Shown here piece by piece: positions 1 through 33,371 of a stretch of 33,371 nucleotides of DNA. The position numbers were made by a program, and so were the translations under genes. Source of the DNA: Streptosporangiaceae bacterium (GTDB lineage: Bacteria > Actinomycetota > Actinomycetes > Streptosporangiales > Streptosporangiaceae); assembly GCA_025934635.1 (NCBI GenBank), contig JAICWX010000065.1, positions 1-33,371 of the forward strand, given 5' to 3'. Within the stretch, counting starts at the first letter, position 1; each line of letters starts with the position of its first letter. The notes beneath the pieces were generated by a model, which saw nothing but the letters and a program-made list of their open reading frames with translations, was not told the origin of the DNA and ran no database searches.

Positions 1-1329
1 CACGGCATCATCCTCGGCAACGACGGGGCGAAGATGTCCAAGAGCCTGCGCAACTACCCGGACGTGAACGAGGTCTTCGACACGTTCGGCTCGGACGCCA
101 TGCGCTGGTTCCTGATGAACAGCCCGGTGCTGCGCGGCGGCAACCTGGTCGTCACCGAGCAGGGCATCCGCGAAGGCGTCAGGCAGGCGATCCTGCCGCT
201 GTGGAACTCCTATTACTTCTTCGCGCTGTACGCCAATGCCGAGGGGTACCAGGCCACCCGTTCGGTCGATTCTGAGCACGTCCTGGACCGGTACATCCTG
301 GCCAAGACCCGGACGGCGGTGACCGAGCTCGCCGCGCGGCTCTCCGGGTACGACATCGGCGGCGCCTGCCAGGCGCTGCGGGACTACCTCGAGGTGCTGA
401 CCAACTGGTACATCCGCCGCTCGCGGAGCCGGTTCTGGGCCGGCGAGCGGGCCGCGCTCGACACGCTGTGGACAGTGCTGGAGGCGGTCGGCCGGGCCGC
501 CGCGCCGCTGCTGCCGCTGACCACCGAGGAGGTCTGGCGCGGGCTGACCGGCGAGGAGAGCGTGCACCTGCAGGACTGGCCGGACGTCAGCGAGTGGCCC
601 GCCGACCAGGAACTGGCCAGCGCCATGGACCTGGTTCGTTCGGTCTGCAGCACCGCGCTCAGCCTGCGCAAGGCGCACCAGCTGCGGGTCCGGCTGCCGC
701 TGGCCACGCTCACCATCGCCCACGCCGACGCCAAGTCGCTGGCCCCGTTCACTGGCCTGATCGCCGACGAGGTCAACGTCAAGGCGGTCGAGCTGGCGGC
801 GGACCCGGCCAGCCTGGGCCGGTTCGAGCTGGCGGTGAACCCGCGGGTGCTCGGGCCGCGGATCGGCGGCCGGGTGCAGCCGGTGATCCGGGCGGTCAAG
901 GCGGGTGACTGGGTTCAGTCCGGCGACGGCATCCTGGCGGCCGGGGTCCAGCTGGAGCCCGGCGAGTACGACCTGAAGCTGGTCGCGGCCGACGCGGACT
1001 CCACCGCGGCGCTGCCCGGCAACGCCGGGCTGATCGCGCTGGACCTGCGGGTGACCCCGGAACTGGCGGCCGAAGGCACCGCCCGCGACGTGGTCCGGAT
1101 CGTGCAGCAGGCCCGCCGCGAGGCCGGCCTGGACGTCTCGGACCGGATCCGGCTGACCGTCGGGACCGACGGCGCGGTGGCCGACGCGGTCCGCGCCCAC
1201 GCCGGGTTCGTCGCGGCCGAGACGCTGGCGACGGACCTCCAGGTCCGCCCGTCCGCTGAGGTCAGCGCCGACCCGCAGCCGGCGGGCGACGCCACCGTCC
1301 GGGTGGCACTAAGCCGCGTGCCGTCCTGA
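1..1329 (+). CDS. ileS: Isoleucyl-tRNA synthetase, C-terminal part (5' end outside window)
   Basis: Class I aminoacyl-tRNA synthetase that charges tRNA-Ile in the cytoplasm. The reading frame is open from base 1, so only the last 442 residues are present. Actinobacterial IleS is usually a little over 1000 residues. The KMSKS signature, which stabilises the adenylate transition state, is at window residues 11-15 and is followed by LRN. The anticodon-binding helical domain follows, with the typical stretch NWYIRRSRSRFW near residue 135. The last part is the usual C-terminal domain of the long IleS form. An ATG at base 34 lies inside the KMSKS motif and is not a start. The stop codon region overlaps the end of the convergent subtilase gene by 21 bases (1309-1329). 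Identification is secure. Confidence 0.96.
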   Translation, partial: HGIILGNDGAKMSKSLRNYPDVNEVFDTFGSDAMRWFLMNSPVLRGGNLVVTEQGIREGVRQAILPLWNSYYFFALYANAEGYQATRSVDSEHVLDRYILAKTRTAVTELAARLSGYDIGGACQALRDYLEVLTNWYIRRSRSRFWAGERAALDTLWTVLEAVGRAAAPLLPLTTEEVWRGLTGEESVHLQDWPDVSEWPADQELASAMDLVRSVCSTALSLRKAHQLRVRLPLATLTIAHADAKSLAPFTGLIADEVNVKAVELAADPASLGRFELAVNPRVLGPRIGGRVQPVIRAVKAGDWVQSGDGILAAGVQLEPGEYDLKLVAADADSTAALPGNAGLIALDLRVTPELAAEGTARDVVRIVQQARREAGLDVSDRIRLTVGTDGAVADAVRAHAGFVAAETLATDLQVRPSAEVSADPQPAGDATVRVALSRVPS

Positions 1330-2478
1330 GCCGCCCGCCGCGCCGTCGCGGCGACGGCGGGCGATGACCAGCCCCGCCGTTACCACCACGACAACCACGA
1401 GGCCGAACGAGCCGGCGATGACCGCCCTGGTCACCGCACTCGTGGAAGGCGCCGAAGGCCTCGTGACGGCGGTGGCGGCGGCTTCGGCCGGGAGGACGGC
1501 GGTCACCGCGCGGACCGGGTCGACCAGGCCGCGGCCGGTGCCCGGTCCGGTCGAGCCGCGGGCGGTGGCCTTGATCCGCGCCACCACCTGAGCGGCGGTC
1601 AGCTTCGGGTGGGCGGCGCGGACCAGCGCGGCGACGCCGGAGACGAAGGCGGCGGCGAAGCTGGTGCCGCTCTGGGCCGGGTCGTAGGCGTCCGGGAACG
1701 TGCCGGGAAAGGCGGTGGTGACGTTCACGCCGGGGGCCGTCACCGCGACCGGGCTGCGCTGGTCGGAGAAGGGGGCCAGGGCCCCGCCGGGCCCGGCCGC
1801 GCCGACCGCGAGCACGCCCGGGTAGGCGGCGGGATAATACGGCCCGGTGCCCTGCCGCGGGAGGTCGTTGCCCGCCGCGGCCACCACGACGACGTTGTGC
1901 TTCAGCGCGTACTCGACCGCGTGCCGCAGGTCCGGGACGTCATCCGGGGTGGCCAGCGACAAGTTGATGACATCGGCGCCGAACTGCACCGCGTCCATGA
2001 TGCCCCGCGGCGTCACCGAGGTCGGGAAGGAGTCCGTGCCGCTGATCTTCACGGACAGGATCCGCGCCGCCGGGGCGACCCCGGTGAACGAGATGCCGCT
2101 GGCCGGCGCGGCGGCGATGATGCTGGCCACCGCGGTGCCGTGGCCCAGGCAGTCGGCCCCGGGCGGGATGTGCGGCTTGGTCCCGGCGACCAGGTCCGGG
2201 CCGGGGATCACCCGGTTCCCGAACTGCGGGTTCGCGTCCACGCCGCTGTCCACCACCGCGACGGTCACCCCGGCCCCCCGGGTCCGGTTCCAGACGTGCG
2301 AGAAACCGAGTTCCTGCTGCGGCCACGGCGCGATCGCCGGCGCTGCCGCCGCCCGCTGCGCCGGGCATCCCGGCAGCGGCCCCGGCAGCCCGCGCGGCCG
2401 GGCCTGAGCCGCGGGCTGGAACCCGGACAGCAGGAGCCCGGCCACGCAGGCCACGATGACTAGCCCCCCGCGTCGCAC
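1309..2478 (-). CDS. Mycosin-type S8 subtilisin-like serine protease, membrane anchored
   Basis: Predicted 389-residue secreted protease on the outer face of the membrane. The N-terminus is a signal peptide (MRRGGL, then a hydrophobic stretch to about residue 20, AQA before 27). The catalytic triad is visible: Asp77 in VVDSGVD, His113 in GHGTAVAS and Ser273 in GTSFAAAF, with the oxyanion Asn204 in AAGND. A Pro/Ala/Thr-rich linker leads to one transmembrane helix (about 352-373) and a short basic tail RRRR. This layout matches MycP mycosins of type VII secretion. Cys38 and Cys110 could form the known N-terminal disulphide. No ESX gene (EccB-E, WXG100) is nearby, so a role in type VII secretion is inference only. 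The start is a GTG. It could be a general secreted subtilase. Confidence 0.88.
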   Translation of the reverse strand: MRRGGLVIVACVAGLLLSGFQPAAQARPRGLPGPLPGCPAQRAAAAPAIAPWPQQELGFSHVWNRTRGAGVTVAVVDSGVDANPQFGNRVIPGPDLVAGTKPHIPPGADCLGHGTAVASIIAAAPASGISFTGVAPAARILSVKISGTDSFPTSVTPRGIMDAVQFGADVINLSLATPDDVPDLRHAVEYALKHNVVVVAAAGNDLPRQGTGPYYPAAYPGVLAVGAAGPGGALAPFSDQRSPVAVTAPGVNVTTAFPGTFPDAYDPAQSGTSFAAAFVSGVAALVRAAHPKLTAAQVVARIKATARGSTGPGTGRGLVDPVRAVTAVLPAEAAATAVTRPSAPSTSAVTRAVIAGSFGLVVVVVVTAGLVIARRRRDGAAGGSGRHAA

Positions 2479-2609
2479 TAGCCCGCCACCTCCGCCGCCC
2501 TCGGCACCTATCCATATCTACGGCATCGGGCCGCCGCGGGCTCACGGCCGCGGCGAATTTCTTGCCGGCTCACAATGTTCCCGGCTGGTCGGCGATCGCG
2601 GGCGGGTGG
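2479..2609. other. Intergenic region between subtilase and murB
   Basis: This 131-base gap separates two minus-strand genes. It probably carries the promoter of the subtilase gene. The only AT-rich patch is near 2510-2522. I see no convincing hairpin with a T-run and no consensus -35, so nothing firmer can be called. Confidence 0.3.
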
Positions 2610-3674
2610 TCAGAGGGCGACGTTGACGAGGATGGGCTCGGGGGTCAGGGTGACGCCGAAGGTGGCGTGGACGCCGTCGCGGATCTCGCGGGCCAGGGAG
2701 AGCAGGGCGGCGGTGCTGGCGGAACCGGCGTTGACCAGGGCCAGGGTGTGCTTGGCGGAGATCCGGGCGCCGTCGCCGGGGTTGTAGCCGCGGCTGAACC
2801 CGGCTCGCTCGATGAGCCAGGCGGCGGGCACCTTGACCTGGCCGTTCCCGGTCTCGAAACGGGGCACCCGGGTGCCGGGGCCGCACCGGGCGCGGGCGGC
2901 GGCCTCGACGGCGGTCAGCGTGGCCGGGTCGAGCACCGGGTTGAGGAAGAACGAGCCGGCGCTGCGGGTATCCGGGTCGGCGGGGTCGATCACCATGCCC
3001 TTGCGCTGCCGGAGCTCGATCACCGCGGCGCGGGCCTCGGCGCCGTCCACCTGGTCGCCGGGCACGACGCCGAGGGCGGCGGCCAGCTCGGCGTAGCGGA
3101 TGGGGGCCGACCGGGCCTGCGCCGCCAGGGTGAAGGTCACGCTCAGCACGACGAACCGCTCCGACCCGCGGAACCGGCTGGTCCGGTAGCCGAAGCCGCA
3201 CTCGGCGGCCGGGAGCTCGAGGACCTCGGCGGCGACCCGGTCCCAGACCCGGACCCGGGTGATCGTGTCGGCGACTTCCTGGCCGTAGGCGCCGACGTTC
3301 TGCATCGGGGTCGCGCCGGTCAGGCCGGGGATGCCGGACAGGCACTCCAGGCCGGCCAGGCCCTCGGCCACGGTGCGCGCCACCACGCCGTCCCATTCCT
3401 CGCCGGCCGCCGCGGTCAGCTCGCCCGGCCCCTCTCCCCGGTTAGCACTGCCACCCCGGCTGACGCCGCGCGTCGCGACCTGGATCACGGTGCCGTCGAA
3501 GCCCTCGTCGGCCACCACCAGGTTGCTGCCGCCGCCGAGGATCAGCACCGGCTGGCCGGCCGCGTCGGCCGACCGGACCGCGTCGATGAGCTCGTCTTCG
3601 GTTTCCGCGCGGGCGAAGGCCCGGGCCGGGCCGCCCAGCCGGACCGTGGTGAAGTCAGCCAGCCTCACCGGCAT
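2610..3674 (-). CDS. murB: UDP-N-acetylenolpyruvoylglucosamine reductase
   Basis: FAD-dependent enzyme of cytoplasmic peptidoglycan synthesis that reduces UDP-GlcNAc-enolpyruvate to UDP-MurNAc with NADPH. The protein has 354 residues. The FAD-binding motif GGGSNLVV lies at 47-54 and NVGAYGQEV further on. GYRTSRFRG is the type I substrate loop. SAGSFFLNP carries the general-acid serine (Ser241). The C-terminus HTLALVNAG...EPILVNVAL is typical. The ATG lies 5 bases beyond the hadB-like stop (4-base gap), so murB is the last gene of a minus-strand run rpmG-hadA-hadB-murB. That order is familiar in actinobacteria and supports both calls. About 14 glycine/serine/arginine-rich residues near 70-83 form a small insertion. 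Confidence 0.95.
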   Translation of the reverse strand: MPVRLADFTTVRLGGPARAFARAETEDELIDAVRSADAAGQPVLILGGGSNLVVADEGFDGTVIQVATRGVSRGGSANRGEGPGELTAAAGEEWDGVVARTVAEGLAGLECLSGIPGLTGATPMQNVGAYGQEVADTITRVRVWDRVAAEVLELPAAECGFGYRTSRFRGSERFVVLSVTFTLAAQARSAPIRYAELAAALGVVPGDQVDGAEARAAVIELRQRKGMVIDPADPDTRSAGSFFLNPVLDPATLTAVEAAARARCGPGTRVPRFETGNGQVKVPAAWLIERAGFSRGYNPGDGARISAKHTLALVNAGSASTAALLSLAREIRDGVHATFGVTLTPEPILVNVAL

Positions 3675-3678
3675 GGCC

Positions 3679-4104
3679 TCATGGCAGGCGGACGGTGGCG
3701 TGCGCGCGCGTCAGTACCTTCGTGTCGCCGGAGCGCGCGGTGACGTCGACCGTCACCTGGTTGCCGTCGAGCTTGCCGGTGACGACGCCGGACACCTCGA
3801 CCAGGGCGCCCTTGTCGTCGTCGGGGACCACGACCGGGGCGGAGAACCGGACGCCGTACTCGGTCACCGCGGCCGGGTCGCCGGCCCACTCGGTGAGGAA
3901 CCGGCCGGCCAGCGCCATCGTGAGCATGCCGTGCGCGATCACGTCCGGCAGGCCGACCGCCTTGGCGATGCGCTCGTTCCAGTGGATGACGTTGAAGTCA
4001 CCCGCCGCACCGCAGTACCGGACCAGGTCGGCCCGGGTCACCTGGTACTGGCGCGGGGCGATCTCAGCGCCCTCGGCGGTACCGGAGTAGGTGGGAGTAG
4101 CCAT
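3679..4104 (-). CDS. MaoC-like hot-dog dehydratase, HadB type
   Basis: Single hot-dog domain protein of 141 residues. It resembles the catalytic B subunit of (3R)-hydroxyacyl-ACP/CoA dehydratases. The hydratase motif is visible as GDFNVIHWNERIAKAVGLPD followed by IAHGML, giving the Asp/His pair of the R-hydratase family (D36, H41 region). It lies 12 bases downstream of the HadA-like gene and 4 bases upstream of murB, so the two dehydratase subunits are very likely co-translated and form a heterodimer. In mycobacteria HadAB/HadBC act in mycolic acid elongation. Nothing here shows a mycolate pathway, so the substrate in this organism is unknown. Family assignment is strong; acyl substrate is not. 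Confidence 0.87.
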   Translation of the reverse strand: MATPTYSGTAEGAEIAPRQYQVTRADLVRYCGAAGDFNVIHWNERIAKAVGLPDVIAHGMLTMALAGRFLTEWAGDPAAVTEYGVRFSAPVVVPDDDKGALVEVSGVVTGKLDGNQVTVDVTARSGDTKVLTRAHATVRLP

Positions 4105-4116
4105 TTGTCTCCCCCT

Positions 4117-4560
4117 TTACGCGCCGCGCTCGACCAGGACGGACCGGGCGGTGCAGACGTGCTCGCCGTCGGTGGTCCGCACCTCGGTGACGGTCGCCAT
4201 CGTGGTCAGGCTGCGCAGCGCCTTGATCGACTCGATCGTGGTCTGCGCGACCACCACGTCGCCCGCGTGCAGCGGGCGGGCGTGGGTGAAGCTCTGCTCG
4301 CCGTGCACGACCATGGCGTAGTTCACGCCCAGGCCGGGATCGGAGATCAGCGCGGCGCTGTTCGCCGCGGTGATCACGATCGCGAAGGTCGGCGGCGCGA
4401 CCACGTCCGGGTAGCCGGCCGCCTGCGCGGCGGCGCGGTCCCGGCACAGCGGGCTGACGTCGCCGATCGCGGCGGCGAACTCGGCGATCTTAACCCGGCT
4501 CACTTCGTACGGCGCGGACGGTTCGAAGGTCCGGCCCGCGTAATCCGGGTTGATGGCCAC
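4117..4560 (-). CDS. MaoC-like dehydratase N-terminal-type protein, HadA type
   Basis: Hot-dog protein of 147 residues of the FAS1-like/HadA family, the non-catalytic partner that binds the acyl chain in HadAB dehydratases. Recognisable parts are the start NPDYAGRTF, the stretch YEVSRVKIAEFAAAIGD, APPTFAIV, and GEQSFTHARPLHAGD near the middle. I chose the GTG at 4558-4560 because the protein then starts at the family position. Its G is also the last base of the rpmG stop (TAGTG), which implies translational coupling. The open frame continues upstream to 4743, but that part overlaps rpmG in the wrong frame and is not real. HadB follows after 12 bases. Confidence 0.85.
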   Translation of the reverse strand: MAINPDYAGRTFEPSAPYEVSRVKIAEFAAAIGDVSPLCRDRAAAQAAGYPDVVAPPTFAIVITAANSAALISDPGLGVNYAMVVHGEQSFTHARPLHAGDVVVAQTTIESIKALRSLTTMATVTEVRTTDGEHVCTARSVLVERGA

Positions 4561-4724
4561 TAACGAGTCTCGCGGTGCGGCCGGTGGCAGCGGCAGTTCG
4601 GGCAGAACTTCTTCAGTTCCATCCGGTCCGGGTCGTTGCGCCGGTTCTTCCTGGTGATGTAGTTGCGGTGCTTGCATTCCTGGCAAGCCAGCGTGATCTT
4701 CGGCCGGACATCGGTGGCAGCCAC
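4560..4724 (-). CDS. rpmG: 50S ribosomal protein L33
   Basis: A 54-residue basic ribosomal protein. Reading the minus strand from the GTG at 4722-4724 gives a start [17 protein letters not shown] and an end [14 protein letters not shown]. Two CxxC pairs are present (Cys14/17 and Cys41/44), so this is the zinc-binding form of L33. A likely ribosome-binding site, GAAAGG, sits about 10 bases upstream. The stop overlaps the following hadA-like GTG by one base. The gene lies 56 bases downstream of the tRNA-Met gene. Because it is short and starts with GTG, a length-filtered search would miss it. Confidence 0.93.
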
Positions 4725-4780
4725 GGTGCAGCGCCTTTCTCAATCATCTGATGGCATCGTCAACAAGGGATCCCGGGTAA

Positions 4781-4857
4781 TGGTAGCGGAGGCCGGACTT
4801 GAACCGGCGACACAGCGATTATGAGCCGCTTGCTCTGCCTGACTGAGCTACTCCGCC
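4781..4857 (-). tRNA. tRNA-Met (anticodon CAT), CCA encoded
   Basis: A cloverleaf folds on the minus strand. The acceptor stem is GGCGGAG with CTCCGCT (the first pair is a G-T wobble). The D arm is GCTC...GAGC. The anticodon stem AGCGG/TCGCT flanks the loop CTCATAA with anticodon CAT (plus-strand bases 4821-4823). The T arm is GCCGG-TTCAAGT-CCGGC, followed by discriminator A and an encoded CCA (4781-4783). The paired first base argues for an elongator rather than an initiator tRNA. A tRNA-Ile with CAT later modified to lysidine cannot be excluded by eye. It lies just upstream of rpmG on the same strand and may share its transcript. Confidence 0.94.
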
Positions 4858-4916
4858 ACGGCTAACGCAGCAAGATTACCCCATGTTCCGAGCCACGACT
4901 TACCCCTGGCAAGATC

Positions 4917-7232
4917 GTGAAGGTGAGCATACTTGGCACCAGGGTCGTGCGAACCGAGGATCCCCGCTTCCTGACCAGAGGCGGGATCTACACCACCGAC
5001 GTCGAGGACGAGCAGCTGGCGGGCGCCTGCCACGTGCACTTCGTCCGGTCCGCGGTGGCGCACGCGCGCATCGCCTCCATCGACATCAGCGCGGCGCTCG
5101 AGTCGCCCGGCGTGATCGCCGTCTACACCGGAGCCGACCTGGCCGGCCTGCCGGTGCCGCCGCCGCCGATGCCGGGCATGATCAACGGGCACATGGGCCA
5201 GCCGCCGCTGGCCCGGGACGTGGTCCGGTTCGTCGGCGAGCCGGTGGCCGTCGTCATCACCGAGGGCCGCTACCAGGGCGAGGACGCCGCCGACCTGGTC
5301 GACGTGGACTACGAGGTGCTGCCGCCGGTGGTCGCCATGACCGATGCCGCCGGCCGCGAGGCGCCGGTGCTGTTCCCGGCGGCGGGCACCAACGTGGCCG
5401 CCACCATGGGCGACGCCGCGGCCCTGGCGGCCGGCCTGTTCGACGGCTGCGAGGTGGTCGTCTCCCGCACGATCGTCAACCAGCGGGTCGCGCCCGCGCC
5501 GATGGAGGTGCGGGCCGCCGCCGCGGCCTGGGGCGCGGACGGCCGGTGCACCGCCTGGATCCCGAACCAGGGCGCGCAGGGCACCCAGGGGGCGCTGGCC
5601 GCCATGCTCGGCCTCGACCTGGCCCGGCTGCGGATCATCACCCCCGACGTGGGCGGCGCGTTCGGGGCCAAGTTCGGCGCCGACCCGGAGCACGCGGTCG
5701 TCTGCTGGGTCGCCAGGCAGCTGGGCCGGCCCGCGCGCTGGACCGAGACGCGCAACGAGAACCTGGTCGGCATGACGCACGGCCGGGCGCAGATCCAGAA
5801 GATCACCATCGGCGGCAGCCGGGACGGCACGGTCGCCGCCTACCGGATCGAGATCCTGCAGGACTCCGGGGCCTACCCGCGGTTCGGCGCGTTCCTGCCG
5901 GCGCTGACCATCTTGATGGCCCCCGGGCCGTACGCCATCCCCAAGGCCGAGGCCATCGCCACCTCGGTGGTGACGAACACCACCCCGGTCGGCGCCTACC
6001 GCGGCGCCGGCCGCCCGGAGGCCACGGCGGCGATCGAGCGGGCCATGGACCTGTTCGCGGCCGAAGCCGGCCTGGACCCGGCCGACGTCCGCCGCAAGAA
6101 CCTGCTGCCCCCCTTCACCGAGCCGCACACCACCGCGTTCGGCGCCGTGTACGACAGCGGCGACTACGCCGTCGCACTGGACAAGGCGCTGGCCGCGGCC
6201 GGCTACGCGGACCTGCGGGCCGAGCAGGCCAAGCGGCGCGCCGACGGCGACCCGGTCCAGCTCGGCATCGGCGTGTCCTGCTACGTGGAGATCACCGGGG
6301 CGGGCGCCGAGTCGGGCAACCCCAACGAGAACGCCACCGTCGAGGTCCATCCCGACGGCAGCGCCACCATCTTGACCGGGACCTCCCCGCACGGCCAGGG
6401 ACACGAGACGGTGTGGGCCATGCTGGCCAGCGCCGAGCTCGGCATCCCGATGGACAAGATCACCCTGAAGTGGGGCGACACCGACCTGATCCCGCAGGGC
6501 GGCGGCACCGGCGGCTCGCGCAGCCTGCAGCAGGGCGGCGCGGCCGTCCAGCAGGCCTCCCGCGAGCTGCTCGACGTGGCCCGGCAGCGGGCGGCCGGCG
6601 AGCTCGAGGCCAACCCGGACGACCTGGTCTTCGACGCCTCGCGCAGCGTGTTCTCGGTAGCCGGCGACCCGGACGTCGCGGTGCCGCTGGCCCGGCTGGC
6701 GGAACCCGAGCGCCTGCTGGTCCGGACGGTGTTCACCGCGCCCGGCGCCACCTTCCCGTTCGGGACGCACGTGGCCGTGGCCGAGGTGGACACCGAGACC
6801 GGCAAGGCGGTGCTGCGCCGGGTCATCACCGTCGACGACGCCGGCACCGTGATGAACCCGCTGCTGGCCGAGGGCCAGCGGCACGGCGGCATCGCCCAGG
6901 GAGTGGCCCAGGCGCTGCTCGAAGAGGTCGTCTACGACGCCGACGGCAACCCGCTGACCTCGAGCTTCGCCGACTACGCGATCGTGACGGCGGCCGACGT
7001 GCCGGCCTACGAGCTGGCCGGGATGGAGACGCCGACGACCTACAACCCGCTCGGGGCCAAGGGCATCGGGGAGGCCGGCACGATCGGCTCCACCCCGGCC
7101 GTGCAGAGCGCCATCGTCGACGCGGTGGCGCACCTCGGCGTCCGGCACATCGACATGCCCGCGTCGCCGCAGCGGGTCTGGGAGGCCCTGCGAGCCGCGG
7201 CAGCCGGCTTATACCGGCATTTTTCGCTTTAG
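4917..7232 (+). CDS. Xanthine dehydrogenase/CoxL-family molybdopterin-binding subunit
   Basis: A 771-residue large subunit of the molybdenum hydroxylase family. It starts with the family N-terminus [26 protein letters not shown] is the cofactor loop. AYRGAGR (360-366) is the form II pattern rather than the AYRCSFR of true CO dehydrogenases. [10 protein letters not shown] and GGTGGSRS are typical pterin contacts. GAKGIGEAG carries the catalytic Glu719. So it should hydroxylate an aldehyde or heteroaromatic compound rather than oxidise CO. The FAD (CoxM) and 2Fe-2S (CoxS) subunits that normally sit next to it are absent on both sides. The start is taken as GTG 4917; GTG 4923 is equally possible. 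No good ribosome-binding site is seen for either. Confidence 0.9.
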
Positions 7233-7269
7233 CGCACGGACCGCATCCGGCTTGTCCATCATGTGACAG

Positions 7270-7884
7270 GTGGACGACACGCTGGTGCGGGCGCAGCGGG
7301 GTGACGCGGAGGCGTTCCGGCTGCTCTACCGCGACCTCCAGCCCCGCCTGCTCCGCTACCTGCACGTGCTGGCCGGGCAGGACGCCGAGGACATCGCCTC
7401 CGAGACCTGGCTGCAGGTCACCCGCGACCTCAGCGGATTCACCGGCAGCTACGACGGCTTCCGCGGCTGGGTCGCCACCATCGCCCGCCACCGCGTCCTG
7501 GACCACCGGCGCCGCACCAGCCGTAAACCCGCACTGCCGGTCCCGGCCGAAGACCTCGCTAGCTGGCCCGCCACCGGCCAGACGGCCGACACCGCGGCCC
7601 GCGCCCTGGACGCCGTCGCGACGGAAAACGCCGTCGCCCTGATCGCCACCCTGCCGCCCGACCAGGCCGAAGCCGTCCTGCTGCGCGCCGTCCTCGGCCT
7701 CGATGCCAGCACCGCCGCGAACGTCCTCGGCAAGCGGCCCGGCGCCGTCCGCACCGCCGCCAGCCGCGGGCTCCGCACCCTGCACAGAAAACTCGACCAG
7801 GCCAGCACGGAGCCGCCCATAACCAGTGCCCATTCCCGGCCAGTGACACAAACGAGGGACTTGGCGCTGAAGGACGTGAGATGA
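7270..7884 (+). CDS. ECF-type RNA polymerase sigma factor (copy 1)
   Basis: A 204-residue sigma-70 family protein with only regions 2 and 4. Region 2 runs from about residue 10 to 85 (AFRLLYRDLQPRLLRYL, AEDIASETWLQV, YDGFRGWVATIARHRVLDHRRR, with the -10-recognition helix). Region 4 runs from about 125 to 178 (LPPDQAEAVLLRAVLGLD, then the helix-turn-helix AANVLGKRPGAVRTAASRGL). No extra C-terminal SnoaL or anti-sigma domain is present. It starts at GTG 7270. Its stop overlaps the next gene's start by four bases (ATGA, 7881-7884), so the downstream membrane protein is its likely partner or regulator. Two long DNA blocks are near-identical to the second sigma gene at 9378-10028. Confidence 0.9.
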   Translation: MDDTLVRAQRGDAEAFRLLYRDLQPRLLRYLHVLAGQDAEDIASETWLQVTRDLSGFTGSYDGFRGWVATIARHRVLDHRRRTSRKPALPVPAEDLASWPATGQTADTAARALDAVATENAVALIATLPPDQAEAVLLRAVLGLDASTAANVLGKRPGAVRTAASRGLRTLHRKLDQASTEPPITSAHSRPVTQTRDLALKDVR

Positions 7885-8993
7885 ACACACGCCATTACCG
7901 CAGGATCAGCCGGAAGGCCGCCGATCAGCTTCTCGACGGCGCGGCCGGGCCGGACCAGGGCTCCCCCACGGGCCTGATGGGGTCCGGGCCGCTCATCAGC
8001 GTGCTCGCGGCCGCGTCGGCGCCGGGCCGCGAGGACGAGCTGGCCGGCGAGCAGATGGCGGTGACCGCGTTCGAAGCGAACCATCTCGCATCCGTCGCAG
8101 ATTCCCGGAGTGAGCAGATGATAAAGTCCCCGATCGCCAAGATCCTCACCGTCAAGGTCATCGCCGCGGCGCTGGCCGTCAGTGCCGGCGGAGGCGTCGC
8201 GCTGGCCGCCAGCACCGGCACCTTCTCGGGCTCGTCCCCCGCGCCCAGCCAGACGAGCACCGCTTCCCCCGTCGCCTCGGTGCCGGGCCTGACCGTGACC
8301 GCAACGCCGTCCGATTCCGGCTCCGCGTCCCCCTCGGCGCCGGCGTCCAGCGTCCCCGGGGGTACGGGGGCGGTCGCCCCGCAGGCCTCACCGTCCGCCT
8401 CGGCGGACTCCTCGTCGCCGGCCAGCATCCCGCAGACCGCGGCCGGGCTGTGCCGGGCCCTGGTGGGGGACGTAACCAGCACCACCGGGTCGCTGACCAA
8501 GACGGCGCAGGAGCAGGCGCTGGCCAGTAGCACGGTCTCTGGTGTGCTGAAGAGCAACAGCGAGTTCGCCGCCCTGATCAGCACGGCGCAGTCGGTGCTG
8601 AACGTGCCTGACTACTGCGCCCTGCTGCTGCAGTTGCCGGGCCTGCCCCAGCCGGCCGACCTGGTCAACCTGCCGGTGTCGCTGCTGTCCCCGCTGCTGA
8701 CCCAGCTGCCGGCCGCGACGCTGGCCCAGGACCTGACCTCGCTGCCGTCGTCCACCTTGTCGGCGCTGCTGACCGAGCTGCCGGTCGCGACCGTGAGCCA
8801 GCTGCTGACCTCGCTGCCCGGGTCGGTGGTGACCCAGCTGTTCACCGCGCTGCCGCCGTCGACCGCGACCCAGCTCCTCAACGAGCTGCCGACCTCGGCC
8901 GTCTCCCAGCTGGTGGGCGAGCTGCCGCAGTCCCTGCTGTCCGGCTTGTCCGGGCTGTCCGGCACGGTGACCGGCCTGCTGCCCGGCCTGTAG
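7881..8993 (+). CDS. Sigma-linked single-pass membrane protein with eight tandem 12-residue LP repeats
   Basis: A 370-residue protein I do not recognise. The first 80 residues are cytoplasmic-looking and polar (start MNTRHYRRISRKAADQLLDG), as in many ECF anti-sigma proteins. One transmembrane helix follows (about 85-110). A Ser/Pro/Ala-rich linker spans about 112-185. A region with Cys191 and Cys246 comes next. Then eight head-to-tail 12-residue repeats fill 261-356, with approximate consensus LTxLPxSTxSQL, and the end is SGLSG...GLLPGL. The ATGA overlap with the sigma gene suggests co-translation and a role as anti-sigma factor or sensor. A classic zinc anti-sigma motif (HxxxCxxC) is not visible, so this is inference. 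The extracellular repeat could bind a surface ligand. Confidence 0.72.
   Translation: MNTRHYRRISRKAADQLLDGAAGPDQGSPTGLMGSGPLISVLAAASAPGREDELAGEQMAVTAFEANHLASVADSRSEQMIKSPIAKILTVKVIAAALAVSAGGGVALAASTGTFSGSSPAPSQTSTASPVASVPGLTVTATPSDSGSASPSAPASSVPGGTGAVAPQASPSASADSSSPASIPQTAAGLCRALVGDVTSTTGSLTKTAQEQALASSTVSGVLKSNSEFAALISTAQSVLNVPDYCALLLQLPGLPQPADLVNLPVSLLSPLLTQLPAATLAQDLTSLPSSTLSALLTELPVATVSQLLTSLPGSVVTQLFTALPPSTATQLLNELPTSAVSQLVGELPQSLLSGLSGLSGTVTGLLPGL
8661..8948 (+). repeat. Eight in-frame 36-bp coding repeats (12-residue LP units)
   Basis: The codons for residues 261-356 of the membrane protein form eight consecutive units of 36 bases. Each encodes an LP pair at unit positions 4-5, a small or polar stretch, and usually Q-L or a similar pair at the end (for example LTELPVATVSQL and LTSLPGSVVTQL). 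Units differ by substitutions but not in length, so the period looks conserved by selection. Confidence 0.85.
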
Positions 8994-9030
8994 CGGCCCA
9001 GCCGGTAGAAGTCCCAGCTCAGCCGCTCTC

Positions 9031-9076
9031 GGGCGGAACGGTGCTCCCGCCAGCACCGTTCCGCCCTAATTTTTTT
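9031..9076 (+). terminator. Rho-independent terminator after the sigma/membrane-protein pair
   Basis: A perfect 15-bp stem (GGGCGGAACGGTGCT at 9031-9045 pairs with 9052-9066) with a 6-base loop is followed by TAATTTTTTT (9067-9076). It lies 37 bases after the stop at 8993. It should end the plus-strand transcript and separates the first sigma gene from the second. Confidence 0.95.
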
Positions 9077-9194
9077 GGTGATTGCAGGTGATTGCAGTGA
9101 CGAAAAGTGCGCTTGTGTCGCTGAGCCAGGTATGACGATATGCCGGACAACAGAATTTGGCGGCGTCACGGGCGCGAGTGCCCGGTCCGCCGAT

Positions 9195-9371
9195 ATGACC
9201 CGGATCGACTCACCGTTCCCCGGCGGTGCTCTGCTTCCCCCGATGCCCGCCCGCCCGGGCCTCCCCGCGATGCCCGCCCGTCCGGGCTACCGCGTCCCCT
9301 CCCCCCGGCGGGCCCAGCCACCCGACTACGAACTCCTGGTCCGCGTCCGCGACGGCCTGATGAGGCTGTAG
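9195..9371 (+). CDS. Small Pro/Arg-rich hypothetical protein
   Basis: A possible 58-residue protein from the ATG at 9195. It is proline-rich (two copies of PMPARPG or a close variant) and ends DYELLVRVRDGLMRL, an amphipathic C-terminus that looks protein-like. The frame stays open further upstream to 9075, but that part has no plausible start signal. No clear ribosome-binding site is visible. It sits between the terminator and the second sigma gene, 6 bases before the first possible ATG of that gene. I assign no function, and it may not be expressed. Confidence 0.35.
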   Translation: MTRIDSPFPGGALLPPMPARPGLPAMPARPGYRVPSPRRAQPPDYELLVRVRDGLMRL

Positions 9372-9377
9372 CGCGCT

Positions 9378-10028
9378 ATGGGCCTGTGGGCGGATGGGCC
9401 AGCCAGCATGTCAGCGTCGCTCGAAGGTGAGGTGGGGCTGGAGGACGTACTGACGCGGGCGCAGCGGGGTGACGCGGAGGCGTTCCGGCTGCTCTACCGC
9501 GACCTCCAGCCCCGCCTGCTCCGCTACCTGCACGGCCTGGCCGGACCGCAGGACGCGGAGGACATCGCCTCGGAGACCTGGCTGCAGATCACCCGCGACC
9601 TGGCCGCCTTCTCCGGCAGCTACGACGGGTTCCGCGGCTGGGCCGCCACCATCGCCCGCCACCGCGCCCTGGATCACCTGCGCCGCGGCCAGCGCCGGGT
9701 GCCCGCCATCGCCATCCCCGCCGAAGACCTCGCCGCCTGGGCCGCGACCGGCGAGACGGCCGACACGGCCGGCCGCGCCCTGGACGCCGTCGCGACGGAA
9801 AACGCCGTCGCCCTGATCGCCACCCTGCCGCCCGACCAGGCCGAAGCCGTCCTGCTGCGCGCCGTCCTCGGCCTCGACGCCAGCACCGCCGGCCAGGTCC
9901 TCGGCAAGCGGCCCGGCGCCGTCCGCACCGCCGCCAGCCGCGGACTCCGCACCCTGCACAAGCGGCTGGAGGACGCGGAACCGGGGCTCACAGGTGATAG
10001 GCGTACTCGCGAAATTCCCAGTCGGTGA
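9378..10028 (+). CDS. ECF-type RNA polymerase sigma factor (copy 2)
   Basis: A 216-residue paralogue of the sigma factor at 7270. It has region 2 (AFRLLYRDLQPRLLRYLHGLAG, DAEDIASETWLQI, YDGFRGWAATIARHRALDHLRRG) and region 4 (LPPDQAEAVLLRAVLGLD, GQVLGKRPGAVRTAASRGL). The start could be ATG 9378, ATG 9408 or GTG 9432. Homology with copy 1 begins only at LEDVLTRAQRGD, so the later starts are attractive. Unlike copy 1 it has no membrane-protein partner downstream. Its 3' end overlaps the end of the convergent glutamine-synthetase-like gene by 41 bases, and the last dozen residues look like read-through sequence. DNA identity with copy 1 points to a recent duplication or gene conversion. Confidence 0.88.
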   Translation: MGLWADGPASMSASLEGEVGLEDVLTRAQRGDAEAFRLLYRDLQPRLLRYLHGLAGPQDAEDIASETWLQITRDLAAFSGSYDGFRGWAATIARHRALDHLRRGQRRVPAIAIPAEDLAAWAATGETADTAGRALDAVATENAVALIATLPPDQAEAVLLRAVLGLDASTAGQVLGKRPGAVRTAASRGLRTLHKRLEDAEPGLTGDRRTREIPSR

Positions 10029-11346
10029 CGTAGCGCTCGAAGCGCTCGATCTCGTTGCGCTTGTAGGCCAGGAACGAGGAGACGAAGTAGCCGCCGAGGA
10101 CGTCGGTGAGCTCGCTGTCGGCCTCCAGCGCGTCGAGCGCGTCGCCCAGGCGCATCGGCAGCGGCTGCGACCGTTCCGGGTCGTAGCCGTATCCCTCGAG
10201 CTTGTCCGGCGGCTCGGTCTTGTCCGCGATGCCCAGGCCGACGGCCGCGCCGACGGCGGCCATGGCCAGGTAGGGGTTGGCGGTGGCGTCACCGAGGCGC
10301 AATTCCATCCGGGCGCCGGGGCCGCGGTCCGGCGGCACCCGCACCATCGCGCTGCGGTTGTCCAGGCCCCAGTCGATCAGCCAGGGCGCCAGCGTGTCGG
10401 GGCCGAACCGCTTGTAGGAGTTGACGGTGGGGTTGAGCAGCGCGCTCAGCGCCCGCGCGTGGGCCAGCACCCCGCCGATGGCGTGCCGGCCGACGGCGGA
10501 CAGCCCGTCCGGGCCGCCCGGGTCGCCGAACACGTTCCGCCCCGACTCGTCGTTGACCGAGACGTGCACGTGGAAGCCGGAGCCGCCCTCGTCGTTGAAC
10601 GGCTTGGCCATGAAGGTGGCCAGCAGGCCGCGCTGGCGGGCGATCTCCTGCACCGCGGACTTGAGCCGGAACGACCGGTCGGCCGCGTCGACCAGGTCCG
10701 AGTGGCCGAGGTTGATCTCGAACTGGCCGGGTGAGAACTCGTGGTTGGCCGCCGTCACCTGCAGCCCGGCGTCCCGCAGCTGCCTGAGCATGGGCAGCAG
10801 CAGGCCCTGCGGGTCGCCCTTGCGGCCGACCACGTAGACGTTGCCGGGGTCGTCGGCGTAGCGCCGCCACTGGCCGTCCGGCGCCTGCTCGCACAGGAAG
10901 AACTCGAGCTCGGGCCCGCACGCCAGCGCGTAGCCGAGGCCGGCGATCCGGTCCGCCACCCGCCGGGCGACGGCCCGCGGTGCCTCCGGCGCGGGCTGGC
11001 CGTCCGGGGTGCAGGCCTCGCCGATGCACCAGGCCGCGTTCGGCTCCCAGGGCAGCGGGGTCAGCGAGGACAGGTCGGGGAAGACGTGGATGTCGGGCAG
11101 CCCCGCATCCAGGCCGCCCTCGACCGGGACCACGTCGCCCATCGGGGAGGTGTGGTAGACCGCGCGGCAGAAGGCCAGGCCGTGCTCCATCGCGCTGGGC
11201 AGCACCTCGAGCAGCACATCGCGGCCGCGGTCCACGCCGATCAGGTCGGGATAGGACACCCGGACCACATCGACACCCTCGGCCCGCAGCCGTTCGCAGG
11301 CCTCGGAAACCCCATGATTGGAGGGTGGGTGCGCCACGCGCGACAT
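9988..11346 (-). CDS. Glutamine synthetase-like ligase (probable gamma-glutamyl-amine ligase)
   Basis: A 452-residue member of the GS catalytic superfamily, which joins glutamate to ammonia or an amine using ATP. Visible motifs are PELEFF with metal ligands Glu146/Glu148, NHEFSPGQFEIN (201-212), GSGFHVHVS (255-263, with ATP and metal ligands) and NSYKR (309-313). The conserved adenylylation-site NLY of true GlnA is replaced by GYGYD. The N-terminal beta-grasp domain (VVRVSYPDLIGVDRGR) is divergent. These points suggest a GlnA-like enzyme acting on an amine such as ethanolamine, a polyamine or an aromatic amine rather than the nitrogen-assimilation enzyme. It is divergent from the aromatic-cleavage genes, so a substrate-activation role there is possible. 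That is inference from position only. Confidence 0.85.
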   Translation of the reverse strand: MSRVAHPPSNHGVSEACERLRAEGVDVVRVSYPDLIGVDRGRDVLLEVLPSAMEHGLAFCRAVYHTSPMGDVVPVEGGLDAGLPDIHVFPDLSSLTPLPWEPNAAWCIGEACTPDGQPAPEAPRAVARRVADRIAGLGYALACGPELEFFLCEQAPDGQWRRYADDPGNVYVVGRKGDPQGLLLPMLRQLRDAGLQVTAANHEFSPGQFEINLGHSDLVDAADRSFRLKSAVQEIARQRGLLATFMAKPFNDEGGSGFHVHVSVNDESGRNVFGDPGGPDGLSAVGRHAIGGVLAHARALSALLNPTVNSYKRFGPDTLAPWLIDWGLDNRSAMVRVPPDRGPGARMELRLGDATANPYLAMAAVGAAVGLGIADKTEPPDKLEGYGYDPERSQPLPMRLGDALDALEADSELTDVLGGYFVSSFLAYKRNEIERFERYVTDWEFREYAYHL

Positions 11347-11354
11347 GCTAGCAT
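11345..11354. promoter_or_regulatory. 10-bp palindrome over the GS-like start codon
   Basis: ATGCTAGCAT is a perfect palindrome. Its first bases overlap the GS-like start codon (CAT at 11344-11346 on the plus strand). It lies in the 73-base divergent region between the GS-like gene and the catabolic run, so it could be half of an operator. It is short and could be chance. Confidence 0.3.
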
Positions 11355-11388
11355 CGCAAGTCGTATGGACACAAACGATCCGGGCGGG

Positions 11389-11430
11389 GGCGGCGTGGCT
11401 GAGGTCTTCGGGAGGCGGCGTGGCTGAGGT
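11389..11430 (+). repeat. 17-bp direct repeat across the start of the ADC-like gene
   Basis: GGCGGCGTGGCTGAGGT occurs at 11389-11405 and again at 11414-11430, a 25-base offset. The second copy contains the chosen GTG start (11420). The first contains an out-of-frame GTG (11395). The offset is not a multiple of three, so only the second start reads into the gene. Confidence 0.8.
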
Positions 11431-12250
11431 TTCCGGGTTCTTCTACCCGCGGACGGCCACCGGCCGGTCCTCGCTGCTGCCCCCGCCGCCGTGGCACTAC
11501 TCGGGCGACCTGCTCACCGTCGAGTACCGGACCGATCCCGAACGGGTGGCCGAGCTGCTCCCGGCCCCGCTCAGCCCGGCCGCGGAGGACCCGGGCGCGG
11601 TCGCGCTGATCTGGGCCGACTGGCAGTCCTGCGGCGACGACGGCACCGAGCTCCTGGACCCGGTCCGGGCCCAGTACCGGGAGTGCTTCGCCGTGGTCCG
11701 GTGCACGTTCGCGGGCCAGGTCTACTCGCGCTGCGTCTACATCTGGGTCGACGCCGACTTCGCCCTGGCCCGCGGACTGCACCAGGGCTACCCGAAGAAG
11801 CTCGGGTCGATCCACCAGACGCGAGCCCACCCGTTCGGTCGGGCTGCCCCGAGGATCGGCCCGGGCGGCACGTTCGCCGGGACCCTGGCCGCCGCGGACC
11901 GGCGGCTGGCCCAGGCGGTGGTGACGCTGCGCGAGCAGGCCCCGGCGGCCGGGTTCGTCAACGGCCACCCGATGGCGCACCACCGGTGGGTGCCGTCGAT
12001 CGAGAAGGGCGCCCCCGATGCCCTGGACGAGCTGGTCCGCTCGGGCAGCGCCCGCGTCGAGGCCGGGCCGGCCTGGCGCGGCGACGCCGCCCTCGAGCTG
12101 TTCCCCGCGCCGACCGAGGAGCTGGACCGGCTCGAGGTCCGCGAGATCATCGGCGGCTACTACCAGCAGGTCGGCGTCACCTGGGACGGCGGGAAGGTGC
12201 TGGCCGGTCAAGGATCAATCGAACCTAACGAGCGGGGTGCACGCGGGTGA
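11420..12250 (+). CDS. Acetoacetate decarboxylase-family protein
   Basis: A 276-residue single-domain protein of the acetoacetate decarboxylase (ADC) family. The family's Schiff-base lysine region is recognisable as GLHQGYPKKLG (Lys126/127), with an upstream glutamate in RECF (Glu88). The end region has HHRW and REIIGGYYQQVGVTW. True ADC decarboxylates acetoacetate, but many relatives act as aldolase-dehydratases or decarboxylases of other keto acids, so the reaction is open. I chose GTG 11420 because GGAG lies 5-6 bases upstream; the frame itself is open back to 11318. It is the first gene of a run. Its stop overlaps the following dehydrogenase by GTGA, so co-translation is likely. It is not part of the standard homoprotocatechuate pathway. 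Confidence 0.78.
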   Translation: MAEVSGFFYPRTATGRSSLLPPPPWHYSGDLLTVEYRTDPERVAELLPAPLSPAAEDPGAVALIWADWQSCGDDGTELLDPVRAQYRECFAVVRCTFAGQVYSRCVYIWVDADFALARGLHQGYPKKLGSIHQTRAHPFGRAAPRIGPGGTFAGTLAAADRRLAQAVVTLREQAPAAGFVNGHPMAHHRWVPSIEKGAPDALDELVRSGSARVEAGPAWRGDAALELFPAPTEELDRLEVREIIGGYYQQVGVTWDGGKVLAGQGSIEPNERGARG

Positions 12251-13725
12251 CCACTGCGAGCGTCGCCGGGGTGGACGTGGACATCCGGCACTGGATCGGC
12301 GGGCGGCGGGTGCCCGCGCCCTCGCCCGGCGAGGGCGGGACCTTCACCGACGTCTCCCCCATCGACGAGAAGCCGCTGGCCGAGGTGGCCCGGGGCGGCG
12401 CGGCCGAGGTGACGGCGGCCGTCCAGGCCGCCCACGGCGCCTTCCCGGGCTGGTCGGCCACCCCGGCCCCGGACCGGGCGGCGGTGCTGCACGCGATCGC
12501 GGACGGCATCGAGGCGCGGGCGGCCGAGCTGGCCGCGGTCGAGACGGCGGACAACGGGGCGCTGCTGCGCTCGCACGTGAACAGCGTGATGCCGCGGGCC
12601 GCGCACAACTTCCGGTTCTTCGCCGACTGGCTGGGCGAGCTGGACGGCGGCGACCTGGAGATCCGCGGGCACCGCGAGCGGGTGTCCTGGGCCCCGTCCG
12701 GGGTGACCGCGGTGATCACCCCCTGGAACGCGCCGCTCATGCTGGCCACCTGGCGGATCGCGCCCGCGCTGGCGGCCGGCAACACGGTCGTGGCCAAGCC
12801 GCCGGAGTGGGCGCCGCTCACCGCCAGCCTGCTGGCCGACATCACCGCCGCCGCCGGGCTGCCCGACGGGGTGTTCAACGTGGTGCAGGGGCTGGGCGAG
12901 GAGGCCGGGGCGCCGCTGGCCGCGCACCCCGACCTGGCCCGGGTCTGCTTCACCGGCTCGGTGCCGACCGGCCGCCTGGTCGCGGCGGCGGCCGGCGGCC
13001 AGCTGACCCCGGCCTCGCTCGAGCTCGGCGGCAAGTCCCCGTTCGTGGTGTTCGCCGACGCCGACCTGGACCTGGCGGTCCGGCACGCCGTCGGCCAGTA
13101 CGACAACGCCGGGCAGGTGTGCCTGGCCGGCTCCCGGCTGCTGGTCCAGCAGGAGATCGCCGACGAGTTCCTGGGCCGGTTCCTGGCGCAGGCCGCCCAG
13201 CTGCGCCAGGGCGACCCGCGCGAGGACAGCACCGACATCGGGCCGAACATCACCCGCGAGCACCTGGCGCGGGTGGACGGCTTCGTCCGCCGCGCGGTCG
13301 CGGCCGGCGCCCGGCCGGTGATCGGCGGCGGCCCCCACCCCGACCTCGGCGGCCTGTACTACCAGCCCACGCTGCTGACCGGGGCCGCGCCGGGGGCCGA
13401 GATCCTGACCGGCGAAGTGTTCGGGCCGGTGCTGACCCTGCAGACGTTCGCGGGCGAGGACGAGGCGGTCGCGCTGGCCAACGGCACCCGGTTCGGCCTG
13501 GCGGCGATGGTCTTCACCGGCGACCGGGACCGGGCCGAACGGGTCGCGGGCCGGCTGGTCGCCGGGACCGTCTGGGTGAACTGCTTCTTCGTCCGCGACC
13601 TGCGCGCCCCGTTCGGCGGGGCCGGCCAGTCCGGCATCGGCCGCGAGGGCGGCACCTGGAGCTTCGACTTCTACGCCGACGTGAAGAACACCGTCTACGC
13701 ACCGGAGGGCTGGACCCGTGACTGA
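12247..13725 (+). CDS. Aldehyde dehydrogenase, HpaE-like (carboxymethyl-hydroxymuconate semialdehyde dehydrogenase)
   Basis: A 492-residue NAD-dependent aldehyde dehydrogenase. WNAPLMLATW is the coenzyme-binding stretch. LELGGKSP carries the general-base Glu259. NAGQVCLAGSRL carries the nucleophile Cys292. EVFGPVL is also present. The middle motif RAAHNFRFFADW and the C-terminus VRDLRAPFGGAGQSGIGREGG resemble HpaE and other hydroxymuconic-semialdehyde dehydrogenases more than general ALDHs. It should oxidise the ring-cleavage semialdehyde made by the next enzyme. It starts at a GTG overlapping the upstream stop by four bases. Its own stop overlaps the dioxygenase start by eight bases. Family identity is certain; substrate is inferred from sequence flavour and neighbours. 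Confidence 0.88.
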   Translation: MTTASVAGVDVDIRHWIGGRRVPAPSPGEGGTFTDVSPIDEKPLAEVARGGAAEVTAAVQAAHGAFPGWSATPAPDRAAVLHAIADGIEARAAELAAVETADNGALLRSHVNSVMPRAAHNFRFFADWLGELDGGDLEIRGHRERVSWAPSGVTAVITPWNAPLMLATWRIAPALAAGNTVVAKPPEWAPLTASLLADITAAAGLPDGVFNVVQGLGEEAGAPLAAHPDLARVCFTGSVPTGRLVAAAAGGQLTPASLELGGKSPFVVFADADLDLAVRHAVGQYDNAGQVCLAGSRLLVQQEIADEFLGRFLAQAAQLRQGDPREDSTDIGPNITREHLARVDGFVRRAVAAGARPVIGGGPHPDLGGLYYQPTLLTGAAPGAEILTGEVFGPVLTLQTFAGEDEAVALANGTRFGLAAMVFTGDRDRAERVAGRLVAGTVWVNCFFVRDLRAPFGGAGQSGIGREGGTWSFDFYADVKNTVYAPEGWTRD

Positions 13726-14623
13726 AGCCAGCAGCGTGGGTGACATAGCCGGAGCCGGGCTCCTCGCGCACGTGCCGACGATCATGCTGCCCCGGACCGA
13801 TCGCCTCGAGCTCAACGAGGGCAAGGAGATCAGCCTGGTCCCCGGCCTGGAGGCGCTGCGCCGCGAGGTCTTCGAGGCGCTCGACTACGACACCGTCGTC
13901 GTGCTCGACTCGCACTGGCACACCACGGTGGAGTTCGTGGTGGCCGCCCAGCCGGTCCGGGCCGGGCTGTTCACCTCCGACGAGCTGCCGCGAGGGATGT
14001 GCCGGATCCCGTACGACTGGCGCGGCGACCCCGAACTGGCGCACGCGATGGCCGCGCAGGCCGGCGCGCACGGGACGTGGATCACCGCCATCGACGACCC
14101 CTGGCTGCCGGTGCACTACGCGACCGTCAACCTGTGGAGCTACCTGGGCCGCGGCCTGGACAAGCGGTGGATCTCGGTCAGCACCGCGCAGACCGGCGAG
14201 GTCGAGGACTTCCTGCGGGCCGGCCGCGCGCTGGGCGCGGCCATCGCGGCGTCAGGGCGAAGCGTGCTGCTGATCGCGTCCGGCGCCATGTCGCACACCT
14301 TCTGGTCGCTGCGCGAGCTGCGGGCGCACGAGGCCAGCGACCCGGCCCACATCAGGACCGCGGCCGCCCGCGCGGCCGACTTCGAGCGGATCGGCTGGCT
14401 GCAGGCCGGCGACCACGCCCGGGTGATCGAGACCATGCCGGAATTCCTGAAGTACCGGCCGGAGGCTAGATTCGGTCCGTACCTGATGATGATCGCGGCC
14501 CTGGGCGAGGGGGCGGTGACCGCGCCGGGCCGGGCGTGCAGCGAGTACGAGAACTCGGTCGGCACCGGGCAGATCCACCTGTGGTTCGACCGGCCAGCGG
14601 AGGGCTGGACGCAGACTCGATGA
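13718..14623 (+). CDS. Class III extradiol dioxygenase, HpaD-like (3,4-dihydroxyphenylacetate 2,3-dioxygenase)
   Basis: A 301-residue LigB-type extradiol ring-cleavage enzyme, non-haem Fe(II). Likely metal-site residues are His18 in AHVP, His66/His68 in DSHWH and the glutamate in YENSVGTGQ near the C-terminus. The sequence TSDELPRGMCRIPYDWRGDPELA follows the E. coli HpaD pattern closely. It should open the ring of homoprotocatechuate or a related catechol and yield the semialdehyde oxidised by the upstream dehydrogenase. The start is GTG 13718, eight bases inside the previous gene, with GGAGG about ten bases upstream. It is followed after 13 bases by the FAH-family gene. The exact catechol is unproven. 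Confidence 0.87.
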   Translation: MTEASSVGDIAGAGLLAHVPTIMLPRTDRLELNEGKEISLVPGLEALRREVFEALDYDTVVVLDSHWHTTVEFVVAAQPVRAGLFTSDELPRGMCRIPYDWRGDPELAHAMAAQAGAHGTWITAIDDPWLPVHYATVNLWSYLGRGLDKRWISVSTAQTGEVEDFLRAGRALGAAIAASGRSVLLIASGAMSHTFWSLRELRAHEASDPAHIRTAAARAADFERIGWLQAGDHARVIETMPEFLKYRPEARFGPYLMMIAALGEGAVTAPGRACSEYENSVGTGQIHLWFDRPAEGWTQTR

Positions 14624-14636
14624 GGACGGGGGCCCG

Positions 14637-15485
14637 ATGACCGAATACCGCCGGATCCTGCTCGACGGGGCCAGCGTCGAGGTGACCCGGGACGGGGACG
14701 AGCTGGTGGCCGGGGACGGCCGCCGGGTGGCGGCCGGCGAAGCGGTGCACCTGCCGCCGTGCACGCCGACCAAGATCGTGGCGGTGCACCTGAACCACCG
14801 CAGCCGGGTCGAGGAGTTCGGCGCCCGGCTGCCCGCCGCGCCCACCTACTTCCACAAGCCGGTCTCGGCGCTGGCCGGCCACGGCGGCGCGGTGCTCCGG
14901 CCGGCCGGGTGCCGGTACCTGAACTACGAGGGCGAGGTCGCCGTCGTGATCGGCCGCGCCTGCCGGGGCGTCACCCCGGAACAGGCCGGGGAGTACATCG
15001 CGGGCTACACCATCGGGAACGACTTCGGCCTGCACGATTTCCGTGACACCGACGCCGGGTCGATGCTGCGGGTCAAGGGCTCGGACACGATGGCGCCGCT
15101 CGGCCCCGGCCTGGTCACCGGCTGGGACTTCCGCGGCAAGGGGCTGCGCACCTACGTCAACGGCACGCTGGCGCAGGACGGCTCGACCGACGAGATGCAG
15201 TGGGACATGCACTACCTGGTCGCGGATATCGCCCGCACGATCACCTTGCTGCCCGGGGACGTGCTGCTGTCCGGGACCCCGGCCAACTCGCGTCCGGTCC
15301 AGCCCGGCGACGTGGTGGAGGTCGAGGTGGACGGGCTCGGCCGGCTGAAGAACTACATCGTGGACGGCCCGGCCGGCATCCCGGCGGGGTTCGGCGCCCA
15401 GCCCACCGCGAGCGAGGAGGTCCTGTCCACCGCGCTCGGCGGCGACTGGGAGTTCCGGGGCATCCGCCCTCCGGCCCGCAACTGA
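14637..15485 (+). CDS. Fumarylacetoacetate hydrolase-family protein, HpaG-like
   Basis: A 282-residue single FAH domain with a short N-terminal extension. Metal ligands are seen in NYEGEVAVVIG (Glu98, Glu100) and GNDF (Asp129). The catalytic-loop lysine is in RVKGSD (Lys147), and SGTPANSRPVQPGD is the typical late motif. In the homoprotocatechuate route this family (HpaG) decarboxylates and isomerises the tricarboxylate formed by HpaE. E. coli HpaG has two FAH domains in tandem (about 430 residues). This is a one-domain version, so it may do only one of the two reactions or act as a dimer. It follows the dioxygenase by 13 bases on the same strand. Confidence 0.85.
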   Translation: MTEYRRILLDGASVEVTRDGDELVAGDGRRVAAGEAVHLPPCTPTKIVAVHLNHRSRVEEFGARLPAAPTYFHKPVSALAGHGGAVLRPAGCRYLNYEGEVAVVIGRACRGVTPEQAGEYIAGYTIGNDFGLHDFRDTDAGSMLRVKGSDTMAPLGPGLVTGWDFRGKGLRTYVNGTLAQDGSTDEMQWDMHYLVADIARTITLLPGDVLLSGTPANSRPVQPGDVVEVEVDGLGRLKNYIVDGPAGIPAGFGAQPTASEEVLSTALGGDWEFRGIRPPARN

Positions 15486-15497
15486 GGCAGCTGCCCT

Positions 15498-15503
15498 TAC
15501 GAT
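15498..15503 (+). promoter_or_regulatory. Possible -10 box of a leaderless marR promoter
   Basis: TACGAT ends 6 bases before the ATG at 15510. This is the spacing expected for a -10 box of an mRNA that starts at the A of ATG. No ribosome-binding site is present in the 24-base gap. I see no good -35, so the regulator may also be read from the upstream operon. Confidence 0.4.
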
Positions 15504-15509
15504 CTTCCC

Positions 15510-16043
15510 ATGCCCCGCCGCTTCGCCACCGGAAACGCCCAGGACCTGGTCCAGGCCGAGCGTGACATCCGTACCCGCATCGGCGAGCAGGAGCTCGACT
15601 TCGCCGCGATGGCGGCGGTGTCGAACATCTACCGGGCCGCCAACGCCATCCGCAACCAGCTGGAGCAGCAGGTCCTGGCGGAGGAGGATCTGTCCTGGGC
15701 CGCGTTCACCGTGCTGTTCGTGCTGTGGATCTGGGGTGACCAGCAGACCAGGCACCTGGCGGCCGAGGCCGGGGTGACCAAGGGCACGCTGACCGGGGTG
15801 CTGAAGACCCTGGAGAAGCGCGGCCTGGCCCGCCGCCGCGGCCACGAGGAAGACGGCCGCCTGGTGCTCGTCTCCCTCGAGCCCCGCGGCCAGGCCGTGA
15901 TCGAGCGGCTGTTCCCGGCTTTCAACCGGGGTGAGGCCCTGGTCAGCGCCAGCCTCACCGCGAAGGAGAAGGATCAGCTGGCGTCGCTGCTCCGCAAGAT
16001 CATCCGGACCGTGGAGGACGGCCTGCCGCCCGCCAGCGAGTGA
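15510..16043 (+). CDS. MarR-family transcriptional regulator
   Basis: A 177-residue winged-helix regulator. The DNA-binding part is clear: LSWAAFTVLFVLWIWG, then TRHLAAEAGVTKGTLTGVLKTLEKRGLARRRGHEEDGRLVLVSLEPRG with the wing at DGR. Flanking helices at both ends form the dimer interface. It follows the hpaE-hpaD-hpaG-like run by 24 bases, in the place where HpaR-type repressors control homoprotocatechuate genes in other bacteria. It is therefore the likely local regulator, with an aromatic acid as candidate ligand. It lacks a ribosome-binding site, which fits a leaderless transcript from a -10 box at 15498. Confidence 0.88.
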   Translation: MPRRFATGNAQDLVQAERDIRTRIGEQELDFAAMAAVSNIYRAANAIRNQLEQQVLAEEDLSWAAFTVLFVLWIWGDQQTRHLAAEAGVTKGTLTGVLKTLEKRGLARRRGHEEDGRLVLVSLEPRGQAVIERLFPAFNRGEALVSASLTAKEKDQLASLLRKIIRTVEDGLPPASE

Positions 16044-16164
16044 CCCGGGCGCCGTCTCGGCACAAGACGCCACATCCCGTAATGATCGTGACACGAGTAA
16101 GGCCGGCCCGGTCTGGCCGGAATCGCTACGCTAAGAAGAGCGACCGGCGGGGGAGGTGGGCGAG

Positions 16165-16983
16165 GTGGCGATGACGGACGGCAAGTACGCGGGCAGCGCG
16201 TACGGCTTCGATGCCCGGGTGGCTCACCCCGCCCGGGTCTACGACTACTGGCTGGGCGGGAAGGATAACTTCGCCGCGGACCGGGCGGCCGGCGAGGAGA
16301 CCATCGCCGCCTACCCCGCCATCCGGGCCTCGGCTCGGGCCAACCGGGCCTTCCTGGCCCGCAGCGTCCGCTACCTGGCCACCGAGGCGGTCATCCGGCA
16401 GTTCCTCGACATCGGCACCGGGCTGCCCACCGCCAGCAACACGCACGAGGTGGCCCAGTCCATCGCGCCGGACAGCCGCATCGTCTACGTGGACAACGAT
16501 CCCCTGGTGCTGGCGCACGCCCGCGCCCTGCTGGCCAGCAGCCCCGAGGGGGTCACCGCCTACCTCGACGCCGACCTGCGGGACGTGGATTCGATTCTCG
16601 CGCAGGCCGCGGACACCCTGGACCTGAGCCAGCCGGTCGGGGTGATGCTGCTGGCCATCCTGCACTACATCCCCGACCTGGACGAGGCCCGGCAGGTCAT
16701 GGCCCGGCTGGTCAGCGCCATCCCGTCCGGCAGCTTCGTGACGATCTCGCACGCGGCCAGCGACATCTCGCCGGAGGCGATGGCCGAGATGATCAAGCGG
16801 ATGAACGAGCACCTGGCCGAGGGCAACCACGTGGGGCGGACCCGGGACGTGGTCGCGAGCTTGTTCGGCGGGCTGCAGCTGCTCGAGCCGGGCGTGGTGA
16901 AGGTGACCCAGTGGCGCCCGGAATCAGATGTGGAGGCCGGCGGGCCGACCAGCTTGTGGGGCGGCGTCGCGCGTAAGCCGTAA
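16165..16983 (+). CDS. SAM-dependent methyltransferase, DUF574 family
   Basis: About 272 residues of a family very abundant in Streptomyces and relatives. The hallmark is RVYDYWLGGKDNFAADR near the N-terminus. The SAM-binding strand is FLDIGTGLPT, and VDNDPLV follows with the acidic residue that binds the ribose. The substrate is unknown for nearly all members. The frame is open from GTG 16156. I prefer GTG 16165, because GGGGGAGG (16149-16156) is then 8 bases upstream; ATG 16171 is also possible. It follows the MarR gene by about 120 bases, a gap in which I see no clear terminator. Its stop sits just before a three-copy 13-bp repeat. Confidence 0.9.
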   Translation: MAMTDGKYAGSAYGFDARVAHPARVYDYWLGGKDNFAADRAAGEETIAAYPAIRASARANRAFLARSVRYLATEAVIRQFLDIGTGLPTASNTHEVAQSIAPDSRIVYVDNDPLVLAHARALLASSPEGVTAYLDADLRDVDSILAQAADTLDLSQPVGVMLLAILHYIPDLDEARQVMARLVSAIPSGSFVTISHAASDISPEAMAEMIKRMNEHLAEGNHVGRTRDVVASLFGGLQLLEPGVVKVTQWRPESDVEAGGPTSLWGGVARKP

Positions 16984-16987
16984 GCCT

Positions 16988-17026
16988 CTTGGGTGGCTGC
17001 CTTGGGTGGCTGCCTTGGGTGGCTAG
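16988..17026. repeat. 13-bp tandem repeat, three copies
   Basis: CTTGGGTGGCTGC occurs twice exactly (16988-17000 and 17001-17013), and a third copy (17014-17026) differs at the last two bases. The array fills the gap between the methyltransferase stop and the convergent gene; the third copy contains that gene's stop codon. Confidence 0.9.
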
Positions 17027-17358
17027 CCGCGGGGGAACTCGGCGACGCCCTGGGCGACTGCGCACGGCGCGCACAGGCCCACGTCGGCCGACGCTATCCG
17101 GCGGGTCAGCACGGCCTTGCCGTCGCAGACGCCCCGGTCGTCCGGGTGGGCGGTGGTGCACGAGCACCGGCAGGCGCGCCATTCCCCGGTGACCGCGGAG
17201 CGGGCGGCGTCGGCCGCGGCGCGGACCGCGGGCTCGAGCTTGTCCACGACGTCCGAGGTGGCCGTGGCCACCTGCTTGCGCCATTCCCCGAGCGCCGCCG
17301 CAGCGGCCTGCCAGGCCGCGTTGAACTGCTGGCGCGGGTCGTTCGGCTGACCATCCAT
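17023..17358 (-). CDS. Cys-rich small hypothetical protein
   Basis: A 111-residue protein from ATG 17356-17358 (start MDGQPNDPRQQFNAAWQ). GAGAAG-like purine sequence about 9 bases upstream favours this start over ATG 17367. The first 70 residues are helical and Ala-rich. The C-terminal part has a CRCSC cluster, GVCDGKAVLTRR and a CAPC motif. It could bind a metal or be a small zinc-ribbon-like domain. I do not recognise a named family, though the C-terminal pattern looks conserved rather than random. The frame continues upstream to 17688 but loses protein character there. It is convergent with the methyltransferase. Confidence 0.65.
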   Translation of the reverse strand: MDGQPNDPRQQFNAAWQAAAAALGEWRKQVATATSDVVDKLEPAVRAAADAARSAVTGEWRACRCSCTTAHPDDRGVCDGKAVLTRRIASADVGLCAPCAVAQGVAEFPRG

Positions 17359-17506
17359 GAAAGCCATCTTCTCATCTGGCGCTAGCCCAGGCCAGAGGGG
17401 GCTTATCGGGGGCAATTCCCGGCGACTTCGGCCGGTTGCCGCTGGCCCGGGTGTCCATCGGGGGCGGGCGTGTTCGTCGTCAGGGTGACGAACAGAAAGG
17501 GATGTG

Positions 17507-17701
17507 ATGACGATGATGATGTACGACACGAGCCGGCAGTACGACGCGGAGCGGATCATGACCGCGGGCGAGCGGCGGCGGGCCGACGAGCAGGCCGGGC
17601 AGCTGGCGGCGGAGGCGTCGCGGCTGTGGCAGCGGTACCTCGCCCGTCCCGCCCGGGCGCTGCGGACCCGGCGGGTGCCCGGTGTCACAATCGGCGGGTG
17701 A
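17507..17701 (+). CDS. Small hypothetical protein coupled to a PaaI-type thioesterase
   Basis: About 64 residues from ATG 17507. AGAAAGG lies 6 bases upstream, a good ribosome-binding site. The protein is hydrophilic and probably helical (core AERIMTAGERRRADEQAGQL, then an Arg-rich end). It has no recognisable domain. Its stop overlaps the thioesterase start by four bases (GTGA, 17698-17701), which supports it being translated. Several ATG and GTG codons in a row at the start leave the exact first residue open. Confidence 0.6.
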   Translation: MTMMMYDTSRQYDAERIMTAGERRRADEQAGQLAAEASRLWQRYLARPARALRTRRVPGVTIGG

Positions 17702-18150
17702 CCGAATCAGCTGTCGAATCCAACGCGGACATGCTGGCCCGGGTGCGGGCCAGCTTCGATCGCCAGGGCATGATGAGCACGCTCGGCGCCGAGGTCACCG
17801 CGGTCGAGCGGGGCAGGGTCGTGATGGCGCTGGGACACGACGAACGACTCACCCAGCAGCACGGGTTCCTGCACGCGGGCGCGGTGACCTCGGTGCTGGA
17901 CAGCGCGTGCGGATACGCGGCCTTCAGCGTGATGCCGGCCGACGCCGCCGTGCTCACCGTGAGCTTCACGGTCAACCTGATGGCACCCGCGGCCGGGGAG
18001 CGGTTCACGATCACCGGTGAGGTGGTGCGGGCGGGCCGCACGCTGGTGGTCTGCCGGGGCGAGGCGTTCGCCGACGGCAGCGACCGGCCGTTCGCGGTCA
18101 TGCAGGCCACCATGACCGCCGTCTACGGCCGGACCGGCATCAGCGGCTGA
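17698..18150 (+). CDS. PaaI-family hot-dog thioesterase
   Basis: A 150-residue single hot-dog domain. The family motif HGFLHAGAVTSVLDSACGYAAF has the oxyanion His-Gly (55-56) and the catalytic acidic residue Asp68. The second half, LTVSFTVNLMAPAAGERFTITGEVVRAGRTLVV, is the usual beta sheet. Such enzymes hydrolyse aryl- or acyl-CoA thioesters; in phenylacetate breakdown PaaI releases stalled CoA intermediates. No paa operon lies next to it, so the substrate is open. The start is GTG 17698, overlapping the upstream small gene. Confidence 0.86.
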   Translation: MTESAVESNADMLARVRASFDRQGMMSTLGAEVTAVERGRVVMALGHDERLTQQHGFLHAGAVTSVLDSACGYAAFSVMPADAAVLTVSFTVNLMAPAAGERFTITGEVVRAGRTLVVCRGEAFADGSDRPFAVMQATMTAVYGRTGISG

Positions 18151-18206
18151 GGGCGGGCTGGCGGCCGGCCCTGGCCGGTCCTGGCCTTCCGGGTTGCTCC
18201 GGGCGG

Positions 18207-18464
18207 TCAGTGATTGCGGAGCGCGTTGACCAGCTGGGCCTTGGTCATGGTGGAGCGGCCCCTGACGCCGATCTCCCGGGCGCGCTTGATCAGGTCCTGC
18301 TTGGACCAGTCGTCGTAGGACGGGCTCTTCCCGCCCTTGCGCCCGACCTTCTTGCGCGAGCTGCCCGCCGCCGCGTTGGCGATCCGGGCCGACTTCTCCT
18401 CGCTGTTGCCCTCCCGGCGCAGCGCCTGGTAGGTCTTCTCGTCCTTGATCTGGGCTCTGGGCAT
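18207..18464 (-). CDS. Small SAP/Rho-N-like protein (DUF7218 type)
   Basis: An 85-residue basic protein. The N-terminal half is polar (KDEKTYQALRREGNSEEKSARIANA), then GSSRKKVGRKGG, and the C-terminus SKQDLIKRAREIGVRGRSTMTKAQLVNALRNH folds like a SAP or Rho N-terminal helix-extended-helix motif that can bind nucleic acid. The family is common in actinomycetes and its role is unknown. A start at ATG 18462-18464 with GGGAGAG a few bases upstream (AAAGGGAGAGCAGCC before ATG) is convincing. It lies downstream of the big XRE regulator on the same strand with a 31-base gap, so the two may be co-transcribed. Confidence 0.78.
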   Translation of the reverse strand: MPRAQIKDEKTYQALRREGNSEEKSARIANAAAGSSRKKVGRKGGKSPSYDDWSKQDLIKRAREIGVRGRSTMTKAQLVNALRNH

Positions 18465-18495
18465 GGCTGCTCTCCCTTTCCGTCAGCCTCATGGG

Positions 18496-19911
18496 TCAGC
18501 CCTGCCCTACCCCCTCGTCACCAGGCAAACGTCCGAGATCGGCGGGGACGAACGCGGCTACCTGCTCGTCCAGCTCGCCGGCCTGGGGTGAGCCGCGGTA
18601 GACCGGGTGGCCGAGTTCGGCCCGGATCACCGACAGCCGCTGGCTCTGCACCGCGGTGCGCTCCCCCGGCGGCAGCGCCAGCACGGGTTCCAGGGCGGCG
18701 GCCGCGGCGTCGAGCCCGCCCGCCCGCAGCCGCGTGATGGCCAGGTCGGTGTGCGCCAGCATCCGGCACCGGCGGCTGTGCTGCTCGCCCGGGCCCGGCC
18801 CGGCCGCGTACAGGACGGTCGCGCCCTCCAGCTCGGCGGCCGCCTCGCCGGCCTGCGCCTGCACCTGCGTCTGTGCCTGTGTTAGTGCCTGCGCCTGCAC
18901 CTGCGTCAGGACGAAGCCGGCGTAGTAAGCCTGCGTGGCCCGGGAGAAGCCGAACTCGCCGCCGATCTCGAGCAGCTCATCGTGATGATCGCGGTCCCGG
19001 GCGTCGCGGGCGGCCGCGATCGCCTGCCGCGCGCCCGCCGGGTCACCGCGGCGGGCCCGGGCCAGCCCGGCGAGCAGGTGCAGCTGAGCCGCGTTCTGCC
19101 CGTCGGGGAGATATTCCAGGCCGCTGCGGGCCAGGTCCGCGGTCTGCTCCGGGTGCCCGTCCCAGTAGGCGGCGTAGGCCGCGCACAGCCGCAGCCGCGC
19201 CATCAGCGGCCGGTGATCGATGATGGTGGCGTAGGCCCAGCCGGCCCGGGCCAGCTCCCCGGCGGCCTGCGGGTAGCCGAGGTTGGTGGCCGCCGCGGCC
19301 ATTAACGCGCTGAGGCCGCCCGCCAGCAGGTAGAGCTCGGCCGCGTCCCGCGGCCACTGGCGCCGCTCGAGTGCCTCGGCGATCCGGTTCCTGACCCGGC
19401 GCATCTCGGTGAACAGCGTGAATGGCTCGCCCGTCAGGTACTGCCCGGACAGGTGGGCCACGTCGGCGCGGAACTGCTCCAGGGTGGCCTCGCCGATGCC
19501 GCGCTGCTCGGCCCGTTCGGCGTGGTCGCTGCCTTCGTGCGCGGCCATCAGCACCTCCCGCCGGATCGCGGACGCGCCCGGGTCGGGCGCGGCCGGATCG
19601 GATGACGGGAGTTCACGGTAGGCCGGGGCGGCGGGTACCCCAGGGTTAGGGTCGACCATGCCCGGCGGCGCGGTACCGAACTGGCTGAACGGGATCCCGA
19701 ACGCGCCGCAGTAGTACAGCTGATAGCGCTCGGCCGGGGTCACGGCCCCGCGTTCCCAGCGGTAGATGTTGTGGCTGATGTTGTCGGCGCTGGGCACGGA
19801 CGTATCGCCCCGGGTCCTGGCGGCCTTGATGAGCTGGCGGGCCAGCTCGGTCCGGGTCCAGCCGCGGTCCTCGCGCTGCTGGCGCAGCCAGGTACCGAGT
19901 TCGGAAGACAT
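18496..19911 (-). CDS. XRE-family regulator with TPR-like C-terminal region
   Basis: A 471-residue protein. Residues about 1-55 form a lambda-repressor-type helix-turn-helix (LGTWLRQQREDRGWTRTELARQL, then NIYRWERGAVTP). A Pro-rich linker follows. From about 150 the protein is alpha-helical with Ala/Leu-rich pairs of helices, as in the TPR-like sensor regions of many Streptomyces XRE regulators. A Gln-rich stretch near residues 335-355 (ALTQAQTQVQAQAG) is coded by a duplicated DNA segment. A possible -10 box TACGAT lies 8 bases before the ATG on the minus strand (19920-19925), with no ribosome-binding site, so the mRNA may be leaderless. The ligand is unknown. Confidence 0.85.
   Translation of the reverse strand: MSSELGTWLRQQREDRGWTRTELARQLIKAARTRGDTSVPSADNISHNIYRWERGAVTPAERYQLYYCGAFGIPFSQFGTAPPGMVDPNPGVPAAPAYRELPSSDPAAPDPGASAIRREVLMAAHEGSDHAERAEQRGIGEATLEQFRADVAHLSGQYLTGEPFTLFTEMRRVRNRIAEALERRQWPRDAAELYLLAGGLSALMAAAATNLGYPQAAGELARAGWAYATIIDHRPLMARLRLCAAYAAYWDGHPEQTADLARSGLEYLPDGQNAAQLHLLAGLARARRGDPAGARQAIAAARDARDRDHHDELLEIGGEFGFSRATQAYYAGFVLTQVQAQALTQAQTQVQAQAGEAAAELEGATVLYAAGPGPGEQHSRRCRMLAHTDLAITRLRAGGLDAAAAALEPVLALPPGERTAVQSQRLSVIRAELGHPVYRGSPQAGELDEQVAAFVPADLGRLPGDEGVGQG
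18851..18907. repeat. Duplicated 21-bp segment coding Gln/Ala-rich residues
   Basis: The 21 bases at 18851-18871 recur exactly at 18887-18907, an offset of 36 bases (12 codons). The stretch is built on CCTGC-like hexamers and lies inside the XRE regulator, coding for alternating Gln with Ala, Val, Leu or Thr. Copy number could vary without frameshift. Confidence 0.85.
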
Positions 19912-20135
19912 AAGCCGAAATCGTAACGGACAGCGACCTTCTAGGTCCGCCCTGTGTCCGCTGCTGTACCGATTTGTCTAGTCTCAGGTGGCACTATGTA
20001 GCCAACGGCACGCGGTTGCGGGGTTCGCGGAGCATCCTCGGTATGGGGCTCGAGTGGCTAGAGGACAGGGTGGCTGCGTGAGGGGCGAGATGGGCCGCGA
20101 CTCGTCACGACACGCCGCCATGATGGGCAATTCAG
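19912..20135. other. Divergent intergenic region, XRE regulator / HNH gene
   Basis: The whole gap is 290 bases (19912-20201) and divergent. The left end holds the possible XRE promoter, and the right end holds the HNH promoter described separately. A 61-codon open frame at 19988-20173 has no protein character. No hairpin with a T-run was seen. Confidence 0.5.
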
Positions 20136-20164
20136 TTGCCATGAAGGCTGTTTTTCGGTACTAT
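20136..20164 (+). promoter_or_regulatory. Sigma-70-type promoter of the HNH gene
   Basis: TTGCCA (20136-20141) and TACTAT (20159-20164) are spaced by 17 bases in an unusually AT-rich patch. A short inverted repeat ACTAT-n5-ATAGT (20160-20174) overlaps the -10 box and start site. The gene starts at 20202 with GGGAGG (20192-20197) ahead of it. Confidence 0.65.
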
Positions 20165-20201
20165 ATTCGATAGTTCAATTCTCCCGAACGAGGGAGGTGT
20201 C

Positions 20202-22076
20202 ATGCCCCCAGGACCGGCTCACGCGGATCCCGCCTCAGAGCCCGGTGATCCCCTTCCCGCTCCTGACTGGATGTCGGCGGCGGAGTGGGAGGCGTGGTGT
20301 GATGCCACCGCGCCGGATGACGAGCCGCCTGCCTTCGGCGATGACGAGGAACCTGACCCGGAGCCGGGGGCATGGATAGGCCAGGCGTCCGGGTTCGCGG
20401 CAGGGAACCTGCTCGACGCGCTGCCCGGAGGCATGTCGCTCGCGTTCTTCGCTGACCTCGCGGCCGGGGATGGTGACCGGTACGCCGGTGTCTCGGAAAA
20501 TGAGCTCGACGGGGTGATCGCCGCGTGGAACCGGGCCGAGGCGTACGTGTGCGCCCGGAAGCACGCGGCGGTGGCGGAGTTCATCCGGCGCCGGGCCGAC
20601 CCGGACGCTGCGATTGATGAGCAGTCGGGGATGCCGACGGTGTGGGATGAGTTCGCGGTGGATGAGCTGCGGATGCTCTTCGCCGAGAACCGCGGTGCGG
20701 CGGAGGACCTGATGAGCCGCTCGCATGACCTGGCGGTGAAGCTGCCGAGCACGATGGCCCTGTTCCTGGCTGGCCGGCTGCCGGAGTCGCGGGTGAAGAT
20801 CATCGTGTCCGCGACCGCGCCGCTGGACCCGGCTGAGGCGCGGGCGGCGGAGGAACTGGTGCTGGGCCGGGCCGGGCGGCTGACCCCGGGCGGGCTGCGG
20901 GCCGCGGTCGCGCGGGCGGTGATGGACGTCGCGCCGGAGAAGGCCCGTAACCGGCGGGAGGCGGCGCAGAAAGACGCCCGGGTGCAGCGGTGGGCGGAGG
21001 ACTCGGGGAACGCGGCGCTGATGGGCCGGGAACTGCCGCCCGCCGAAGTCCTCGCCGCCGATCAGCGGATTACCGCGTGGGCGCACGAGCTGCGCAACGC
21101 GGGGCTCGAGGGCTGCATGGACGAGCTGCGGGCCCGGGCGTACCTGGACCTGCTGCTGGGCCAGGATTCCCGGCCCCTGCCGGGCCGGGAGTCCGGGACG
21201 ACGGCGGACGGTGACAGGAGCGGCGCGGACGGCCGTGGGACAGGCCACCCGAGAAGTAGCGGCGACACGGACAGCGGCCCGGGAGACCATGGGCCGGGAA
21301 GTAACGAGCCAGCCGGGCCGCGGCCGCCCGGGTCTGGTGGTCAGGGTGCCGGATTGGTCCCGGCGGGGTTCGCGGTGCGGGGCACGCTGACGGTCCCGCT
21401 GGTGACGCTGGCCCAGCTGGCGGACCGGCCCGGCGAGCTGGGCGGGATCGGGCCCATCGACCCGTGGCTCGCCCGCGACCTAGCGGACGCGGCGGCCCGG
21501 AACCCGAAGACGACGTGGTGCGCGACGGTGACCGACGAGCACGGGCATGCCGTGGCGCACGGGTGCGCCCGCCCCGCGCCCAAGGACCGCCGGAGACGGG
21601 ACAAACCGGGAGGGCCTGGCGGGGCCAGGGACGGGCCGACTGGGTTCAGCTTCACCCCCGAAAGACGGGAGGGACCGCCGGGCGGATACGGGACCTGGCG
21701 GCTGCGGACGCCCGGCGACGGGCCCGACCTGATCGTCGACCTCTACCCGCTAGGGACTGAGCCCTGTGATCACCGGTTCGAGGCCAAGGGCCACGATCCC
21801 GGGGTGAAACTCCGGCACCTGGCCCAGGTCCGGCACGCCACCTGCACCAGCCCGGTCTGCCGGAGGCCCGCCGCGGGCTGCGACTTCGAGCACAACGTCC
21901 CGTACGAAGCCGGCGGCCGGACGTGCCTGTGCAACGCCGGCCCCAAGTGCCGGCATGATCACCGGCTCAAGCAGCACCCGAAGTGGACGGTGGACCAGCT
22001 TCCCGGCGGGACGTTCCGGTGGACGACTCCGTCGGGGAGGAGCTACACCACCGAACCCACTCGCTACCCGATTTAG
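20202..22076 (+). CDS. DUF222 / 13E12-type HNH endonuclease-like protein
   Basis: A 624-residue protein. The DUF222 helical region covers about 70-320 (for example WNRAEAYVCARKHAAVAEFIRRR and LPSTMALFLAGRLPESRVKIIV). A Gly/Asp/Pro-rich low-complexity linker spans about 325-380. A second conserved part follows (RGTLTVPLVTLAQLADRPGELGG style). The C-terminus is an HNH nuclease motif: Cys548 and Cys553, then FEHNVPYEAGG with His564-Asn565, CLCNAGPKCRHDHRLKQHPKW with His587. These genes occur in many copies in actinobacterial genomes and are thought to be nucleases of mobile or selfish origin; their real role is not settled. The start has a strong GGGAGG 4 bases upstream of GTC-ATG. No partner gene or terminal repeat was found. 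Confidence 0.88.
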   Translation: MPPGPAHADPASEPGDPLPAPDWMSAAEWEAWCDATAPDDEPPAFGDDEEPDPEPGAWIGQASGFAAGNLLDALPGGMSLAFFADLAAGDGDRYAGVSENELDGVIAAWNRAEAYVCARKHAAVAEFIRRRADPDAAIDEQSGMPTVWDEFAVDELRMLFAENRGAAEDLMSRSHDLAVKLPSTMALFLAGRLPESRVKIIVSATAPLDPAEARAAEELVLGRAGRLTPGGLRAAVARAVMDVAPEKARNRREAAQKDARVQRWAEDSGNAALMGRELPPAEVLAADQRITAWAHELRNAGLEGCMDELRARAYLDLLLGQDSRPLPGRESGTTADGDRSGADGRGTGHPRSSGDTDSGPGDHGPGSNEPAGPRPPGSGGQGAGLVPAGFAVRGTLTVPLVTLAQLADRPGELGGIGPIDPWLARDLADAAARNPKTTWCATVTDEHGHAVAHGCARPAPKDRRRRDKPGGPGGARDGPTGFSFTPERREGPPGGYGTWRLRTPGDGPDLIVDLYPLGTEPCDHRFEAKGHDPGVKLRHLAQVRHATCTSPVCRRPAAGCDFEHNVPYEAGGRTCLCNAGPKCRHDHRLKQHPKWTVDQLPGGTFRWTTPSGRSYTTEPTRYPI

Positions 22077-22270
22077 GGGGTGGCTCCTGACGCTGCCGTT
22101 TCGCGGTCAAGCTGGAGTGTCGCCGTGGCTGGTGAGCCAGGATGGTGGGGCGGTGCCGGTGACGGCGTGCCAGGTAGTGAGGAATGCCGCCGGGTCAGCG
22201 TGGTAAGCGGTTCTGAACACCCCGTGGTCGAAGGCGGGTTCGGGACCGGCACTGGCCGGGCCGGGAGACG

Positions 22271-22939
22271 CTAGGTCTGGCTGGCCGGGGCCAGGGCGGC
22301 GGCGACGAGGCGGGCGGCGCGGGCCTTGGCGGCGGGTTCCTCGCGGATGGTGTCGGCCAGGAACCGGTCGGGGTCGAGGCCGATGGTCTCGAGTTCGGCG
22401 GTGCCCATCGAGTCGAGCCAGCGCTTGAGCTGGGGGCCGTCCACCTCGGGGTGGAACTGGACGGCGAAGTGGCGGCCGAGGCGGAATGCCTGCACGGCCA
22501 GGTCGTTGCGGGCCAGCACGGTGGCCCCGGCGGGCGGCAGGCAGCGGTCGCCGTGGAACTCCAGCCAGGGCCCGGCCGGGACCGCGTCCTGATCATCCGA
22601 GGAGACGGTGAACCAGCCGATCTCCTTGCCCCCCATCGCTTCGACCCGGCCGCCGAGCGCGGCGCAGATGAGCTGGGCGCCGAAGCAGATGCCGAACACC
22701 GGCAGGCCGGCCTGGTCGGCTGCGCGCAGCCAGTCCAGTTCGGCGGCAATCCAGGGGTCGGCGTCGTTGACCGAGCTGACCGAGCCCATCACCACGATGT
22801 GATCGAAGCCGTCGAACGCGGGCAGCACGCCCTCGTCCGGGAACAGGTGCATGGTGATCTCGGCCCCGCGCGCCTCGAACGCGTCGGAGATGAAGCCGGC
22901 CGTGTCCACGTCGTGGTGCCTGATGACGAGCACTCGCAT
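22271..22939 (-). CDS. Class I glutamine amidotransferase (GMP synthase-like)
   Basis: A 222-residue class I GATase with the Cys-His-Glu triad: Cys85 in GICFGAQ, His163 and Glu165 in QFHPE. Such stand-alone domains release ammonia from glutamine or hydrolyse gamma-glutamyl compounds such as gamma-glutamyl-GABA. No synthetase partner is next to it. It starts at ATG 22937-22939 with GGGAGG-like sequence upstream (CACAGGGAGGCTGACCG ahead of ATG). It is divergent from the P450 gene with a 69-base gap. A gamma-glutamyl hydrolase role would pair with the GS-like gene at 9988, but the distance makes that speculation. Confidence 0.85.
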   Translation of the reverse strand: MRVLVIRHHDVDTAGFISDAFEARGAEITMHLFPDEGVLPAFDGFDHIVVMGSVSSVNDADPWIAAELDWLRAADQAGLPVFGICFGAQLICAALGGRVEAMGGKEIGWFTVSSDDQDAVPAGPWLEFHGDRCLPPAGATVLARNDLAVQAFRLGRHFAVQFHPEVDGPQLKRWLDSMGTAELETIGLDPDRFLADTIREEPAAKARAARLVAAALAPASQT

Positions 22940-23008
22940 CGGTCAGCCTCCCTGTGCTATTACTCAGTGCCGTTGCGGCCCAGTTCGTTTGGTGCCAAAC
23001 TATTGAAT

Positions 23009-24244
23009 ATGCCCGGTACGGTCAATCTCACTGATCTTGACATGTGGGCTCGCGCGGTGCCATACGGCGAGTTCGAGCGGCTGCGCCGGGAGGCGCCGGT
23101 GGCCTGGTCCCCGGACGAGGGATCGGGGTTCTGGTCGGTGACCAGGTACGCCGACATCGTCGCGGCGAGCCGGGACGTGACCACGTTCTCCTCTTCGCGC
23201 GGGGTGTCCTTCGAGGAGCCGACCGACGAGGACATGGCCGCCCGGCGCACCATCATCGACACCGACCCGCCCGAGCACACCAAGCTGCGCAAGATCGTGG
23301 CCAGCACGTTCTCGCAGCGGGCGGTCGCGGTCTACGAGCACTTCATCACCGGGCTGACCGAGCAGGTGCTGGACCGGATGCCGGCCCCCGGCGCGGCCTT
23401 CGACTTCGTCGACACGGTCGCCAAGGAGGTGCCGATCCGGGTGCTCGCCCAGGTCATGGGCCTGCCGGACGGCGACCTGGACCTCTTCATCGACCTCGGC
23501 GACCGGCTGATCGCCAACACCGACCCGGAGATCACCGACGTGGTCTGGGGCCGGGACGACACCGATGCCTACCGCCGGTTCCCGTTCCGCAGCCCGTACG
23601 GCAAGCGGCTGTGGGACCTGGGCCGCGAGGTGGTCGAGGACAAGCTCCGCTCCCCCGGCGGCGACGACCTGCTGTCCAAGCTGCTGCGGGCCGAGGTCGA
23701 CGGCGACCGGCTCAGCGAGACCGACCTGGACAACTTCTTCTCGATCCTGGTGGTGGCGGGCAACGAGACCACCCGGATCGCCATCGCTCACGCGGTGCTG
23801 GCCTTCGCTCAGCAGCCGGAGCAGTGGGAGCGGCTGCGGGCCGACCCGGGCCTGCTCGACGCGGCCACCGACGAGGTGATGCGGTGGAGCTGCCCCACCC
23901 ACTTCATGCGCCGGACCGCCGCCGCCGACACCACGCTGGGCGGGGCCGGGATCCGGGCCGGCGACAAGGTGGTGCTCTGGTACGTGTCCGGGAACCGCGA
24001 CGAGGCCGAGTTCGCCGACCCCGGCGTCTTCGACGTGGGCCGCACCCCGAACCGGCACCTGTCGTTCGGCCGGGGCGGCCCGCACCTGTGCCTGGGCGTG
24101 CACCTGGCCCGCCTCGAGGTCAAGGTGGTGCTGGCCGCGCTGGCGCAGCGGGCGGGCCGGTTCGAGCTGGCCGGGGAGCCGCGGCGGATCCGGTCGAACT
24201 TCACCAACGGGCTCAAGGCGCTGCCGATAAAGATCCGCTCATGA
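23009..24244 (+). CDS. Cytochrome P450
   Basis: A 411-residue soluble bacterial P450. The I-helix oxygen-activation motif is AGNETT (250-255), the K-helix ExxR is EVMR (289-292), and the haem loop is FGRGGPHLCLG with the thiolate Cys361. The N-terminal half (DTDPPEHTKLRKIVASTFS) and the C-terminal ending GLKALPIKI resemble the CYP124/125/142 group, which oxidise sterol or lipid side chains. The substrate is not proven. The real start is ATG 23009; the frame is open for more than 180 codons upstream but has no protein character there. No ribosome-binding site precedes the ATG. The stop overlaps the LLM oxidoreductase start (ATGA), which implies a shared task. Ferredoxin and reductase are not nearby. 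Confidence 0.92.
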   Translation: MPGTVNLTDLDMWARAVPYGEFERLRREAPVAWSPDEGSGFWSVTRYADIVAASRDVTTFSSSRGVSFEEPTDEDMAARRTIIDTDPPEHTKLRKIVASTFSQRAVAVYEHFITGLTEQVLDRMPAPGAAFDFVDTVAKEVPIRVLAQVMGLPDGDLDLFIDLGDRLIANTDPEITDVVWGRDDTDAYRRFPFRSPYGKRLWDLGREVVEDKLRSPGGDDLLSKLLRAEVDGDRLSETDLDNFFSILVVAGNETTRIAIAHAVLAFAQQPEQWERLRADPGLLDAATDEVMRWSCPTHFMRRTAAADTTLGGAGIRAGDKVVLWYVSGNRDEAEFADPGVFDVGRTPNRHLSFGRGGPHLCLGVHLARLEVKVVLAALAQRAGRFELAGEPRRIRSNFTNGLKALPIKIRS

Positions 24245-25173
24245 CGCGGGTGAAGATCGTGCTGATCCTGACCGAGAACTGGACCATGCGGCCCGTCCCC
24301 GACGTCGCCGACCTGGTGCGGTTCGCGGTGGAGGCCGAACGGGCCGGGCTCGACGCGGTCATGGTCAGCGAGCACATCGTCCTCGGGCCGTCGTCCGCGG
24401 CGGCGGGACTCCCGGCCAACCCGCGGGACTACGCGCTGCCGGGCAACCAGGACCCGGCCACGCCCTGGCCGAGCCCGCTGGTGCTGCTCAGCGCGATCGC
24501 CGCCGCCACCACCAGGATCCGGCTGGTCGCCAGCGCGCTGATCAGCCCGCTGCGGCACCCGCTGGCCAGCGCGAAGGACCTGGCCACGCTGGACCGGCTC
24601 AGCGGCGGGCGGCTCGTCGTGCAGCCCACGGTGAGCTGGCACCGGGACGAGTACGACGCGCTCGGCGTCCCGTTCAGCCAGCGCGGCGCCATCCTGGACG
24701 AGCAGCTCGCGGTGTGGGCGAAGGCCTGGCGGGGCTCGCCGGTCCGGCATGAGGGGGAACGGTACTCGTTCGGTCATATCTGGGTGGAGCCGCAGCCTGC
24801 GCGGCCGGGTGGCCCGCTGCTGTGGTTCGGGGGCTCGAGCCTGCACCCGCGGCTGATCGCCCGCCTGGTCCGGTACGGGAGCGGGTTCAATCCGCTCGGG
24901 CCGGCCGGGGACCTGGGCCCGCTCGAGACGGCGATGAGGGCCGCCGGGCGGGACCCGGGCGAGCTGGAGTACGTGGGCGGGACCCGGGGGGAGTTTCCCG
25001 GGCCGGACGCGGTGGCCGACCTGGACCGGGCGCTGGCCTCGGTGCCGGGCCAGCTGGCCCGGGGGTTCAGCACCATCTGCGTCAAGCCGTCGCAGTTCAT
25101 CGACGAGACCGCCGGGATCGGGGCATTCTGCCGGTCGCTGGCGGAGAAAACAGCAGCGTTCGCGACCCCTTGA
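24241..25173 (+). CDS. LLM-class flavin/F420-dependent oxidoreductase
   Basis: A 310-residue luciferase-like TIM-barrel protein. The N-terminal strand KIVLILTENW, then AERAGLDAVMVSEHIVLGPSS, the segment ATTRIRLVASALISPLRHPLASAKDLATLDRLSGGRL and WHRDEYDALGVPFSQRG are typical of actinobacterial F420-dependent members. The reductive or oxidative substrate is unknown. Its ATG overlaps the P450 stop by four bases, so the two are co-translated and probably act on the same molecule, for example successive oxidation of a lipid or steroid. The downstream permease has its own promoter inside the end of this gene. Confidence 0.88.
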   Translation: MTRVKIVLILTENWTMRPVPDVADLVRFAVEAERAGLDAVMVSEHIVLGPSSAAAGLPANPRDYALPGNQDPATPWPSPLVLLSAIAAATTRIRLVASALISPLRHPLASAKDLATLDRLSGGRLVVQPTVSWHRDEYDALGVPFSQRGAILDEQLAVWAKAWRGSPVRHEGERYSFGHIWVEPQPARPGGPLLWFGGSSLHPRLIARLVRYGSGFNPLGPAGDLGPLETAMRAAGRDPGELEYVGGTRGEFPGPDAVADLDRALASVPGQLARGFSTICVKPSQFIDETAGIGAFCRSLAEKTAAFATP

Positions 25174-25199
25174 CAGCAGATCGTTTGCTTCCGTACGAT
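25170..25199 (+). promoter_or_regulatory. Near-consensus sigma-70 promoter of the APC permease
   Basis: TTGACA (25170-25175), 18-base spacer, TACGAT (25194-25199). The -35 overlaps the stop codon region of the LLM gene. A transcript would start near 25206 and reach GGGAGG (25214-25219), 5 bases before ATG 25225. Confidence 0.78.
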
Positions 25200-25224
25200 C
25201 TCGCCAACCCCCAGGGAGGCAGCC

Positions 25225-26688
25225 ATGGCGAAGCACGAGCAGGGCTACGAACGCCTCGGCGCGAAGGTCCTGTCGCTCCCCGACGTGATCGCCCAGTCGG
25301 TAGGGTTCATGGGCCCGGTCTTCTCCTCGGCCTTCGTGATCCCGCTGGTGGTCGGCGTGGTCAGCGCGTCCGGCAAGGGCGGCGGGGTCGCCTCGCCGCT
25401 GTCGGTGCTGATCGCGGCGGTCGGCGTGTTCGCCATCGGCGCGATCGTGTCGCGCTACGCCAAGGAGGTGCACGCGGCCGGGTCGCTGTACGACTACGTG
25501 ACCCGCGGGCTCGGCGCGCGGACCGGGACGGCGGCCGGCTGGCTCTACTACGCCGGCGTCGTCGTGCTGATGACCGGGCTGCTGCTGCTCATGGGCGGCT
25601 ACCTGGAATCGACTCTGCACGCCGAGTTCAAGGTCGACCCGCTGCCCGCCTGGGCCTGGACGCTGCTGATCATCGCGCTGATCGGGGTGGTGCTCTACGT
25701 CGGGGTGCGGGTCTCGGTGCGCAGCCAGCTGGTGCTCGCGCTGGTCTCCATCGTGGTCGTCACGATCTTCTTCATCGTCGTCATCGTCAAGCTGGGCTCG
25801 GCCAACAGCGTCAAGCCGTTCAACCCGTCGTCGTCGGTGGACGGCTGGTCCGGGATCTTCTTCGGGGTGCTCTACGGCGTGCTGCTGTTCGTCGGGTTCG
25901 AGACCGCGGCCAACCTGGCCGAGGAGACGCCCCAGCCAAACCAGCACATCCCGGCCGCGGTGATGATCACGGCCGGCATCGCCACCGTGTTCTTCATCCT
26001 GGCCGCCTACGTCGAGGTGGCCGGGTTCCACTACAGCCTCAAGACGCTGACCGCCGCGGCCGGGGCGCCGCTGTTCGCGCTGGGCGGGCCCGCGTCGGCG
26101 GGCGGGTACGGCGGGACCTGGATCGACCGGCTGCTCGAGCTGGTGGTGTTCTTCGACATGCTGGCGGTCGCGATCGGCTGCGCCACCTCCGCCTCCCGGG
26201 GCATCTTCGCCATGGCCCGGGACCGCCGGATCCCCGGCGTGCTCGCCACCACGTCCCGGCGGCACGACTCGCCGCTGGGCGCCACCGTGTTCCTGGTCGG
26301 CGCGTCGCTGGTGACGCTGGCCCTGGACCTGTGGTGGAAGGGCCTGTTCGCGCTGCCGCAGACGCCGCACTACTTCTCGCTGTTCGCCTGGGGCTCCACC
26401 TTCGGCGGGTTCGCGCTGGTGGTGGTGTACCTGCTGATGGCGGTCGGCTCGCTGCGGAGCTTCGCGTCCTCGCCCGGTCGCGTCCGGCTGGTGATCTCGG
26501 CGGTGATCGCGATCCTGATCACCGCGGGCGCCATCTTCGGGTCGTTCTACAAGGTGACCAGCCCGACCATCTGGGCACCCTGGCTGGCGCTGGCCGTGCT
26601 GGTCATCGGATTCCTCTCCACCTTCGTGACGCGGTCCCGGCGGCCGGCCAGCAGCGAGCTCAGCGACCTGACGAATACCACCGCGTAA
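25225..26688 (+). CDS. APC-superfamily amino acid/polyamine permease
   Basis: A 487-residue integral membrane transporter with about 12 hydrophobic helices. The first helix region is SLPDVIAQSVGFMGPVFSSAFVIPLVVGV, with the conserved helix-1 break, and SRYAKEVHAAGSLYDYVTRGLG follows. GFETAANLAEETPQPNQHIPAAV is the helix 6-7 loop typical of the family, and ASRGIFAMARDRRIPGVL is the helix 8 cytoplasmic loop. It should import an amino acid or amine by proton symport or exchange. The tail is polar. It has its own promoter and a strong ribosome-binding site. The substrate cannot be read from the sequence. Confidence 0.9.
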   Translation: MAKHEQGYERLGAKVLSLPDVIAQSVGFMGPVFSSAFVIPLVVGVVSASGKGGGVASPLSVLIAAVGVFAIGAIVSRYAKEVHAAGSLYDYVTRGLGARTGTAAGWLYYAGVVVLMTGLLLLMGGYLESTLHAEFKVDPLPAWAWTLLIIALIGVVLYVGVRVSVRSQLVLALVSIVVVTIFFIVVIVKLGSANSVKPFNPSSSVDGWSGIFFGVLYGVLLFVGFETAANLAEETPQPNQHIPAAVMITAGIATVFFILAAYVEVAGFHYSLKTLTAAAGAPLFALGGPASAGGYGGTWIDRLLELVVFFDMLAVAIGCATSASRGIFAMARDRRIPGVLATTSRRHDSPLGATVFLVGASLVTLALDLWWKGLFALPQTPHYFSLFAWGSTFGGFALVVVYLLMAVGSLRSFASSPGRVRLVISAVIAILITAGAIFGSFYKVTSPTIWAPWLALAVLVIGFLSTFVTRSRRPASSELSDLTNTTA

Positions 26689-26803
26689 CGGCACCAGCGT
26701 CCGGAAACGGGCCGGTAGGTCACCTTATCAATGACCATGCAGCATTTTTATTAATTTGACCGGCTTAACCGGTGGCACCGCCACATAATTACAATCCCAG
26801 TCC

Positions 26804-26832
26804 TTGACATCGGGTCTTCCGGGAAGAATTAT
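26804..26832 (+). promoter_or_regulatory. Promoter of the small secreted-protein gene
   Basis: A perfect TTGACA (26804-26809) is followed after 17 bases by AATTAT (26827-26832), a 4 of 6 match to the -10 consensus. The flanking 100 bases are strikingly AT-rich for this genome. The start would be near 26839, giving a leader of about 70 bases before ATG 26911. Confidence 0.65.
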
Positions 26833-26910
26833 TTGGTCCGATGGATTACGACGGGGACCCGGGCTGAACGTCTTTACCTGGGCCAATTCTTACTACGGGG
26901 GTTATTACTG

Positions 26911-27345
26911 ATGCGCGCATTTTCGTTCCGCAAGCGTCTTGTCATGGCGGCGGCCGGCGCGGCCGTGCTCGGCGCCGTGCTGCCCGCGGCCGCGGCTCAG
27001 GCCGCGACGCCGGGCCGCGGGATCACTCCGGTCTTCGTGCCGACCACGGCCACGTTCGTGGACAGCGGCGTCTACCTGCACGGCCTGACCCTCATCACCG
27101 GCCAGGGCGCGGTCTTCGTCGGCGGGATCTGGGGCCCGTACGGCGACCCCACCTGCGTGGCCCCGATCAACGCGCCCGCGCCCGGCCTGCCCTGCGACGC
27201 GCTGGTGGCCAAGATCGGGATCAACGGCACGCCGTTCGTCGTCGGGAACTCGGATTACGTGCGCGGGTACGGGGAGCTTTATCTCGCGGTCAACACCACG
27301 GGCGCCATCGGCGGCTTCCACGCCACCGTCACGCGGCTGCCTTAA
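26911..27345 (+). CDS. Small secreted protein, unknown function
   Basis: A 144-residue protein from ATG 26911 with GGGGG about 9 bases upstream. The open frame extends back to 26833, but that part holds no signal. The start MRAFSFRKRLVMAAAGAAVLGAVLPAAAAQA is a classic Sec signal peptide with cleavage near AQA-AT (about residue 31). The mature part of about 112 residues is rich in Gly, Val and Thr with a beta-strand pattern and two cysteines (in PTCVAP and LPCDAL) that could form a disulphide. I do not recognise a family. It has a strong promoter in AT-rich DNA and a perfect palindrome after its stop, so it is probably well expressed. Confidence 0.75.
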   Translation: MRAFSFRKRLVMAAAGAAVLGAVLPAAAAQAATPGRGITPVFVPTTATFVDSGVYLHGLTLITGQGAVFVGGIWGPYGDPTCVAPINAPAPGLPCDALVAKIGINGTPFVVGNSDYVRGYGELYLAVNTTGAIGGFHATVTRLP

Positions 27346-27358
27346 GCAGCAACAGGCC

Positions 27359-27394
27359 GTTCGCGGCGGGCACCGGCCGGTGCCCGCCGCGAAC
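27359..27394. terminator. 36-bp perfect palindrome, probable bidirectional terminator
   Basis: A 16-bp arm (27359-27374, starting GTTCGCGGCGGG) pairs perfectly with 27379-27394 around GGCC. It lies between two convergent genes that end at 27345 (+) and 27418 (-). There is no T-run on either side. Such hairpins are common at gene ends in high-GC actinomycetes. Confidence 0.8.
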
Positions 27395-27417
27395 GCATGT
27401 ACGGGGACCGTCGCGGC

Positions 27418-27570
27418 TCAGGCGGGGGTGTAGCCGGCCGCCGCGAGCAGATGGCGGAGGTCGACGACCAGCTGGGCGTCGATGTCCTTGCCCTTCGGCG
27501 GATCGAAGATCTGGCGCAGCGTGTTCCGGTGGCGGTTGTCCAGGTGGGGTGACTCCGGCGAGGATGACAT
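27418..27570 (-). CDS. Small HLDNRHR-type protein, apparently internally shortened
   Basis: A 50-residue protein too short for usual cut-offs. It starts at ATG 27568-27570 with GGAAGGGAG about 5 bases upstream, a strong ribosome-binding site. The sequence starts SPHLDNRHRNTLRQIF and ends PPKGKDIDAQLVVDLRHLLAAAGY. As I recall the family, common actinobacterial relatives are about 85-95 residues long, with the same two ends and about 40 residues in between (NIEW...LLEAVG...KVTVG). Here the N-terminal and C-terminal parts are joined directly, so it looks like an in-frame internal deletion. Function of the family is unknown. The next gene, the divergent SDR, shows the same kind of loss. Confidence 0.72.
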   Translation of the reverse strand: MSSSPESPHLDNRHRNTLRQIFDPPKGKDIDAQLVVDLRHLLAAAGYTPA

Positions 27571-27619
27571 CGTGCTCCCTTCCGGTCCGAGCCTACGCGG
27601 GGGCGCCGGAGGGAGTCAG

Positions 27620-28201
27620 GTGGCACGCGTATTCATCACGGGCTCGAGCGACGGGCTCGGGCTGCTGGCGGGACGGCTGCTGGCGGCGGAGGGGCACGCG
27701 GTCGTGCTGCACGCCCGCAGCAAGCGCCGGGCCGAGGACGCCCTGGCCGCCCTGTCCCAGTCAGCGGGGCCGCAGGCGGCGGGCGTGGTTACCGGGGACC
27801 TGGCCGGCCTGGCCGGGATGCGGCAGGTGGCGGAGCAGGCCGACGCGGCCGGGCCGTTCGACGCGGTCATCCACAACGCCGGGGTGGGCCACCGGGATCC
27901 GGCGCACCGGGTCACCACCGAAGACGGGCTCTGCCTGGTCTTCGCGGTCAACGTGCTCGCGCCGTACCTGCTGACCGCGCTGATGGAACGGCCGCGGCGG
28001 CTGATCTACCTGAGCTCGGGCCTGCATCGCGATGCGGACGCCAGCCTCGGGGACGCGCAGTGGGAGGCCGCCAACGGGACCGGCGGCTACTTCTTCCACC
28101 AGCAACCGCAGGAAACCCATCCGGCCGCCCGGGACGTCACGGTCCAGGATGAACTGCTGCGCTACTGCGCCGGGCTCGCCGGGGTGGAGCTGCCCGCGTG
28201 A
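27620..28201 (+). pseudogene. Short-chain dehydrogenase, internally truncated (catalytic YxxxK missing)
   Basis: A 193-residue SDR-like protein from GTG 27620, with GGAGGGAG 5-6 bases upstream. The N-terminal cofactor motif is ITGSSDGLG, NAG is in IHNAGVGH, and LIYLSSG is the strand with the catalytic serine. The usual YxxxK, expected about 25 residues later, is absent. The sequence passes from DAQWE straight into AANGTGGYFFHQQ, which in family members belongs near the C-terminus. So roughly 70-75 residues, including the active-site Tyr and Lys, seem to be lost in frame. The product may be inactive or a binding protein. Its last 40 bases overlap the convergent ligase gene. I mark it as a pseudogene on catalytic grounds, although its reading frame is intact. 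Confidence 0.68.
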
Positions 28202-29589
28202 GCGAGGCCGGGCGTTCGGCCGGCGGGTGGCAGCGGCACGAACCGCCTGATCTTGCTGGTCATGGGATCTCGGTCGAGCGCCCCGACCATGCGCACGCCC
28301 ACCTGCGGGCGGGCCACGCCTGCCTGGCGCAGGCTCCGCTCGACGGCGGCCGTCACCGCGGCCGGGTCGAAGTCGCCGTCGATGACCGCGGCGATGTCGG
28401 CCCCGCGTTCGGTCTGCCGGATCTGGTATTCGCGGACGGCGCCGTCGTGCAGCAGCGGGGCGCCGAGCACGAACGGGTGCACGCTGGCCTCGGGATAGCG
28501 GAACACGTCATCCGTTCGGCCCTCGACGCTGGCCCGCAGGGCACCGCCCGCACTGGTCCCGGCCGGGGTGAAGCGGTCGGTCAGTTCGTAGCGGATCATC
28601 GGCTGGGTCAGGTTGTGCAGGTTGGTGATCAGCACCCGGGCCGAGGACACGCCGTCGGGGACCGGCCGGCCCTCGTCGTCGACGCACTCGGCGAGGCAGG
28701 TGTCGCTGGCGAACGTGAGCACCGTGCCGCCCGGCTCGCCGTGCCCGACCAGGCCTTCGGTGGAAACGAACATGTCCGTCACCGGCACGCCGAAGGCGTC
28801 GGTCACCGCGGCCCGTTCGGCCGGGGTGATGGCCTCCGACATCGAGATGACCGAGCGCAGGTCCAGTCGCAGCCGCCCGGCCCGCTGCTCCCGGGCCAGC
28901 TCGGGGAGCTTGGTCGCGTAGGCGAGCAGCGACGGCGGCCGCGCGGCGTTGAGCCGCGCGACGATCGCGGCGGCCGGCAGGCTGGCCGGGGCGGGCACCA
29001 GGCGGACCGGCGGGCGGGTCGCGGTCGCGGCGGCCAGCCCGGTGGAATGAACCGCGGTGCTCGCGCCGACGATCCCGATGACCAGGCCCTCCGGCGGCAG
29101 GCCGCCCGGCGCCGCCGCGGCCGCGACCATGACCCGGCGCATGACCGACGCGACGAACTCGGCGTACTCGCCGACGGTCTGCACGAACAGGCCGCGCTGC
29201 CCGGTGCTGCCGCCCGACACCAGGCCGACGTAGCCGCCCAGGAGCAGCGACGGGCCGGTGACGACCCGGGTCAGGTGCCGTTCGACGAGATCCCGGGTCA
29301 GCCGCCGGTCGGTGGCGACGGCGTCGAAGTCCGCCATCATCTCGGCCTTGGTCATCACCGGCAGCCGGGCCAGGTCGGCGAGCTCGAACCGGTCCGGGTC
29401 CACGCCGCGCAGCCGCGCGGCGTGGAACGGCGAGCGCGCGATGGCCCGGGCCAGCAGCGCCCGCAGCCGGTCCCGCTGGTACGCGGCGAGCCGGCCGGCG
29501 TCCCAGCCGAGACGCTCGATATGGCCGGGCAGGTGATGACCGATGGCACCGGATACGCGGGTCCGCATCAGCTCGAGGTCGGTGGTCAT
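28162..29589 (-). CDS. PaaK-like AMP-binding CoA ligase / adenylate-forming enzyme
   Basis: A 475-residue protein of the phenylacetate-CoA ligase-like branch of the ANL superfamily. Visible parts are LARAIARSPFHAARL and LPVMTKAEMMADFD near the start, the nucleotide loop SGGSTGQRG, the later STEGL, and IRYELTDRF with EGRTDDVFRYP near the end. The final lysine region is SKIRRFVPL. It should activate an acid as an acyl-adenylate and probably transfer it to CoA. I chose ATG 29587-29589, because GGAGG is 7 bases upstream and the start overlaps the TetR stop by ATGA; an upstream frame to 29631 is out of context. It is co-translated with the TetR regulator, so TetR probably controls it. The acid is unknown. 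Confidence 0.85.
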   Translation of the reverse strand: MTTDLELMRTRVSGAIGHHLPGHIERLGWDAGRLAAYQRDRLRALLARAIARSPFHAARLRGVDPDRFELADLARLPVMTKAEMMADFDAVATDRRLTRDLVERHLTRVVTGPSLLLGGYVGLVSGGSTGQRGLFVQTVGEYAEFVASVMRRVMVAAAAAPGGLPPEGLVIGIVGASTAVHSTGLAAATATRPPVRLVPAPASLPAAAIVARLNAARPPSLLAYATKLPELAREQRAGRLRLDLRSVISMSEAITPAERAAVTDAFGVPVTDMFVSTEGLVGHGEPGGTVLTFASDTCLAECVDDEGRPVPDGVSSARVLITNLHNLTQPMIRYELTDRFTPAGTSAGGALRASVEGRTDDVFRYPEASVHPFVLGAPLLHDGAVREYQIRQTERGADIAAVIDGDFDPAAVTAAVERSLRQAGVARPQVGVRMVGALDRDPMTSKIRRFVPLPPAGRTPGLAHAGSSTPASPAQ

Positions 29590-30215
29590 CTTCTTTCCTC
29601 CGGAACGGGCACGAGGGGGGCGGTGAGCCACTCGCCCAGGCGGCCGAAGACCGGCAGTCCCGGGCCGCCCAGGGCGTCCGGGTTGGCCAGTTGCTCCAGG
29701 GCGATGCCGACCTCGAGGGCCAGGACGAGCTCGGCCAGCTGCCGGGCCGGGAAGGCGAGGCCGTCGGTTCCGCCCGGGCTGATCACGGCGAGGATCGCCG
29801 CCACCCCGTCCACCGTCCGCGTGTGCAGGGCCGCGTACCGCCGGTTGAGCTCGGGATCCCGGGCGGCGTGCACCCGGAACTCGGTGGCCAGCAGCCGCCA
29901 GCCCGGCGCGGCGCGGTCGGCCTGCTGGGCCAGGTCGACGATAGCGGTGAAGTTCCCCGTGCCGGCCAGCCTTCCGGCCAGGTCCGCGTTCTGCGCGGCC
30001 CGCTCGGCGATCCGCTCCTCGAGCAGGGCCAGGAACATGTCGGCCTTGCTGGCGAAGCGCGAGTACACCACGCCCTTGGAGAAGCCCGCCTCGTCGGCGA
30101 TCTGCTCCAGGGTGGCGGCGTAGTAGCCGCGGGCCAGGAAGACGCGGCGGGCGGCGGCCAGCAGCAGGGTGCGGTTACGGTCGTTCTGCTCGGCGCGCGA
30201 CAGGCGAGGGCTCAT
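29586..30215 (-). CDS. TetR-family transcriptional regulator
   Basis: A 209-residue regulator. The N-terminal DNA-binding domain is typical: RNRTLLLAAARRVFLARGYYAATLEQIADEAGFSKGVVYSRFASKADMFLALLEERI, with the recognition helix in FSKGVVYSRF. The C-terminal ligand-binding part is helical (AAPGWRLLATEFRVHAARDPELNRRYAAL). Its ATG overlaps the end of a near-perfect 30-bp inverted repeat, so it almost certainly represses itself and the coupled PaaK-like gene. The natural signal may be an acyl-CoA or the acid used by the ligase. Confidence 0.92.
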   Translation of the reverse strand: MSPRLSRAEQNDRNRTLLLAAARRVFLARGYYAATLEQIADEAGFSKGVVYSRFASKADMFLALLEERIAERAAQNADLAGRLAGTGNFTAIVDLAQQADRAAPGWRLLATEFRVHAARDPELNRRYAALHTRTVDGVAAILAVISPGGTDGLAFPARQLAELVLALEVGIALEQLANPDALGGPGLPVFGRLGEWLTAPLVPVPEERR

Positions 30216-30252
30216 ACCAACGATATTTAAATACCGTCGGTATCAAAGTCAA
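30214..30252 (-). promoter_or_regulatory. TetR operator and overlapping promoter
   Basis: A 30-bp inverted repeat at 30214-30243 runs from ATACC to GGTAT around the centre ATTTAAAT, with 26 of 30 positions symmetrical. On the minus strand TTGACT (30247-30252) is a plausible -35 and TTAAAT, 16 bases on, the -10, so the operator covers the -10 and the start codon at 30213-30215. The transcript would be leaderless or nearly so. Confidence 0.78.
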
Positions 30253-30255
30253 GGG

Positions 30256-31023
30256 TTAAAGAACGGTGAGAATCTGCGGGCCGTCCTCGGTGATCGCCAC
30301 CGTGTGCTCGACGTGGGCGGCGCGACTGCCGTCGCCGCTGCGGATGGTCCAGCCGTCGCGGTCGATCCGGTACATGTCCCGGCCGCCGGCCAGGAACCAC
30401 GGCTCGATGGCGAGGACCAGGCCGGGGACGAGCCGGGGGCCGCGCCCGGGCGCTCCCTCGTTCGGGATGTGCGGGTCCTCGTGCATGGTCCGGCCGACAC
30501 CGTGGCCGCCGAAGTCGGTGCAGATCCCGTAGCCCCCCTGGCGCCCGGTCGTGCCGATGGCGGCCGAGATATCGCTGAGCCGGGCGCCGGGGACGGCCGC
30601 GGCGATGCCGGCCCGCAGGGCGTCCTGGGTAACGTCGATCAGCTTCGCGTCGGCCGGCTTCGCCGCCCCGATCGTGAAGGAGACCGCGGCGTCGCCGGTC
30701 CAGCCGTCGAGCACGGCCCCGCTGTCCACGCTGAGCAGGTCGCCGTCGGCCAGCTTCTTCCGGCCGGGGATGCCGTGCAGGGCGGCGTCGTTCACCGAGG
30801 TGCAGATGACCGCCGGGAACGGCACCGGGGCGAACCGGGGATGGTAGTCGAGGAACGGCGAGTAGGCGCCCGCGTCGGCCAGCACGTCCCGGGCGATCGC
30901 GTCTAGTTCGGACGTCCGCGTCCCGGCCTTGGCCTGGTCCTGGACGGCGGCCAGGATCCGCGCGACCACCTGGCCGGCGGCGCGCATCGCCTGGATCTCG
31001 CCTGCTGTCTTGATCTCGACCAC
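30256..31023 (-). CDS. map: Type I methionine aminopeptidase
   Basis: A 255-residue M24 metallopeptidase that removes N-terminal Met from new proteins. All five metal ligands are visible: Asp100 and Asp111 (SVDSGAVLDGWTGDAA), His174 (FGGHGVG), Glu207 (AIEPWF) and Glu239 (VEHTV), plus the substrate-side His83. It starts at GTG 31021-31023. The canonical actinobacterial copy sits with the ribosomal-protein/secY genes, so this could be a second map gene in a different setting. It is divergent from an XRE gene whose promoter lies in the 62-base gap. The stop lies only 3-4 bases beyond the TetR -35 region. Confidence 0.93.
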   Translation of the reverse strand: MVEIKTAGEIQAMRAAGQVVARILAAVQDQAKAGTRTSELDAIARDVLADAGAYSPFLDYHPRFAPVPFPAVICTSVNDAALHGIPGRKKLADGDLLSVDSGAVLDGWTGDAAVSFTIGAAKPADAKLIDVTQDALRAGIAAAVPGARLSDISAAIGTTGRQGGYGICTDFGGHGVGRTMHEDPHIPNEGAPGRGPRLVPGLVLAIEPWFLAGGRDMYRIDRDGWTIRSGDGSRAAHVEHTVAITEDGPQILTVL

Positions 31024-31050
31024 CCGGCCGCACCCCTATCCTCTCCCGGC

Positions 31051-31079
31051 TTGCGGGATAACTATACCGGTATTACTAT
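31051..31079 (+). promoter_or_regulatory. Leaderless promoter of the XRE gene with a palindrome in its spacer
   Basis: TTGCGG (31051-31056), 17-base spacer, TACTAT (31074-31079), then six bases to ATG 31086. The spacing fits a leaderless mRNA. The last ten bases of the spacer are the perfect palindrome ATACCGGTAT (31064-31073), and CGGTAT recurs at 31082-31087 over the start codon. The minus strand has TATAGT at 31061-31066, a possible -10 for map. Confidence 0.62.
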
Positions 31080-31085
31080 CACGGT

Positions 31086-31355
31086 ATGGTCCGTCCGCCC
31101 CTCACCCGCCTCGAGCACGAGCGGGGCCAGCGGCTGGGCATGCTGCTGCGCGAGGCGCGCGGGCCGCGCAGCATGGCCGATATCGCCGCCGTCTCCGGCG
31201 TTCCCGCGGAAACGCTGCGCAAGATCGAGACCGGCCGCATCGCCACCCCCGCCTTCTTCACCGTGGCCGCGCTGGCCGACGCGCTCGGCCTGTCCCTGGC
31301 CGAGATCGCCCGGGCCTGCGCCGGGTCACCGGGGAAGGCCGCGCTCAGCGCCTGA
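31086..31355 (+). CDS. Small XRE-family helix-turn-helix regulator
   Basis: An 89-residue protein that is little more than one Cro/C1-type domain: RLGMLLREARGPRSMADIAAVSGVPAETLRKIETGRIATPAFFTVAALADALGLSLAEIA covers helices 1-5, with the turn at SGVPAETLRKIE. There is no ribosome-binding site, and the promoter fits a leaderless transcript. The palindrome in its promoter is a likely target for its own product. It is divergent from map and upstream of the whiB-like gene in the same direction, so it may control either. Confidence 0.85.
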   Translation: MVRPPLTRLEHERGQRLGMLLREARGPRSMADIAAVSGVPAETLRKIETGRIATPAFFTVAALADALGLSLAEIARACAGSPGKAALSA

Positions 31356-31398
31356 GCGCGTTCACGACATAACGTGCCTGATCGCTTACGGAGGGAAT

Positions 31399-31416
31399 AT
31401 CAGCCGTACGGCTGAT
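31399..31416. promoter_or_regulatory. 18-bp perfect palindrome in the whiB7-like leader
   Basis: ATCAGCCGTACGGCTGAT is fully symmetrical. It lies just before the two hairpins described below, after GGAGGG (31390-31395). It could be a regulator site or, as RNA, an upstream pause hairpin. Confidence 0.6.
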
Positions 31417-31419
31417 GCC

Positions 31420-31463
31420 ATCCGGCCGGGTATGGGTGCAAACTATACGTGTCCGGATTTTTG
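31420..31463 (+). terminator. Candidate attenuator hairpin with T-run in the whiB7-like leader
   Basis: Bases 31420-31433 pair with 31446-31459 in one register: 12 pairs (one G-U), two internal mismatches and a 12-base loop. Five Ts end the arm and tail (31459-31463). It has the shape of an intrinsic terminator about 50 bases before the whiB start. Its 3' arm is also used by the competing hairpin 31453-31479. Confidence 0.6.
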
Positions 31464-31464
31464 A
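31432..31464 (+). CDS. Candidate 10-codon upstream ORF in the whiB7-like leader
   Basis: The ATG at 31432 reads MGANYTCPDF and stops at TGA 31462-31464. The ATG lies in the 5' arm of the putative terminator, and the stop lies right after its T-run, so translation would open the hairpin. The ribosome-binding site is poor. A second frame, ATG 31415 to TGA 31513 (32 codons), overlaps the whiB ATG by four bases and is an alternative leader ORF. Confidence 0.4.
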   Translation: MGANYTCPDF

Positions 31465-31479
31465 CGGGGAAATCCGGAG
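31453..31479 (+). promoter_or_regulatory. Competing (antiterminator-like) hairpin upstream of the whiB7-like gene
   Basis: TCCGGATTT (31453-31461) is exactly complementary to AAATCCGGA (31471-31479) with a 9-base loop. It uses the 3' arm and T-run of the hairpin at 31420-31463, so only one of the two can form. It ends about 30 bases before ATG 31510 and leaves the purine-rich GGGGGTGAAG free. Confidence 0.6.
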
Positions 31480-31509
31480 ACGGGATCCGTTTCACGGGGG
31501 TGAAGCGAC

Positions 31510-31794
31510 ATGACGAGCTATTCCCTGGCCACCTTGGCCCGGCGAGCCGCTGACCTGGGTGATCCGTTGCCTTGCCGCAACAACACGCAGCTGTGGTTCT
31601 CGGATCAGCCGGCCGACCTCGAGCTGGCCAAGGCCTGCTGCGAGGCGTGCCCGCTGCGCCGGTCGTGCCTGGCCGGCGCGGTCGAGCGCGGCGAGCCGTG
31701 CGGCGTCTGGGGTGGTGAGATCTTCGAGAAGGGCCGGATCGTCGCGTTCAAGCGGCCGCGCGGCCACCCGGGCCGGCAGGCCCGGGCGAGCTGA
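31510..31794 (+). CDS. whiB7: WhiB7-like Fe-S transcriptional regulator
   Basis: A 94-residue Wbl protein. Four cysteines for a 4Fe-4S cluster are in place: Cys22, then Cys44-xx-Cys47-x5-Cys53. The turn GVWGGE (65-70) is followed by IFEKGRIVAFKRPRGHPGR, close to the WhiB7 pattern with its AT-hook (RPRGRP in known WhiB7; here RPRGHP). WhiB7 switches on intrinsic antibiotic-resistance genes together with the main sigma factor. The extra Cys43 and Cys64 are unusual. GGGGGTGAAG is the ribosome-binding region. The leader of more than 100 bases looks like an attenuator with small ORFs, as known for mycobacterial whiB7. No resistance gene is adjacent. Confidence 0.85.
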   Translation: MTSYSLATLARRAADLGDPLPCRNNTQLWFSDQPADLELAKACCEACPLRRSCLAGAVERGEPCGVWGGEIFEKGRIVAFKRPRGHPGRQARAS

Positions 31795-31872
31795 CGCCAG
31801 CTTCTGGCTAACACCGGCCGCAAGCTGACGCTGGCTTGACCAGGATGGTCCCGGTGCCTGTTACTAGATCAC

Positions 31873-33371
<1,499 letters not shown>

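Follow-up and report, generated by a model that had tools for sequence, protein, structure and literature searches.

The XRE-whiB locus and its WhiB7-clade gene

The sequence analyzed here (the window) is a 33,371-nt contig of a Streptosporangiaceae bacterium. Within it, a leader (31356-31509) lies between the gene for an 89-aa XRE-type regulator (31086-31355) and the gene for a 94-aa WhiB protein (31510-31794), and the two genes are possibly cotranscribed. An ortholog of the WhiB gene is found in the genome of a near relative (G196, locus L092), with a protein 98% identical to that of the window. The features of the locus, with values for L092 where they apply, are as follows.

31086-31355, plus strand: XRE-type single-domain helix-turn-helix regulator, 89 aa (PF13560/PF01381); gene order kept in L092
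31391-31532, plus strand: conserved block of 142 nt that differs from L092 at 2 positions and extends into the first whiB codons
31399-31416, plus strand: hairpin or palindrome A, -9.8 kcal/mol (L092, -5.7, one pair lost)
31415-31513, plus strand: putative 32-codon ORF ending at an ATGA overlap with the whiB start, without a Shine-Dalgarno (SD) sequence at normal spacing
31420-31458, plus strand: hairpin B, terminator-like, -18.5 kcal/mol (L092, -14.5, one pair lost)
31432-31464, plus strand: putative 10-codon ORF, MGANYTCPDF (L092, MGAKYTCPDF), without an SD sequence
31449-31482, plus strand: hairpin C, -18.5 kcal/mol in the window and in L092, with a core stem at 31452-31460/31470-31478; cannot coexist with the outer stem of B
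31458-31462, plus strand: run of five T's after hairpin B, the first of which closes the B stem
31488-31507, plus strand: hairpin D, -9.9 kcal/mol in the window and in L092; includes the whiB SD sequence (31496-31503)
31510-31794, plus strand: WhiB7-clade protein, 94 aa, with an AT-hook-like tail, KRPRGHPGR (PF02467, PDB match, and tree)

An earlier note on this DNA had called the gene whiB7-like, and this assignment held: the best PDB match of the protein was Mtb WhiB7 (96.9 bits, versus at most 29.3 bits for other Wbl proteins), and the protein fell inside the WhiB7 part of a tree. In that tree, made from 51 rows picked by hand from the retrieved loci and proteins and from an alignment of only 76 columns, the window protein belonged to a clade of WhiB7-like paralogs (19 rows, support 99/96) together with those of L092 and L093 (the latter from genome G032) and metagenomic proteins, and the canonical copies from both G196 and G032 lay outside it. 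G196 also carries a canonical-looking WhiB7 (L120), which is 51% identical to the window protein. Judged by its sequence, the window gene is a WhiB7-clade paralog and not the canonical whiB7. A match at an E value of 1e-18 or better was present in 333 of 341 genomes of the host family, and five genomes had two.

Several further observations concern the locus and the family. A second, divergent WhiB7-type gene occurs in several host-family genomes (L121 to L124, L126, and L127, in G062, G063, and G194, and L093 in G032); by eye, a ParA-like gene adjoins L093. The AT-hook-like tail of the window protein (31750-31776) reads KRPRGHPGR, versus KRPRGRPRK in canonical WhiB7, and at this position of the RGHP tail the 42 aligned rows, including the window, have H (26), R (11), N (4), or S (1). 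Because H replaces R in this tail, the DNA contact of the window protein may differ. Immediately before and into the start of the XRE gene, at 31064-31088, lies ATACCGGTATTACTATCACGGTATG, identical in L092, which looks like a promoter or operator with a nearly leaderless XRE start.

Hairpins of the leader and their order of folding

The palindrome at 31399-31416 is perfect over 18 bp, as the earlier note had it, and is one of four perfect palindromes of at least 16 bp in the window; the longest of these, of 38 bp (27358-27395), lies upstream of an ORF starting at 27482 and is perhaps a strong terminator. The 14-position stem that had been described next to it was also found, with its 5' arm at 31420-31433 as given and its 3' arm at 31445-31458 rather than 31446-31459; it comprises 12 pairs, one of them G-U, and two mismatches. 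Likewise, the second stem is indeed a perfect one of 9 bp and occupies 31452-31460/31470-31478, both arms having been placed one base too high (31453-31461/31471-31479). The T-run follows the first stem at 31458-31462 as described, and since hairpin C takes the 3' arm of B together with this T-run, the two hairpins are mutually exclusive, as had been proposed. Hairpin D, over the whiB SD sequence, is an additional element that the earlier description did not contain.

The leader is 57% GC, versus 73% for the window, and it is structured beyond chance: the minimum free energy (MFE) of 31380-31520 had a z score of -4.27, and that of 31391-31512 had one of -3.75 (0 of 200 shuffles as good in each case); the L092 leader gave -2.51 (3 of 200 shuffles as good). 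Of 2,000 shuffles, only 1 produced a T-run hairpin that reached -18.5 kcal/mol and was overlapped by a downstream competitor that reached -15. Twelve TTTT runs occur on both strands of the window, and only the one behind hairpin B has a hairpin of -15 or better. In the retrieved loci, 51 of 411 such runs have one, and 14 of 411, a count that includes one site twice, have a hairpin and a downstream competitor that both reach -15, including sites in other whiB7 leaders. The window leader is not alone in carrying a strong hairpin behind a T-run hairpin. A consensus terminator scan listed no terminator in the window leader. By the T-tail criterion, hairpin B scores -17.4 in the window and -13.4 in L092, and T-tailed hairpins of -12 or better occur in 88 of 108 other WhiB7-type leaders with a median of -29.3, i.e., stronger than B. 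Comparison of upstream and downstream duplexes in these 88 leaders separated them poorly: the upstream duplex was the stronger one in 55 and the downstream duplex in 32, with 1 tie. No known Rfam family was found for the leader at gathering score, the three matches within 31340-31560 (E values up to 5) all being far below it; assignment to a known RNA family was rejected, the only gathering-score match in the window being a tRNA gene elsewhere (4784-4857, minus strand).

When growing transcripts of the window were folded from 31356, 31396, or 31415, hairpin B had a probability of 0.95 to 1.0 at 3' ends from 31458 to 31474; in L092, over the same ends, it had 0.63 to 0.92 (start 31356), 0.66 to 1.0 (31396), and 0.96 to 1.0 (31415). 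C displaced B at about 31476 to 31478 in both species. The 5' arm of B can also pair with the 90 nt upstream (-16.0; L092, -12.8), and this pairing left formation of B intact from these three starts, the only ones folded in this way; a transcript from 31430 cannot form B. Because the polymerase makes the T-run (31458-31462) before it makes the 3' arm of C (31470-31478), C cannot compete when termination is decided and could act only after read-through. The earlier note had seen here the logic of attenuation, which in its classical order does not apply: C lies downstream of the T-run, and B is unrivaled by C when the polymerase reaches the T-run. With starts at 31356, 31396, and 31415, the window leader showed no earlier-forming antiterminator that overlaps the terminator-like hairpin.

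Only 2 of 114 positions of 31396-31509 differ between the window and L092, versus 69 of 549 at fourfold sites of four neighboring genes (Fisher P = 1e-4 against the leader) and 21 of 180 at other intergenic bases (P = 1e-3 against the leader). Other stretches of the alignment are equally conserved (348 of 3,085 windows of 114 nt, the leader's own included, have 2 differences or fewer), and the point is therefore that the leader is conserved despite being noncoding. One substitution (31412) breaks a pair of A, taking it from -9.8 to -5.7; the other (31443) breaks a pair of B, which becomes 4 kcal/mol weaker (-18.5 to -14.5). C and D are unaltered. In this comparison of two near-identical sequences, each substitution costs one pair, and neither is compensated. 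Only 31443 falls inside the small ORFs, and because it changes the amino acid in both peptides, the constraint seems to act on the nucleic acid, yet B does not appear to be specially protected.

The leader was found only in the window and L092, in searches of 345 host-order genomes by DNA and of 341 host-family genomes by a covariance model with stricter filters. Besides G196, the DNA search gave only four matches of 20 to 26 nt (E values of 0.002 to 0.009 per genome), and the model, built from two sequences, gave four weak matches (E values of 0.004 to 0.04 per genome), which is no more than chance for 341 genomes. Across 20 sources, only the window and L092 scored above 17 bits, and 394 sampled genomes from the host class held no other match at an E value of 1e-31. 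The leader had no DNA match on plasmids, where close protein kin were not found either (17 records; the best, 60.7% identity over 64% of the query), and three loci on viral contigs were none of them close enough to yield a leader. Relatives from the scan of genome contigs were the best 80 of 584, so that close ones may be absent from this set, and homologs with about 80% identity (P0003 and others) entered the analysis as protein sequences. The paralog in G032 (L093, 61%) differs in its neighbors, and its leader is unrelated. In a literature search that covered few subscription journals, nothing was found on whiB7 in Streptosporangiaceae, and no such leader is described in the accessible parts of papers on whiB7 paralogs and leaders or on a second whiB7 (including PMC13236596 and PMC12421871).

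Small ORFs and predicted effects of a ribosome on them

Both small ORFs reported earlier are present, the 10-codon MGANYTCPDF at 31432-31464 and the 32-codon ORF at 31415-31513, whose stop overlaps the whiB start as ATGA. They are not beyond chance, however, by comparison with shuffled leaders: of 5,000 shuffles, 2,272 contained an ATG ORF of at least 8 codons, 845 had one of at least 20 codons that ran to the ATGA, and 242 had both. Neither ATG has a usable SD sequence, the strengths being -1.1 kcal/mol (32 codons) and -1.7 kcal/mol (10 codons), against a median of -3.3 at random positions and -12.7 for whiB; a GAGGG at 31391-31395 lies 19 nt from the ATG at 31415. GTG starts at 31436 (-4.5) and 31449 (-6.0) do better, yet not remarkably so, as 34% of random positions reach -5. 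A 137-aa frame ending with MGANYTCPDF was considered as an overlapping gene and rejected for an internal stop in L092.

We modeled a ribosome as a 27-nt mask on window transcripts from 31396. Masks at codons 1 and 2 of the 10-codon ORF, or at codons 1 to 8 of the 32-codon ORF, abolished B and left C at 0.99 to 1.0; because of this, a ribosome at either upstream ORF (uORF) start could act as an antiterminator. With a mask at codon 3 of the 10-codon ORF, the outer stem of B stayed at 1.0; masks at codons 4 to 11 of this ORF eliminated both B and C. A ribosome would also have little space in which to load before the polymerase reached the T-run. Control by ribosomes through the two uORFs, as in the attenuation logic of the earlier note, is possible but unsupported, given ATGs without a usable SD sequence and the abundance of such ORFs in shuffled leaders.

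In translation attenuation of the erm type, the SD sequence is sequestered by default, and a uORF stall refolds the RNA and frees it. Here, D had a probability of 0.95 to 1.0 in transcripts ending at 31512, but half of the whiB SD bases lie in its loop, and the mean unpaired probability of the SD sequence was 0.50 with no ribosome. Under 33 masks (the 11 codons of the 10-codon ORF and codons 1 to 22 of the 32-codon ORF) this value was 0.27 to 0.52, and none raised accessibility by more than 0.02 over the ribosome-free state, so that a stall freeing the whiB SD sequence was not seen. Where D was lost under a mask, the SD sequence paired elsewhere, for example, with the mask at the stop of the 10-codon ORF, where the probability of D depended on the end of the folded piece (0.05 with an end at 31512 and 0.01 with one at 31530).

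Candidate mechanisms and known attenuators

Our leading interpretation, which we hold tentatively, is that the WhiB7 paralog has a compact 5' leader that regulates it in cis, most likely as a transcription attenuator of unusual order. In a leader that we infer to be transcribed, hairpin B with its short U-tract would form first and halt or pause RNA polymerase. Were the 5' arm of B occupied, by a protein or by a ribosome that initiates at 31415 or 31432, the polymerase would pass, perhaps in response to translation stress; C would then capture the 3' arm of B and lock the read-through form, and D would temper whiB translation. This reading is supported by the conservation, by the significance of the fold, and by the rarity of B with an overlapping C among shuffles, as well as by the formation of B before C, the loss of B under masks at the uORF starts, and the uORF attenuators by which other WhiB7 genes are typically governed (PMC10727445). 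It is weakened because B is weaker than other WhiB7-type T-tailed hairpins and the terminator scan came back empty; because one of the two L092 substitutions costs B 4 kcal/mol and the uORF ATGs have no SD sequence; because masks at codon 3 keep the outer stem of B and those at codons 4 to 11 remove C too; and because the leader was found only in the window and L092.

We consider it somewhat unlikely that control instead acts on the DNA, with palindrome A as an operator (perhaps for the XRE regulator), B and its T-run ending the regulator transcript, and whiB having its own promoter, so that there would be no RNA switch. The palindrome is perfect over its 18 bp in the window and in L092 has one base changed, where it is the sole match to ATCAGCCNTACGGNTGAT in G196; the XRE gene lies directly upstream in both species, and B begins 65 nt past its stop codon. 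However, the motif at 31064-31088 before the XRE gene appears by eye to be unrelated to palindrome A, no sigma-70-type promoter was found in 30950-31900 (by a scan that is insensitive for actinobacteria), and conservation extends through C and D to 31532. Also unlikely, in our estimation, is control at the level of translation, whereby D would hide the whiB SD sequence and translation of the 32-codon ORF to the ATGA would open D and couple the two. The strong whiB SD sequence does lie inside D, which is predicted at high probability and unaltered in L092, and a mask at codons 22 to 32 of that ORF removes D; against this stand an ORF without an SD sequence in range (-1.1), the frequency of ORFs ending at the ATGA in shuffles, and the failure of stalls further upstream to free the whiB SD sequence (0.27 to 0.52 masked versus 0.50 unmasked). 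Reversed roles, with C as a U-poor terminator (or an RNA-processing hairpin), B as the antiterminator, and a ribosome on the 5' arm of B switching the gene off, would restore the classical topology and suit a C that matches or exceeds B in strength and is unaltered in L092, but GGATCCGTTTC after C holds no U-tract, and U-poor hairpin termination in mycobacteria is reported but disputed; we regard this reading as very improbable.

If the attenuator reading is true, two WhiB7-type regulators would coexist in one genome, each with a leader switch built independently of the other, the canonical one long and the second one compact; the locus would show duplication and rewiring of a stress response and would offer a test of whether a ribosome acts by covering the terminator. 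In attenuation of the pyrBI type, the position of the ribosome acts by covering the terminator, with no separate antiterminator. The window leader may be likened to it, as the ribosome would cover the terminator directly; the gene differs, and the window leader is not known to have a nucleotide-sensing U-run. A specific form of the attenuator, which we regard as doubtful, is a terminator-first device in which a tiny uORF starts in the 5' arm of the terminator, the ribosome blocks termination directly, and the downstream hairpin serves as a latch, i.e., a miniature sensor distinct from that of canonical whiB7.

A uORF-mediated transcription attenuator of canonical whiB7/wblC was reportedly described by Lee, Lee and Roe in 2022 (doi 10.1111/mmi.14834). 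In common with the canonical whiB7/wblC leaders, the window has a WhiB7-clade gene, a T-tailed leader hairpin, an overlapping alternative hairpin, and small ORFs. In contrast, its competing hairpin comes after the T-run rather than before it, its terminator-like hairpin is weaker, and its gene is a paralogous copy that accompanies a canonical whiB7, a gene pair as seen in G196. A uORF end motif derived here for the host family (SGP...P[VA], then stop) was matched in loose form in 23 of 115 WhiB7-type leaders, of which 21 read as true copies, all from the host family and including the canonical copy of G196 (L120), whose uORF ends SGPPRDREPV; the motif is absent from L092 and, by reading, from the two ORFs of the window, and other host-family WhiB7-type leaders also lack it. 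The uORF attenuator of whiB7/wblC is treated in PMC11550727, PMC10727445, and PMC4128351, the second of which describes WhiB7 genes as typically under such control. PMC4128351 places the transcription start of Mycobacterium marinum and M. bovis whiB7 about 350 nt upstream and gives the uORF a consensus SD sequence; the window leader is about 110 to 150 nt, and its uORF ATGs have none.

The suggestion of the earlier note that this is a different design from mycobacterial whiB7 can thus be kept for the parts, which differ, with the general idea being common to both, but not for the very short peptide as such, which is not new in itself because the Streptomyces ARE5 leaders (tiaA and are5sc) have translated uORFs of 3 to 9 codons (PMC12421871). 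The window and ARE5 leaders are alike in their very short uORFs and in predicted terminator/antiterminator alternatives; translation of the ARE5 uORFs and antibiotic stalling on them have been demonstrated by toeprinting, according to PMC12421871, whereas those of the window are putative.
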